Shown piece after piece: positions 1-46,915 of a stretch of DNA of 46,915 bases. The notes under the pieces are model-generated. The model was not told the origin of the DNA. It did no database searches and saw only the letters and a list, made by a program, of their open reading frames with translations. Where the stretch lies: IMG/VR virus record IMGVR_UViG_3300006927_003862, positions 1 to 46,915 of that record; one strand, given 5' to 3'. Numbering within the stretch: the first letter of the stretch is position 1; each line of letters begins with the position of its first letter. Source of the stretch: a virus. The translations under genes and the position numbers were made by a program.

Positions 1-788
1 ATAATTAAAGCAGCCAGAGCTTGGCCCTCAATATCTTCGGCTATAATAATAAGGGGGCGGTTATCCCGCGCCACCATTTCTAAAATAGGAAGGATATCTT
101 CGACGGTCGAGATACGATAATCGGTCACCAGAATAAGTGGGTCATCATGGCGCATGATGGCGCGGCGCTCATCCGTAATAAATGCACCCGCACAATATCC
201 TGCATCCACTCTAAACCCCTCAGTCACATCTAAGGAAGTTTCGAGGGAGCGCGACTCTTCGATGGTGATTGAGCCATCTTGTCCTACGCGGTCCACGGCC
301 AGAGAGATTAGTTTACCAATAGACGCATCGTTGTTAGCGGAAATTGCGGCGATATGTTCAATATCTTCTATCTGGGTAACGGGAATCGCCATGTCATGTA
401 GATTATTAACTATCTCCGTGGTGGCTAGATTAATTCCTCGTTGCAATTCAACCGGAGAGATACCGGATGCAATATATCTTTGTGACTCTCGTAATATAGC
501 ACGAGCTAGCACAGTGGCCGTAGTAGTGCCGTCTCCAGCATCATTATTAGTCTCCACGGCGGCTTGCTTAATAATTTGAGCTGCCGCGTTTTCAAATGGA
601 TCATCACAGGCAACAAACGCTGCCACAGTAACACCATCCTTAGTAATAAAAGGAGAGTGTCCTTTTTCTTGAAGGAGTACATTTCGGCCGCGAGGGCCTA
701 AAGTCGAAGCCACATTGTCGGCTAATTTATTTGCTCCATTAATGATTTTTTGTTGAAGAGTTTGGTTGTCATCATATGCTCTGCTCAT
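1..788 (-). CDS. groEL: GroEL-type chaperonin, N-terminal part (cut by window edge)
   Basis: The gene reads about 262 codons from ATG at 788 to the window edge, so the C-terminal half is missing. Class I chaperonin signatures are plain: TLGPRGRNV at residues 29-37, KDGVTVA at 50-56 with the nucleotide-site Asp51, and the ATP-binding GDGTTTATVLAR at 85-96 (E. coli Asp87 corresponds to Asp86). What is visible covers the equatorial and intermediate domains and the start of the apical domain. GroEL rings fold client proteins with a GroES lid; phage copies are thought to serve phage structural proteins. A GroES-like gene lies at 17.4-17.7 kb, unlinked to this one. A perfect TTGACA-N17-TATAAT promoter sits just upstream, so the gene can be transcribed on its own. 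The identification is firm; the catalytic Asp398 equivalent lies outside the window. Confidence 0.95.
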   Translation of the reverse strand, partial: MSRAYDDNQTLQQKIINGANKLADNVASTLGPRGRNVLLQEKGHSPFITKDGVTVAAFVACDDPFENAAAQIIKQAAVETNNDAGDGTTTATVLARAILRESQRYIASGISPVELQRGINLATTEIVNNLHDMAIPVTQIEDIEHIAAISANNDASIGKLISLAVDRVGQDGSITIEESRSLETSLDVTEGFRVDAGYCAGAFITDERRAIMRHDDPLILVTDYRISTVEDILPILEMVARDNRPLIIIAEDIEGQALAALI

Positions 789-809
789 TAAAACCTCGGG
801 GATACTTCT

Positions 810-838
810 ATTATAATATGATATAGTGTGGGTGTCAA
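810..838 (-). promoter_or_regulatory. Consensus sigma-70 promoter of groEL
   Basis: On the minus strand the -35 TTGACA (833-838) and -10 TATAAT (810-815) are both perfect consensus with a 17-bp spacer. The -35 begins immediately after the stop codon of the upstream 569-aa gene, and the ATG of groEL follows about 20 bp after the -10, with a GAGG ribosome site. Confidence 0.85.
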
Positions 839-839
839 G

Positions 840-2549
840 TTATTTCTCTCGGATATCTTCCGTGCGCGATACAATATTTTCAGCATTACTAATTGCCGAG
901 CCGGCTTCAGAATCATTCTTAAGACCTCCAGCAAAGTAAGCATTAATGCTATCGCTGAGGGTTTTGAGCGATTGGAAGATTTCATATACTTGCTCATTCA
1001 AAATTTCTTGTACGCGACCGATAGCTTCGGACACGTAAGCCGTTCCTACCTTAATTTCTCCTAGCGCGAGGGTGTTGGTTGGTTCGCCCGGATTTAAGGC
1101 ACGCGTTTGATTTAATGAAAAGTGACCGGTGGTTAAGTACCCATATGAATTGAGAAGGGCTGTTTTCTGTTGCGCGCTACCCAAACCCTTATAGACTGCG
1201 GCCGACTCTTCGGCAGATAAAAATTCTCCGTCTTGAACCATGCGTGCAATTTCAAGTCGCCGTTCGTCGGCTTTGCGCGTTGAGGCATGCTGGGCGCGCA
1301 ACTCATCATTGGCTTTTACAATAAGTGCGCTGAGCCATTGGAGTCCCCGACCAGAGAGTCTGTCGCCATAATTGTGGGCTACCCATGGCTTTACTTTTTC
1401 TCGATTGGGCATTGCCGATACTCCGCGAACAATTCCTTTCTTGACTCCGCCAAAGTATCGCGGATCGGCGTCTGCGAAGAGGTCGTCGTTTTTTGCCCAT
1501 TTGATTCCGTTCACCAAACCTTTAAGTGCATCATCCCTCAAAAACTGGAGGGGGGACTCCGGACTTGCCTCCAAGTGGGCATTAATGTGGCGAGTAAGGA
1601 AATCTATAAACTGTGGCTCCATCTCTTCGGCGCTTGGTAAATTTTGCTTAGAGGGTAAGCTTTGATTAATGTCTACACGCTGCGCGCCTGCCTGGAGGGC
1701 GCTGACGATTTGACGAGGAAGCAAGATACATTTACGGGAAATATCCTTACTTTCTGCTAAAATATCCATTACGTTATCCAACGTAAAATCAAATTGGAAG
1801 AACCGAATGGCGCCTTGTTGTTCTAAACCGGCGCCTTCAAGATCTTTAGTGCATACAACGTAGCGCATGGCATTACCTAGAGGGTGGCTATACTGAGGGC
1901 GTACCAAATCATTAACTAAATCGGTGTAACTCCCTCCCACCTCTAGTTGCTTTTCGCGGTAGAGCTTCAGGCTGACGGGGATCGGACTGCCGGTAGCCTT
2001 GTCTAGATAGTCAGCAATTGTTCCTGTGTTAGCTTCGATTTGCTCGCCGTTAACGAGCGCGCCCAAGAAGGACTCAAAGCTAAATCCGGCAGATGAGGCG
2101 TTAAAATTGGTGATAACTTTAGTAAGCGTTTTATAAAATACCAAATAAGAAATAGTTTTGGCTAGCAACTCTCCGCGGTTGCCTGTCGTTTCTTCGTATG
2201 TCTCAGCGCCTTTCTCGTAAAAATCAGCAAGAGACTTAATCTTCGCCTCAAAAGTTTCGCCGGCAATGTTGTCTAAAAACTGAATCAACAACTGTCGTTG
2301 AGGACCGCTAACAGCGTCACCCTCGTCTGTTGTGCGTACGTCTGACCAGCCGATTTCCGATACAGCTACATCAGGAATCATGCGCATAATCATTTCTTGG
2401 GGTTCAAAGCTAAAGCCCTCGGGGGCAGCTACTTCCTCGCTTAAATTAATTTCTAAAACTTCCTCAATCATCTGTAAAAGTTGGGGGAAACTAATGGCGC
2501 TTTCTTTCTTTCTATATTCTTCTTTTAGAATATCTTGCAGATCAAACAT
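840..2549 (-). CDS. Hypothetical protein, 569 aa
   Basis: A complete reading frame starts at ATG 2549 after a GAGGG ribosome site. I do not recognise the family. The N-terminal 90 residues are acidic and helical (start MFDLQDILKEEYRKKE). The middle, around residues 130-260, is globular with repeated Gly/Ser-rich turns. The C-terminal 120 residues are helix-rich and rich in charge. There is no signal peptide, membrane segment or obvious catalytic motif. It lies between a ClpP-like protease and groEL, which leaves room for either a virion component or a protein handled by the protease or chaperone. That is only context, not evidence of function. Confidence 0.75.
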   Translation of the reverse strand: MFDLQDILKEEYRKKESAISFPQLLQMIEEVLEINLSEEVAAPEGFSFEPQEMIMRMIPDVAVSEIGWSDVRTTDEGDAVSGPQRQLLIQFLDNIAGETFEAKIKSLADFYEKGAETYEETTGNRGELLAKTISYLVFYKTLTKVITNFNASSAGFSFESFLGALVNGEQIEANTGTIADYLDKATGSPIPVSLKLYREKQLEVGGSYTDLVNDLVRPQYSHPLGNAMRYVVCTKDLEGAGLEQQGAIRFFQFDFTLDNVMDILAESKDISRKCILLPRQIVSALQAGAQRVDINQSLPSKQNLPSAEEMEPQFIDFLTRHINAHLEASPESPLQFLRDDALKGLVNGIKWAKNDDLFADADPRYFGGVKKGIVRGVSAMPNREKVKPWVAHNYGDRLSGRGLQWLSALIVKANDELRAQHASTRKADERRLEIARMVQDGEFLSAEESAAVYKGLGSAQQKTALLNSYGYLTTGHFSLNQTRALNPGEPTNTLALGEIKVGTAYVSEAIGRVQEILNEQVYEIFQSLKTLSDSINAYFAGGLKNDSEAGSAISNAENIVSRTEDIREK

Positions 2550-2558
2550 TTATAACCC

Positions 2559-3194
2559 TCATACAATTATATCAGCTATACCTAATTCAACAGCTTCTTC
2601 TGCTGATAAATAGACGTTTACTTTACGTTCCAGCATATTTTTAAGATCCTTTTTTGTCATCTTGGTTTCTTCTACAAGTGCATTGTTATACATTTTTTGA
2701 AGCTTTTCGACCGCCTCCATTTCATTAATTAAATTATGGATTGATCCGTGACTGCCGGCTACCACCGAATGTAACATGACTCGACAGTTTTTAGCAATGC
2801 GGCGCTTACCCTTGGTACCTGCCGCAAGCAGTAAAACGCCGGCTGACATTACCTTGCCTACCCCGATGGTATGAATTTCGCTTTCCTTTTCGATGCCTTT
2901 CATCACATCATATAGGGCAAACATATCATCGGCGTTCCCCCCATACGTTGACAAGTAAAATTCAATGGGTTTTTTCTTTTCTGGGCCGTCTATACGGTTT
3001 AGCTCATTTAAATACAAAAGAGCGTGAGTAATCTCTGCCGCTTTCTCGTCACTTATTTCCGTAAAGAGGCCCACAATTCGCATATCGGGCGCCGGCGGCG
3101 CGGCAGGTGTGGCCATACTCGGATCGATTACCACTATTTGTGGTTCTTCTTCGGCGAGGATGCCCTTTACCATTTCCCTCAGTTTATTAATCAT
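2559..3194 (-). CDS. ClpP-like serine protease, copy 1 (Asn in place of triad Asp)
   Basis: This 211-aa protein has the ClpP/crotonase-like fold. The nucleophile Ser117 lies in GKVMSAGVLLLAAGTKGKR and His142 in VMLHSV, both followed by the usual C-terminal block YLSAEEAVELGIADIIV. Aligning YLSAEEA with E. coli FLSAPEA puts Asn193 where the catalytic Asp185 should be. Listeria ClpP1 is known to have the same change and is weakly active, so this may be a slow or regulated peptidase. ATG at 3194 was chosen because it overlaps the upstream stop (ATGA) and has GGAA upstream; an in-frame TTG at 3206 is the alternative. The target could be the head precursor or host proteins; the sequence does not say. 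A second ClpP homologue lies at 9.8-10.4 kb. Confidence 0.88.
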   Translation of the reverse strand: MINKLREMVKGILAEEEPQIVVIDPSMATPAAPPAPDMRIVGLFTEISDEKAAEITHALLYLNELNRIDGPEKKKPIEFYLSTYGGNADDMFALYDVMKGIEKESEIHTIGVGKVMSAGVLLLAAGTKGKRRIAKNCRVMLHSVVAGSHGSIHNLINEMEAVEKLQKMYNNALVEETKMTKKDLKNMLERKVNVYLSAEEAVELGIADIIV

Positions 3195-3592
3195 TGTTTG
3201 TTCCAAAATTGTAAAGCCACCTTTTTATTTTCCTGGAGGTGGTGCATTGCGCTATCCCAATCGTCGAATTCTACCATGTGGCGAAAAAATAGGGGATGAC
3301 ATTCAATGAGAGTTTGAACGGAGCGTTTTTTTAGTATCTTTACGTCTTCGTTAAAGCGCACCTCAAAAGAGCTAATGTAAGTGCTGTTTTTTTCGCTTTT
3401 TAAGAGATACTCCAACATTATTTCACGTGAATGGAGCAGGTGTTCCAGGGCTTTGATTAGGGAAGAGAGGTAAATAATATGAGCTGCCTTTATCAACGAG
3501 AGACTTACGCGGGCGGATCTGAAAAAATAAAATACCCTACAGGTAAGATACCCAAACGCAAATATCAATAAGTAGAGCCACCACGGTCCCAT
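3191..3592 (-). CDS. Hypothetical membrane-anchored protein, 133 aa
   Basis: The N-terminus has one hydrophobic segment (about residues 3-22, WWLYLLIFAFGYLTCRVFYF). It is followed by a basic, helix-rich soluble domain of about 110 residues containing the HxxE-like pattern EHLLHSREIMLEYLL. I do not recognise a family. The stop codon overlaps the ATG of the ClpP-like gene by ATGA, so the two are probably translationally coupled, and a role as a membrane adaptor or partner of the protease is conceivable but unproven. The ATG at 3592 has GAGG upstream. The gene is the first one behind the promoter-plus-hairpin module at 3609-3670. Confidence 0.7.
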   Translation of the reverse strand: MGPWWLYLLIFAFGYLTCRVFYFFRSARVSLSLIKAAHIIYLSSLIKALEHLLHSREIMLEYLLKSEKNSTYISSFEVRFNEDVKILKKRSVQTLIECHPLFFRHMVEFDDWDSAMHHLQENKKVALQFWNKQ

Positions 3593-3601
3593 AACGCCTC
3601 A

Positions 3602-3640
3602 CAAGAAAATAGCCACCTAATTCTAATTAGTGGCTATCTT
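3602..3640 (-). terminator. Long hairpin with U-rich tail (terminator or 5' leader hairpin)
   Basis: On the minus strand arms ATAGCCAC/GTGGCTAT (3630-3637 with 3609-3616) enclose a second short stem TAATT/AATTA, followed by TTTTCTTGT. It looks like an intrinsic terminator for the acidic-protein gene upstream. It also begins exactly where the promoter at 3642-3670 would start its transcript, so it may be the first structure in that mRNA. Confidence 0.7.
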
Positions 3641-3641
3641 T

Positions 3642-3670
3642 ATTATAACTGATTGGAAAGTAATTGTCAA
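3642..3670 (-). promoter_or_regulatory. Consensus sigma-70 promoter upstream of hairpin
   Basis: TTGACA (3665-3670), a 17-bp spacer and TATAAT (3642-3647) match the consensus at every position. The predicted start near 3635 falls at the base of the hairpin at 3609-3637. The promoter would drive the 133-aa membrane protein, ClpP copy 1 and the 569-aa protein. Confidence 0.85.
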
Positions 3671-3671
3671 A

Positions 3672-4466
3672 TTATTTCGCTGATGTTAAACGCTTAAGAA
3701 TCCTCTCGGCCAGCTTGTCGGAAAGAGCTTCGTTCTTCTGCTCTCCTGCAAGTCGGCGCGCCACACGGCGTGCTACTTCCGCGACAATTGCGGCTTCACC
3801 CTCTTCAAGACTTTCGTGATCTTCATCATAATCTCTGTCGTGCTTCAGGGCCTCCAAGTGATGCTCGATGGCCTTGATGTGATCGTCGTCACTCATTCTA
3901 TTGTCGTCGTAGTGATGTCCTTCCTCGGCGCCGCTATCTTCGCTAAGCCGGGATTTATTCTTCTTTTCCATCATCGGTGCTACTTCCACTTCTTCCTCTT
4001 CTTCTCCGCCGAAGGCCACTTCTTCACCGCCCATATCATCGACAGCGACCTCATCTTCAACTCCTGCTAATTCTTCTTCGCCTTCTATGCCTTCTACGTC
4101 GTCGCCCTCCACATCCATGGAGACGCCGTTTTCTTCAGCCCACTCTTCAATACGACCGAGGAGATCCATAACCAGTTCTTCGGCACCTTCGCCGCCTTCA
4201 ACTTCAACTTCATCTTCGATACCCACTTCTTCTTCGCCGCCGGGAAGCTCATCAACCGCAACTTCTTCGCCCTCAAGTTCGTCGCGGTCACCCACAAGGC
4301 CGCCGGCTAAGCCGCCGACACCCTTGACTGTATCCCCTATCATGGTACCCAATCCTTCCTCTACGGTAGTAAAGTGCCGAATTTTATCGGCTCCTAGGGC
4401 CGGAATCTTAGCCAGTTTCATAAATTGGCGAATCTCGCCCTCAGTTAGTAAAGTCTTACGAGCCAT
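3672..4466 (-). CDS. Highly acidic hypothetical protein, 264 aa
   Basis: ATG at 4466 is preferred over one at 4499 because GAGGAGAAC lies directly upstream. The protein starts MARKTLLTEGEIRQFMKLA and then has a central region of about 150 residues made mostly of Glu, Asp, Gly and Val. After that comes a His/Asp-rich stretch (GHHYDDNRMSDDDHIKAIEHHL) and a C-terminal basic helix (VAEVARRVARRLAGEQ). I know similar acidic proteins from marine T4-like phages as unassigned, possibly virion-core or scaffold-like products. Such composition is also seen in DNA mimics, which I cannot exclude. The hairpin at 3609-3637 follows its stop. Confidence 0.75.
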   Translation of the reverse strand: MARKTLLTEGEIRQFMKLAKIPALGADKIRHFTTVEEGLGTMIGDTVKGVGGLAGGLVGDRDELEGEEVAVDELPGGEEEVGIEDEVEVEGGEGAEELVMDLLGRIEEWAEENGVSMDVEGDDVEGIEGEEELAGVEDEVAVDDMGGEEVAFGGEEEEEVEVAPMMEKKNKSRLSEDSGAEEGHHYDDNRMSDDDHIKAIEHHLEALKHDRDYDEDHESLEEGEAAIVAEVARRVARRLAGEQKNEALSDKLAERILKRLTSAK

Positions 4467-4530
4467 TATAGTTCTCCTCAAAATGTGTAAAAAACTCACA
4501 GGTAAATAGTAAGCATTATTGTTAAATACC

Positions 4531-4788
4531 TCAAAAAAGCAAAGATGATGTAATTGGGTTCTTTTTGAGCTTTTTAAGCGCTGCTGTTTCTATTTGTTTA
4601 ATTCTCGCAAATGATAAGCCAATCCTATCTGCCACTTGCCGCAAAGTCATTTTCCCATTCTCATAAATCGCCACCAAAGTGCAATTATATTCTGGCTTAT
4701 AGTTAATCCAATAACGACACCCCTCTTGAGTGCAGCCGCGCTTTGAGCGGATGCATTTACGCGAACACTCCCACAAACCATCCTTCAT
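4531..4788 (-). CDS. Small sigma-70 region 4-like DNA-binding protein
   Basis: The protein has 85 residues. The C-terminal half contains a helix-turn-helix typical of sigma region 4: MTLRQVADRIGLSFARIKQI followed by EtAALKKLKK, the pattern that binds -35 elements. The N-terminal third has four cysteines (Cys8, Cys12, Cys19, Cys24) that could hold zinc. It is too short to be a complete sigma factor because it lacks the -10 recognising region 2. It could act as a phage sigma fragment, an anti-sigma/co-activator (compare T4 gp55/gp33 in principle) or a repressor. Its ATG overlaps the stop of the 116-aa gene by ATGA. It is a candidate for late-gene recognition, by inference only. Confidence 0.7.
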   Translation of the reverse strand: MKDGLWECSRKCIRSKRGCTQEGCRYWINYKPEYNCTLVAIYENGKMTLRQVADRIGLSFARIKQIETAALKKLKKNPITSSLLF

Positions 4789-5135
4789 AACTCAGGGTGC
4801 TCCCTGGCAATTAAATCAAAAATATTATCTACTTGTTGTTCATCTAAGCCTAGCTCTCGCTGTGCCGTTAAACCTTGCTGGCGCGCCTTTTTGCTTTTTA
4901 CTTTTTTTACCTGCGACTGGGGTTTAATGGAGTCTACGAAGTCTTGGATTCGCTCGTCTCCATCGATGTAGCCGGTGATGAGGTGACGAAAAAATTGTGC
5001 TTGTTGCAGTCCGTCGTGACGCAATCGAATTAATAATTTAGCGTGGCGATGATCATTGTCCGTAAAGACAATGCGTTTATTATTTGCTCCGTACTCTATG
5101 CTCTCGGCCGTCTCATCTTTTCCCATTAGGTCCAT
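4785..5135 (-). CDS. Hypothetical protein, 116 aa
   Basis: A small basic-then-acidic protein with an N-terminal globular part (KRIVFTDNDHRHAKLLIRLR) and a Lys/Gln-rich linker around residues 75-88. A C-terminal helix (LGLDEQQVDNIFDLIAREH) follows. No family is recognised. It overlaps the IMPDH-like stop by 10 bp and the sigma-like start by 4 bp, so it belongs to the same transcript, and its position just before a region-4-like protein may mean a regulatory partner. Two close ATGs (5135 and 5126) are possible starts. Confidence 0.65.
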   Translation of the reverse strand: MDLMGKDETAESIEYGANNKRIVFTDNDHRHAKLLIRLRHDGLQQAQFFRHLITGYIDGDERIQDFVDSIKPQSQVKKVKSKKARQQGLTAQRELGLDEQQVDNIFDLIAREHPEL

Positions 5136-6148
5136 TTCCTGCTGTAAATGTGGGTGCGACTTTCAGCTAAACCTGCCGAGGTTTGAACCATGAACTGTGA
5201 TTTGGATTGGAATTCGGGGACGGTGCGTGCTCCCGAATAGGAGAGGCCAGAGCGGATTCCTCTTTCTAAATCTTCTAGAATATCGGCAGCCGAACCCTTA
5301 AACGGAACGCGCGAAGAGACACCTTCAAAAGAAGAATACTTTCCCTTCCAGTCCATTTGTGCCTCCTTGGATGCCATCCCGCGATAGATCTTCCATTTGT
5401 GTCCGTCGCCATCTTCCAACAGCTTTCCCGGCGATTCCGCTGTGCCGGCCAAGAGTGATCCAATCATTACTGCGTCGGCGCCTAGGGCCAAAGCCTTTAC
5501 AATATCGCCCGAGTTTCTGATTCCTCCGTCGGCAATAATTTTAACATCTCGATCTGTTTGTGCACACTCCGCAATGGTTTGCAACCCGGGCACACCATGG
5601 CCTGTTTGAATGCGCGTGGAACATATTGATCCCCCACCTATATTACATCGTACTGAGTCCGCGCCCCAGTCGGATAAATCATTTACCCCCTCTAGCGTCG
5701 CTATATTGCCGGCCATGATGTGATAGTTGTCTCCCACAAGTTGACGCAACTCACAGAGTGCTTCTTTCATTAGGATGTGGTGACCATGTGCCACATCAAC
5801 ACATATAAACGATGCACCGGATTCAAAAGCTGCACTAGCACGTTCTAAATAATCGCCTTTCACACCAACGGCTGCACCTGGGATAGAGTCTTGTGCTCCT
5901 GCTATAAGATGGGCTTGTTGCTCGATTGTATTATATCTATGGATAACCGCCGAGCCTCCCATGGCATGCATAACGTGCGCCATTTCACCTTCCGATATCG
6001 TATCCATCGGAGAGGATAAGATCGGAAGTGATAAGTTCACGTCTTTTCCAAGAGAAGCACCAATATCGATTTCTGATCGCGACCGGATGTCTGAATATTG
6101 TGGAAGCAACAATATATCATCATAAGATAGTGCTGGGGTTTTCGTCAT
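5126..6148 (-). CDS. IMP dehydrogenase / GMP reductase family enzyme lacking CBS domains
   Basis: A 340-aa TIM-barrel enzyme. Family signs in order: the start [33 protein letters not shown] (about 45-60), the catalytic loop [18 protein letters not shown] with Cys176, [20 protein letters not shown], and a C-terminal [16 protein letters not shown] oxidises IMP to XMP (guanine synthesis) and GMPR does the reverse direction to IMP. The flap motif [11 protein letters not shown] and the tail SGARTVPEF resemble IMPDH. The absence of CBS domains and the length resemble GMPR and minimal IMPDHs. The flap Arg-Tyr pair of IMPDH appears as Lys-Tyr (GKYSSFEGV), so substrate direction is uncertain. It probably adjusts guanine nucleotide supply during infection. 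Confidence 0.9.
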
Positions 6149-6511
6149 TTATCCCTTCTCCTTGTCGATAAATTGTTTTATGTCTTCCCGATGATACCAT
6201 GTATCATCATGTGGTGGGTCTGGGTCAGCTAAAATTCTAATCTTCGGGTTACGGCGCCCCACCTTCATTAAAGATATGGTAGGTACTCCATTAAAACTTA
6301 ACACCTTTTCTACTTTGGGGTAATCATCTATGTTAAAAGCAAAAAAGTGCAAATCTTCATAGTCTTCAGCTATTTCTTCAAACTCAGACTTAAGATTTTT
6401 ACACAATGGACACGTATTAGAATAAAACTTAACAATACATGTTACTGGCTCAGTAACTTTACCGCTAAGAATTTTCTGTAGTGCTACTTTCGATAATCTG
6501 TGGACATTCAT
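6149..6511 (-). CDS. Thioredoxin-like protein (CPLC active site)
   Basis: A 120-aa thioredoxin fold with the redox motif FYSNTCPLCKNL (Cys34, Cys37) and the cis-proline segment FNGVPTISL near residue 85. ATG at 6511 is chosen because AGGAGG lies upstream; the frame is open further upstream but only inside the preceding gene. The C-terminal extension (about 20 residues with PDPPHDDTWYHREDI) is longer than in plain thioredoxin. It could reduce the C-terminal cysteine pair of the class II ribonucleotide reductase encoded at 18-20 kb, which is an inference. It overlaps the zinc-ribbon gene by 47 bp. Confidence 0.85.
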   Translation of the reverse strand: MNVHRLSKVALQKILSGKVTEPVTCIVKFYSNTCPLCKNLKSEFEEIAEDYEDLHFFAFNIDDYPKVEKVLSFNGVPTISLMKVGRRNPKIRILADPDPPHDDTWYHREDIKQFIDKEKG

Positions 6512-6743
6512 CGATGGCCTCCTGTGTTTTATTAATACAGTCAGGACAAAAAATTCTGACTGTTTCTTGTCTAACGACCACTTTCCATGATTGTACCATG
6601 GTCTTGTCGGCCTTGTCAAACTCTTTTTCGCACGCACTACATGAGCCCGGCAACTTGTTAAACTGGAAAATTTTGTCGGCTAAATTATCAGCGTGTTGCT
6701 TTCCCATTGTTTTTTCTAGCCGCCGGCGCGTGGTTCGATTCAT
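6465..6743 (-). CDS. Small zinc-ribbon protein, 92 aa
   Basis: Two CxxC knuckles are visible, SCSACEKEF (Cys35, Cys38) and IFCPDCINK (Cys66, Cys69), spaced as in a zinc ribbon. The basic N-terminus (MNRTTRRRLEKTMGK) suggests nucleic-acid contact. No named family. Its ATG overlaps the stop of the 54-aa gene upstream and its 3' end overlaps the thioredoxin start. Confidence 0.75.
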   Translation of the reverse strand: MNRTTRRRLEKTMGKQHADNLADKIFQFNKLPGSCSACEKEFDKADKTMVQSWKVVVRQETVRIFCPDCINKTQEAIDECPQIIESSTTENS

Positions 6744-6904
6744 TCTTCCTCTAATGCGGCTTTGGTGGACGCGTGTACTTCCGCTACCTTGGCAGTACCC
6801 TCTTCGGCACGTGCTGCAGCCAGATCTTTAATAATCCCATAGGTTTCTAATGCGTGGGCGCGCAATTGCAGTATAGCTGCATTTAATAATTCTTCTGTGG
6901 CCAT
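6740..6904 (-). CDS. Small hypothetical protein, 54 aa
   Basis: A short Ala/Glu-rich, almost entirely helical protein (start MATEELLNAAILQLRAHALE). Support for it being real: AAGGAG lies 6-7 bp before the ATG at 6904, its TGA overlaps the next ATG (ATGA) exactly as in neighbouring gene pairs, and it fills the only gap between the Dam-like gene and the zinc-ribbon gene. Function unknown. Confidence 0.7.
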   Translation of the reverse strand: MATEELLNAAILQLRAHALETYGIIKDLAAARAEEGTAKVAEVHASTKAALEEE

Positions 6905-6913
6905 TGGTTCTCC

Positions 6914-7387
6914 TTATCTATTCATAGCTCCAAAAATTTGTCGGAGATTATCCCCTTCAAAAACAATAACTGCCGACGGGAAAGGAGCGCCTGTGTCCAG
7001 GCCTCCAAACTTTAATCTGCCTTTAACGAAATACACCTGATCTGCTTTCATTACAAAATCGTGCCAATATCTAGTGTCGGTGCGTGCAGGAATAAGCATC
7101 ACCACGCGTGTATCTGGATCGCGCGATTCTTCATACGCCTTTTTAATCCACTTATCAATTCCTCTCCCGTAGGGGGGATTAACAAAGGAGGTGTGACCTT
7201 GCCAGCTTTGTGAAAGGCCGTCATCAGTTTCTGTAAAATATTTAAGGCACTTGTTAGTACTTGGTGTGGCGCATGGGTCAAGATTAAACGGGCCGAAGCG
7301 CCAGTTAAGTTTGTCAAAAAATTCTTGGGGGGTTTCCCAGCCTCCTGTGTTAGAAGAGAACATTACCTTGAGGGTTGATTTATCCAT
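6914..7387 (-). CDS. Phage N6-adenine DNA methyltransferase (Dam-like family)
   Basis: A 157-aa protein of the phage 'DNA N-6-adenine-methyltransferase' type. It has the family start WETPQEFFDKLN, FNLDPCATPSTNKC, and the catalytic FVNPPYGRGIDKW (NPPY motif IV), followed by MLIPARTDTRYWHDFV. It transfers a methyl group from S-adenosylmethionine to adenine in DNA, and in phages typically protects against host restriction. It is the last of three consecutive DNA-modification or restriction-type genes, with AGGAAAC before the ATG. Confidence 0.92.
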   Translation of the reverse strand: MDKSTLKVMFSSNTGGWETPQEFFDKLNWRFGPFNLDPCATPSTNKCLKYFTETDDGLSQSWQGHTSFVNPPYGRGIDKWIKKAYEESRDPDTRVVMLIPARTDTRYWHDFVMKADQVYFVKGRLKFGGLDTGAPFPSAVIVFEGDNLRQIFGAMNR

Positions 7388-7398
7388 ATTGTTTCCTA

Positions 7399-8346
7399 TT
7401 ATTTGGCCGCGGCCATTAGTTGTTTTTTTAGCTCTCGCTTAAGAGAGGCAGTTTTAAAATCGATTTCTTTGCGGGCGGTAGGAACATCAAAATATTCTTC
7501 CACCTTTGTCCAATCTTCGCTGCGCATACTAGCAACAGCGCCCCTATAAAAACTTACCCAAGTGTTTCCAAGAAGAGAGCGGAAAGTTTCTTCCTCCAGC
7601 TTTGTGGTGGCAATTTGTTGGTATCCATCATCAATTTCGAATCCAACATATTGGCGACCTAAACGCTTTGCTGCAATTGCAGTAGTTCCTGTACCCATGA
7701 ATGGATCTAATACCACATCCCCTTCGTCGGTGCAGCCTAAAATAAGTCGTTCCAGTAAATGAACAGGCAACTGGCATGGGTGATCATCACGAAATTTCTT
7801 GTGCTTGATACGGTGAATGTCGGTCCACACATCCGATACGAGAGGACCAAAGGGATGAACGGTGTCTTTTTTGCCGCCGTAGTCCTTTAAAAGATGGTTG
7901 CACCCTTTCTTCTTGCGACATCGCTTGTGTGGGTATCGCAACTCATAAAACTTATGATCTCCCGGCTTTGTATAAAACAAGATTCCATAATGAGCCGGCT
8001 GGAATGATTTGCCCATCGGGGCAGTGGGGGCATCCCACGAAATCCAATGCTTAAAATCTGCTTCCTTATTCAATACAGTTACACACTGTACTAACCACTT
8101 AGGAATATTATGAACCAAGATCGAGCCGCCCGGTTTAAGCACACGCACACTTTCCCGTACCCATCTTTCGGTCCATGCCATATAGGCGGCGTCGGTAAGC
8201 TGATCGTTGGTGGATGTATACTTTTTATTAAGATTAAAGGGTGGGTCAGCAAATACCATATCTACTGCTCCATCGGGAACTTGAGACAACAGATCTATGC
8301 AGTCTCCCTTATAGATTTTATTAAGTGTGCTGTCGAAGGTTTCCAT
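7399..8346 (-). CDS. Beta-class DNA (N4/N6) methyltransferase, candidate modification partner
   Basis: The motif order is beta-class: catalytic DPPF (34-37) comes first, and the S-adenosylmethionine-binding DPFMGTGTT (214-222) comes late, preceded by HPCQLPVHLLERLI. An insertion with a Cys/His cluster (HKRCRKKKGCNHLL, 140-153) may bind metal or DNA. It begins at ATG 8346 directly after the TAG of the putative endonuclease gene, with no spacer, so translation is probably coupled. Beta-class enzymes methylate adenine N6 or cytosine N4; which one, and the recognition site, cannot be read from the sequence. Confidence 0.93.
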   Translation of the reverse strand: METFDSTLNKIYKGDCIDLLSQVPDGAVDMVFADPPFNLNKKYTSTNDQLTDAAYMAWTERWVRESVRVLKPGGSILVHNIPKWLVQCVTVLNKEADFKHWISWDAPTAPMGKSFQPAHYGILFYTKPGDHKFYELRYPHKRCRKKKGCNHLLKDYGGKKDTVHPFGPLVSDVWTDIHRIKHKKFRDDHPCQLPVHLLERLILGCTDEGDVVLDPFMGTGTTAIAAKRLGRQYVGFEIDDGYQQIATTKLEEETFRSLLGNTWVSFYRGAVASMRSEDWTKVEEYFDVPTARKEIDFKTASLKRELKKQLMAAAK

Positions 8347-9048
8347 CTATGCCACCTCTTGGTTGAGTTCCGACAAGCTCTCCATTATACGCCGGCGGTG
8401 GGCCAAAGGAAGTGCGCTATACTCTCGCAGGATGATCTTTTCACTACGATGACAATCTGTGCGTTCCAACACTTTCTTAAACTCTTTAAAATTTTCAAAA
8501 AAAGGCTCTTGAAGGTAAGTGCGAGGGCGAATCTTGCCATCAGAAATTCTATATTTAAGTAGACCTTCCGGATTCATCCCAACAAATCTATAAAAGGGAG
8601 CGAACTCTACCTTTACAATCTCTTGTTTAACATCCGTAAAGTTATAATGAACCCAGAGAAAATAGATATTCTCTCCTCCCCATTCGGCCACGTGTTCAGG
8701 TAACGTCTTAAATGTTCCCAAATCATTGGCGGGAGAAGTGTTCTTAGCCCAGAGGCCTGCTTTCATGCCGCTGTGGTTAGAAGCTTTCACATCAATGGCG
8801 ATAGGCGTGCCGTTCCACTGCTCCACAACACGCAAGTCTGGGAATTCATTTTTATGGGTGGCGCGCCTGGAAGATTTGATAAGCCCCTTCTGGTGCAACA
8901 GTTTTACTAAAATGTCTGCCGCTGGGTCTTCCACTTGCTTCCCAAAAGTTTCGTAGTCGCACTTATTAAGGGCAACAAATCTTTCAACCTCTTGTTGAAC
9001 CTGGGGCAAATGAGATTCAATCGTTCGCTGGAGATTTTTATTGTCCAT
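8347..9048 (-). CDS. Putative PD-(D/E)xK restriction endonuclease paired with methyltransferase
   Basis: A 233-aa protein with a PD-(D/E)xK-type nuclease core: PD at 70-71 (EFPDLRVVEQW), then AIDVKASNHSG with Asp86 and Lys88 at the expected spacing. An N-terminal helical part and a C-terminal 100-residue part (VKVEFAPFYRFVGMNPEGLL) flank it. I do not recognise a specific restriction family, and the call rests on the motif and on its being directly abutted to a DNA methyltransferase gene. The pair would make a complete type II-like restriction-modification unit. Alternatives are a phage nuclease for host DNA degradation or a Mrr/VSR-like repair nuclease. The ATG at 9048 has GGGGAG upstream and overlaps the dUTPase stop. 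Confidence 0.6.
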   Translation of the reverse strand: MDNKNLQRTIESHLPQVQQEVERFVALNKCDYETFGKQVEDPAADILVKLLHQKGLIKSSRRATHKNEFPDLRVVEQWNGTPIAIDVKASNHSGMKAGLWAKNTSPANDLGTFKTLPEHVAEWGGENIYFLWVHYNFTDVKQEIVKVEFAPFYRFVGMNPEGLLKYRISDGKIRPRTYLQEPFFENFKEFKKVLERTDCHRSEKIILREYSALPLAHRRRIMESLSELNQEVA

Positions 9049-9499
9049 CGGTACTCCCCAGCGCGCCGTCTCCGCGGTTGCTGATGGTCATGGGGTAGTT
9101 ATATAAAGTTTCTTGCGTCGTTTCAGAGGGGCGAAAGTGTACTACGGGGGTCATGACTAACTGAGCAATCTTATCTCCGGGTTTAAGAGTTTGACTCTCA
9201 ACACCTATGTTATGCAAGTTAACAAACACCTCTCCTTCATATCCCGAATCGATGACGCATGCTCCCACAAGCAATTGGCGCTTCGCAGCCACGCTGGAAC
9301 GGTTCTTTACCTCCAGCATGTATCCGTGCGGAATTGCAAACTTTAAGCCGGTTGGGATTACGCGGCTTGTGTTGGTGGCAATATACATCTTGTTGTGTGG
9401 ATTTTCTGGTGAATAGAACACGTCCAGCCCAGCGTCTGATGGGTTGGCGCGTTCCGGAGGATGCGCGGAGGTGCGCACCTTCGCATACTCAACTATCAT
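9038..9499 (-). CDS. dut: dUTP diphosphatase
   Basis: A trimeric-type dUTPase of 153 aa with all five motifs: SDAGLDVFY (1), EVKNRSSVAAKRQL (2), GACVIDSGYEGEVFV (3), GDKIAQLV (4) and the flexible C-terminal NRGDGALGSTD (5, here RGDGALGS rather than RGxGGFGS). It hydrolyses dUTP to dUMP and pyrophosphate, keeping uracil out of phage DNA and feeding dTMP synthesis together with the dCMP-type deaminase at 22.3 kb. It overlaps both neighbours by about 11 bp. Confidence 0.95.
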   Translation of the reverse strand: MIVEYAKVRTSAHPPERANPSDAGLDVFYSPENPHNKMYIATNTSRVIPTGLKFAIPHGYMLEVKNRSSVAAKRQLLVGACVIDSGYEGEVFVNLHNIGVESQTLKPGDKIAQLVMTPVVHFRPSETTQETLYNYPMTISNRGDGALGSTDGQ

Positions 9500-9746
9500 C
9501 CGAGTCCTCGCCGGAAATTAGTGTGAAGTTATCTACAACCTCATCAATATTGTACTTCTGCCTGTAGAGGCGATATGCCTTTACTGCTGCTCGGATCTCG
9601 TCCGTGTTTAGCCATCCGTTTTCTCGGAACTCAGAGCGCAACTCGCGCTTTTGTTCTTGATAAGGCTCAATACAATCTTCGATTGCCTTGAGGGAGCGAA
9701 TATACTCCTTAACGTATTGTCTTTTTTCTTGGTTTGTTGTGGCCAT
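9489..9746 (-). CDS. Hypothetical small helical protein, 85 aa
   Basis: An 85-residue, charged, helical protein (EYIRSLKAIEDCIEPYQEQK then LRSEFRENGWLNTDEIRAAV). The pattern of a helix pair with 'GWLNTDEIRAAVKAYRL' is faintly like GapR/DUF2312 DNA-binding coiled coils, but I cannot support that assignment. AGGAGGG precedes the ATG and the promoter at 9770-9798 makes it the first gene of a transcript leading into dUTPase and the restriction-modification pair. Confidence 0.65.
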   Translation of the reverse strand: MATTNQEKRQYVKEYIRSLKAIEDCIEPYQEQKRELRSEFRENGWLNTDEIRAAVKAYRLYRQKYNIDEVVDNFTLISGEDSDDS

Positions 9747-9769
9747 TAAGCCCTCCTATTTACATATAA

Positions 9770-9798
9770 AATATAACATCGTGGTGTGTCAAAGTCAA
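9770..9798 (-). promoter_or_regulatory. Sigma-70-type promoter before dUTPase / R-M operon
   Basis: TTGACT (9793-9798), 17 bp, TATATT (9770-9775) on the minus strand. A second overlapping set, TTGACA (9787-9792) with TTATAT (9764-9769), also has a 17-bp spacer, so two start sites six bases apart are possible. Confidence 0.75.
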
Positions 9799-9806
9799 GC
9801 ACTTTA

Positions 9807-10412
9807 TCATTTAAACTTGAAATTAACTTTAGTCTCTATTTTCATTTCTGGAACATGTAGATGATTCGCGAGGTTGTGCTTTTTAGCTTCGTCGGCTTCT
9901 AGAAACCAGTCGGCGTGTCCTTTTTGGTGGATGATGTCCAAAAAATAATCCTTATGTTGCGCGCAGTTATGGGCCATCATTTGATAGACTTTTTGATTTA
10001 GCCTTTCGGTTTCTTCTGCGCCGGCCTTCACTTCTTCCACTTTTCCCCACTTCATTGAACTAACGTCGTGAATCATCAAAGTGGCGTCAGGGTCCATGTA
10101 GCGATGACCTTCGGCGCCAAAACTAAAAAGAAGAGCGCCGCACGACATGGCCTTCCCTTGGGCAATCGTGGCCACGGGAATTTTAGAGTGACGAACATCT
10201 GATATCATGGACAATAGACTATACACTTGACCACCATAGCTATCAATAACAACGGGAACAATCGGTTGACCCGTGTTTTGCGCCTTCATCATAAGATTGG
10301 AAAAGTCTTTTGCTGCGGTTTCGTCAAACCTTCTCACCCGAATGATAACCGGCAAGTCATCAACAAGGCTGGGCTCTTTAAGCAGGGGGCTAAAATAAGT
10401 TATTACATTCAT
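9807..10412 (-). CDS. ClpP-like serine protease, copy 2 (intact triad)
   Basis: A 201-aa ClpP-family protein with nucleophile Ser90 in KAMSCGALLFSFGAEGHR, His115 in TLMIHDVSS and Asp168 in HADWFLEADEA (aligned with DRFLSAPEA of E. coli ClpP), so the catalytic triad is complete. It differs strongly from copy 1 and is not a recent duplicate. It follows dnaE by 3 bp. ClpP peptidases normally need a Clp ATPase; none is seen here, so it may use a host ATPase or act alone, for example in capsid maturation or on host proteins. Confidence 0.85.
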   Translation of the reverse strand: MNVITYFSPLLKEPSLVDDLPVIIRVRRFDETAAKDFSNLMMKAQNTGQPIVPVVIDSYGGQVYSLLSMISDVRHSKIPVATIAQGKAMSCGALLFSFGAEGHRYMDPDATLMIHDVSSMKWGKVEEVKAGAEETERLNQKVYQMMAHNCAQHKDYFLDIIHQKGHADWFLEADEAKKHNLANHLHVPEMKIETKVNFKFK

Positions 10413-10415
10413 GTT

Positions 10416-13400
10416 TTATCCTAGCTGTTTAAATGTGCGTCCTACTGCATAGGTGCTAAACCCCCATTGCGGATCATGCTTAAGTGCGGCCATATATGGA
10501 CGATTAAGACGGATTCGATCCTTTTCGGGTTTCACTCCCCAGCATCTGATCTTAGTTAGTTCGTTGTTGGAGTCAATCACCTCCACAACCCAATATAACT
10601 TTCCATTTTTTGTTTTCTTGGGAATAATTTTGCGGGGGATAAACCAACAGATCTGTAACTCTGGGTCAAACTCGGAAATAGGAGGAATGTATCTTTCTTT
10701 TAATCTTTGGATAGTTTCTGAGGTGATCACCAAGTTGATGGGAAAGATACCCGTCAGATCAGTTTTGAATTGAATAATCTCTTCTTCGGTAAAATCTCCT
10801 TCCGGCTTGTAAATCTCAAGATTTTCCTGGAATTTTTTTATGTTCTTGGGGCGATCTACAATGCAGGTCGACCAAAAATGTTTACGCCCGGTGAAACGAT
10901 CATCTACAATATTGTCTAAAGCCCCTCCCCGACACAAGGCGTCTAAAGCCTTCTTATTAAGCTTACTATAAGACACCCCTTCACGAAAAAGCAAATCTTC
11001 CGCGTTCATAAAGGGCCTGTTTTCAAGCACTTGTTCGATGGCTGCCGCTCCCAATCCCTTAATAGATGTGAGCGGTTGAATCAGGGTCTTGCCGTCTTCG
11101 CTGATCTCCCAAACAACGCCTGATTTATTTACATCGAGGGGCGCAATTTTAAATCCGTGACTTTTAATAATATTAATTGCCTTTTCCTTCCGCGCTTCAG
11201 GTTCTTTATCAAGAAACGCCGCGGCCCACTCTGCTGGATAATGCGTCCACAACCATGCGCACTGATAGGAGATAATACTATAGGCCGTCGAATGATTCTT
11301 GGAAAACCCGTACTTTGCGAATCCTTCCATCAGTTCCCACATTTCTTCCGCCGTGCGAATAGACATTCCTTTTTCATTCGCTCCATGAATAAACCGTTCG
11401 CGAAATTCTACAAGAAGATGCTCCTTTCCTGTACCTTTTTTGGTCAGGAGTTTGCGAATGGTATTTCCTTCATCGCGAGAAATATCCTTTCCGATACGGT
11501 GAGTAATTTCACTAATTTGCTCTTGAAAAATTACATGCCCATAGCTCTCTTCCGTTATTTCTTTAAAGATGGGATGATACCACTCAATATCGGTATGCCC
11601 TTCCTTTGCAGCAATATACTGGTCGTGGACCTTGGCGGAAAGAGGGCCAGGGCGAAAGATGGAGGTCACAGCAGAAATCTCAGCGATGTTGGTGGGTTTC
11701 ACATTCTTGCAAAACTCTTGTGCTCCGCTGTTAGTAAACTGAAATGTCCCTGCAAAGTTGCCTTTGTGAAAAACATACTTATAAACTTTTTGATCTTCCA
11801 AGTCTAAAACATCTGGGTGTATGTTTTGATTATAGTGTTCTCGAACTTGTGCAAAGGTGACACTCTCTACTCCGTGATGCCGGCGCAAGATATGTTCGAT
11901 GCACCCCTCAATCATTTTGAGGGTCGATAGGCCCAATAGATCGAACTTAATGAAACCCAAGGGCTCAAGGTGTCGAACGTTTTGTCCTTCCGCCCATGGA
12001 GACTGACGTACACCTCCGCTATTAATCAACGGCATATTTTCATTAAGGTTTTCAGAAACGAGCAGCCCTCCAGCATGCCGCGAACAAGAGCGTACCTGTC
12101 CCACAAGCCCTTGGACACGTGCTTGAACCTCGGGATACTTGGCTAGGTAGACTTGGAGGGATGGGGAAAACTCTAGCACTTCCTCCCAGGTGGGAACATA
12201 GACGCCAGCCGAAATACCGTGTCGCTGCTTAGCTGGGCCTGTGGCCTCATGCATCATGACCGACGTAACCGTATTAACTTCGGTAAAGGGAATCTCGTAG
12301 AGCTTGGAAATGTCCTTAATTAAGGAGCGCAACTGCAGAGTGTTCCAGTTGGAAATAGGCGCAACACTGTCTTCTCCCCATTTTTCAATGAGGAGTTCTT
12401 TAAGCATCATGCTGTCGGATACATCCGTATCGATATCGGGGTAGTCGGTCGCATCTGATCGCAGGAAGCGCTCAAACGGTAGTCTATACTTGATTGGATC
12501 TATTTGGGTAATCTTCAACACATAGGCCACCAATGATCCGCATGCGCTGCCTCTGCCAGGCCCAACTAACATAACCTCCGTCGCCTCATCAATGATAGCC
12601 TTCATGGTTAAAAAGTATTTACTAAAGCCGCGGCAATCAATTACGCTTAGTTCATGCTTAAGGCGCTCCACATAGACTTCATCATGGTGCAGCCCCATGG
12701 TACGCAATCCATCAATTGCATATTTAACCAGAGCCTGTGTGGCTGTTGCCCCTTCGGGAACGACAAAATCCGGAAGCCTAACTGTCGCGTCCGGCATGAA
12801 AGTCTCAATACGATCATGAGCGATTCTATGAGTTTCTTCAATGCTTTGAAGGATCAGGTCATCATTATACTCCACCTGTTGAGCCTCGGCATATCTCTTG
12901 TAGCTCTCCCACATCTGATCACCATTCTTGGGATAGAGTTCATAGCCAATTTTCTCCACAGACGAAGGAATGACTTCGTTTTCTCCCTCTTCCTCGGGAT
13001 CTGTCTTCCATTTGGGCTTGCCTTTTCCTAGCCACCCTAGTTGTTTGTACATCTCGCGGTCGCGCCATGATTCGGGCGTCGGATAATGACTGTCGGCTGT
13101 AGAAATGAGTTTAACTCCGAATTCGGTCGCGACTTGAATGATATACTGGTTAAGTTCGTGTTGTTCGGGGATATTATTCCATTGTAATTCGCCATACCAC
13201 CGATCTCCAAAGATGGATTGCATTTCCATGGTCGTTTCGCGCATTGCATCTAAAATGGCGTCAGCGCCTTCCTCGCGGTTCTCCCAGTAGTTGCCGGCGT
13301 ATACCCCTCCCAAGCATGCGGACGCAGCTATAACCCCCTCAGAGTGCTCTCTCAGCAGATCGTAGTCCATGCGCGGGTATCGATAAAAATACTCGTCGGT

Positions 13401-13850
13401 GTAACTTTTCGAAACCAATTTAAAAAGATTAGTCAGCCCTGTCTGGTTTTGGGCTAGTAGAATTAAGTGGCGGCGTCTTTTTAGAATAGTTTGTGCCTTT
13501 TTGGTGTCACCCTCATCTTCAACAGTTGCACCCGATTGAGTATCTTTCTTGGCAGACCGGGCCTTCTTTTTGTCAGCCATCTCGGCTTCATAAGCCGAGC
13601 GCCACTCTTTAATGGAGGTGGTAAAATATGCTTCAACTCCATAAATTGGCTTAAAGGCTTTTCCTTCTGCTAGCATCTTTTTAGCATGAAGCACCTGCCA
13701 TGATAGACCGTTCATGTTGCCATGATCAGTGAGCGCTAGCGCATCACTCCCGTTTTCATATGCAAAGTCCATATGTTCTTGGGGATATCCCACGGCATCG
13801 AAAATAGAACCTGCCACACTGTGTGCGTGAAGTCCAACAAATTTAATCAC
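10416..13850 (-). CDS. dnaE: DNA polymerase III alpha subunit (family C, DnaE-like)
   Basis: Length 1144 aa, close to E. coli DnaE (1160). Domains in order: N-terminal PHP domain (GLHAHSVAGSIFDAVG at 6-21 and ALTDHGNMNG at 39-48), then the family C palm with PGRGSACGSLVAY (431-443) and the catalytic acidic motif PDIDTD (471-476). FIKFDLLGLSTLKM follows, then the fingers/tandem helix-hairpin-helix region (SIKGLGAAAIEQVLENRPF) and an OB-fold-like C-terminus. It is the chain-elongating polymerase. A phage family C enzyme is uncommon, and this phage also has a family A polymerase. It starts at GTG 13850 after GGAGAAAAA and overlaps the preceding membrane-protein stop. The promoter at 14158-14186 probably serves it. 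Confidence 0.96.
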   Translation of the reverse strand: MIKFVGLHAHSVAGSIFDAVGYPQEHMDFAYENGSDALALTDHGNMNGLSWQVLHAKKMLAEGKAFKPIYGVEAYFTTSIKEWRSAYEAEMADKKKARSAKKDTQSGATVEDEGDTKKAQTILKRRRHLILLAQNQTGLTNLFKLVSKSYTDEYFYRYPRMDYDLLREHSEGVIAASACLGGVYAGNYWENREEGADAILDAMRETTMEMQSIFGDRWYGELQWNNIPEQHELNQYIIQVATEFGVKLISTADSHYPTPESWRDREMYKQLGWLGKGKPKWKTDPEEEGENEVIPSSVEKIGYELYPKNGDQMWESYKRYAEAQQVEYNDDLILQSIEETHRIAHDRIETFMPDATVRLPDFVVPEGATATQALVKYAIDGLRTMGLHHDEVYVERLKHELSVIDCRGFSKYFLTMKAIIDEATEVMLVGPGRGSACGSLVAYVLKITQIDPIKYRLPFERFLRSDATDYPDIDTDVSDSMMLKELLIEKWGEDSVAPISNWNTLQLRSLIKDISKLYEIPFTEVNTVTSVMMHEATGPAKQRHGISAGVYVPTWEEVLEFSPSLQVYLAKYPEVQARVQGLVGQVRSCSRHAGGLLVSENLNENMPLINSGGVRQSPWAEGQNVRHLEPLGFIKFDLLGLSTLKMIEGCIEHILRRHHGVESVTFAQVREHYNQNIHPDVLDLEDQKVYKYVFHKGNFAGTFQFTNSGAQEFCKNVKPTNIAEISAVTSIFRPGPLSAKVHDQYIAAKEGHTDIEWYHPIFKEITEESYGHVIFQEQISEITHRIGKDISRDEGNTIRKLLTKKGTGKEHLLVEFRERFIHGANEKGMSIRTAEEMWELMEGFAKYGFSKNHSTAYSIISYQCAWLWTHYPAEWAAAFLDKEPEARKEKAINIIKSHGFKIAPLDVNKSGVVWEISEDGKTLIQPLTSIKGLGAAAIEQVLENRPFMNAEDLLFREGVSYSKLNKKALDALCRGGALDNIVDDRFTGRKHFWSTCIVDRPKNIKKFQENLEIYKPEGDFTEEEIIQFKTDLTGIFPINLVITSETIQRLKERYIPPISEFDPELQICWFIPRKIIPKKTKNGKLYWVVEVIDSNNELTKIRCWGVKPEKDRIRLNRPYMAALKHDPQWGFSTYAVGRTFKQLG

Positions 13851-14136
13851 TTTTTCTCCTTGAAATTTTAATCCAGCCGGCCCACAAAATAGGAACGGCG
13901 ACGGGGTGAAGACACAAAAGCCAGCTAACTGGCGCGCCGGTTATGAACCATGGGTTTACATTGTTTCCCAGCCAAATAAAAAGAATCGGGAATAATATAT
14001 CTTCTATAATTTCCCATCCAACAATAATCATCACGAGCGCCAGGCCGTGCTCTTTTAGCGTATCTAAAAGACGTGATGGGTTCAGGTGAGACAGTTTGTG
14101 TTTTATACGATGCCATGCCCAACGCAGCGCTTTCAT
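13843..14136 (-). CDS. Small membrane protein, 97 aa, two transmembrane segments
   Basis: A basic N-terminus (MKALRWAWHRIKHKL) is followed by two hydrophobic segments, about residues 32-57 and 65-87, then a basic tail (KISRRKSD). Size and topology would fit a holin, and the endolysin gene is 2.3 kb upstream in the same direction, but many phage membrane proteins look like this. It overlaps dnaE by 8 bp and the nucleotidyltransferase-like gene by 4 bp, and is the first gene after the promoter at 14158-14186. Confidence 0.65.
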   Translation of the reverse strand: MKALRWAWHRIKHKLSHLNPSRLLDTLKEHGLALVMIIVGWEIIEDILFPILFIWLGNNVNPWFITGAPVSWLLCLHPVAVPILWAGWIKISRRKSD

Positions 14137-15014
14137 AGGTCGCTCTCTCTATATGGTATTTTAACGTGTTGGTGGGCTTTTGTCAAGGCCTCAAGGGGTT
14201 TTTCTATAGAAAAATCTGATGCAAGAAAATCCCTATATCCACTCCAACAAGAAATGTTATAATACCAATCAAGAGGGACGGTGGCCGCATTCTTTTCTCT
14301 CACTTTCTGAAATATTGTCTGAAACTTGAAATGGCGGCCGCTCCACCTCTGGTTCTTCGGCCTCTTCTGGGAAGGGTATTGCTGGCCGGGTGAAGGGGGT
14401 AAATACTCCCTTGTTGTTAGTTGGTTTACTGAACGTCTGCATTGTTTAAAATCTTCTCCTGTAAATGTGAATGCTAATGGTTTGTTGTCTTTAACGGACT
14501 TACCGTCATGCGTTAAGAAAAAATTATTTTCTTTGTGTTTAATTTCTTTCCGATAGTCGCGAATACGATAGATATCATAGGCGGCCATAGGGAATGAAAC
14601 ATAATATTTGTCTGGTGTGATCCATTGCGAAATTTTAAAGGCCACCTTCCATGCGGAATAAGCCCCATATAATACCGACCACCCATATGAATCGCGTCGG
14701 TCGCGATCCTTGGGGTGGATTGGAACATAATAAATAGGTATTTCTTTTCGTTCTTCCGAACTAAATTTAGAAGGGCGCTGATAATAAACAGGATCATATA
14801 CCCATTCCCCTACCACTGTGCGCACAAGGGGGGCTAAATCATCATTGGCCACAATCCAAATGGTGTTGCACCCCGCCATCGCACATTCAAAAACGGATTT
14901 CTGGATGGCTGTAAACCCTGTGTTTACGGGCAATAAAACAGGGGGCGTTTTCAAGTCAAAATCTGATTGGAGGCCAGCCACCGGAACGATGCCTGCCAAA
15001 TGTATTTTACTCAC
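14133..15014 (-). CDS. Nucleotidyltransferase-like (GT-A fold) protein
   Basis: The first 60 residues look like the start of NTP/sugar-nucleotide transferases: AGIVPVAGL, a Lys in the 'LKTPPVLLPV' segment, then a long helix and AGCNTIWIVANDD. The usual glycine-rich GGxGTR loop is not preserved, so the activity is uncertain. The remaining 200 residues are unrecognised, with a Pro/Gln/Lys-rich low-complexity part near 205-225. GTG at 15014 is preferred because GAGGT is correctly spaced and it forms a GTGA overlap with the upstream stop; a TTG lies one codon further up. It may act with the upstream Rossmann-like protein on a surface sugar or nucleotide, which is a guess. Confidence 0.5.
   Translation of the reverse strand: MSKIHLAGIVPVAGLQSDFDLKTPPVLLPVNTGFTAIQKSVFECAMAGCNTIWIVANDDLAPLVRTVVGEWVYDPVYYQRPSKFSSEERKEIPIYYVPIHPKDRDRRDSYGWSVLYGAYSAWKVAFKISQWITPDKYYVSFPMAAYDIYRIRDYRKEIKHKENNFFLTHDGKSVKDNKPLAFTFTGEDFKQCRRSVNQLTTREYLPPSPGQQYPSQKRPKNQRWSGRHFKFQTIFQKVREKNAATVPLDWYYNISCWSGYRDFLASDFSIEKPLEALTKAHQHVKIPYRESDL
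14158..14186 (-). promoter_or_regulatory. Sigma-70-type promoter inside nucleotidyltransferase-like gene
   Basis: TTGACA (14181-14186), a 17-bp spacer and TAAAAT (14158-14163) lie in the last codons of the nucleotidyltransferase-like gene. The start would be some 15 bp before the ATG of the 97-aa membrane protein, giving dnaE its own transcription. Confidence 0.65.
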
Positions 15015-15919
15015 CAATACCTCAAAAATCTATCGTAGGCCATACAAGCCGATGGTAAATCTTTGAGCATACTTTCTTCGCTATCTTTCGCAATTTTAAT
15101 ATTGTCGGCTTCTGGTGTGAGTTCATTTGGTTGCTTATTTGTTTCGCGGTTAATGCTAGTTGTTCTAAATTTGTAATGCTTGGGGTTTCCTGCTGTGGTG
15201 TAGTCATGCGCAAATGTTCCTTTCATTCCTCTCTTTTCCATTTCGTCTATTACTTTAAATCGCGACATTGTTTGTGAGAATTCAAAATGAGGGAGTTGTT
15301 CTGCTTTTACGACTGAGACAGCACAAGCATCTTTAACAGGAGTATTTCCATCAATACGGTCGGAAGGATAAAACCATATCTCCCTAACAAAATCATCTGA
15401 AGTTTTAATGTAGTCAATTTCGTGCTTACCACCTTTATTGAATCCAATATAATCATAACATATATACGTATCGTCGTCAAGGCTTTTTTGCTCCACAAAT
15501 CCCGTAGCATTTTTATCCGTAAAATAAAAGCACTCCTTAAATGTAAATTCCATTATTTTGGAATATTCATTTGAACATACTACCGTATCACCATCGTAAC
15601 GCACAGTACCGCACAAGTTAGAGAGAGGCGATTGACCAGTAACGGCCATTAAAAAAAGCAATCTTTCCCAAAGAATTTCTTTAGGAACACCAACTTTCTT
15701 TTCCCCTTCAAATGTCGTTAAACTTTTTGCAGCTCCGGGAATTTTTAAGCACGATAAGTCTATGTGTGGATCGAAATAATCAAACCGAAAAGGGCGATGT
15801 TCCTCAGCAAAAAAAATAGGATAATTTTTAACGAAGGCATATAAAACTGCTGACATTGAACTGCCAATCACTATTTTATCATACTTAAACACTTCACTTC
15901 CTAATTCCGCTGTGATCAT
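15011..15919 (-). CDS. Hypothetical protein with Rossmann-like N-terminus, 302 aa
   Basis: The start (FKYDKIVIGSSMSAVLYAF) resembles the beta-alpha-beta dinucleotide-binding entry of flavin-dependent oxidoreductases, with GSSMSA in place of GxGxxG. Nothing else in the sequence confirms a flavoenzyme. ATG at 15919 follows AAGGTGG; GTG at 15925 is the alternative. It overlaps the metalloprotease 3' end by about 26 bp and is coupled to the nucleotidyltransferase-like gene. Base composition is more AT-rich than in neighbours such as dnaE. Function unknown. Confidence 0.55.
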   Translation of the reverse strand: MITAELGSEVFKYDKIVIGSSMSAVLYAFVKNYPIFFAEEHRPFRFDYFDPHIDLSCLKIPGAAKSLTTFEGEKKVGVPKEILWERLLFLMAVTGQSPLSNLCGTVRYDGDTVVCSNEYSKIMEFTFKECFYFTDKNATGFVEQKSLDDDTYICYDYIGFNKGGKHEIDYIKTSDDFVREIWFYPSDRIDGNTPVKDACAVSVVKAEQLPHFEFSQTMSRFKVIDEMEKRGMKGTFAHDYTTAGNPKHYKFRTTSINRETNKQPNELTPEADNIKIAKDSEESMLKDLPSACMAYDRFLRYW

Positions 15920-16430
15920 AGCCACCTTGATGCCAGTTGGGGTGCATTATGTGAAATTTCTGTCTGTAGTGCATCCACCCTAACGCATGTCCTAACTCAT
16001 GCTCCAGCACTCGATCTTTTCTCGCATGTTTAGGTAAAATATGAATCTTTGCTTTCACTATAACGCCTGTTTCTTTATCGGTGTATATTTTAGTAGACGC
16101 CATATGACTATCTGCAAATCCCACTTCCGGTAATGTTACTATTATCTCACCTACACGTGGGTTCATGCAGGTGGAAAAAGGATCTTTTCTGATATCTTTA
16201 AACACATACCCGATGCTTTCCCAATATCGAGCCGCCTGTGCTGCCCTATATGTGGAAACTCCTGTGGTTGCACAGACTCTTATGGTTGGGGTTGTTTTCC
16301 ATTTTGCTTTTTGATATGGCTTGCCAACGGCAAATGTGTCAGTAACGGTAGTTGCATTGACACTTAAAATTGCATAGTCTTGGGGGGCTGCTACAAAACA
16401 TCCTAAGAAACATAGCAACAGAAAGCCCAT
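15894..16430 (-). CDS. Secreted metzincin-type zinc metalloprotease
   Basis: A 178-aa protein with a hydrophobic signal segment (MGFLLLCFLGCFVAAPQD, possibly a lipobox at Cys11). It carries the full metzincin signature HELGHALGWMH (144-154) with a downstream Met-turn-like HIMHP (Met162). His144, His148 and His154 would bind zinc and Glu145 is the general base. This is matrixin/M10-like. In a phage it could digest envelope or surface proteins at lysis or at entry. It lies directly after the endolysin gene, which supports a lysis or envelope role. The start codon has no Shine-Dalgarno sequence and is buried in a perfect 8-bp hairpin. Confidence 0.85.
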   Translation of the reverse strand: MGFLLLCFLGCFVAAPQDYAILSVNATTVTDTFAVGKPYQKAKWKTTPTIRVCATTGVSTYRAAQAARYWESIGYVFKDIRKDPFSTCMNPRVGEIIVTLPEVGFADSHMASTKIYTDKETGVIVKAKIHILPKHARKDRVLEHELGHALGWMHYRQKFHIMHPNWHQGGYDHSGIRK

Positions 16431-16452
16431 GTAATAACTAGGGATTATTACA
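16430..16452 (-). promoter_or_regulatory. Hairpin sequestering the metalloprotease start
   Basis: Arms TGTAATAA and TTATTACA (8 bp, perfect) with a 7-base loop end at the A of the start codon of the metalloprotease. There is no Shine-Dalgarno sequence nearby. It may limit initiation, or mark weak termination after the endolysin stop. Confidence 0.5.
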
Positions 16453-16454
16453 TT

Positions 16455-17387
16455 TTAGTCGTTCTTTATCTGATCCAATATATCAATGTCATATTTAACT
16501 TCATCTAAAAGAGTTTTGAGATCTAATCCTGCACAATCAATCTTAGATTTACTTACATGATAATGACTCACAAAACCCGAAAAACTACCATAGGCTACAT
16601 CTTGAACGTATTTTGTTTCAGTGTTTCCGTTTTGCTTAAGGGGAGTGTCGTAAGGAATTCCGGTAGCTCCGTGTATGGCTTTCCATAGCGCTTTAAGGGC
16701 CTCAAGTTGTCGAGGATAAAACCCGAGAAAGGGATCTAGTTGGCTTCCATGCACCCAAGCGCCTTCGGTAAGGGGGCGCTCTCCAAATCCATTCTTTACA
16801 TACCATTCTTGATACTTGGGATAATATGCATTGCTAATTTCCACCCCCACCGAGGGTCTGTTGGTGCGCGCAGAGCCCGCGTGCCATGCGGCATGCTGTA
16901 TATCTAGGGTTTGATAAATAGTGCCGTCATTATCAATCAGAAAGTGCACCGATGCGCCGCGCTTGTCTAACACACTTTGGCACGACTTAGAAGAGAGACA
17001 CACATCCCAGTGATTTACAAAATATCTCAGCTTTCGTTTTGGACGCCCCGAATAATCATAATACTGGCCGGCCTTCGTTTCCAGGCCGCCTTTCTCGGGC
17101 CACAATACAAACTTGTCCCACTCAATAGGGTGGAATTCTCCATTATATACAATGTAATTGGAGTAGTGGCGGGCTGCGGGCTTATAATCGTCAATCTCTG
17201 CTTGTCTTTCGGTCCAGAGTCGCCGGAAAGTCATCGGCCCACAGAGGCCATCGCCGGTTAGGGCACGTGCTTTTTGCCATTTTTTAATTGCGCGGACGAG
17301 TTTATCATCAAAATATTTCTCTCCGAACCAACTTGGCGCCCATCCTAACTTTTTAGAGGAGGCCTCGTTGTAAAAGTGCTTGTCCAT
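16455..17387 (-). CDS. Endolysin: N-acetylmuramoyl-L-alanine amidase with N-terminal peptidoglycan-binding domain
   Basis: The N-terminal 60 residues form a PG_binding_1-like repeat (AIKKWQKARALTGDGLCGPM, about 33-52). The catalytic part is amidase_2/PGRP-like: zinc ligand His126 in FVNHWDV, VHFLIDNDGTIYQ, HAAWHAGSARTNRPSVGVEI, and the C-terminal HYHVSKSKIDCAGLDL with His277 (or His275) and Cys285. It cleaves the bond between muramic acid and L-alanine. An N-terminal cell-wall-binding module is usual in phages of Gram-negative hosts. It contains no signal peptide, so it needs a holin or another export route. The metalloprotease follows. Confidence 0.92.
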   Translation of the reverse strand: MDKHFYNEASSKKLGWAPSWFGEKYFDDKLVRAIKKWQKARALTGDGLCGPMTFRRLWTERQAEIDDYKPAARHYSNYIVYNGEFHPIEWDKFVLWPEKGGLETKAGQYYDYSGRPKRKLRYFVNHWDVCLSSKSCQSVLDKRGASVHFLIDNDGTIYQTLDIQHAAWHAGSARTNRPSVGVEISNAYYPKYQEWYVKNGFGERPLTEGAWVHGSQLDPFLGFYPRQLEALKALWKAIHGATGIPYDTPLKQNGNTETKYVQDVAYGSFSGFVSHYHVSKSKIDCAGLDLKTLLDEVKYDIDILDQIKND

Positions 17388-17404
17388 GCATTGTATTTTC
17401 CTAT

Positions 17405-17677
17405 TTAATTAATGATTCCTATCACATAATTGTCTAAAATTACATTATAAATAGTTCCGCGAATGCTTATTTGCTCAATCATACTTCTATCTACGACCAG
17501 TCCACTGGCCTCTTCTATCTCAAAACGTACGTCGTCGGCGGCAGACACCGCATTTACCGTGATATACCTTTCTTCTTCGGGTTTATAATCCTCGGGCAGC
17601 ACGATTAGAGATTCTGTGTTTTTCTCAGATGTGGCGGGTACATCAATTAAAATATACCGGTTAACTGGCATGAACAT
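17405..17677 (-). CDS. GroES-like co-chaperonin (T4 gp31-type), putative
   Basis: A 90-aa all-beta protein laid out like GroES: strand NRYILIDVP, then a mobile loop SEKNTESLIVLPEDYK holding the Ile-Val-Leu tripeptide at 25-27, which are the positions and residues GroES uses to bind GroEL. Further strands follow, ending in GTIYNVILDNYVIGII. Overall identity to bacterial GroES is low, so the call depends on this architecture and on the phage encoding its own GroEL at the left edge. Start ATG 17677 has AAGGAG upstream. It overlaps the zinc-protein gene by about 17 bp. Confidence 0.6.
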   Translation of the reverse strand: MFMPVNRYILIDVPATSEKNTESLIVLPEDYKPEEERYITVNAVSAADDVRFEIEEASGLVVDRSMIEQISIRGTIYNVILDNYVIGIIN

Positions 17678-17897
17678 CGTGAATCTCCTTCAAAATCAAT
17701 CGTTCTTGCGTTTCATAATCCTGCTTGGTGAGAAAAATATCTTCTCGTCTCCCGCAGTGCTTACAAAACATAGTCATGTGGACATTGTTGCCTTGTGTCG
17801 ATCTAATATTTCCCACAGGAATCCAATAGCACTCCTCGTGTCCTACTTTACATTGTCTTTTTATAAACTTCTCTTCCATTAAGTGATTAAAGTTCAC
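17661..17897 (-). CDS. Small zinc-binding protein, 78 aa
   Basis: Start GTG 17897 is chosen because AGGAGG lies just before it; a TTG at 17918 would overlap the reductase gene. A probable zinc site is formed by Cys16 and His20/Cys23 (RQCKVGHEECYW) and the knuckle FCKHCGRRED (Cys45, Cys48). Function unknown; it sits between the ribonucleotide reductase and the co-chaperonin. Confidence 0.65.
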   Translation of the reverse strand: MNFNHLMEEKFIKRQCKVGHEECYWIPVGNIRSTQGNNVHMTMFCKHCGRREDIFLTKQDYETQERLILKEIHDVHAS

Positions 17898-17905
17898 TTT
17901 TCCTC

Positions 17906-19873
17906 CTATATTGTGCAAGTATCGTTGGTACAGAATTTTGTACCTGTTCCACCTTCTTCGTCTTGAAAACGCTGCAGCGGCGTAATCTTAGACATCATTT
18001 TCTCGTAGCGGCGCTTTGTGATAGCTTCATAAGGCGCCTGCTCATATCCTGTCTCTTCGTATCTTAGAAAAGAAACAGCCTTGAGTCTTGTTTCATAAAG
18101 TTCAAGAGCGCTTTTAATTTCAGAAGCCTCCTCTGGCTTAAATGTTACAGTTACCGATACCGAATTATCAGCCCAATAATATTGATACTGAGCCGCAATT
18201 TCAAGCTGTTCCCAAAGAGAAACATCTTTCTTTCCTTGCGTATAATAAGGCTCGTGCACTGGAAATTCTACTACCGAGGTGTTGGGTGAATACTTGTCGT
18301 CTTCAATTTTATAACCGGCATCTGTCAACTTATCCAGTAATGGCGAAGTTTGAGAGAACCGAATACGCCGGATGTAATAATCATTTTCGGGAAAATGAAT
18401 CCCGGGCGTAGATCCATTTAGTAAGGATACTGTTCCCGAAGGCTTGATGGACGTCATTCGAATAGACTTCGGGATACAGAGCCAGTTTGAATATTCTTCG
18501 TCTAACTCTTTAACGTAGGCATATGCTTTATCGCACATATCATATACCTCTCGGCGCCCAAACCTATTAAATGCCTGCACCACACCTGATTGAGACAATC
18601 CGATGCGACGGTTCTTAAGCATCTTTGCGTTTGTCTCGGGCCAGTGGGTGTTGGATAAGGTAATGGTTTTGCCGTACAAGTATGCAATTTTTAAAGTGCG
18701 CAAGTAATCTTCAAGATCCTCATGCTTGGCCGGATAAGTCTCTACTAAGCAGCACAATTCTGCATCTTCTAATTGTTGTTCTACGCACGGATTAAAGCCG
18801 GCTACATTAACATCATCGTATCTTGGGCCATCTTTAAAGCGGCCGCGTGTGCGCGCATTGTTGAGCCAAATATATCCGGGCTCGCCATTCTTCTGGCTTT
18901 GCGAAGCGTGCCATGTATAGTCCATACCCACCTGTGCGTTAAATGAGTTGTTAGATCCCCACCGGTGATGGTAAAGCTTTTCTTGGTCGTTCTTCATTTC
19001 CAAATAGCGCATGTCATCATATTTCCCCATAGCGAGAGCGGCGGAGCGGCGCACATTTCCTGCCACCACGCAGCGTCCAATAAGATTTTCTGTGTCTACA
19101 ATGTCAACAGACGTAATAGATTCACCAATTTTATTGGTGTAAAGATCTTTGAGGTGCTCATGCAACTCTATCAATGGTGCTGGGCCGCTAGACGTTCCTC
19201 CAAACCCCTTGATAAGGGCACCGATTGGCCTAATAGCTGAGAAATCAAATTTGGGAACTTTACTCCCGAAGAAAAACCCATCGAGAAGGGAGTGAACTGA
19301 GTTTACCCAACCCTCCCGAGAATCATCAATTACAAGAGTATCATTAGTATATTCTGGCTCTTGCACTGTAACCGTGCCTGCACCTTCGGTATCAAACCCG
19401 ACGCCTACTCCTACCATCAAAGCATCCATCATCCATGCGAACAAGTAACCCCCCTTGGTGGCCAAGTCACGTGTGGAGCGGAAAGCACAATTAAAAAGAC
19501 CAGCAGCCGTTCTTTCTTCCACGAACTTAGTCCCCATCATCCAGAGGCCGCGGCCAGGTGGCGTCCACTTTAAAGTGAACAAACGATCATACGCTTCTTT
19601 AGCTGTTTGTTGGGCCTTGCTGTCGTTCCACTCTAAGCCAAGTTGAAAGACATGTTGTTTTTGCATATTAAACATCCCTTCGACGACGCGGCGGCATGTC
19701 TGCCACCATTCTTCGCTGCCGGAGGCGTCAGGATCAAACTCATTTAGACGTCTAGCGTAAGTACGCTTAAAAGTGATATATCCCAGAGGCCCCCATGGCA
19801 CTTCAGCATTTTTATAGGGCTCAATAAAGGTGTCTGATAGTCGGAATCTGCGTATGTTTTCAATTGTTCTCAT
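17906..19873 (-). CDS. nrdJ: Adenosylcobalamin-dependent (class II) ribonucleoside-triphosphate reductase
   Basis: A 655-aa monomeric RTPR-like enzyme. The active-site cysteines can be lined up with Lactobacillus leichmannii RTPR: FNCAF (Cys119), NPCVEQ (Cys408) and a Cys 11 residues further (AELCCLVE, Cys419). The C-terminal redox pair FCTNDTC has the same five-residue spacing as Cys731/Cys736. Motifs PPGRGLWMMGTKF and SIKPSGTVSLLNGSTPGIH support the family. It reduces NTPs to dNTPs using B12-generated radicals, so no oxygen and no NrdB subunit is needed, but the host must hold cobalamin. It follows the helicase gene by 8 bp. Confidence 0.95.
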   Translation of the reverse strand: MRTIENIRRFRLSDTFIEPYKNAEVPWGPLGYITFKRTYARRLNEFDPDASGSEEWWQTCRRVVEGMFNMQKQHVFQLGLEWNDSKAQQTAKEAYDRLFTLKWTPPGRGLWMMGTKFVEERTAAGLFNCAFRSTRDLATKGGYLFAWMMDALMVGVGVGFDTEGAGTVTVQEPEYTNDTLVIDDSREGWVNSVHSLLDGFFFGSKVPKFDFSAIRPIGALIKGFGGTSSGPAPLIELHEHLKDLYTNKIGESITSVDIVDTENLIGRCVVAGNVRRSAALAMGKYDDMRYLEMKNDQEKLYHHRWGSNNSFNAQVGMDYTWHASQSQKNGEPGYIWLNNARTRGRFKDGPRYDDVNVAGFNPCVEQQLEDAELCCLVETYPAKHEDLEDYLRTLKIAYLYGKTITLSNTHWPETNAKMLKNRRIGLSQSGVVQAFNRFGRREVYDMCDKAYAYVKELDEEYSNWLCIPKSIRMTSIKPSGTVSLLNGSTPGIHFPENDYYIRRIRFSQTSPLLDKLTDAGYKIEDDKYSPNTSVVEFPVHEPYYTQGKKDVSLWEQLEIAAQYQYYWADNSVSVTVTFKPEEASEIKSALELYETRLKAVSFLRYEETGYEQAPYEAITKRRYEKMMSKITPLQRFQDEEGGTGTKFCTNDTCTI

Positions 19874-19881
19874 TTTATATT

Positions 19882-21255
19882 TTATTTCCTTTTTCTAAAT
19901 TTTTCATACTTGTTTTGTAACAATCCTTTCTGCATGCTGGCGCTTAATGCCACCGGATTGAGTGGGATCGTCCCCTGACCATTGTGCCCGTGTTGAGGCA
20001 TTATTTTAATAGTGGCATTGGAGGGGTCCATAAAAATATCATATATCATCCCATCTGGGCCGTTTCTATTCTTGGCAATGTATATTTTGCCTTGGTTGTT
20101 TTGCTTGTCTTCTATGGTGCGAGATACCGAAAAAATGAAATCTGCCACAAAACACTTATTGAAGGCTTCGGAAATCTGCTCCATTGTAATCACCTCTGCG
20201 TTGAGTCCTGAACGATTCGTTTGCGATGCGGTCCAGACAGGACATGCAAATTCGGTGGAGATTGCACGAAGCTCTTCGTAAATAGATTCTAATTCGGTTC
20301 TCTTTTCCTTTCTTATGGTAACCGGTCTTAAAAGATCACCATAATCAACAATGATCATGCCCGGCTTAATACCTCGCTTAAGCAATCTGGTTAAATGAGA
20401 TTTAATAGTGTTGGTGGTAGCTGATTTAGTTGCATACTCTTTAATAATCAGCTTTCCTTCAATATCCTTAATCTCGTCATACACCTCTTCTTTAAAGTTA
20501 ATAATATCAGAAAGTGGGTATCCTGTTAAGCAACTATCGTAGCGATTTGCAATAATCGTGTCCTGCAGCTCTAAAGTATAATGAACAACTACTTTTCCTT
20601 CTTTCAATCCTTCGGCGCCGAGGTGCACCAAGCAAAATGATTTGCCTGCGCCCGTGGGAGCAATGACAACACCAAGCTCACTCTTTCCCAGGCCACCACC
20701 ACATATGGCATCAATCTCTTGCCAGCCAGTAGTAATGGGTAGGCGATGCTTAGGGACAAATCGCTGCTCAAAATCAGCTATATAGTCATATCCAAAATTA
20801 GTATCAGAGCCTAACCGCAAAGAATCGTTGATGGTTTTAGAAATCTCATCAAAAGAGCATGATTGCAAAAGACCCACTGACTTGAGCATAGCTTCCTTAA
20901 GATTTTGCTTGCGGCAAAAATCAAGCGACTGCTCTTTAATATACTGAACATCTGTAGCTTCTTTGGCGGTAATTTTGGCGAAGTAATCGCGCACCTGCTT
21001 CTGGACGACGGAATCTTCCTCGTCTAGATCGGTTCGAAGAATGGTGATAATCGCTTCTGGCGACGGATGCGTTCCATAGCGTTCTCTGTATCCTACGATC
21101 TTGCTTACAAAGATGCGCAAATATTCAAGTTCTAAGAATGTAATATCCAACACTTCGGTAATTTGATCGGCAAAGGGTCGGTCCTCGTAGATAATCTGAA
21201 CAAGCCCCTCTTGGAAGGCTTTTCCATAACGACTGAAAGTAGTTTTCTCGCTCAA
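19882..21255 (-). CDS. DnaB-like replicative DNA helicase
   Basis: A 457-aa protein with an N-terminal helical region (1-150) and a RecA-type motor: TTGWQEIDAICGGGLGKSEL, Walker A VIAPTGAGKS (197-206), Walker B MIIVDYGDLLRP (about 297-308) and the arginine/Gln sensor WTASQTNRSGL. It unwinds DNA ahead of the polymerase as a hexamer. The start is TTG at 21255, the only suitable initiation codon after GGGGTG. The promoter with an internal palindrome at 21281-21308 precedes it. Confidence 0.92.
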   Translation of the reverse strand: MSEKTTFSRYGKAFQEGLVQIIYEDRPFADQITEVLDITFLELEYLRIFVSKIVGYRERYGTHPSPEAIITILRTDLDEEDSVVQKQVRDYFAKITAKEATDVQYIKEQSLDFCRKQNLKEAMLKSVGLLQSCSFDEISKTINDSLRLGSDTNFGYDYIADFEQRFVPKHRLPITTGWQEIDAICGGGLGKSELGVVIAPTGAGKSFCLVHLGAEGLKEGKVVVHYTLELQDTIIANRYDSCLTGYPLSDIINFKEEVYDEIKDIEGKLIIKEYATKSATTNTIKSHLTRLLKRGIKPGMIIVDYGDLLRPVTIRKEKRTELESIYEELRAISTEFACPVWTASQTNRSGLNAEVITMEQISEAFNKCFVADFIFSVSRTIEDKQNNQGKIYIAKNRNGPDGMIYDIFMDPSNATIKIMPQHGHNGQGTIPLNPVALSASMQKGLLQNKYEKFRKRK

Positions 21256-21280
21256 ACTTCACCCCGCCTTCGCATTACTA

Positions 21281-21308
21281 AATATAACAGAATGTTCTGT
21301 AAAGTCAA
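21281..21308 (-). promoter_or_regulatory. Promoter with palindromic operator in its spacer
   Basis: TTGACT (21303-21308), a 16-bp spacer and TATATT (21281-21286). The spacer is almost entirely the inverted repeat ACAGAA-TG-TTCTGT (21287-21300), ideally placed for a repressor to block RNA polymerase. It precedes helicase and ribonucleotide reductase genes. Confidence 0.7.
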
Positions 21309-21313
21309 GCAAA

Positions 21314-22270
21314 TTAGCACTCAGAATTAATTTTATTTAGATGCAGTTCAAGGTCTTTCCAATTGAGTTCTCCAAAGCCGTCATCCCGCATTTTCTTCAT
21401 AATCTCTATCTTACTGAAAGTACACTTAAAATTCTCCACAGCGTTCCGAACAAAGTCCTTTGATTGTGGCGAAAGCATGGGAGAATAAAGTTGCATCATT
21501 TTATAGTTATGGGCGATAATTTCTTCTCCATTCATAATATTATGATGAAATTTAAGAGGTTTGTCCACTTTTTCACAATAAGAAACCACATCATCAATGG
21601 TATAGTCTTTGTCAGCCCCCAGGAAACCAAGCCGGCGCTGAATTGTTTTAAAGCCCACAGATTTAATCCCAGCCAAGTTGTCGGAGGCGTCTCCCACGAG
21701 CGCTCGGGCCAGCGCCATATTGCGCGGGTGTACACCCAACTCTTCTACGATGCGTCTTGTGTTGTATACAACATCGCTGGTGGGGCGGTATACAACGGTT
21801 TCGTCATCACAGAGTTGATAAAAATCTTTGTCATTGGAGACAATCACCTTCTGCCATCCGTCATAGTGGGGCATCTGGGTAAGGTATGAAATAACGTCGT
21901 CAGCCTCTACCTCTGGTAACATCACCTGAATGATGGGCATTTCATTAAAATATTCCATAGAGCGACGTTGCTGCCAAATTCTATTCTGCATCTCTTCGTT
22001 CTCGGAGAACGCCTTTACGCTGCGGTTAAGCCGGATTGGCTTTCTTCCCGCCTTGTAGTTCTTATCCAAACTGCGGCGCTTTTGAGAGCCGTTAGGGCCA
22101 TCCCACACAATTACAATTTCGTTGGGCTTTGTCATACGCACAAGCTTTTGGACAATCTTAAGTGAACCCTTGAAACCTCCAATGGGTTCTCCATTATTAG
22201 AGAGGCTGGGATCAACAATGTAGGCTCTCAAAAACATATTGAGGGCATCAATAATGAGTACTCGTTTCAT
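21314..22270 (-). CDS. 5'-3' exonuclease / flap endonuclease (PolA N-domain, T4 RNase H type)
   Basis: A 318-aa FEN-family nuclease: LIIDALNMFLRAY (5-17), VIVWDGPNGSQKRR, EVEADDVISYL and VSNDKDFYQL supply the metal-binding acids, and ARALVGDASDNLAGIKSVGFK is the helix-hairpin-helix DNA-binding part. It removes RNA primers and flaps. In bacteria this domain is fused to family A polymerase; here it is a separate gene and the polymerase core lies about 3.4 kb upstream. Its ATG overlaps the deaminase stop (ATGA). Confidence 0.94.
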   Translation of the reverse strand: MKRVLIIDALNMFLRAYIVDPSLSNNGEPIGGFKGSLKIVQKLVRMTKPNEIVIVWDGPNGSQKRRSLDKNYKAGRKPIRLNRSVKAFSENEEMQNRIWQQRRSMEYFNEMPIIQVMLPEVEADDVISYLTQMPHYDGWQKVIVSNDKDFYQLCDDETVVYRPTSDVVYNTRRIVEELGVHPRNMALARALVGDASDNLAGIKSVGFKTIQRRLGFLGADKDYTIDDVVSYCEKVDKPLKFHHNIMNGEEIIAHNYKMMQLYSPMLSPQSKDFVRNAVENFKCTFSKIEIMKKMRDDGFGELNWKDLELHLNKINSEC

Positions 22271-22710
22271 AGTTTGTAACTTCCTGCTTTTTTATTATTA
22301 ATGGTGTATACTACGCGCTTGACGCCCACATGCTTAAGCGCTTCGTGGCACATGGAGCAGGGTTTGGAAAGTTTGTATTCTCCTTCCTTTCCCACGCGTG
22401 CTACATAAATCGTTGCACCTTCCGTAATACTACGGTCCATACCTAGAATTGCTCCCAACTCTGCATGAAGGGTGGTGCGGCCCTCGTGTTCTCGTTGGAA
22501 TCGAGAACCAAACGCACAATAGTTATTTTTATTAAAGGAGACGTTCCGAATAGACCCTTTCACCAAAACTGCTCCATGGCGATAATCTGGATAAGCAGAC
22601 TGGTGAGCCACTCGCTTCGCAAGTTCCATGTACCGGCGTGTTTTACCGGAGTAACCATGAAACTTCTCCGCACTGTACGGTGAATTGTACTCTTGGGCAT
22701 ATGTTGACAT
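22267..22710 (-). CDS. Deoxycytidylate-type deaminase
   Basis: A 147-aa zinc deaminase with HAEL (His82, Glu84) and PCSMC (Cys118, Cys121). The layout fits dCMP/cytidine deaminases, although the N-terminal half (YPDYRHGAVLVKG) is only loosely like them. dCMP deaminase gives dUMP for thymidylate synthesis, complementing the dUTPase at 9 kb; no thymidylate synthase is in the window. It has its own promoter at 22737-22765 and AGGAGGG before ATG. Confidence 0.82.
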   Translation of the reverse strand: MSTYAQEYNSPYSAEKFHGYSGKTRRYMELAKRVAHQSAYPDYRHGAVLVKGSIRNVSFNKNNYCAFGSRFQREHEGRTTLHAELGAILGMDRSITEGATIYVARVGKEGEYKLSKPCSMCHEALKHVGVKRVVYTINNKKAGSYKL

Positions 22711-22712
22711 AA

Positions 22713-22760
22713 AGCCCTCCTACAAGCTTATACCTAAGTATAACCGATCACAGGAGGGCT
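22713..22760 (-). repeat. 9-bp inverted repeat spanning deaminase promoter
   Basis: AGCCCTCCT (22713-22721, the ribosome-binding region) and AGGAGGGCT (22752-22760, just inside the -35) form a perfect interrupted palindrome around the promoter. It may be a chance match of the ribosome site. Confidence 0.4.
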
Positions 22761-22765
22761 GTCAA
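22737..22765 (-). promoter_or_regulatory. Sigma-70-type promoter of deaminase-exonuclease operon
   Basis: TTGACA (22760-22765), a 17-bp spacer and TATACT (22737-22742) on the minus strand, directly after the stop of the recombinase gene. Confidence 0.8.
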
Positions 22766-22771
22766 GCGTTT

Positions 22772-23899
22772 TTATTCAGGATCAGAGTAAAACTGATCGG
22801 CTGTACCTTCTCGTTTGTCGAACTTTTGTACAACCTCTTCATCCATTAGGTTCAAGATATGGGTTCTAAACTCTTCATCTGATTGTATCAATTCACACCA
22901 CTTAGAGGGTTGGAACTTCTTCTCGTATCCATCCGGTAGCGAAAGCGTGTACCATGCGCCGGCGCTCTTTAGACATTCCGATCCCTTCACGGCATCGAAC
23001 CATGATTCTTCATCACGAATGCCGATATCCTCTGTTCCCCATAGAATGCGGAAAGCACAGGTTCTTCCTTGTGTTCCAAATCGTGATTTCTCCAGCTTTA
23101 CCTTAACTTCTGAGCCGATGCGGAATCCCTTATCATCTTCGATGAAAGATGCCTTGGCCTTGCGGCCGGTGAGCCAGATACGTAGCGAATACGAATAGTG
23201 CATCGCCTTTCCACCCGGCGTCATGTAGGGGGTGGTCATCGCAATGATGCGCGCATTAGGACCGCTGGGGATGTTGGTCTTAAGTTGGTTGAGAACCACG
23301 AAGGTTGCTTGCTTATCTGCGATGGGGATGATCAATTTCGACATTCCCTTTGCAAGAATGCGAGCCTTTACCGCCATCGAAGATTGGGGATTAAAATCTC
23401 CCTCCACATCGGACACCGATGGAGTGAGAGCGAGAGAATCCCAAATAAATACAAGCTGTTGATCAGTTGCTCCGAGCAACTCTTCCACCGTCTCCAGAAC
23501 AAACTCCACAGAAGACGCCTGGACGTACATTAAACGTCCTAGGTCGCATCCTGCGCGCTCCAAGAAGCCTGGGTCGATAGCTGACTCAGAATCGAAGTAA
23601 ACAATCATCTTGCCCTGTTTCTGGGCGTTTGCGGCTATCTGCGCTGCCATGTAGGATTTGCCTGTACTCTCCAGACCAGCGAGTTCTGTAACCTTCCCAA
23701 CGGGGATTCCGGCTACGCGGCCCTTGCAAACGATGGAGTCTAACCAACGTGAGCCGGTGGGAATCCACTCTTTTACTTCGGTGGGGTTATCACCTGTTAA
23801 ATCATGAGCAACATTGCGGCCGGCTTTCTTGTTAACAAGACTCATTAGGTCGTGCATAGATACACGACCAGCTTTGGGTTCTTTGGCTTTTCTAGCCAT
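22772..23899 (-). CDS. uvsX: RecA/UvsX-like recombinase
   Basis: A 375-aa RecA-family ATPase. Walker A is GLESTGKS (75-82), followed by YFDSESAIDPGF and Walker B LVFIWDSLAL. LNQLKTNIPSG lies near the L2 region and MTPGGKAMHYSYSLRIWL is typical of UvsX/RecA. The C-terminus is acidic. It drives strand exchange and recombination-dependent replication, probably with the SSB encoded just upstream. GGAGG precedes ATG at 23899. A terminator lies between it and the SSB gene, so its expression relies on read-through. Confidence 0.93.
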   Translation of the reverse strand: MARKAKEPKAGRVSMHDLMSLVNKKAGRNVAHDLTGDNPTEVKEWIPTGSRWLDSIVCKGRVAGIPVGKVTELAGLESTGKSYMAAQIAANAQKQGKMIVYFDSESAIDPGFLERAGCDLGRLMYVQASSVEFVLETVEELLGATDQQLVFIWDSLALTPSVSDVEGDFNPQSSMAVKARILAKGMSKLIIPIADKQATFVVLNQLKTNIPSGPNARIIAMTTPYMTPGGKAMHYSYSLRIWLTGRKAKASFIEDDKGFRIGSEVKVKLEKSRFGTQGRTCAFRILWGTEDIGIRDEESWFDAVKGSECLKSAGAWYTLSLPDGYEKKFQPSKWCELIQSDEEFRTHILNLMDEEVVQKFDKREGTADQFYSDPE

Positions 23900-23910
23900 T
23901 GTGCCTCCTT

Positions 23911-23948
23911 AAAAAAATGCGGCGCCCTATTTTCCCGGCCGGGGCGCC
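23911..23948 (-). terminator. Intrinsic terminator between SSB and recombinase genes
   Basis: On the minus strand the arms GGCGCCC (23942-23948) and GGGCGCC (23921-23927) form a GC-rich stem, followed by GCA and seven T (23911-23917). It ends just before the ribosome site of uvsX and would leave SSB transcripts in excess of uvsX transcripts. Confidence 0.85.
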
Positions 23949-23966
23949 AGCGGCATTACACAAACC

Positions 23967-24731
23967 TTACTTGGTGGCCATCAGTTCATTAAACGCTCGG
24001 TCCACGTCATTCTTGCCACTGCTGTACTTCGTGGTTTCCTTCGAACGAGATTCTGCACTTCCGTCGCCGGCTAGTTGCTCATCAAGGATGGCATCAATTT
24101 GGGCTGCGGTTAGACGCTCAAAGAGAGGGTCAAAATCCGGGATGCTGTCAAGGAGGGCGGGGATAGCATCCGTGTCCTCCAAAAGCGGGGAAGTGTTTCG
24201 GCGCATCTTAAGGTTTGTTTGGGGATAAGCGCCGGGAGCGGTGGGCTTAGTGTAGGTAAGTGAAATATCCGTCCCCTCCAACGAGTCGGTGATATCTCCA
24301 TAGTCCGGATCAAGAATGTACCCTAGAAGATTTTCATAGGCACGCTTTCCATATCCATAGATCTTAACGCCTTCGTCTTCGCGGCCGCGCACCACGACTG
24401 GTGAGAAAAAGCGCGCACGAACAAAAAGTGACTTAGCAAGCTTCTTGCTTTCGTCGTCATTCTTGTCGACACCTTCTCGCCATAATTGTGATGCAAACTC
24501 ACAAATAGGACACGGATCATCAAAGTTGCGCTTCGGACATACGATTCCCCCACGATGATCTCCCACATTATAGTGGAAATACATTTCCTTAAGTGGATCA
24601 CCATCAGGTGCTGGGACAATGCGAATGTCTTGATCTCCCTCGTCTGGCTTAAACCAGACCGACTGCTCCCTTGTTCCTTCGCCACGTAACGTGGCCAGTT
24701 TCTTTTTCATTAGTTCCATATTGATTGACAT
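23967..24731 (-). CDS. Single-stranded DNA-binding protein (T4 gp32-like)
   Basis: A 254-aa protein. The start is basic (MELMKKKLATLRGEG), as in the gp32 cooperativity domain. A zinc-containing core has VCPKRNFDDPCPICEF (Cys65, Cys74, Cys77 with a preceding His53 or His59, similar to gp32 His-Cys3). The C-terminus is acidic and flexible, ending in DRAFNELMATK. It coats single-stranded DNA and recruits replication partners. Strong regulation is visible: promoters at 24786-24814 and perhaps 24996-25024, a palindrome over the start site and a terminator behind the gene. The ATG at 24731 has GGAGAC upstream. Confidence 0.88.
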   Translation of the reverse strand: MSINMELMKKKLATLRGEGTREQSVWFKPDEGDQDIRIVPAPDGDPLKEMYFHYNVGDHRGGIVCPKRNFDDPCPICEFASQLWREGVDKNDDESKKLAKSLFVRARFFSPVVVRGREDEGVKIYGYGKRAYENLLGYILDPDYGDITDSLEGTDISLTYTKPTAPGAYPQTNLKMRRNTSPLLEDTDAIPALLDSIPDFDPLFERLTAAQIDAILDEQLAGDGSAESRSKETTKYSSGKNDVDRAFNELMATK

Positions 24732-24762
24732 TTTTGTCTCCTTTGTTGTTTATGGTTAGAGT

Positions 24763-24783
24763 ATATCAAGCGTTCCTTGATAT
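24763..24783 (-). promoter_or_regulatory. Operator-like palindrome at SSB transcription start
   Basis: Perfect 8-bp arms ATATCAAG and CTTGATAT with a 5-bp centre, overlapping the expected start of transcription from the promoter at 24786-24814. It could be a repressor site or a 5' stem. Confidence 0.55.
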
Positions 24784-24785
24784 CT

Positions 24786-24814
24786 AATATAACACTCTCA
24801 ATCTATCTTGTCAA
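24786..24814 (-). promoter_or_regulatory. Sigma-70-type promoter of SSB gene
   Basis: TTGACA (24809-24814), a 17-bp spacer and TATATT (24786-24791), overlapping the last codons of the tubulin-like gene. Confidence 0.82.
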
Positions 24815-25655
24815 GAGTATTTTGTTGTTGTATCGTGTTTGTATGGGCCACGACGTACCCAAAATCGGTATACGGAGTTTCATAAATCGCATATGAAATC
24901 TTGCGAAAAGCATTCGATGGCTTCTTTTTGAGCATATCTACAATCCTTTGGTGCAACATTCCTTCCTTTTCTAATCTTTCTCCATTTATACATAAATAAT
25001 AACACAGATCTCGCTCTCTGTCAAGCTCAAAAAACCATTTTTCTTCTAAATTTTTCATATCGAGTGCTCCGATACTACGGATACGATTAATCGCGGCAGG
25101 TTTTGATACTTGACCAATTTCCGGGTCAGCATGAGCAAAATAATTAGCATAATGGACCGCTGCAAAAATGCATGCATTAAGGGTGTCATAATACCCTTTA
25201 ATCGGAACATTCCCCAGTGTTTTTTCAACCTCTACATTAGAAAAGATAGTAAAAGAATTAAGAAGGCCAGACCGAGCATACTCTTGCAACACTCCAAAGG
25301 TCATATTTTCCACTAGCCGACGTTCGCCGTTTACTAGTTCAATATCCGGCTTAATATAAAATACATCTACCTTTCGCCCTCGTAGTTGCTCCAAGATTCC
25401 CAATGAATAGTTGGAGCTATATGCTGTGCCAACTATAAACACCTGTATTTGCTGGCGTAAATCTTTGAAAAAGTTTTTCAAATTAGGGATGTGCTTTTCG
25501 TATTCTTCTGGGCTATCGAATTTATCAAGTTTATATTCTCGCTTAGAATTTTTGATTATCTCATCATTTAATTTATACACCTCGTATTGAGGTGTTTCTG
25601 CGAACTTCTCTGCGATGGCAGACGCGCCAGAGCCGATGCCTATAACCGATATCAT
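24798..25655 (-). CDS. Divergent FtsZ/tubulin-like protein, 285 aa
   Basis: I base this on layout, not on intact signature motifs. The N-terminus (ISVIGIGSGASAIAEKF) matches the first nucleotide loop of FtsZ. Residues 72-91 (VFIVGTAYSSNYSLGILEQL) sit where FtsZ has GGGTGTG plus helix, but the glycine loop is lost. YIKPDIELVNGERRLVE (100-116) matches the FtsZ 'TKPF..EG.RR' strand-loop-helix. Asn140 and YYDTLNACIFAAV (155-167) match the later nucleotide contacts and helix H7. The FtsZ T7 loop is not evident. It may be a phage filament or a non-hydrolysing relative. It is coupled to the polymerase gene by an ATGA overlap. Alternative: an unrelated Rossmann-fold protein. Confidence 0.55.
   Translation of the reverse strand: MISVIGIGSGASAIAEKFAETPQYEVYKLNDEIIKNSKREYKLDKFDSPEEYEKHIPNLKNFFKDLRQQIQVFIVGTAYSSNYSLGILEQLRGRKVDVFYIKPDIELVNGERRLVENMTFGVLQEYARSGLLNSFTIFSNVEVEKTLGNVPIKGYYDTLNACIFAAVHYANYFAHADPEIGQVSKPAAINRIRSIGALDMKNLEEKWFFELDRERDLCYYLCINGERLEKEGMLHQRIVDMLKKKPSNAFRKISYAIYETPYTDFGYVVAHTNTIQQQNTLDKID
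24996..25024 (-). promoter_or_regulatory. Possible internal promoter in tubulin-like gene
   Basis: TTGACA (25019-25024), a 17-bp spacer and TATTAT (24996-25001). It lies inside coding sequence and may be chance, but it has the same geometry as the others and would add transcription of SSB. Confidence 0.45.
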
Positions 25656-26842
25656 ATATCTAGATTCTCTAAATCATAATAGTTTTTGCCGGCTTTTAAA
25701 TTAACCATAAATTTCCCTAATTGGTTATTTGCGAACATCTCTTTAATTTCGGGGATTAAATGGCGTTCCTCGTCCGCAAAATCAAGCACAATTTCATCAT
25801 GTACAATATGAGAAACAAACGATTTCTTATCCTGTAAAAACTCATCCATCGCGATGGCCCTCTCGATAACCAAGTCGGCCGTCGTACTTTGAATCAAATA
25901 ATTGAACGCCTTCCACTCATTCACAAGAATATGCCTGTCAAATACAGTATTAATATACCCTCCATCGTAGTAAGTGTCAAGTACTTTTTGACGATTATAA
26001 TAAGAAGCGCTTATATGGTCAGCATCTGGGTTGTAGAGCCATGCAAAAAATGTTGTCTTGGCGGTATCGCGATCCATCCCAGTGTTTTTAAAAACATTTA
26101 CAATATTCCACTCGTGGATATCTCCTCTCGGCTGTTCTTCTCCGGAGAGTGCCAAAAGTGTGCGCACCTCCGCGCCGTTATAATCCAAGGAGACAAACCA
26201 ATCGTGGTGCGGCTTAATGAGCCTACGCAATTCTTTTTTCATTGTCAGAATGGGGAGTGATCTGGGACTTGTTGTCAGGCGGCCCGTGATCGTTCCAAAA
26301 AGATTATAATCTATATGACGAGGTCCATTTAAAATCTTTTGCGAAGCATGTCGCAAGCCACTTTGTACAAAAAGGTTGCGACAATCTTCATTGTTTAGAT
26401 TTAAGTCGCGTTGCTTTATCTTAAAAAGCAATTTATATGCCTTATCCATATGGTCATAATTGGAAGGGCGCTCATTGTGCTCTATCACATGTTCTGTAAT
26501 TTGATTTTTAACCTCGCAAAATTCTAACAAGGCGTCATGAGGCACTAAATCAAAAAAACAGTGGTGGCGCAAATTAACCTTGGCGATATCAAACGATTTT
26601 TTATAGGCTGCTATTTTTTTACGAATTTTTTCGTAACGTGTCAGTAGGTGATCGGGGCATGCCTCTTGTAAAGAAAGCCCATTGCCGTAAATCCAGGCAT
26701 ACTCCACTTTTTCTTCTGGAGGAATATACCCACTATAGCGCCATGTCTTGGTCAAACTCGATGGAGGTTCGTCAAACCATAACTTGCCATCCACATATAC
26801 ACCAACACATTCCGATTTATCATCTAGGGTCTGAAAAATCAA
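25652..26842 (-). CDS. Family A DNA polymerase, polymerase core only
   Basis: A 396-aa protein carrying only the palm/fingers of PolA. Motif A is SLDYNGAEVRTLLALSG. Motif B fits RxxxKxxxFxxxY as RDTAKTTFFAWLY (the usual Tyr-Gly replaced, with Phe at the 762 equivalent). Motif C is HIVHDEIVLDF. There is no 3'-5' or 5'-3' exonuclease domain; the 5'-3' nuclease is a separate gene at 21.3-22.3 kb. With a family C polymerase elsewhere, this enzyme may do gap filling, repair or recombination-linked synthesis. The start is TTG at 26842 with GGGAGG correctly spaced and TTGA overlap with the upstream stop. An internal promoter lies at 25952-25980. Confidence 0.9.
   Translation of the reverse strand: MIFQTLDDKSECVGVYVDGKLWFDEPPSSLTKTWRYSGYIPPEEKVEYAWIYGNGLSLQEACPDHLLTRYEKIRKKIAAYKKSFDIAKVNLRHHCFFDLVPHDALLEFCEVKNQITEHVIEHNERPSNYDHMDKAYKLLFKIKQRDLNLNNEDCRNLFVQSGLRHASQKILNGPRHIDYNLFGTITGRLTTSPRSLPILTMKKELRRLIKPHHDWFVSLDYNGAEVRTLLALSGEEQPRGDIHEWNIVNVFKNTGMDRDTAKTTFFAWLYNPDADHISASYYNRQKVLDTYYDGGYINTVFDRHILVNEWKAFNYLIQSTTADLVIERAIAMDEFLQDKKSFVSHIVHDEIVLDFADEERHLIPEIKEMFANNQLGKFMVNLKAGKNYYDLENLDI
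25952..25980 (-). promoter_or_regulatory. Internal promoter in family A polymerase gene
   Basis: TTGACA (25975-25980), a 17-bp spacer and TATATT (25952-25957). It would transcribe the 3' third of the polymerase gene and the tubulin-like and SSB genes. Confidence 0.6.
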
Positions 26843-28095
26843 TAACTACCTCCCGATTTGCCGCCTCCCATGGGGGAAGTAGCGCTTCGTACGTTGTGTT
26901 TGCCTGGGCTCGCGTCTGCCCGGGCCCGGAGCTTGTTATAAATATAACCCAAAGAGCCGCTATAGTCAAATGGTTTGTTGATTATTAGTTCAAAAACTTT
27001 AAGAGCTTCTGAAACTCCGTTGCTTTGATGGAGTTCCCGGACATCATCTATTAACACTTCTTGTTGGTCAGGGCGCAAGGACGTGGTCTCTTCCAACAAT
27101 CTAATTTTACAATACCAATATACAAATTGCTTTTCATGAAAGAGGGCATCAAAGTCTGCTTTGGAATATTTTTTAGGGGCAATTTTTTTAATAACTGTGT
27201 GGCCTTCGCACTCCGTCCGTTCGAGAAAACTCTGAGTGCGCACCTTATTGTAAAGACGCAACAAGTAGTATTTAAAATGAGGAAAATATTCATCGTGGGC
27301 ATATTGATAAGCTTCGTCGAGAATGTGATCAGTTGTGTAAAAATTATCTTGAGAGGCATAGTGAAGCATATAGGCAGAGCCAATATCGGCTACCATACGA
27401 TAAGGAACGTTTTCGTCCACCATAAAACCATATGAATTACATGCATTAATAAAAAAGTTCCAGTTTTTGCTCCTAACAATTTTTTCAATCTTTTCTGCGT
27501 CGTTGTCAGCTTCAATGTCCGCGATTTCAATCACTAGTCCACTAGCATTCAAGGGACACAGTGCACTTTTGATGAATGCTGGTTTTGTAAAAGGAGTTTT
27601 ATAAAACCTATCTTGTTTAATTTTTAAAAACAAGTCCATAAACTGTTCAAAATTTCTCACTCTTATGGGCTGAGCCTCGAAAGCTCTTTTAATCAAGTTA
27701 AATTGCTCAGCGAGATGATCCGAATATAAAGTCCGATGACTTGCGATTGCTCCGTATACCCTTAAATTACTTAGGAAGGGATCGTCGGTAGCGATTTTTC
27801 GTGTCATTGCACACTTTTTAAATTGTTGTTGAACATCATTAAATGCGCGTACCACAAAATTAAGATCACCGGCGCCTGTGCCTTCTACGAGATCGGCCTT
27901 AAATTGCTCTAAAAGATTTGTTTTCACCACAATGGGCACAAAATGACGATCTACTCTCCCATAAAAATATTTCTCTCCAAAATTAAAATTTGTTATAGAT
28001 GGAGCAAGTTGCGAAATCTGATTTCTATAGTATATGCGTTTTTCAAATAGTTCGCGCGAGCCGGCGCCATTGGAGTCTACAAAAAAATCTGCCAT
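26839..28095 (-). CDS. Hypothetical protein, 418 aa, Gly-rich tail
   Basis: No family recognised. The protein begins MADFFVDSNGAGSRELFEKR and is largely alpha-helical with many aromatic residues (for example YASQDNFYTTDHILDEAYQY). It ends in a flexible Ser/Gly tail (SATSPMGGGKSGGSY). There is no signal or membrane segment. It is translationally coupled to the family A polymerase (TTGA overlap) and is the first gene on the replication side of the virion block, so a replication-accessory role is as likely as a structural one. AAGGAAAA precedes ATG 28095. Confidence 0.7.
   Translation of the reverse strand: MADFFVDSNGAGSRELFEKRIYYRNQISQLAPSITNFNFGEKYFYGRVDRHFVPIVVKTNLLEQFKADLVEGTGAGDLNFVVRAFNDVQQQFKKCAMTRKIATDDPFLSNLRVYGAIASHRTLYSDHLAEQFNLIKRAFEAQPIRVRNFEQFMDLFLKIKQDRFYKTPFTKPAFIKSALCPLNASGLVIEIADIEADNDAEKIEKIVRSKNWNFFINACNSYGFMVDENVPYRMVADIGSAYMLHYASQDNFYTTDHILDEAYQYAHDEYFPHFKYYLLRLYNKVRTQSFLERTECEGHTVIKKIAPKKYSKADFDALFHEKQFVYWYCKIRLLEETTSLRPDQQEVLIDDVRELHQSNGVSEALKVFELIINKPFDYSGSLGYIYNKLRARADASPGKHNVRSATSPMGGGKSGGSY
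26941..26969 (-). promoter_or_regulatory. Sigma-70-type promoter before family A polymerase
   Basis: TTGACT (26964-26969), a 17-bp spacer and TATATT (26941-26946), inside the 3' end of the 418-aa gene and about 100 bp before the polymerase start. It is the rightmost such promoter found. Confidence 0.7.
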
Positions 28096-28135
28096 TGTAT
28101 ATTTTCCTTATAACTATTAATGATGGTCTCAGTCG

Positions 28136-31100
28136 TTAATCAAGCGGATTGAGATCTATTTGCTCCCATTCCTTTTCGGCCCAGGAGCTAACACTATCTA
28201 GTTTCTCCGAAGCAAATTCTGTGGTGTCGTCCCAGAGACTAAGCAATTGCCCTTTCAAAGAATCCCCTATACCAGACCAATCCATGCTAAAAGATGCACC
28301 TTTGCGCAATTGAGCGGCTTCTTCACACTTAGTCTCTGCTTGTGTGGGTGGAACATCTGCAATATTTTTGGCCTCTTTGGAGGCAACCCACTTCGCGGTG
28401 AGGTGGGTATTGGCGACGCCGGGCCCAAGTCGCGTCGTTGATCGGATGATCATACAATATCCGCCGACTCCGAATTGAGTAAGATCAATACTCCCGTCGG
28501 CAACCCCACTATCAGGAGCAAATCCTCGGGGGTCGACATAAATATAGGTGCCGGGATATGTGCGCACATTTGGAAAAGTGTCGATTTCTACATCATATAC
28601 TTCCCGCAGCTGTTCAAGGCCCGCATATCCTTCTTGTTCGAATCTCACTTCTTTAAGATATTTGGATTCAGTCTTAGCTAATTTTATTTTTTTAACAATT
28701 CCGGCGCGCTGCCCAATCGCATAATGAAAAATTCCTCGGGCTTCGTCGCCCGGTACAATAACGCCCGCTTTGTCTTTGTAGGACTTTTTGATGCCCTGCA
28801 TCTGTTCGGCTGGCGCTGACCGCCCAACGAAAAAGGTTAAATAGTGGATTTCCTGTTCTGCGCCGCCGGAGGCTATAGGCAAATCTATCGGCCCAGCTAT
28901 ACGCAAGAGGGGAGTATTGGGCGCCATCGCCAAGGGCAGTCGGGAGGCCCAGACTCCATCCCGATAGGGCCGCTGTGGTCCCCACGCAGATGGGCGCGCC
29001 AGAAGTTTGGTGATTCGATCATGCTTATCGTTTCCATCTTTTGTATCATAGGAGGTTATTACTGCTTGATTGAGGCGGGTGCGCAGATCTCCCGTTGCTT
29101 CTCCAAAACAATCAGCACCATTCAAAAAGTTTCTCACCAGTTGATTAAATAAATCTGTAAGAAAAGTGCTTAGGGGATAAATAGTGCGGGAAGTCTTTAG
29201 GAAGTTTGCGGCCAACCATTCGTTAAGATATTGAGTGGCAATCGGCAAATCTCCCATGTTGATTAAAGAAAATTTATTAATGGCATCATCACGGGCGCTG
29301 CGCATTTCCATCGGCCCCAAAAGGACTCTAAATCTCGTAAACTGTTTATAAAACTTAACATAATCTCCGATCTCGCGCGCTACATCATCCGGATCTACCA
29401 AATGTTGTTCAACATGTTGCTTGAGTCCTGCACTTTTGGCTAGCAGTGTAGGCATCGTACTAAGAGTCACCTCTAGGTTTTCCAGAATTGTGTCCAACAA
29501 ATCACTTACAAATACAAAGGAGATAGGAACGACTCCTGGGCCATCGTTGGGCGCGCTGTCTAGAATTTGATTGCGCTTCATGGCGCCACCCGCAAATTTC
29601 ATGGCTGGCCCTTCACTTTTAAGTTTTTTAATGTCGGAAGTGCTGGCGCTTAACCATTTCAGTCGACCTCGATCCTGTAGTCTCTTAAATAGACTCGCGA
29701 GACTTTTTTGATTTTCACCTTGAATTCGCTTGTTTTCCTCATCACTAGGGGTGGTGGAATCACATTCAGTTTGGGCCTTCTTTTTAGACAAACGCCTGAT
29801 GGTACGTTCAAGTTCTACTCCGGGATCAGAAAATACATTAAACTTAGCGTCTCCGTAAAACTCATCTACGTATGCAAGATAGGAGATAGTGAAAGTAACA
29901 CGACCCATTTCGTCTAATTTAAAATCATGAGTCGTCGGGGTTAAATTAAGGGTAACATATGATTCAGAAATGGCGTTCATCAGATCGGTATCAATGTGAG
30001 AGGGCGCGCCAACGGCCCGGGGGTCTGCCCACCCTACCACAGCTTTAATGCGAAAGCGTAGTTCTTGAAGGTTTTTAATATGTTCTCTATATGCCTGTTT
30101 AGTCACGTTGTTGGAATTTACGGGGGGTGCAGGGGGCGGCGTCGCATCTTCGGCTGGGCCGCCCGTTTTCAGAGCCAAATCCACATATTTATATCCGCCA
30201 CGTTCTTTAAACAACTCATCTAAACTGTTCGCAAAAATAGTAAGTTCGGCCTTGATGCTTTTTTTAGCTGCAAAGGGGTTATTGCCATCGTAAGTAAATT
30301 CAAAGTCTTTGAGGCCCACCCCAAATCCACGCCGTAATTTATTAGAAAAAATATCCTTTACATCGTCGGAAGTGGCGTATGAGCTAAAATTAATTTCTCG
30401 CTGAGTTTCTCCTCCTTTATCATCAAAAGTCACCTTATAAAGTCTGATACGAGGGACAAGGCTTGACACCTGGGCAGGCGACATATTAAAAAACGTAGCT
30501 TGATTTGGATTTTGAGTAAGCCGATTCATAAACGTAAACGGATCACAATCAGCCATCAAGCAGGCGTTGGAAGCATAAAAAGGAGCAGGACACTCCGGGC
30601 GCGGGCCAAGCTCGTTTACTACAGAGGCCGCCGATTTGTACTCATTGCCCTCTGTTTTCTCCTGTGCCGTCAACCTTCTTACCGTTTCCTGGGCTTTCGC
30701 CAGTTTCTTCTTAAGATTTTTAGAAAGAGATTTTGGAGGAGTTCCTCTTTTGCGACACCACCAATTTAAATGGTTGGGATTAGGTTTGCCGGGATGCCAA
30801 TAAGGTAATTTTTTAGGGTTTTGTATCTCTAAGTGTGTCTTTTTGAGAGTGGCCAACTCCTGTGCGCGCGCTAGCAAATAACATTGATGGCTGATAGTCA
30901 TTTCTTTAATTTCGGATTTGACACCCTCGGTACCGCCGCCAACAGCCCCCATCAAACTATCTAGGCCGGTCATTTCGGCAAGTTTGTCAAGCCACTCTTC
31001 GCCCTTTTCAAGCGTCTCACCTTTCATCTCGGAAAACTGGTCTGCTAGATCGCTCCGGAGATCCTTGGTTGCATCTTTGGCATAATCTACAATTCCTTCC

Positions 31101-31276
31101 TCTTTGACCTTATCAAGTTGGGCTTCAAGCTGTACTGCTTTCGCCTTCAGACCGGCTAGCTTCTTCTCGGCCTTGACCTTCGCTTGGCCGACAGCTTGTT
31201 CTACCTGGCTCTGTGCGCTCACTGCCGAAGCCCACGCGCCTTCTAACTCCGCCTGTGCATCATCAATCATTCCCAT
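28136..31276 (-). CDS. Large virion protein, probably baseplate/hub, 1046 aa
   Basis: The first 120 residues are a long Ala/Lys/Glu coiled coil (AQAELEGAWASAVSAQSQVE onwards). Next comes a short Cys/His-containing segment (YWHPGKPNPNHLNWWCRKRG). About 750 residues of beta-rich sequence follow, and a short amphipathic helix closes it (SSWAEKEWEQIDLNPLD). It is located directly after the LysM-type wedge protein and the tube-associated pair, where contractile tails encode hub or central-spike proteins. The size is compatible with a baseplate hub, although no lysozyme or VgrG motif was seen. The start overlaps the neighbour's stop region. Confidence 0.6.
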   Translation of the reverse strand: MGMIDDAQAELEGAWASAVSAQSQVEQAVGQAKVKAEKKLAGLKAKAVQLEAQLDKVKEEGIVDYAKDATKDLRSDLADQFSEMKGETLEKGEEWLDKLAEMTGLDSLMGAVGGGTEGVKSEIKEMTISHQCYLLARAQELATLKKTHLEIQNPKKLPYWHPGKPNPNHLNWWCRKRGTPPKSLSKNLKKKLAKAQETVRRLTAQEKTEGNEYKSAASVVNELGPRPECPAPFYASNACLMADCDPFTFMNRLTQNPNQATFFNMSPAQVSSLVPRIRLYKVTFDDKGGETQREINFSSYATSDDVKDIFSNKLRRGFGVGLKDFEFTYDGNNPFAAKKSIKAELTIFANSLDELFKERGGYKYVDLALKTGGPAEDATPPPAPPVNSNNVTKQAYREHIKNLQELRFRIKAVVGWADPRAVGAPSHIDTDLMNAISESYVTLNLTPTTHDFKLDEMGRVTFTISYLAYVDEFYGDAKFNVFSDPGVELERTIRRLSKKKAQTECDSTTPSDEENKRIQGENQKSLASLFKRLQDRGRLKWLSASTSDIKKLKSEGPAMKFAGGAMKRNQILDSAPNDGPGVVPISFVFVSDLLDTILENLEVTLSTMPTLLAKSAGLKQHVEQHLVDPDDVAREIGDYVKFYKQFTRFRVLLGPMEMRSARDDAINKFSLINMGDLPIATQYLNEWLAANFLKTSRTIYPLSTFLTDLFNQLVRNFLNGADCFGEATGDLRTRLNQAVITSYDTKDGNDKHDRITKLLARPSAWGPQRPYRDGVWASRLPLAMAPNTPLLRIAGPIDLPIASGGAEQEIHYLTFFVGRSAPAEQMQGIKKSYKDKAGVIVPGDEARGIFHYAIGQRAGIVKKIKLAKTESKYLKEVRFEQEGYAGLEQLREVYDVEIDTFPNVRTYPGTYIYVDPRGFAPDSGVADGSIDLTQFGVGGYCMIIRSTTRLGPGVANTHLTAKWVASKEAKNIADVPPTQAETKCEEAAQLRKGASFSMDWSGIGDSLKGQLLSLWDDTTEFASEKLDSVSSWAEKEWEQIDLNPLD

Positions 31277-31278
31277 AT

Positions 31279-31617
31279 CTAAGCTATCCCCAATACACGC
31301 AGAGCGTCTTCTAAACTCAGAGGAATGCTAATTAAGTCCCCATTTTTAATGTCTACTTCGGTTGCGAACCCATTATACCACGCAATAATCCACCAATACG
31401 TAGGATCACCATAGTGTGTGTGAGCGAGCTTATAAAAACGATCTCCATATTTCCAAATGTATGTAGTGGAAGGTACTCCTATTCTATCATTAACAGATGG
31501 CTGGCGCATTACGGGCGTCTCATATTGACGAACCCCCTTTAGATCACGTTTGGTGCGCAAAAAACTATAGTATTCGCTACTATTATATAAAATATTGTAT
31601 TTTCTGTATCTTGGCAT
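31279..31617 (-). CDS. LysM-domain baseplate wedge protein (T4 gp53-like)
   Basis: A 112-aa protein whose second half is a LysM-like fold: YIWKYGDRFYKLAHTHYGD, YWWIIAWYNG and NGDLISIPL, the pattern of gp53 and XkdP-type baseplate proteins. The N-terminal half (RYRKYNILYNSSEYYSFLRT) is the usual phage extension. In T4, gp53 joins neighbouring baseplate wedges. AGGATAAAC lies before the ATG. Confidence 0.75.
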   Translation of the reverse strand: MPRYRKYNILYNSSEYYSFLRTKRDLKGVRQYETPVMRQPSVNDRIGVPSTTYIWKYGDRFYKLAHTHYGDPTYWWIIAWYNGFATEVDIKNGDLISIPLSLEDALRVLGIA

Positions 31618-31666
31618 TTTGTTTATCCTATTCCTTCAATTTCACTGGCTGTCTTAAAAAAATTCA

Positions 31667-32707
31667 CTAGTCGAGGCGCTTCGAATATGCGGGATCCGTC
31701 TCCATGAGTCGGTTGAGAGTTTCTGCTCTTTCACCGCCCGCTTTAAGATCTTTCTGTATTCGGGACTCATCCCCATATGCGCCTCCGAATGCCCCCATAT
31801 ATCTGGCGCGCGCCTCATCTTCCAAAGCTTGTAAATATCTTCCATCAGTTTTCTTTTGATCTGCGATTATGGCGTCTACCGCGACTTTTCTGCCGTCGAC
31901 CGCAGTTCGTAGGCTTTCAGCCGGTTCATTTAAAATGACTCCATATGGGAAGGTATTGCTTCCTTGGCCAATACTAGCATTAGTTGGCGCGCCAAAACGT
32001 CTTAGTTCATCCCACCCCATTGAATGTTCGTGGAGAGGTGAAAAACTCAGATTAACATCAATCAACTTAGGAAGAACCGTGTTGGTGGCCTTTTCCAGAA
32101 CACCTTCACTTTCAACATTATGGTTAACAACAAAACTTGTGATAGCACCCAGTAGACCTCCTCCTGAATCAGGAGAAGATAGATATTGATCATACATATC
32201 TTGGGACGTTTGAACTTGGCCCGGGAGACGTGGGCCGACCTCGTCTGCTGTATTTTTCAGCAAGTTCATGACTTTAATGCGCACGAGAGGAGACTGCGTA
32301 ATTGTCTGAGCATATCTTACGTTCGTATAGGCCGGATATAGAAACTGGGCCACCGATGATACTTTCCCTAAATTTTCATAGGCCTCGCTTTCTGTACCGG
32401 CGGGAATCTTAAAAGCTAATGTCACCTTTCGGACAGTTCCTTTAAACAAGTACAAAGGGTCTGGCCGGCCATATACCTCTTCAGATGCCCAGTTAGTGCT
32501 ATAAGTTTCATTAAAAGCCGTGATAAAAGCTTTGAAAAAGATGGCTCGTCCTGTTGGGACATGCTGAAAGCTGATGACCATTTTATGAGCATTAGCATAT
32601 GCATCAGAGCCATCTACATAATTAACCTCTTGGCCGCGTGCAAGTTGTGCTTTTTTGTAGCGCAAACTATTAAAAACTGAGTTGTAAGTATCATAGGTGT
32701 TTGACAT
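31667..32707 (-). CDS. Baseplate/tube-associated protein, paralogue A (346 aa)
   Basis: It pairs with the next gene: both share blocks KMVISFQHxPTxRxxFFKAF, NWASEExYGRxDPxxxFK, TLAFKIPAxxESEAYENLGK and SNTFPYGVILN. The order after the tape measure and the block 'TITQSPLVRIKVMNLL' suggest a tube-initiator or baseplate protein in the manner of T4 gp48/gp54, which also come as two related genes. This is an inference. The C-terminal 90 residues are charged and helical and differ from paralogue B. A 3-bp gap separates the pair. Confidence 0.65.
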   Translation of the reverse strand: MSNTYDTYNSVFNSLRYKKAQLARGQEVNYVDGSDAYANAHKMVISFQHVPTGRAIFFKAFITAFNETYSTNWASEEVYGRPDPLYLFKGTVRKVTLAFKIPAGTESEAYENLGKVSSVAQFLYPAYTNVRYAQTITQSPLVRIKVMNLLKNTADEVGPRLPGQVQTSQDMYDQYLSSPDSGGGLLGAITSFVVNHNVESEGVLEKATNTVLPKLIDVNLSFSPLHEHSMGWDELRRFGAPTNASIGQGSNTFPYGVILNEPAESLRTAVDGRKVAVDAIIADQKKTDGRYLQALEDEARARYMGAFGGAYGDESRIQKDLKAGGERAETLNRLMETDPAYSKRLD

Positions 32708-32710
32708 GTT

Positions 32711-33823
32711 TTATTTCTTCCTTTTGCTTTCGGCTTCGGCTTTAAGTCTACTGATCATGGCCCGATCCTGAAAGCGCTTTGAATCAGCCAAATCTTTTTC
32801 TATACGCGAGGCATCCCCCAACTCTCCGCCGGCCCAACCACGATAGCGAGCACGGTATTCGTCTTCCAGTGCTTGCTGATACCAGTCGCTGTCTTTGGTA
32901 TTCTCTAAAATATCCTTCAACTCTGCTTCTCCACCTTCCGTAGCCAGCAAAGCGGCCGTAGTCGCAGGATCATTTAAAATTACGCCATAAGGAAAGGTAT
33001 TACTCCCTTTGCCCGATGGTGTGCCCGTGAACGTGCCGAGAGTTTGTTCTGGCAATCCGAAGCGCTTCTCGGCGTCCCACCCTAGTGGGTGTTCGTGAAT
33101 TGGCGCAAATGTTATGTTTACATCAATTAATTTGGGAAGAATCGTATTGACGCCCTTTTCCAAAACTCCTTCTTCGTTTAAGTTATGATTAATAGCAATA
33201 TTTTCTACCACCCCCAAGAGACCTCCGGCTGAAGCAGCATCCGAAGTATAATTAAAATAAAAAGTGCGAGAGGTTTGATACTGGCCCGGTAGACGAGGAG
33301 CATAATGGTTCGCCGTAGTTTGAAGAAGGTTCATAATTTTAATGCGGATAAGGGGCGATTGAGTAATAGTGGGTGTTCCCTGTATATCAGTATAAGAGGG
33401 ATACATAAATTTCGCCAATTTTGAAACTTTTCCTAAGTTTTCGTATGCTTCGCTTTCAGAGGCTGCTGGTATTTTAAAGGCCAACGTAATTTTGCGCGTA
33501 GTGTTTTTAAATACCAGAGAAGGATCGGTGCGGCCGTATATCTCTTCGCTAGCCCAGTTGCTAGTGTAGGCTTCGTTAAAAGTCGTAATAAAGGCCTTAA
33601 AAAACACAGAACGTTCGGTCGGCGCATGTTGAAAGCTGATGACCATCTTATTGACATTAGCCATCAGATCGCTAGCGTCTACATGAGAGGTGGCGGTTTT
33701 CCCTAGAGTATTTGGGCCTGCACCACCAAAAAACGGCTCTTGTTCTACTTCGGGTCTAAACTCGCTAGTGTGATACTGTTCGCTATTAAATATAGCATTG
33801 TATGCATCGTATTTGTTAGCCAT
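32711..33823 (-). CDS. Baseplate/tube-associated protein, paralogue B (370 aa)
   Basis: Homologous along its length to the downstream neighbour. It differs by a longer N-terminus (VEQEPFFGGAGPNTLGKTAT) and by a Thr/Ser/Gly-rich insert near residue 275 (LGTFTGTPSGKGS). Core blocks QHAPTERSVFFKAFITTFNE and LPKLIDVNITFAPIHEHPLG are conserved. The ATG at 33823 directly follows the TAA of the tape measure gene, with GAGGGGG upstream inside that gene, so translation is coupled. The T4 gp48/gp54 analogy is the best functional guess. Confidence 0.65.
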   Translation of the reverse strand: MANKYDAYNAIFNSEQYHTSEFRPEVEQEPFFGGAGPNTLGKTATSHVDASDLMANVNKMVISFQHAPTERSVFFKAFITTFNEAYTSNWASEEIYGRTDPSLVFKNTTRKITLAFKIPAASESEAYENLGKVSKLAKFMYPSYTDIQGTPTITQSPLIRIKIMNLLQTTANHYAPRLPGQYQTSRTFYFNYTSDAASAGGLLGVVENIAINHNLNEEGVLEKGVNTILPKLIDVNITFAPIHEHPLGWDAEKRFGLPEQTLGTFTGTPSGKGSNTFPYGVILNDPATTAALLATEGGEAELKDILENTKDSDWYQQALEDEYRARYRGWAGGELGDASRIEKDLADSKRFQDRAMISRLKAEAESKRKK

Positions 33824-36376
33824 TTACATTGCCCCCTCGATTGCTTCACGCACCACTTCTCCAATGGTGTCGAGCACCCCTTCACTTAAGAACCGCCGGG
33901 TTTCCTCGGCATCCATTACTATTTTAACGGTTTGGGTGGTAGCTGGATTAATCTCTTTGACCAACATTGGGAAATCTTCGGAGTAGCCCGCATATTCCCC
34001 CTCTTCTTCAACCTCCTCTTCTTCTCCGCCGCCGGCAACTCCGCCCGTAATTAATGCTGCTCCTAAGATACCTGCTAATTTAGTTGCGTCAGTTGTTCCG
34101 AAGCCGGATAATTCTGCCTTCAATTGGCTGACCGCGGTGGCCACTTCGTCTAGTCGTGTAGCTCCGTCGATCAGCCACCATACACTATCGGTAAATTGAG
34201 CGAGAAGGGGAATCGTTGGACCTAAGAATCTAAGGGCCAAGCCCAAAAGGCCAAAGGCGAGGGCCATGGCGCCAGCGGCGGCCGCGGCCAAAAAGCCATC
34301 GCCCGCAATTGTACCCAGGGGCACAGCAAAGGATGTCAATGACTCTGTATGAGCACCCAGATATTCAGGGTTGATAACTTCAAAAAGCCTCGTAAAGGAA
34401 TCTACTATCGTCGAAATTCCTTCAGCCATTATCTTCACAGCGAAGCCGGCTGCCACAAAGGCAGCCCCCATAACAGCTACAGCCCCAATCGCAGGTGTGA
34501 GTTTTCCTCCAATTGCGCCAAATGCTATAAAGGCGACCGTTATAATCCCTAAACCGATTCCCAATTTCATTATAATATCATTGATAAATTCCATCTCATC
34601 TGAATCGAGCCCAGAAACCGAACGAATGAGTTCTGCGAATCCTATTGCCATTTGACCTAAAGATAGCGCGACCCCAGAAATGGCGGCTCCCAAGGCAATA
34701 GCCTTAATAGCAAATGAGCCCGCTGCCGTGATGGCCTCCCCCATCGCTACGACGCTCTCCTCTGTGGTTTTGGTTTCCTCTGATTGCCAGAAAGTTAACA
34801 ACTTCCACAGACCAACAGCTATGAATTTAACTGCATTAAACGCTGCCATCGCGACCGTGGCCAATATTGTAGCCACTTTCCACGCTACCATAACGCCAAC
34901 CACCACCAGTGCAATGGTCGCAATTCGTTTAAGGAGCGCAGGATTTTGGCGCAACCAGCCAACAAAAGAGCGCATTGCATCAATCAGGGGCATAAATACT
35001 GGAATCATATCGAGGAACAGGTTTTTAAGCTGATCTTGAACGCTCTGCATTGCCGCGGCTTCTTCGCGCATCTTGCGATAGTCCTCTTCGGTCTTTTGCA
35101 CCCCCATCCCCAAAGAGTCTAAATCTCCGGAGAGTGCGGCTGCGAGTTCCGCTTCATCCTTAAGTCCCAATTGTTGAGTGTAGAATTTCTTTTGATAATA
35201 CGACATGGAATCAAAGCTCATGCCGGCGTCCATGATGGAGTTACGAATCATCTTAAATCGTTCCACGGGATCGGTTTCCATCATCAGATCCATAGCATTG
35301 ACCATGTTCCCGCCAATGGCCGCATTGAGCATTCCGGCTTGCTTAGCTGCACCTTCAAATGTATCAAATTTTCCTGTGATGTCTAAGAGGCGACCAACTT
35401 CGATACCAGTAATCTTAGAAACGCGCTGAAGATCTTTAAAGACCCTTACACCATCCTTTCCAAATTTGGCCAAAGAGCCGCCGGCAGCTTTAAAGTCAGC
35501 CATCATCTTTTGTGGTGCTACGCCAATAGATTGCGCATAGGTAACCATGCCGGTGGCCGCTTTGGACGCGTCCACCCCTGACAATCCCATTGCCTTGGTC
35601 ATATTCTGGATTGCGCCGGCTGCGGCCGCGTTGGATACTCCAAATTCACCAAGCACAGCTACCGTTTTTGCTATCTCGCCGCGGGCTTTGGGGGAAATCA
35701 TCGTAAAATCAGTATAGGAATTAAAAAGGGCAGTTGCGGCGCCGCTGGCTTCTTGCATGCTGACGCCGGCCAACCGTGTTGATTCATAAACCCCCGTAAC
35801 TTCGCGCGCAAAGCTCGCAGACGCGCCGGTGGTCTTTCGGAACTTGGACTCCATCTCATCCGCCGCGAAGGCTAGCCCGATTACAGCATCAATAAAGCCT
35901 AAAATAGTATCCGTGGCAAATGTTTTAACAAAGGCTGTCATCGCTGGGATGCCGCCCTTTACGGCATCCGTTAATTTAAGAAAATGTGAGGTAGATAGAA
36001 GGGTGTTGTTGGCGTACTCGCTAGCCCAGATGCCGGCGGGCGAAAGTGCTGTAGCTAAATCTTGCGCAGCTTTAACAGATTGCTCAAGAGAAACGTGGGT
36101 AGCCTCAATTTGCTTCGCTACTAGCTCTGCTTCTTCCTTCTGTCTCTCCAGGTTTTTGATCTGTTGCAGTGACTGCTTAGAGACATTCCCTGAAAGTTTG
36201 GCCTTCTTTTGAAGAATCTCGACTTGCTTACCAAGAACGTTGGCTTCTTGTTGTGCTTTGAGAAATGCGCCTTCTTTAGACTTGGCTGTCTTCTCATACA
36301 TCGCCAACAGCTTTTCTTCGGCGGCTAACTGTTGATGGAGTACCTCAAGACTACCTTTACCGGATTTCTTCGCCAC
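33824..36376 (-). CDS. Tail tape measure protein
   Basis: 850 aa. An N-terminal coiled coil (about 1-110, Lys/Glu/Gln rich) is followed by Ala/Gly-rich helical sequence with the phage tape-measure pattern GVSMQEASGAATALFNSY and VDASKAATGMVTYAQSIGV. A strongly hydrophobic region from about 490 to 760 contains several transmembrane-like helices, and the C-terminus is acidic (GGEEEEVEEEGEYAGYSEDF). It sets tail length and spans the tube. The order tube, chaperones, tape measure, baseplate is the standard one. The start is GTG at 36376 after GAGGAG. Confidence 0.9.
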   Translation of the reverse strand: MAKKSGKGSLEVLHQQLAAEEKLLAMYEKTAKSKEGAFLKAQQEANVLGKQVEILQKKAKLSGNVSKQSLQQIKNLERQKEEAELVAKQIEATHVSLEQSVKAAQDLATALSPAGIWASEYANNTLLSTSHFLKLTDAVKGGIPAMTAFVKTFATDTILGFIDAVIGLAFAADEMESKFRKTTGASASFAREVTGVYESTRLAGVSMQEASGAATALFNSYTDFTMISPKARGEIAKTVAVLGEFGVSNAAAAGAIQNMTKAMGLSGVDASKAATGMVTYAQSIGVAPQKMMADFKAAGGSLAKFGKDGVRVFKDLQRVSKITGIEVGRLLDITGKFDTFEGAAKQAGMLNAAIGGNMVNAMDLMMETDPVERFKMIRNSIMDAGMSFDSMSYYQKKFYTQQLGLKDEAELAAALSGDLDSLGMGVQKTEEDYRKMREEAAAMQSVQDQLKNLFLDMIPVFMPLIDAMRSFVGWLRQNPALLKRIATIALVVVGVMVAWKVATILATVAMAAFNAVKFIAVGLWKLLTFWQSEETKTTEESVVAMGEAITAAGSFAIKAIALGAAISGVALSLGQMAIGFAELIRSVSGLDSDEMEFINDIIMKLGIGLGIITVAFIAFGAIGGKLTPAIGAVAVMGAAFVAAGFAVKIMAEGISTIVDSFTRLFEVINPEYLGAHTESLTSFAVPLGTIAGDGFLAAAAAGAMALAFGLLGLALRFLGPTIPLLAQFTDSVWWLIDGATRLDEVATAVSQLKAELSGFGTTDATKLAGILGAALITGGVAGGGEEEEVEEEGEYAGYSEDFPMLVKEINPATTQTVKIVMDAEETRRFLSEGVLDTIGEVVREAIEGAM

Positions 36377-36430
36377 AGCCTATTCTCCTCTCGTCTCTTT
36401 TAAATAGTTTACTATCAAAAAAGATAAAGC

Positions 36431-36697
36431 TTAGCCACCCTTATCACCACCACCAAATGTTTGCATTGCCGCCATATTAGGCGGAAGGGCAGGCTGGTTG
36501 TGGCTGCTTAGAGTTTGGGTACTCGATCCGCCCTGACCACGAGAGGCGCGTTCGCTCGCTTCTCGCTCATCCTCTAATTGGCGCAACAGCCGTTTAATAA
36601 ACCACAATCGTAGTCCCACAGGAAGATTATAGGCTTCACTAAATGACCAGCCACCCGCATATTTTAGAAAGAAGAACTGTTCATACACGCTCTCCAT
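36431..36697 (-). CDS. Tail assembly chaperone, downstream frame (probable frameshift product)
   Basis: The frame is open from 36862, overlapping the upstream gene, but its clear protein-like part begins at FFGLTDDYMESVYEQ. The first plausible ATG, 36697, lies 4 bp after the upstream TGA and has no Shine-Dalgarno sequence. Residues include GGWSFSEAYNLPVGLRLWFI, a block typical of small tail proteins of T4-like phages, and a C-terminal Gly/Ser/Gln tail ending GGGDKGG. A +1 (or -2) shift on a run of seven T just upstream would fuse it to the 288-aa protein. As a stand-alone it would have 88 aa. Confidence 0.65.
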   Translation of the reverse strand: MESVYEQFFFLKYAGGWSFSEAYNLPVGLRLWFIKRLLRQLEDEREASERASRGQGGSSTQTLSSHNQPALPPNMAAMQTFGGGDKGG

Positions 36698-36701
36698 GTA
36701 A

Positions 36702-37568
36702 TCATCGGTCAGGCCAAAAAAAGTCCGCGTTGAGCGGAACCTCCATGTCTTCGGCATATTCACACTCGGTGCAAGCAAAGTGTTGGGACAAATCAACATT
36801 GGGGGCAGCCAGTCGGTAAGCATGCCGAAGATGACGCGCATCCATGGTAGGAATGTTGGCAATTAAATAATTGATCGCATCTGCAGATGAATCATCGTTC
36901 ACGGCCACCACCATATTAAAGAGCGAGCGCGTAACTGCACGTTCGTGCACCTTTTGCTTGCGATCTTTTTCCATGCCGGCTACTAATGCCTTCTCATCCT
37001 TGCCGGTCATCAACTTAAAGGTTACTGTAAGTTGTGTACGCGGCAGCGTAACATTAAAGGTACCATCTTGATTATTTGCCACTTCCAAATCGGCAGCGTC
37101 GCCGCCGGCATAAATGCTGGCTGTTTGTAAATCAAAAGTATGCTCTACCATAGTAGCACACTGGGGGCATGTCACCTTGGTTGGGTACTGACTACCATAG
37201 CCTGAGATTCGGGTGGCAATAATAACTGCGTTCCGGTCTCCAACTAGTAAGGAGTCTGGGTCGATGCGCTTATCTACAATAATATTTGCGATTACACGAT
37301 CAATTGCTACACCCTTCTTAAGAAGAGTGCGCGATGTGAGGATATCTTCCTCTTTGGCCGTCATTTGCCGAATTTCAATGCTATCAGCACCACAAAGAGG
37401 GTGACCCTCTCCGTAGAATTTGCCTTCTGACGGGAGTTCTACAAACTCGGTCGGAATGACGAAAGAAAACCCACTGGAATCCCCTGCAGCTTGTGCTTGC
37501 ATAACGGGGAGCGGTGGGTTTGTATCGGGTTGTTGAACGCCTCCTAGGCGATCCTTATTTCTAGACAA
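36702..37568 (-). CDS. gp26-like baseplate/tail assembly protein with zinc motif, 288 aa
   Basis: It resembles the T4-like gp26 family: LPSEGKFYGEGHPLCGADSI, EIRQMTAKEEDILTSRTLLK, VDKRIDPDSLLVGDRNAVI. Two CxxC knuckles (TCPQCATMVEH near 140 and FACTECEYAEDME near 268) probably bind one zinc. Its position before the tape measure is where tail assembly chaperones lie in many tailed phages. The start is TTG at 37568 with GAGGTG upstream. Translation normally ends at FFWPDR; see the frameshift finding. Confidence 0.75.
   Translation of the reverse strand: MSRNKDRLGGVQQPDTNPPLPVMQAQAAGDSSGFSFVIPTEFVELPSEGKFYGEGHPLCGADSIEIRQMTAKEEDILTSRTLLKKGVAIDRVIANIIVDKRIDPDSLLVGDRNAVIIATRISGYGSQYPTKVTCPQCATMVEHTFDLQTASIYAGGDAADLEVANNQDGTFNVTLPRTQLTVTFKLMTGKDEKALVAGMEKDRKQKVHERAVTRSLFNMVVAVNDDSSADAINYLIANIPTMDARHLRHAYRLAAPNVDLSQHFACTECEYAEDMEVPLNADFFWPDR
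36713..36719 (-). promoter_or_regulatory. Candidate programmed frameshift site (T7 tract)
   Basis: In the upstream frame the codons read GAC TTT TTT TGG. Slipping +1 (or -2) on the seven T gives Phe-Phe-Gly-Leu-Thr-Asp and enters the downstream frame a few codons before the TGA. The tract lies 9 bases before that TGA. Confidence 0.55.
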
Positions 37569-37586
37569 TATACACCTCTATTTTAT

Positions 37587-38174
37587 CTATACAACGAAGA
37601 ATTCGTTACCACCACCAGCGATTGCCACTGATGAGTTGGCCGTCTCTACTCTCGCCCAATCGTATTTGAGAGTCACAGACATTTCAATTAAGTCATCTTC
37701 TCCGTATGCCAAATCGCCGTACTTAACTTCTGTAATAAAAGCGTTCCATAAGGTCCAAGTGTCTACTGGGGCGCCTTGTGCATCGATTTGCGTAATAATT
37801 ACTGCTCCGAGTGCTCCGGCGGCCTTTGCCTTTGACATTGTCGTTAGAGACGTCGCATTGGTTGGCGGAGAATATCCTGATTGTACCACAATGTCTGAAA
37901 GAGTTGCAGTCATATCTGGATTAACAGGATCAACAAGAGTAAGAGTAATATCCTGCCACGTTACGTTGCCCGGATAGAAAAACGTGTGGTTGAGATACTT
38001 GTGCTCGGCCGCGTTAATTTGAAAGCTCGGCTTTGTAACTGTTTTGGCATACCACATAGCGGCGCCTCCAGTAGCGCCGGCATCAATACCTTGAAACTCT
38101 ACGCTAAATCTAAACTTACGCTTAGGATCTTTAAGTTGTGAATTCTCACCAAAATTTTCTGACCAAAATGGCAT
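37587..38174 (-). CDS. Tail tube protein (T4 gp19-like)
   Basis: A 195-aa protein with gp19-type features: an N-terminal DPKRKFRFSVEFQGI, KPSFQINAAEHKYLNHTFFY, PGNVTWQDITLTLVDP and a C-terminal strand LIEMSVTLKYDWARVE. Hexameric rings stack to form the inner tube under the sheath. It directly follows the sheath genes. A single tube gene serves two sheath genes. Confidence 0.88.
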   Translation of the reverse strand: MPFWSENFGENSQLKDPKRKFRFSVEFQGIDAGATGGAAMWYAKTVTKPSFQINAAEHKYLNHTFFYPGNVTWQDITLTLVDPVNPDMTATLSDIVVQSGYSPPTNATSLTTMSKAKAAGALGAVIITQIDAQGAPVDTWTLWNAFITEVKYGDLAYGEDDLIEMSVTLKYDWARVETANSSVAIAGGGNEFFVV

Positions 38175-38220
38175 TTGTTAGGTACTCCTGTTGTTGCTCT
38201 ATTTTTAATTAGTATAGTTC

Positions 38221-38233
38221 GGGGAAAAACCCC
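38221..38233 (-). terminator. Weak GGGG-TTTTT-CCCC hairpin after first sheath gene
   Basis: A 4-bp GC stem with a 5-base loop just after the stop of the sheath gene at 38242. No T tract follows, so terminator function is doubtful; it may only reduce transcription slightly before the tube gene. Confidence 0.3.
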
Positions 38234-38241
38234 TATATCTT

Positions 38242-41200
38242 TTAGTCGTCGAAGGACGCTCCCGTGGACATGATAACAAAGTCAATTGCGATGTATTCGA
38301 TGGCGCGCGCAGGTTTGATCATAATCTTCGCATATAGAATGTTCTGATCAATTAAGTCGGGCGTCGTCGTGGATTCATCTAAGACTAACTTATAATCTGT
38401 AATTCCAAAACTGGTTTTAACGTTAGCTAAGAAGGGCTCAACTAACGACTTGAATCGGTTCCACGTGGCTTGCACATTCTGTTCGAAAAGAATTTGTGTT
38501 GAGAGGATAGAAATCTGCTTCTTCAAGTAGATTACCAGTCTCCGTACATTAATTCTATCCAGCGCCGATCTCTTCTCCTGTAAGGTCTTCTGACCAAATA
38601 CCACAATACCTGTGGAAGGGAAGGAAGCGATGGGGTTAATGGCTGCTTCGTATAAATCGTCTCGCTCGTCGGGAGATAGCTTCTCGGTCACCCCACTAAT
38701 GGGAATGCCGGCGGCGCCCTTAGTAAGAGAGCCGCGGTTAAAGCCGGCTGGAGCAAACCAAATCTTGGACTTGCTTTCTGAACTGGCGAGAACGCCCATC
38801 ATGGCTACAGTGGGTGGCACCCAGAACTGCTGTCCGGTAGCCTCGTCCGTCGTTTGAACCCACGGATAGAAGGTGCAACCGTAACTAGAGTCGATTCGGC
38901 GATCTTTCACTGCGATGGCTGCCTGCACGGGGGTGGTACCAATACGGGCCTGCTTGGTGCTCTTGTAAGCCTCATGAGGCGGGATGTAAACATTGGGAAG
39001 ATCAATGAGGGCCAACGCGTCGGCACGATCTTCGCATACATTAACCATATGAGTGGTCAAACTGGCCAGCGTAAGACCCGGGGCACTCAAAAGATTCACG
39101 TCCACTGCTTCCGGATCGGATACAGTGTCGATAGCCCTCTTCCATGTATAAAAGGCATAATTATTGGTGTTTGTACTGGATGCATCCATCCCATCATTAT
39201 ACATGGGATCGGGCTTCGTAATGTCAAAGCCATCAAAGCCGCCCCAGAAAGGCGCAGTAAACTTGTTATACTCTGCATCTAGAATGTCTCGGTAAGAGCC
39301 TGAAGTGTATGATCTTGACTTCTCATCTCCTCGTGTGGTCTCCGAAGCACGAGACCCGGAAAGATAATAGAAGAAGTTGCTTGATCCACTTTGAACTACA
39401 TCGTCCAAAGAGAACATATAGCCCCAGCGATCAATTCCACCGCCCGGCGTGGAGGTTGTGGGGTCCGCAGGAATGTTCGTGTCCCACAGTCGGAGGGGTT
39501 CGAATGCACTCCGATCAGATCGGGTGCTTGTGCGCGTTCGTGTGGTGCTAAATCCAAAATATGCATTGGTGGGGTCGCTTAAGCCGCCGTCAGATGCTGA
39601 CAACCGCAGTCGGTCTCGGGGAAACAGCAGCGATGCTGTAATCCACGATCCATATCGGCCATCATTGTCGGGGCCGGGCCAGTCGCCGCCGTGGGCCGCG
39701 TTGTTGGTCTGGTCGCCACCACCAGAAACTATTAGCTGGCATCGATAGCTGCCGCCGGCGGTACCCAAAGCTTGTAGGCCAGATCGTGCGTATGAACCAG
39801 ACTCCTTGCCCAAAGCAGTATAGGAAGGGCCGCTGGTGCCGCTTAAGTCAGTAAACTTGGGCGGCCCAAAATAGCCAAATGGTAGGAAAGTCGGGTCTGT
39901 GGCGCCCGCTTCGACGTCGGCGTTCATTTCAACATACACAAATTTAGAGTTGTTGGGGTATTCGCCGTAAAGCCGCAAACGTCGCTCACTTTCGGACCAT
40001 GATGTATATTGATCTCCAATCTTTCGTGCCACAAAGTTGGGAGAAGTGGGATCCAGATTGCAATTATCAAAACGTTCCAATACAATGACGTTTCCATCAG
40101 TGTCGGTAAACTGTCGTAATACTACAGAAAAAGTACCATATTGATTGGCTGTCGTCGTGGAGACTCTAATTTTTTCAATTGAAACTTTAACATTCTTGTG
40201 CAACCATTCGCCGTGGCCGCGGCCCTTAAGTCGGAAAAGCTTCTGCTGGCTTGATGCTACATAAGCAGCCGGTAAACCAGCGTCCTGGGAAATAAACCAC
40301 CCTGCTACGGCTTCGCGCGCATTAAGTCCTTTCATGTACTGCGGGCCCACGGTGCTGGCCATCGAGGATCCGGATGCAATAGCAGTCAAAACACCTTGAA
40401 GGGCGTCGGCGGTAGTTAAGCTTCCCAGCGTCCACCTACAATATTGTTCGAATGTCTCCCCTAACCAATAATTTGTTTGTGCTTGAGAGGGAAAGAAGTT
40501 GCTCGCTGTTAAATTACCAAGTTGGGGGCTCGTGTTAAAGCAATTGCGAATAAAAGTTTGTTTAGTGTCGTCCATGCTAAACGCTACACTGGCGGTTTGA
40601 TTAGGCATAGCATGAAGGAGAATTTTAAATTCATTAGTAGTGGCCATCTGTCCCAACATCTTCCCGATGCCACTGCTAATACCGCCGCCCTGGTTATCCC
40701 CGGGGGCACTTCCGGTGGGTGTGATGCCACCGCGCGCCGTGCCGCTAAGATAAATCGAACCACTATCTAGGTACCAAATAGCTGCTAAGCGTCCTCCGCG
40801 TGTCTCGCCGGTTTGTTCTTGCAAACCAGAGCCCGACGGGAACAGCCACAAGCCATATGCACCACCATTTCGGTTGCTTGCGCCGGCTGGGTCATATCCA
40901 GCCGCATTCTGCTGAGTCTGCCAGCCTGCTAGCCCTCCGGGTTCGGTGATGGTAGTGTCTTGGTGTCCCAGAAGGCGCACGTATGTGAGGGGCGCGACAT
41001 TGGCTCTCAAAAAGGCCTTGGCTGCATAGCCTCCATACATAGTGGAAGCGGTGTTTCCATCGCGATATACATCAGGCGCTCCGCCACCTGGAACCGTTTC
41101 GCCAAACATTGTTACAAATTCTGAATAAGATTGTACTTTAACAGGTTGCATCGCAATACCGCGCCGGGCACGACCTACAACAACCGGCCCAATCGCTTCT

Positions 41201-41280
41201 GCCGATTTGGGAATAAAGGAATTATCTATTTCGTGAATAAAAACCCCAGGAGAGACGAATTTAAAGCTTTTAACTGACAT
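38242..41280 (-). CDS. Tail sheath protein, copy 1 (1012 aa)
   Basis: A T4 gp18-type sheath. The N-terminus is FVSPGVFIHEIDNSFIPKSA, then PVVVGRARRGIAMQPVKVQS. The C-terminal core has SSYGCTFYPWVQT, PPTVAMMGVLASSE, FPSTGIVVFGQKTLQ, INVRRLVIYLKKQI and FEQNVQATWNRFKSL, and the last segment IEYIAIDFVIMSTGASFDD. At 1012 aa it is much larger than T4 gp18 (659 aa), with extra outer domains between about residues 130 and 620. It is a close paralogue of the next gene upstream. Contraction of the sheath drives the tube through the envelope. AAGGATAAAC precedes the ATG. Confidence 0.93.
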   Translation of the reverse strand: MSVKSFKFVSPGVFIHEIDNSFIPKSAEAIGPVVVGRARRGIAMQPVKVQSYSEFVTMFGETVPGGGAPDVYRDGNTASTMYGGYAAKAFLRANVAPLTYVRLLGHQDTTITEPGGLAGWQTQQNAAGYDPAGASNRNGGAYGLWLFPSGSGLQEQTGETRGGRLAAIWYLDSGSIYLSGTARGGITPTGSAPGDNQGGGISSGIGKMLGQMATTNEFKILLHAMPNQTASVAFSMDDTKQTFIRNCFNTSPQLGNLTASNFFPSQAQTNYWLGETFEQYCRWTLGSLTTADALQGVLTAIASGSSMASTVGPQYMKGLNAREAVAGWFISQDAGLPAAYVASSQQKLFRLKGRGHGEWLHKNVKVSIEKIRVSTTTANQYGTFSVVLRQFTDTDGNVIVLERFDNCNLDPTSPNFVARKIGDQYTSWSESERRLRLYGEYPNNSKFVYVEMNADVEAGATDPTFLPFGYFGPPKFTDLSGTSGPSYTALGKESGSYARSGLQALGTAGGSYRCQLIVSGGGDQTNNAAHGGDWPGPDNDGRYGSWITASLLFPRDRLRLSASDGGLSDPTNAYFGFSTTRTRTSTRSDRSAFEPLRLWDTNIPADPTTSTPGGGIDRWGYMFSLDDVVQSGSSNFFYYLSGSRASETTRGDEKSRSYTSGSYRDILDAEYNKFTAPFWGGFDGFDITKPDPMYNDGMDASSTNTNNYAFYTWKRAIDTVSDPEAVDVNLLSAPGLTLASLTTHMVNVCEDRADALALIDLPNVYIPPHEAYKSTKQARIGTTPVQAAIAVKDRRIDSSYGCTFYPWVQTTDEATGQQFWVPPTVAMMGVLASSESKSKIWFAPAGFNRGSLTKGAAGIPISGVTEKLSPDERDDLYEAAINPIASFPSTGIVVFGQKTLQEKRSALDRINVRRLVIYLKKQISILSTQILFEQNVQATWNRFKSLVEPFLANVKTSFGITDYKLVLDESTTTPDLIDQNILYAKIMIKPARAIEYIAIDFVIMSTGASFDD
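39481..39531. repeat. 51-bp stretch identical to 42561-42611
   Basis: This stretch in sheath copy 1 is base-for-base identical to 42561-42611 in sheath copy 2, while flanking sequence has diverged at many synonymous sites. It encodes part of the block around RSDRSAFEPLRLWD. Likely recent gene conversion. Confidence 0.8.
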
Positions 41281-41342
41281 GTGAAGTTTATCCTTGTTGT
41301 ATATTAACCAGTGGTTGAGTGAGCCCTATAATCTGCTTAGTC

Positions 41343-44300
41343 TTAGTCATCAAATGACGCTCCAGTGGAGGCAATGACGAAGTCAATAGCAATATATTCA
41401 ATAGCTCTAGCGGGCTTAATCATAATCTTAGCATAGAGAATATTTTGATCGATAAGATCCGGAGTTGTTGTTGTTTCATCAAGAATCAACTTATAATCCG
41501 TGATACCAAAGCGCGTCTTGACATTTGCCAAGAAGGGCTCGATAAGAGAGCGGAATCTGTTCCATGTTGCTTGCACGTTTTGCTCAAAGAGAATTTGTGA
41601 GGCGAGAATAGAAATTTGCTTCTTCAAATAGATGACCAATCGGCGTACATTAATTCTGTCTAGCGCTGATTGCTTCTCTTGAAGCGTCTTTTGTCCGAAT
41701 ACCACGATTCCCGTGCTGGGGAACGATGCAATCGGGTTAATGTTAGACTCGTAAAGGGTGTCGCGGTTCTTAGATGTCAGGCGCTCGGTAATTCCCGTTA
41801 CCGGGATACCAGCTGCACCTTCCGTCAAGCCGCCGCGATTAAATCCAGCAGGAGCAAACCAAATCTCGGACTTGCCTTCAGAGCTAGCGAGAACGCCCAT
41901 CATAGCCACAGAGGGCGGAATCCAAAGCATCTGACCTGTGCCTTCATCCCGGGTCTGAACCCATGGGTAAAAAGTGCAACCATAGCTAGAGTCGATTCGG
42001 CGGTCACGCAAGGAGCGCGCTGCGCCCGCTGGTGTCGTGCCGACCCGGTCTGCCTTGGAAGAGTAGTATGCCTCTTGAGTGGGAATGTAAACATTGGGAA
42101 GATCAATGATAGACAAGGCGTCAGCCCGATCTTCACACACATTCACCATATGCGTCGTCAAATCTGTCATCGTAAGGCCGGGCGCTACGAGCATGTTCAT
42201 GTCCACCGATTCAGGATCGGACACAGTGTCGATGGCGCGCTTCCATGTATAATACTCATAACTGGTAAACCCGGTGTCGACACCGGCCGTCATACCTTGG
42301 TTATACATCGGGTCGGGCTTCGTGATGTCGAAGCCATCAAACCCTCCCCAGAAGGGAGCAGTAAACTTGTTATAGCCAGCATCCAAGAGATTCTTGTAAG
42401 AACCAGACGTATAGGACGTTTCCAAGGCGCGTGAGCCTGACTGATAATAGAAGAAGTTGGTTGAGCCACTTTGAACCACATCGTCAAGCGAGAAGATATA
42501 ACTCCACCGGTCTACACCGGGGGTCGCCGTTGCGGTGGTGGGATCGGCCGGAATATCGGCGTCCCACAGTCGGAGGGGTTCGAATGCACTCCGATCAGAT
42601 CGGGTGCTTGTCCGAGAGCGCGCTGTGCTAAAGCCGAAGTAAGCCCTTGTCGGGTTGCCAATTCCGCCGTCGGAAGCCGACAGTCTAAGGTTGTCCTTGG
42701 GGAAAAGGAACGAGGCTGTGATGAAGGCCCATGAGCCGCTGGTAGTCTGGATGGCGATGGTCGAGCCTGTGGCGGTGCACACCATGCCCACTATACCGGC
42801 TGCCGGGTTGTCGGCGGAAACTCCCCCCGAAACAAAGTTTCGAGAGAACTCATATCCTTTGCCTAGGTTTCCTCCTGCGATTTGGGCGGCGGCGCGCACA
42901 TAGGAAGCCGAAATATTTGCTGAATGTGCCCCATCAATGGGATATGCTCCCATGCTAATGGAACCAGTTCCCCATGCGCCACTTAGATCGGTAAATTTGG
43001 GGGGACCGAAATAGCCGAAGGGAAGAAGACTTGGGTCGGTTGCTCCAGCTTCTACATCAGTGTTCATGTCCACATAAACAAATTTAGATTGGTTAGGATA
43101 GTCGCCATATAGCTTCAATCGCCTAGAAGTGGGATCCCAAGAGGTGTATTTGTCTCCTATCTTCTTGGATATAAAGTTAGGAGAAGCTGGGTTAAGAGTG
43201 CAATTATCGAAGCGCTCTAACACCACCACACTGGAGTCAGTATCAGTAAACTGGCGCAACACTACAGAAAAGGTGCCATATTGGCTGGATAGCGTAGTGG
43301 AAGCACGAATCTTTTCAATAGAAACTTTAACATTCTTATGGAGCCATTCCCCGTGTCCTCTACCTTTAAGGCGGAACAGTTTTTGCATGTTCTGGGGCAA
43401 GTAGGAAGCGGGGGCTTCTGTATCTTGCGAGATAAACCAACCAGCTACCCCTTCCCGGGCGTTCACACCCTTCATATATTGTGGCCCGGTGCCGGTGCCC
43501 ATCCCAGATCCAGAAGCAATTCCAGTGAGTACTGCCTGTAACTGCTCATTTGCAGTGAGGCTGCTTCCCAACGTCCATCGCAAATCTTGTTCGAAGGTTT
43601 CGCCTAGCCAGTAATTAACTTCGCTATTGGCGGGAAAGAAACTGCTTGCATTGGAGTTCCCCAATTGTGGATTGGTGTTAAACTTCTTGCGAATAAATGT
43701 TTCTTTGGTGTCATCGAAACTAAACCGCACACTAGCGGTGCTGGCCATGCTGGGTCCGGTGATCAATACATTAAATTCATTAGTCGAAGCTATCTGCCCT
43801 ATCATTTTGCCGGTGCCTGTTACATGATTCAAGGTGGGGCCTGTTACATCCCATGGGGCAGGCCTGCCGTTTCGAATTGCGCCACTTAATGCAATCGAGC
43901 CACTATCAATATACCAGATGGCGGCGAGGTGTCCTCCGCGTGTCTCGCCGGTTTGTTCGTCCCAGGCAGTTCCTGACTTGAAAAGCCAGAGCCCGTACGC
44001 GCCGCCATTAGCTGCAGCATTGGTGCCGACGTTGTTCGCAGTCTTCCATCCTGCTAGAGCATCTGCAGACGCATTGTTGCTAGCGGCCTGATGGCCCAGA
44101 AGACGAATATAGGTGAGGGGAGCGACGTTCGCTCGCAAGAAAGCTTTTGCGGCATAAGTGCCGTACATGGGAGATGTAAAGTTTCCATCGCGGTAAACAT
44201 CTCCGCTACCTCCGCCCGGTACGGTATCTCCAAACATCGTCACAAAATCCGAATAGGACTGTACTTTGATTGGCTGCATCGCAATCCCGCGGCGCGCCCT

Positions 44301-44408
44301 TCCTACAACTACCGGGCCAATCGCATCGGCCGTCTTCGGAATGAAGGAGTTGTCTATTTCATGGATAAACACCCCAGGAGATACAAATTTAAAGCTTTTA
44401 ACTGACAT
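41343..44408 (-). CDS. Tail sheath protein, copy 2 (1021 aa)
   Basis: It has the same architecture as copy 1. The first 28 residues differ by one substitution, and the last 250 residues are nearly colinear (SSYGCTFYPWVQTRDEGTGQ, FPSTGIVVFGQKTLQEKQSA, WNRFRSLIEPFLANVKTRFG). Most differences lie in the outer domains (about 110-330 and 470-560). It carries an extra piece not in copy 1 near residue 490 (GTGSISMGAYPIDGAHSANI onward), and copy 1 in turn has other residues there. Both have intact reading frames and their own AAGGATAAAC ribosome sites, so both are probably made. The sheath may therefore be mixed, or the copies may be used in different zones of the tail. Confidence 0.93.
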   Translation of the reverse strand: MSVKSFKFVSPGVFIHEIDNSFIPKTADAIGPVVVGRARRGIAMQPIKVQSYSDFVTMFGDTVPGGGSGDVYRDGNFTSPMYGTYAAKAFLRANVAPLTYIRLLGHQAASNNASADALAGWKTANNVGTNAAANGGAYGLWLFKSGTAWDEQTGETRGGHLAAIWYIDSGSIALSGAIRNGRPAPWDVTGPTLNHVTGTGKMIGQIASTNEFNVLITGPSMASTASVRFSFDDTKETFIRKKFNTNPQLGNSNASSFFPANSEVNYWLGETFEQDLRWTLGSSLTANEQLQAVLTGIASGSGMGTGTGPQYMKGVNAREGVAGWFISQDTEAPASYLPQNMQKLFRLKGRGHGEWLHKNVKVSIEKIRASTTLSSQYGTFSVVLRQFTDTDSSVVVLERFDNCTLNPASPNFISKKIGDKYTSWDPTSRRLKLYGDYPNQSKFVYVDMNTDVEAGATDPSLLPFGYFGPPKFTDLSGAWGTGSISMGAYPIDGAHSANISASYVRAAAQIAGGNLGKGYEFSRNFVSGGVSADNPAAGIVGMVCTATGSTIAIQTTSGSWAFITASFLFPKDNLRLSASDGGIGNPTRAYFGFSTARSRTSTRSDRSAFEPLRLWDADIPADPTTATATPGVDRWSYIFSLDDVVQSGSTNFFYYQSGSRALETSYTSGSYKNLLDAGYNKFTAPFWGGFDGFDITKPDPMYNQGMTAGVDTGFTSYEYYTWKRAIDTVSDPESVDMNMLVAPGLTMTDLTTHMVNVCEDRADALSIIDLPNVYIPTQEAYYSSKADRVGTTPAGAARSLRDRRIDSSYGCTFYPWVQTRDEGTGQMLWIPPSVAMMGVLASSEGKSEIWFAPAGFNRGGLTEGAAGIPVTGITERLTSKNRDTLYESNINPIASFPSTGIVVFGQKTLQEKQSALDRINVRRLVIYLKKQISILASQILFEQNVQATWNRFRSLIEPFLANVKTRFGITDYKLILDETTTTPDLIDQNILYAKIMIKPARAIEYIAIDFVIASTGASFDD
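42561..42611. repeat. 51-bp stretch identical to 39481-39531
   Basis: Partner of the identical patch in sheath copy 1. A shorter shared patch of 28 bp is at 40791-40818 and 43931-43958. Confidence 0.8.
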
Positions 44409-44477
44409 ATTGAGTTTATCCTTCTTAAAATCCCACTAAAATGATGGTACAATCATTAATTAAATAGTATTTTTAAT

Positions 44478-44497
44478 TCCAAAAGGCGCGCCTTTGG
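44478..44497. repeat. Palindrome AAAGGCGCGCCTTT between neck gene and sheath copy 2
   Basis: A near-perfect CCAAA(A)GGCGCGCCTTTGG palindrome in the 111-bp gap 44409-44519, the longest gap in the window. On the minus strand it is followed by an AT-rich stretch without a strong T tract. It may act as a weak terminator or a protein site. The rest of the gap is AT-rich leader with no recognisable promoter. Confidence 0.5.
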
Positions 44498-44519
44498 CAA
44501 AGAAATGTAGGCATGCACT

Positions 44520-45401
44520 TCAGGATGTCTCTCCGAACAAATTAGGGAGACCGGCAGGTAAAACACTTTCGGATGGAAAGGCGTACTCTACGGTGTTTTC
44601 GTCAATACGCACTATTGGCCGATCATCATCATCTCCTTCGCCGATTAGATAACCCAAGACCCGAATATTTATATCAGTGTTATATTGTCGAGATTCTTCT
44701 TCTAAATTGGCAATGTTGTTGGAATGGGTAAACTCTTGTTCTATAAAAGCTTCGTAAAGATGCCCATTGCGCTTTAAAACAAAAGAATTGATCTGTCCTG
44801 TTCTTGTGACGAACGGCGTAACCAGTTCATTCATCTGTTGTTGATACTCGGTCTTAAGCACTATCTTATAATTCACATTAACATACACGGGAATGGGAAT
44901 TGATAAAGATTGAATGACAATTTTCTTATTAATGCGCGGATAATAAGGCTGCGCTTTCCCTGTGAGGTTTCGGCGTTGTCCCTCAACCCGAGCAAAGTTT
45001 CGCGTCTTATCTGCAACAATACGCTTGGCGATAACCCAGCGACCTGGGCGTCCATCGCGATTTTTCGAATAAACTTGTGCCTGAAAGCCTCCCTTTTTGT
45101 TGGGGTCTTTGGTCATACCAGTGCGCTCAATACTGAGAAGCGGCAATTTAAGCGCGCCCCCATCATCCCTTAGTCCTAGATCATTCTTAATTTGATAAGA
45201 TCTTTCGGGAGTTTGCCACAACACCGGAACATCGATGTGCCCCTCGTTGGTATTGGCAAATGGTTTGATGCTTTCTTTGAGCCACGAGACCATGGCATAA
45301 TCAATAGTTTCAATTGTAGACGCAAGTATCCCAATTTCACGCAAAGATGCGGTATCCATGCCTTCAGGCAATTGAGCAAAATCAAAATTATCAGGTAGCA
45401 T
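44520..45401 (-). CDS. Virion protein of neck/tail-completion region, 293 aa
   Basis: Family not firmly recognised. ATG at 45401 (MLPDNFDFAQLPEGMD) is chosen over a TTG at 45446 because AAAGGGA is correctly spaced and the ATG overlaps the neighbour's stop region. The protein is mixed alpha/beta with a central basic part (KNRDGRPGRWVIAKRIVADK) and an acidic end. It lies between neck-like genes and the sheath, where T4 has gp15 (tail completion) and gp3 (tube terminator). A role in head-tail joining is likely but not specific. Confidence 0.6.
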   Translation of the reverse strand: MLPDNFDFAQLPEGMDTASLREIGILASTIETIDYAMVSWLKESIKPFANTNEGHIDVPVLWQTPERSYQIKNDLGLRDDGGALKLPLLSIERTGMTKDPNKKGGFQAQVYSKNRDGRPGRWVIAKRIVADKTRNFARVEGQRRNLTGKAQPYYPRINKKIVIQSLSIPIPVYVNVNYKIVLKTEYQQQMNELVTPFVTRTGQINSFVLKRNGHLYEAFIEQEFTHSNNIANLEEESRQYNTDINIRVLGYLIGEGDDDDRPIVRIDENTVEYAFPSESVLPAGLPNLFGETS

Positions 45402-45879
45402 CGAATAGTCCCTTTCTGGCGCGCTTACAAATAGCGGAAATTTCAAAGCCGTGGGCTACTTGGCCGAATAACTTGGACTCTTCTGTCAATTTAACAATCT
45501 CATAGTAATAATCACCGTACAACACAAAGTCCCCTTCTCGAACATACATATCTTGGTCTTCTTCCAATCGTCTTTTATGAAAGTGGACGAGGATCTCCCA
45601 ACTCTTGTCAAGGCCTGCATTTTCCATATAGAAGGTGGAGAAATCTGTCCACTCTACGAGAGCATAGACACGTACCGGCGGTAAAAACGTTTTATCTGTC
45701 GCTTCGCCGTATAATTCGTGGAAATCGGTTCTTTCCATATCAATCGGATAATATAAAATTTGTTGGCCAATGATGTTCTCAATAAGTTCGTCATTGACTT
45801 GCTTAACCAGATCGCGCTCTTTCTTTCCGAGAAAAAGGGGGGGAGGTGGGCTCTTGGGTCTTTTCCATTCATCTGACAT
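45391..45879 (-). CDS. Neck protein, T4 gp14-like (putative)
   Basis: A 162-aa protein with an N-terminal Pro-rich segment (RPKSPPPPLFLGKK). ENIIGQQILYYPIDMERTDF comes next, and then a beta-rich end REGDFVLYGDYYYEIVKL. The 'QxxYYP(I)..TDxHELYGE' pattern and the beta barrel-like C-terminus are like head-closure/neck proteins of T4-like phages. Position next to the gp13-like gene and before the sheath agrees. ATG 45879 follows AGGATAAC. Confidence 0.5.
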   Translation of the reverse strand: MSDEWKRPKSPPPPLFLGKKERDLVKQVNDELIENIIGQQILYYPIDMERTDFHELYGEATDKTFLPPVRVYALVEWTDFSTFYMENAGLDKSWEILVHFHKRRLEEDQDMYVREGDFVLYGDYYYEIVKLTEESKLFGQVAHGFEISAICKRARKGLFDAT

Positions 45880-45885
45880 TTAATG

Positions 45886-46915
45886 TTATCCTACAAATAT
45901 GGGTACAGGCGTATTTTTAAATAGGGCGGTTGCTGCGTCCGCTTTTTCACTGTCTCTCTTGACCAACTCAGTGTACTCCATCTCTGCCAGCATCTCACGT
46001 AGCTTATCTTTTAATTCTGCTTGTTCTTCTTTTGCTTGCGAAAGCAATTCGGAATGGTTTAAGGTAACACTTTCCCCCGGAATGGGAATGGTGGTAAACT
46101 TTCCTCGAATTTGGCCCAACATCTCCTTACAGAGCGCTAGGGAATATTTGCGAATCCACTGTTTACCCATGGAGTTAATGTTTTTGTAGGGAATATTATC
46201 AAAAGGCATCGTATTCATATTATTAATGCCCATAATCCCTCCTTGATAACGGGATTCGTCCTCCTCCCAAGCATCGTTTTGGACATAAAACCTCACCCAT
46301 ATTCGATCTAAGGCGCCAAAGTCCCAATAACTCGGATTGGGATATAATCGTAGGTTATTGTTGATTAACTCATATGAATAATGGGATGTTCGCGTATACA
46401 AGGAGTCCTCATACATGATGGCTTGCATTTTATTCTGCCAGGTGGGTATTATCTCAAAAGTAGCATCATCGGCATATTGACCGTATGTTGAATAGTTGCC
46501 CACAACTCCAATTCCTCCATAATATCCGTAAAATCGCCACATAGCGCGTGGGGATTTATAAAAGACCTGTGTAACAATAATTCGCTTGTTTTTCACTTTT
46601 CCTGCATATGATACAGAGTTACCAGCGTCGTCCGCGCCGGAGGAAGAGGCACTTTCAACGATTTCTTGCAAATCGTAATCCTGCCGATTTTGGGATGGAC
46701 TAAAGGAGGCTGAATATTCGGTAATCGTGCCACCAAATCCTGATGCTGCCGCGGTGCCATCCCCTGTTTTGCGCGCATAAGAGAAGTAAAAGCGTGGATA
46801 CTTCAAACTAGAACCGCTTGGACCAGAAGTGATCTCGCCATTATAGTTAAACGTGCCTGTTTGTGCTCCCAATACATCCCCAATTGAATTTTTGGCTTGA
46901 TGCAAGTTAATGATA
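45886..46915 (-). CDS. Neck protein, T4 gp13-like (putative), 5' end beyond window
   Basis: The frame is open to the window edge, so the true start is probably outside; an internal TTG at 46905 would give 339 aa. Residues include aromatic Gly/Tyr-rich segments (RFYGYYGGIGVVGNYSTYGQ). The C-terminal block KQWIRKYSLALCKEMLGQIR, then FTTIPIPGESVTLN and a Glu/Lys coiled coil, are typical of gp13-like neck or related virion proteins of marine T4-like phages. It precedes the gp14-like gene with a 6-bp gap. Confidence 0.55.
   Translation of the reverse strand, partial: IINLHQAKNSIGDVLGAQTGTFNYNGEITSGPSGSSLKYPRFYFSYARKTGDGTAAASGFGGTITEYSASFSPSQNRQDYDLQEIVESASSSGADDAGNSVSYAGKVKNKRIIVTQVFYKSPRAMWRFYGYYGGIGVVGNYSTYGQYADDATFEIIPTWQNKMQAIMYEDSLYTRTSHYSYELINNNLRLYPNPSYWDFGALDRIWVRFYVQNDAWEEDESRYQGGIMGINNMNTMPFDNIPYKNINSMGKQWIRKYSLALCKEMLGQIRGKFTTIPIPGESVTLNHSELLSQAKEEQAELKDKLREMLAEMEYTELVKRDSEKADAATALFKNTPVPIFVG

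Follow-up and report, generated by a model that had tools for sequence, protein, structure and literature searches.

Two adjacent genes of an uncultured phage, one encoding a putative nuclease (NUC) and the other a DNA methyltransferase (MT), are likely to form a phage-borne type II restriction-modification (R-M) pair of putative activity, which would represent one of many interchangeable alleles found at a dedicated exchange slot. The window, i.e., the whole stretch of DNA analyzed here, is a virus record of 46,915 bases with phage-type gene content, including genes for the alpha subunit of DNA polymerase III (PolIII), a DnaB-like helicase, a UvsX-like recombinase, two ClpP-like proteins, and baseplate and connector proteins. 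Its nucleotide-metabolism genes encode ribonucleotide reductase, dUTPase, an IMPDH/GMP-reductase-like enzyme and thioredoxin. Related contigs of 194-203 kb occur repeatedly, suggesting a genome of about this size, of which the window would be one fragment. The same DNA is present in two other, near-identical contigs, with 5 differences over 23.4 kb and a single one over 5.3 kb. The integrase family PF00589 was absent from the window and 11 related records (12 tested, four of them of 194-203 kb), using a search that was positive in 14 of 14 cellular genomes. Note also that the window encodes, besides PolIII alpha, a 396-residue protein that resembles a partial family A DNA polymerase (positions 25652-26842).

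Table 1. Positions of the NUC-MT cassette, its flanking genes and the anchor gene in the window.
Feature	Position	Strand	Evidence and remarks
Dam-type methyltransferase	6914..7387	-	PF05869, E 2.1e-29; mostly conserved downstream flank of the slot
MT, 315 aa, beta-class N6/N4 DNA methyltransferase	7399..8346	-	PF01555, E 5.9e-48; PADLOC MTase_II, 3.5e-71
NUC, 233 aa, putative PD-(D/E)xK (EcoRV-like) restriction endonuclease	8347..9048	-	Motif context and hhalign against an EcoRV profile
dUTPase	9038..9499	-	PF00692, 9.7e-18; upstream flank of the slot; the NUC start lies in its last codons
DNA polymerase III alpha	10416..13850	-	PF07733, PF17657, PF02811, PF14579; conserved anchor for collecting relatives

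NUC and MT are separate neighboring genes, as in orthodox type II R-M systems. The MT carries motif IV (ADPPFN) ahead of motif I (DPFMGTGTT), which is the beta order, and its relatives in the PDB include M.MboIIA and CcrM; together with the Pfam match (Table 1), this confirms the assignment to beta-class DNA methyltransferases made in an earlier note on this DNA. The same note had described a coupling of the two genes with zero spacing, and at the sequence level this holds true: at the junction (...GGCATAGATGGAAACC...) the TAG of NUC is immediately followed by the ATG of MT.

The case for a nuclease is based on the residues P70-D71, D86 and K88, which are present as previously proposed and lie within FPDLRV-x9-PIAIDVKAS; shuffled versions of NUC contain a strict form of this motif in 0.1% of cases, in a test performed post hoc. 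No family match for NUC was found in Pfam (E up to 1), PHROGs, NCBIfam, PADLOC (including REase_II) or PDB sequences, a tblastn search against phages and plasmids gave nothing meaningful, and homologues in phage records and genome contigs were absent beyond the two near-identical contigs. Contig scans, one of them guided by an artificial second row containing only the motif residues of NUC (a made-up probe used just for picking search patterns), returned identical copies only, and AlphaFold2, run without homologues or alignment, produced an unusable model (pLDDT 37.5). NUC was also aligned by hhalign to a profile of seven EcoRV-family proteins from plasmids and an archaeal virus, whose EcoRV query sequence is 100% identical to the plasmid-borne EcoRV. 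The alignment is collinear over 86 columns and reached a score of 32.4 (E 4e-4 for one comparison); 200 shuffles reached 21.2 at best and 600 control ORFs taken from these phages 25.5, and the remaining slot proteins all scored far lower than NUC. The candidate catalytic residues E40, D71, D86 and K88 of NUC fall on E45, D74, D90 and K92 of EcoRV, and the likeness to the EcoRV family (PF09233) thus extends over the collinear catalytic E, PD and D-x-K and an LG motif after the lysine. However, NUC has no Pfam match to this family and is therefore not a member by the Pfam test, and the GSG-T-N recognition loop, invariant in the seven aligned members, is absent from it. As the comparison was picked after the resemblance of the NUC motif had been noticed, it supports, rather than proves, the presence of an EcoRV-like catalytic core.

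Relatives of the phage were collected using PolIII alpha as an anchor, which gave 112 non-identical loci with both flanks; these form 99 clusters when polIII is grouped at 95% nucleotide identity. Their gene order is conserved (polIII - clpP - small gene - dUTPase - Dam-type gene - thioredoxin - IMPDH-like gene), with some relatives lacking dUTPase and a few lacking the Dam-type gene. The variable slot, occupied in the window by NUC and MT, is found between dUTPase and the Dam-type gene, just before the latter, and NUC starts at the same ATGGACA position as does the Dam-type gene in the empty-slot relative L079. The third gene that the earlier note had listed alongside the pair is indeed of the Dam type (Table 1), but as most of the 112 relatives carry it, whether their slot is empty or full, it is located outside the NUC-MT cassette. 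The gap in front of the small gene that precedes dUTPase, NUC and MT contains a promoter-like site at positions 9798-9770 of the minus strand (10 of 12 matches, with TG ahead of the second hexamer); promoter-like sites in the whole region showed no excess over shuffles.

The slot is empty in 52 of the 112 loci, contains a methyltransferase in 33, other inserts of more than 400 nt in 17 and small inserts in seven, and could not be anchored in three. All 33 methyltransferase-bearing slots also contain a companion ORF (short in L057 and frame-broken in L073), 17 companion families were counted, and the slot methyltransferases that were tested are all DNA methyltransferases (27/27). Many of the companions look like restriction enzymes: R.HinP1I (PF11463, 1.1e-23, L189) and MspI (PF09208, 1e-22, L151) family members are encoded beside a methyltransferase, XhoI (PF04555, 2.8e-11, L090) is found alone, with no methyltransferase, and the companions in L047, L061, L187 and L192 match PADLOC REase_II. 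For the L061 companion, the best nuclease matches of an AlphaFold2 model (four sequences, pLDDT 72) are I-Ssp6803I and EcoRV, both of PD-(D/E)xK type (E 8e-3, at low TM-scores of 0.34-0.42). The companions with neither a curated nor a PADLOC identification were called nuclease-like by eye only, and a loose PD-(D/E)xK regular expression, a weak and post hoc indicator, matched 9 of 23 companions vs. 13% of control ORFs. The closest slot relative of the window MT is the one paired with the HinP1I-type enzyme (36% identity). The idea of a type II R-M-like pair put forward in the earlier note is indirectly supported as far as NUC and MT are concerned, since they behave as an allele at a locus that holds HinP1I and MspI pairs in sister phages, and since carriers of the latter are depleted for the matching sites (see below); it is not supported for the Dam-type gene as a member.

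Several other slot contents deserve mention. The alleles of L119 (12450-15436), L194 and L132 consist of three genes, encoding a nuclease-like companion, a methyltransferase and a third protein, which is a GHKL ATPase resembling MzaB or, in L132, a 372-residue protein without identification. A recurring protein of 380-411 residues and unknown function occurs in the slots of L184, L053 and L151, twice beside a nuclease-like gene, and the L053 copy has no NCBIfam match. In L185 (5016-5765), a GIY-YIG group I intron endonuclease-like gene directly follows dUTPase in the slot. In L034, the slot contains a k4 nuclease-like gene without a methyltransferase, the same allele being paired in L149; AGCT is absent from L034 (0 observed, 36 expected), and this phage may therefore tolerate the unpaired k4 nuclease. 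L034 (6070-7056) also belongs, together with ten other loci, to a subset of relatives with an adenylosuccinate synthase-like gene (328 residues) adjoining the slot; this gene also matches PurZ, which serves to make 2-aminoadenine DNA, but less strongly.

Near-identical phages differ in the presence or identity of the cassette, which reflects recent exchange. The empty locus L102 and the filled locus L103 share 95.4% identity in polIII and 97.8% and 91.6% identity in the flanks and are distinguished by a clean 1.5-kb insert, and L192 and L193, with polIII genes that are 99.7% identical, carry different pairs in the slot.

Under exposure to orthodox type II systems, hosts as well as viruses are known to lose the recognition sites (PMC6286503), and if the slot nucleases are active in vivo, their carriers should be depleted for the matching sites. 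For the MspI-type allele, the two carriers, the polIII genes of which are just 72.9% identical to each other, have the two lowest CCGG ratios of the 112 loci (9 observed vs. 33 expected and 5 vs. 16), the family median being 1.17 and the nearest non-carriers ranging from 0.8 to 1.4. Similarly, GCGC is absent from the HinP1I-type carrier (0 vs. 24 expected), and its nearest sisters have ratios of 0.71-0.96. In the case of the XhoI-type carrier L090, avoidance of YTCGAR is not specific, as many loci have none. An open search over 448 palindromic words tied AGCT to the k4 allele (0/36, 1/57 and 12/57 of the expected number), TGCA to k12, where avoidance is seen in two distant clades, CTNAG to k2, GTNNAC to k9 and, more weakly, TCGA to k1; since k2 and k9 occur in closely related phages, CTNAG and GTNNAC are less independent. 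Avoidance of the best word is stronger in methyltransferase-bearing than in empty loci (p 6e-5), and the avoided words track the slot allele rather than the clade. Some empty-slot loci also avoid words strongly (TGNNCA, 2/96 in L037; TGNCA, 22/86 in L028; ACGT, 0/19 in L186), perhaps owing to a further R-M system encoded by the host or at another position of the phage genome. Irrespective of slot content, many relatives (e.g., L082, L086, L162 and L194) are poor in GGCC, often retaining 0-3 copies, a pattern suggestive of restriction pressure that is ancestral or comes from a shared host.

In the window, GGNNCC shows the strongest depletion by a wide margin and ranks first among all 256 XYNNZW words, with 68 copies observed vs. 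164 expected after family correction. Over a 23-kb region, the ratio of the window is 0.31, the lowest of the 112 loci, the next being 0.61, and the nearest non-carriers have ratios of 0.97-1.23. The depletion is absent at other spacings (GGNNNCC, GGNNNNCC), the NUC and MT genes themselves contain no GGNNCC, and successive thirds of the window contain 14/47, 19/42 and 35/57 of the expected sites, the effect being weaker far from the slot. Thirteen of the 16 forms of GGNNCC are clearly or moderately depleted; GGGTCC, GGTACC and GGCGCC are the least affected and GGTGCC is also only weakly depleted, and the weak depletion of GGCGCC, GGTACC and GGTGCC makes the exact site uncertain. Based on this word depletion, which concerns a single lineage with one allele copy and could also stem from a host R-M system, it is rather probable that NUC and MT recognize a GGNNCC-like site. 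The depleted word is the same as that recognized by NlaIV, which cuts GGNNCC bluntly and has reportedly been modeled on EcoRV. Like the HinP1I site GCGC, which has no adenine and would imply N4-cytosine methylation by the HinP1I-paired MT if that enzyme is matched, GGNNCC contains no fixed A, and the window MT is therefore probably an N4-cytosine methyltransferase as well.

These observations can be accommodated by a mechanism in which MT would mark GGNNCC-like sites on progeny DNA and virion DNA would enter the next cell protected. NUC made during infection would cut DNA without this mark. Its targets would include related phages present in the cell, each with tens of GGNNCC sites per 20 kb, and might extend to the host chromosome. 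Incomplete self-protection may lead to loss of the phage's own GGNNCC sites, and recombination in the conserved flanks would swap the slot alleles. A lytic phage needs no protection of its own host, and the rapid turnover of alleles leads us to favor conflict between phages as the role of the pair. Alternatively, NUC might mainly degrade the host chromosome for nucleotides while MT protects phage DNA, a role that we regard as possible and rather doubtful. It would fit the nucleotide-metabolism genes of the phage named above, and chloroviruses carry restriction enzymes in their particles and break down the DNA of the host within minutes (PMC7019647); however, high allele diversity and turnover are expected from phage-phage conflict and not from a constant host-degrading role, and marseilleviruses with R-M systems are described as leaving host DNA undegraded (PMC7253447).

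Two further explanations were considered. MT could serve as an anti-restriction enzyme that shields the phage from a type II system of the host with matching specificity, in which case NUC would be inactive or unrelated and the avoidance of GGNNCC would be due to the host enzyme. Solitary methyltransferases do outnumber complete R-M systems in phages (PMC4176335), phages commonly avoid the sites of host orthodox type II systems (PMC6286503), and the depletion of GGCC across much of the family regardless of the slot looks like such an effect of the host. This explanation nevertheless appears unlikely, given that no slot methyltransferase stands alone, that several companions are certified restriction enzymes, and that avoided words go with the slot allele and not with the clade. 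The slot genes could also be homing-like selfish nucleases, in which case NUC would cut cassette-free relatives at or near the empty slot, repair would copy the cassette, and MT would limit self-damage. We consider this very improbable: enzymes of type II with short sites would cut a rival genome many times, destroying rather than converting it, and paired methyltransferases and genome-wide word avoidance fit R-M, even though cassettes are cleanly present or absent among near-identical phages, the L061 companion model resembles the homing enzyme I-Ssp6803I as well as EcoRV, and the L185 slot contains the GIY-YIG intron endonuclease.

The window pair resembles known type II R-M systems in the side-by-side arrangement of a gene for a putative PD-(D/E)xK-type nuclease and one for a DNA methyltransferase, and sister-phage alleles match the HinP1I, MspI and XhoI families; what differs is their occurrence, known from sequence, in phages without integrase (12 records) and at one slot with many interchangeable alleles. 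In chloroviruses and marseilleviruses, R and M genes likewise lie side by side, and their proposed targets are host DNA or competing viruses; the chlorovirus restriction enzymes act on host DNA, with nucleotide supply as a proposed benefit (PMC7019647), and conflict between viruses is proposed for marseilleviruses (PMC7253447). Unlike the phage studied here, these are viruses of eukaryotes, and the descriptions cited here contain no comparable swap slot with many specificities. R/M.Nph3I of the Nitratiruptor phage NrS-3 is a phage-encoded R-M system that is active in vitro and has few cognate sites in the phage genome, but it differs from the window pair in being the single system of a temperate phage, with a proposed benefit for the lysogen (PMC10734518). 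Phages that are not integrated have been reported to carry almost no R-M systems (9 in 831 genomes; PMC4176335), and approximately 30% of the 112 related loci carry a methyltransferase and a companion gene at one swap site. While virus-borne R-M and site avoidance are each already known, a conserved many-type R-M swap slot in non-integrating phages, combined with carrier-specific avoidance, was not found in the open-access literature searched, which is weak evidence of novelty.

Our data suggest that R-M pairs are exchanged between viruses as weapons. On balance, we lean slightly toward the broader view that an entire family of apparently lytic, uncultured phages maintains one locus devoted to exchanging complete type II R-M systems of many specificities. 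These would serve as weapons between phages and be active enough to reshape the genomes of their carriers, so that the sites of unknown alleles, GGNNCC included, could be read from the avoided words. If this is true, word avoidance would provide a direct and cheap prediction of specificity for each allele, testable in vitro, and the slot would be a source of enzymes with new specificities. Conflict among phages, or between phage and host, would then routinely involve restriction enzymes that are rapidly exchanged.

What the first reader, a model, noticed from the sequence alone, without database searches (positions are those of the whole stretch)
36697..36735. Probable +1/-2 programmed frameshift in the tail assembly chaperone pair
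Between tube and tape measure, the gp26-like frame reads GAC TTT TTT TGG and stops soon after. The next frame, open for 140 codons, continues FFGLTDDYMESVYEQ through the same seven-T tract and has no Shine-Dalgarno sequence at its only nearby ATG. Frameshifted tail chaperones at this genome position are a conserved feature of tailed phages, and T4-like members have not usually been described this way.
Basis: partly seen in the sequence, partly recalled or inferred. Interest (0 to 1): 0.7.

Follow-up and report, generated by a model that had tools for sequence, protein, structure and literature searches.

The report
Forward frameshift makes phage tail chaperone
In this marine phage and hundreds of relatives, some ribosomes probably skip one base on a run of U's to make a longer form of the tail-assembly chaperone, whereas cyanophage relatives appear to reach the same second part by slipping one base backwards, each with an RNA hairpin on the side of the site that would favour its direction.

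Summary
Observation confirmed. On the minus strand, between tail tube and tape measure, a gp26-like gene (PF12322; 36702-37568) ends just past GAC TTT TTT TGG, and a second frame (+1) continues for 94 codons from the T7 tract. The geometry recurs in 261 of 264 relatives and in 16 of 17 loci from bacterial/archaeal bins, down to about 25% protein identity. Slip codons vary (TTT TTT, TTT CTT, TTC TTT, TTT CTA); all permit +1 P-site re-pairing, and 14 of 191 distinct junctions exclude -2. Most relatives outside the window clade lack an ATG near ORF2. Two relatives whose ORF2 has its own ATG have a degraded slip site. ORF2 is homologous to cyanophage gp51 and, through it, to the C-terminal extension of T4 gp51; the frameshift product therefore corresponds to T4 gp51 and ORF1 to gp26. 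Cyanophages carry the same pair with a -1 shift (U UUU UUC/A) and a downstream hairpin; the window's clade has an upstream hairpin 1-2 nt from the slip codon and never a T before the run. Frameshifted tail chaperones are known; the +1 version of this T4-type pair is a variant. A key 2022 paper could not be read, and there are no expression data.

The parts
36702..37568 (-). ORF1, gp26-like short tail assembly chaperone (TAC-N), 288 aa, TTG start with GAGGTG (37573-37578) upstream
   Evidence: PF12322 E=1.9e-17, 64.1 bits vs cut-off 24.5; phrog_150 baseplate hub; AF2 pLDDT 88, top PDB match HK97 TAC 2ob9, prob 0.90 but E 0.16
36725..36737 (-). upstream hairpin CCGC(36737-36734)-CUCAAC-like loop-GCGG(36728-36725), its stem ending 1-2 nt before the first slip codon; candidate +1 stimulator
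   Evidence: z = -3.3 against synonymous recodings, control offsets near 0; present in 35 of 35 distinct upstream sequences of the clade
36716..36722 (-). slippery tract TTTTTTT, zero frame TTT TTT TGG; P-site tRNA-Phe re-pairs UUU to UUU at +1
   Evidence: near-invariant at synonymous sites; variants all permit +1, 14 of 191 distinct junctions exclude -2
36702..36704 (-). zero-frame stop TGA ending the short form
   Evidence: sequence; same geometry in relatives
36431..36715 (-). ORF2 after the shift (GLTDDYMESVYEQFFF..., 94 codons plus stop): C-terminal domain of the long chaperone (TAC-NC, predicted 378 aa)
   Evidence: conserved +1 frame in 261 of 264; homologous to cyanophage gp51, hhalign 96.5%, E 8.9e-10; AF2 helical, pLDDT 81; weak DUF6760
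36695..36697 (-). only nearby ATG of ORF2; not needed by the family
   Evidence: ATT/ATA in 10 of 80 close relatives; ATG absent from -30..+60 in 73 of 90 and 42 of 62 members of two other clades
33824..36376 (-). 850-aa predicted tape measure protein immediately downstream (by size, position and helical/hydrophobic make-up; no family match)
37587..38174 (-). tail tube protein, gp19-like
   Evidence: PF06841 E=9.5e-7, phrog_4542 E=5e-28

Best explanation
ORF1 and ORF2 encode the short (TAC-N) and long (TAC-NC) forms of a T4 gp26/gp51-type tail assembly chaperone. Most ribosomes stop at TGA 36704 and give the 288-aa short form. A minority, with peptidyl-tRNA-Phe on UUU in the P site, slip forward by one base (UUU to UUU), read GGC and continue to 36434, giving a 378-aa fusion whose first 284 residues are shared. 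A small hairpin that refolds just behind the ribosome probably favours forward movement, and a C rather than a T before the U run blocks -1 slippage. By analogy with lambda gpG/gpGT, the shared part would bind the tape measure protein and the C-terminal part would recruit tube subunits. Shown: sequence, conservation, +1 register, homology. Inferred: the shift itself, its efficiency, the hairpin's role, and binding partners.
For: ORF2 in the +1 frame in 261 of 264 junctions and in 16 of 17 loci from genome bins. Slip-site variants without long T runs all permit +1 and some exclude -2. Synonymous constraint peaks at the tract in three clades. No ATG for ORF2 in most members of two clades. L260 and L265 have ORF2 in another frame with its own ATG and a degraded slip site, TTC TTG TAT or TTC CTT TGG. 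T never precedes TTTTTT in 146 junctions; GAC/AAC/AGC 88 versus GAT/AAT/AGT 0 while background C use is 24-36%. Upstream hairpin z = -3.3, and in a 70S system an E-site-juxtaposed upstream hairpin stimulates +1 and attenuates -1 (PMC6321510). ORF1 is PF12322 like T4 gp26 and gp51; ORF2 matches cyanophage gp51, which matches the T4 gp51 C-terminus. Position between tube and tape measure.
Against: No proteomic or ribosome-profiling evidence. Loci within a clade are related, so counts are not independent events. The hairpin is strong only in this clade and the LR756508/L250-L263 clade, weak elsewhere (z -0.8 to -1.1) and absent in the Streptococcus phage. The zero-frame A-site codon (TTT or TGG) is not an obvious pause codon. 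The fusion could not be folded with the tools.
Confidence: 0.9

Rival explanations
1. A -2 frameshift at the T7 tract (as in phage Mu), giving one extra Phe (ADFFFGL).
For: The T7 tract alone permits P-site re-pairing two bases back.
Against: Relatives with TTC TTT TGG, TTT CTA TGG and TTC TTT CGT keep the same geometry but cannot re-pair at -2; all can at +1.
Confidence: 0.04
2. ORF2 is a separate gene started at ATG 36697 by termination-reinitiation 4 nt past the ORF1 stop.
For: TGA TTAC ATG spacing suits reinitiation; ATG is present in about 70 of 79 close relatives. L260, L265 and L085 do have separate starts.
Against: ATT or ATA replaces ATG in 10 of 80 close relatives; most members of two other clades have no ATG there; conserved codons FFGLT precede the ATG; the slip site is lost in L260 and weakened in L265 where a real start exists.
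Confidence: 0.03
3. RNA polymerase slippage on the T7 tract makes mRNAs with an altered number of U's.
For: A homopolymer lies at the site.
Against: Seven T is short; relatives with TTTCTTT, TTTCTAT, TTCTTTC keep the frame geometry without a run longer than three or four.
Confidence: 0.02
4. Sequencing or assembly indel, or a decayed gene.
For: Homopolymers are error-prone.
Against: The same state in hundreds of independent contigs and in GenBank phage genomes (Flavobacterium, Microcystis, Bacillus, Listeria, Streptococcus).
Confidence: 0.01

Closest known systems
Lambda gpG/gpGT tail assembly chaperone frameshift (and relatives)
   Same: Overlapping ORF pair between tube and tape measure; short form plus a rarer fusion
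   Different: Lambda uses -1 at GGGAAAG; here +1 at UUU-U/C or CUU-U; protein families share no detectable sequence
T4 gp26/gp51 hub assembly chaperones
   Same: ORF1 is PF12322 as are gp26 and gp51; ORF2 matches the gp51 C-terminal extension by way of cyanophage gp51
   Different: T4 encodes the long form as a separate gene on the opposite strand; here one gene and a frameshift
Cyanophage gp26/gp51 (Prochlorococcus phage P-HM1 and relatives)
   Same: Same gene pair, U run at the homologous DFF position, ORF2 out of frame
   Different: -1 shift at U UUU UUC/A with a downstream hairpin, versus +1 with an upstream hairpin here
HSTV-2 haloarchaeal myovirus tail chaperone
   Same: Very likely +1 frameshift, tube-chaperone-tape order (PMC5009743)
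   Different: Its protein is not PF12322 and its site is TTT CGC
prfB +1 frameshift (CUU UGA) and Listeria PSA tsh/cps (CCC-U)
   Same: P-site +1 slippage; UUU is among the more slippery P-site codons in the prfB context (PMC10885494)

Membership tests
Frameshifted tail assembly chaperone (TAC-N/TAC-NC) | Two overlapping ORFs between tail tube and tape measure genes | tested here: met
   tape measure by position and size only
Frameshifted tail assembly chaperone (TAC-N/TAC-NC) | Second ORF conserved in a fixed alternative frame without its own start | tested here: met
   261 of 264; start-codon survey
Frameshifted tail assembly chaperone (TAC-N/TAC-NC) | TAC-N fold as in HK97 gp13 | tested here: inconclusive
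   2ob9 is the top of 350,542 PDB chains, prob 0.90, but E 0.16, TM-score 0.48 by target
Frameshifted tail assembly chaperone (TAC-N/TAC-NC) | Fusion product made; binds tape measure and tube proteins; absent from virion | not testable with these tools
   needs proteomics and binding assays
PF12322 T4_baseplate (T4 gp26/gp51) | Match over the curated cut-off | tested here: met
   64.1 bits vs 24.5
gp51 C-terminal domain | Profile homology of ORF2 | tested here: met
   ORF2 to cyanophage gp51 96.5%, E 8.9e-10, shuffled-profile maximum score 18.9 vs 51.2; cyanophage gp51 to T4 gp51 C-terminus 98%, E 1.8e-13. Direct ORF2 to T4 gp51 alone is weak
DUF6760 (PF20546) | Match over the curated cut-off (27 bits) | tested here: not met
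   16.4 bits for the window, 20-23 bits for two relatives; a resemblance only
-1 heptanucleotide (X XXY YYZ) frameshift | ORF2 in the -1 frame with a matching heptamer | tested here: not met
   ORF2 is in +1; base before TTTTTT is never T in 146 junctions
Mu-type -2 frameshift | P-site re-pairing two bases back in all members | tested here: not met
   14 of 191 distinct junctions exclude it

The most novel reading that the evidence does not exclude
Within one orthologous T4-type chaperone pair, the direction of programmed frameshifting differs between sister lineages (+1 here, -1 in cyanophages) at the same protein position, with mirrored stimulators (hairpin directly upstream for +1, downstream for -1) and codon choice that forbids the opposite slip; T4 replaced the shift by gene duplication, and other lineages by a separate start.
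Probability: 0.75. Interest if true: 0.7.

Novelty: new variant of a known kind. Interest (0 to 1): 0.58.

Why it matters
Tail-chaperone frameshifting is described as widely conserved 'except T4' (PMC5009743). The distant T4 relatives studied here place T4 gp26/gp51 in that scheme and offer a natural comparison of +1 and -1 programming at the same site of the same protein, in which the predicted effects of upstream and downstream hairpins can be tested directly. It also shows that deposited genomes (Flavobacterium phage immuto, Bacillus phage SP-15, Listeria LIS04, Streptococcus GXN1, Microcystis Mel-JY01) miss or misstart the second chaperone part, and that cyanophage gp51 is probably not an independent gene.

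Tried and rejected
Direct profile comparison of ORF2 with T4 gp51 gave weak scores; the link was made through cyanophage gp51. The conserved GGAGG upstream was considered as a frameshift-stimulating Shine-Dalgarno; it is 17 nt from the tract and not conserved across clades, so the hairpin is the better candidate. A downstream structure was looked for and not found in the +1 clades. PHROGs gave no function for ORF2. The extracellular contractile injection system link through DUF6760 was followed only far enough to see a different arrangement (GTGA overlap), and the upstream protein there did not match PF12322. L287 is an unrelated outlier.

Full report
What is there. The window is a 46,915-base viral record. 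On the minus strand the order is two tail sheath genes, tail tube (PF06841), a gp26-like gene (ORF1, PF12322, E=1.9e-17), a second frame (ORF2) and an 850-aa predicted tape measure gene. ORF1 ends ...GCG GAC TTT TTT TGG CCT GAC CGA TGA. ORF2 lies one base forward, is open through the T7 tract (36722-36716) and runs 94 codons to 36431.

Comparative test. Relatives of ORF1 were fetched with five different seeds, and 264 junctions could be read. ORF2 is in the +1 frame and open past the ORF1 stop in 261 (a few of these are cut short by contig ends). The set includes GenBank phages of Flavobacterium, Microcystis, Bacillus, Listeria and Streptococcus whose annotation lacks or misstarts it. Of 17 loci from bacterial or archaeal bins, 15 readable gp26-like junctions from L271-L285 show the same geometry; one more (L286) is too short to read and L287 is a divergent outlier. 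My summary's '16 of 17' counts L284, a second copy region of the L283 record; fifteen loci were read.

Slip site and direction. Among 191 distinct junctions the zero-frame codons are TTT TTT TGG (142), TTT CTT TGG (27), TTC TTT TGG (9), CTT TTT TGG (3), TTT CTA TGG (3) and six rare forms. Every one permits +1 re-pairing of a P-site tRNA-Phe or tRNA-Leu. Fourteen cannot re-pair at -2. It also removes homopolymer error and polymerase slippage as general explanations.

No independent start. The window's ATG is ATT or ATA in 10 of 80 close relatives. In two other clades an ATG within -30..+60 of the ORF1 stop is found in only 17 of 90 and 20 of 62; GTG or TTG occurs in more, so this is not a proof by itself. 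The residues FFGLT before the window's ATG are conserved. L260 and L265 are informative exceptions: ORF2 is in the other frame with its own ATG, and the slip site reads TTC TTG TAT or TTC CTT TGG. L085 starts ORF2 at TAATG.

Constraint on the nucleotides. Synonymous codon identity rises to about 1.0 at the tract in three clades, against a background excess of 0.05-0.07; overlap with ORF2 explains part of this downstream of the tract, not upstream. In the window's clade the upstream codons GAG, CCG, GCG and GAC are also fixed. They form CCGC/GCGG, a hairpin ending 1-2 nt before the first slip codon in 35 of 35 distinct sequences. Its stability is z = -3.3 against synonymous recodings while 14 control offsets average near zero. 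The hairpin is weaker in the other clades. T never precedes TTTTTT (0 of 146), although T is 36% of third positions; two-fold codons are C-ending 88 to 0. That choice removes a -1 heptamer. In an E. coli 70S system an upstream hairpin next to the E site stimulates +1 and attenuates -1 frameshifting (PMC6321510), which fits; its role here is inference.

What the proteins are. PF12322 matches T4 gp26 over its length and T4 gp51 over residues 1-201 of 249. ORF2 is homologous to cyanophage gp51 (53 aa; hhalign 96.5%, E 8.9e-10, score 51 against at most 18.9 for 40 shuffled profiles), and cyanophage gp51 to the T4 gp51 C-terminus (98%, E 1.8e-13). Sullivan et al. had noted that cyanophage gp51 is a truncated form resembling only that C-terminal region (PMC3037559). 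So the frameshift fusion has the architecture of T4 gp51. T4 gp26 and gp51 are listed as hub assembly chaperones (PMC3004832). The ORF1 model (pLDDT 88) has the HK97 tail assembly chaperone as its first PDB match, with a weak E-value of 0.16.

Mirror image in cyanophages. In P-HM1 and its relatives (76 junctions, 60 distinct) the second part is in the -1 frame, reached at U UUU UUC or U UUU UUA at the same DFF position. The annotated gp51 ATG is missing in several. There is no upstream hairpin (-1.1 vs background -1.2 kcal/mol) but a strong downstream one (-9.6 vs -2.0); in the window's clade it is the reverse (-7.2 vs -1.5 upstream, -3.2 vs -2.6 downstream).

Relation to the literature. Atkins et al. 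2016 describe G-T frameshifting as widely conserved except in T4 and the HSTV-2 case as very likely +1 (PMC5009743). PRFect reports, citing Vladimirov et al. 2022, that some T4-like phages carry a short gene and a separate long fusion gene (PMC10885494). PMC12846349 attributes polyT -1 signals in T4-like TAC genes to the same paper. That paper is not held, so part of this, the cyanophage -1 signal above all, may already be published; I found no description of the +1 group.

Limits. No expression data exist here. Related loci are not independent. The tape measure assignment rests on position and size. Efficiency and binding partners are unknown.

Noticed in passing
L307:8677-9557 and L308-L387: Cyanophage gp26/gp51 looks like a -1 programmed frameshift (U UUU UUC/A plus downstream hairpin); gp51's annotated ATG is not conserved, so gp51 is probably not an independent gene.
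   Followed up: yes
L296-L300, L304: In actinobacterial genomes a DUF6760 gene resembling ORF2 follows an ORF ending ...CPxC...GGRLGES, with CTGGGGGAATCGTGA (GTGA start-stop overlap) conserved; possibly the contractile injection system counterpart of this chaperone pair.
   Followed up: partly
window 38242-41280 and 41343-44408 (-): Two tandem paralogous tail sheath-like genes of 1012 and 1021 aa, nearly identical at both ends and divergent in the middle.
   Followed up: no
L260, L265 (also L388, L389) and L085: Members that seem to have replaced the frameshift by a separate start for ORF2; the slip site is lost in L260 and altered in L265.
   Followed up: yes
L083, L086, L087, L088: GenBank records of Flavobacterium phage immuto, Streptococcus phage GXN1, Bacillus phage SP-15 and Listeria phage LIS04 lack an annotated second chaperone part.
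   Followed up: yes
window 31279-31617 (-): 112-aa LysM-like protein with a match to phage baseplate wedge PHROGs (phrog_7145).
   Followed up: no
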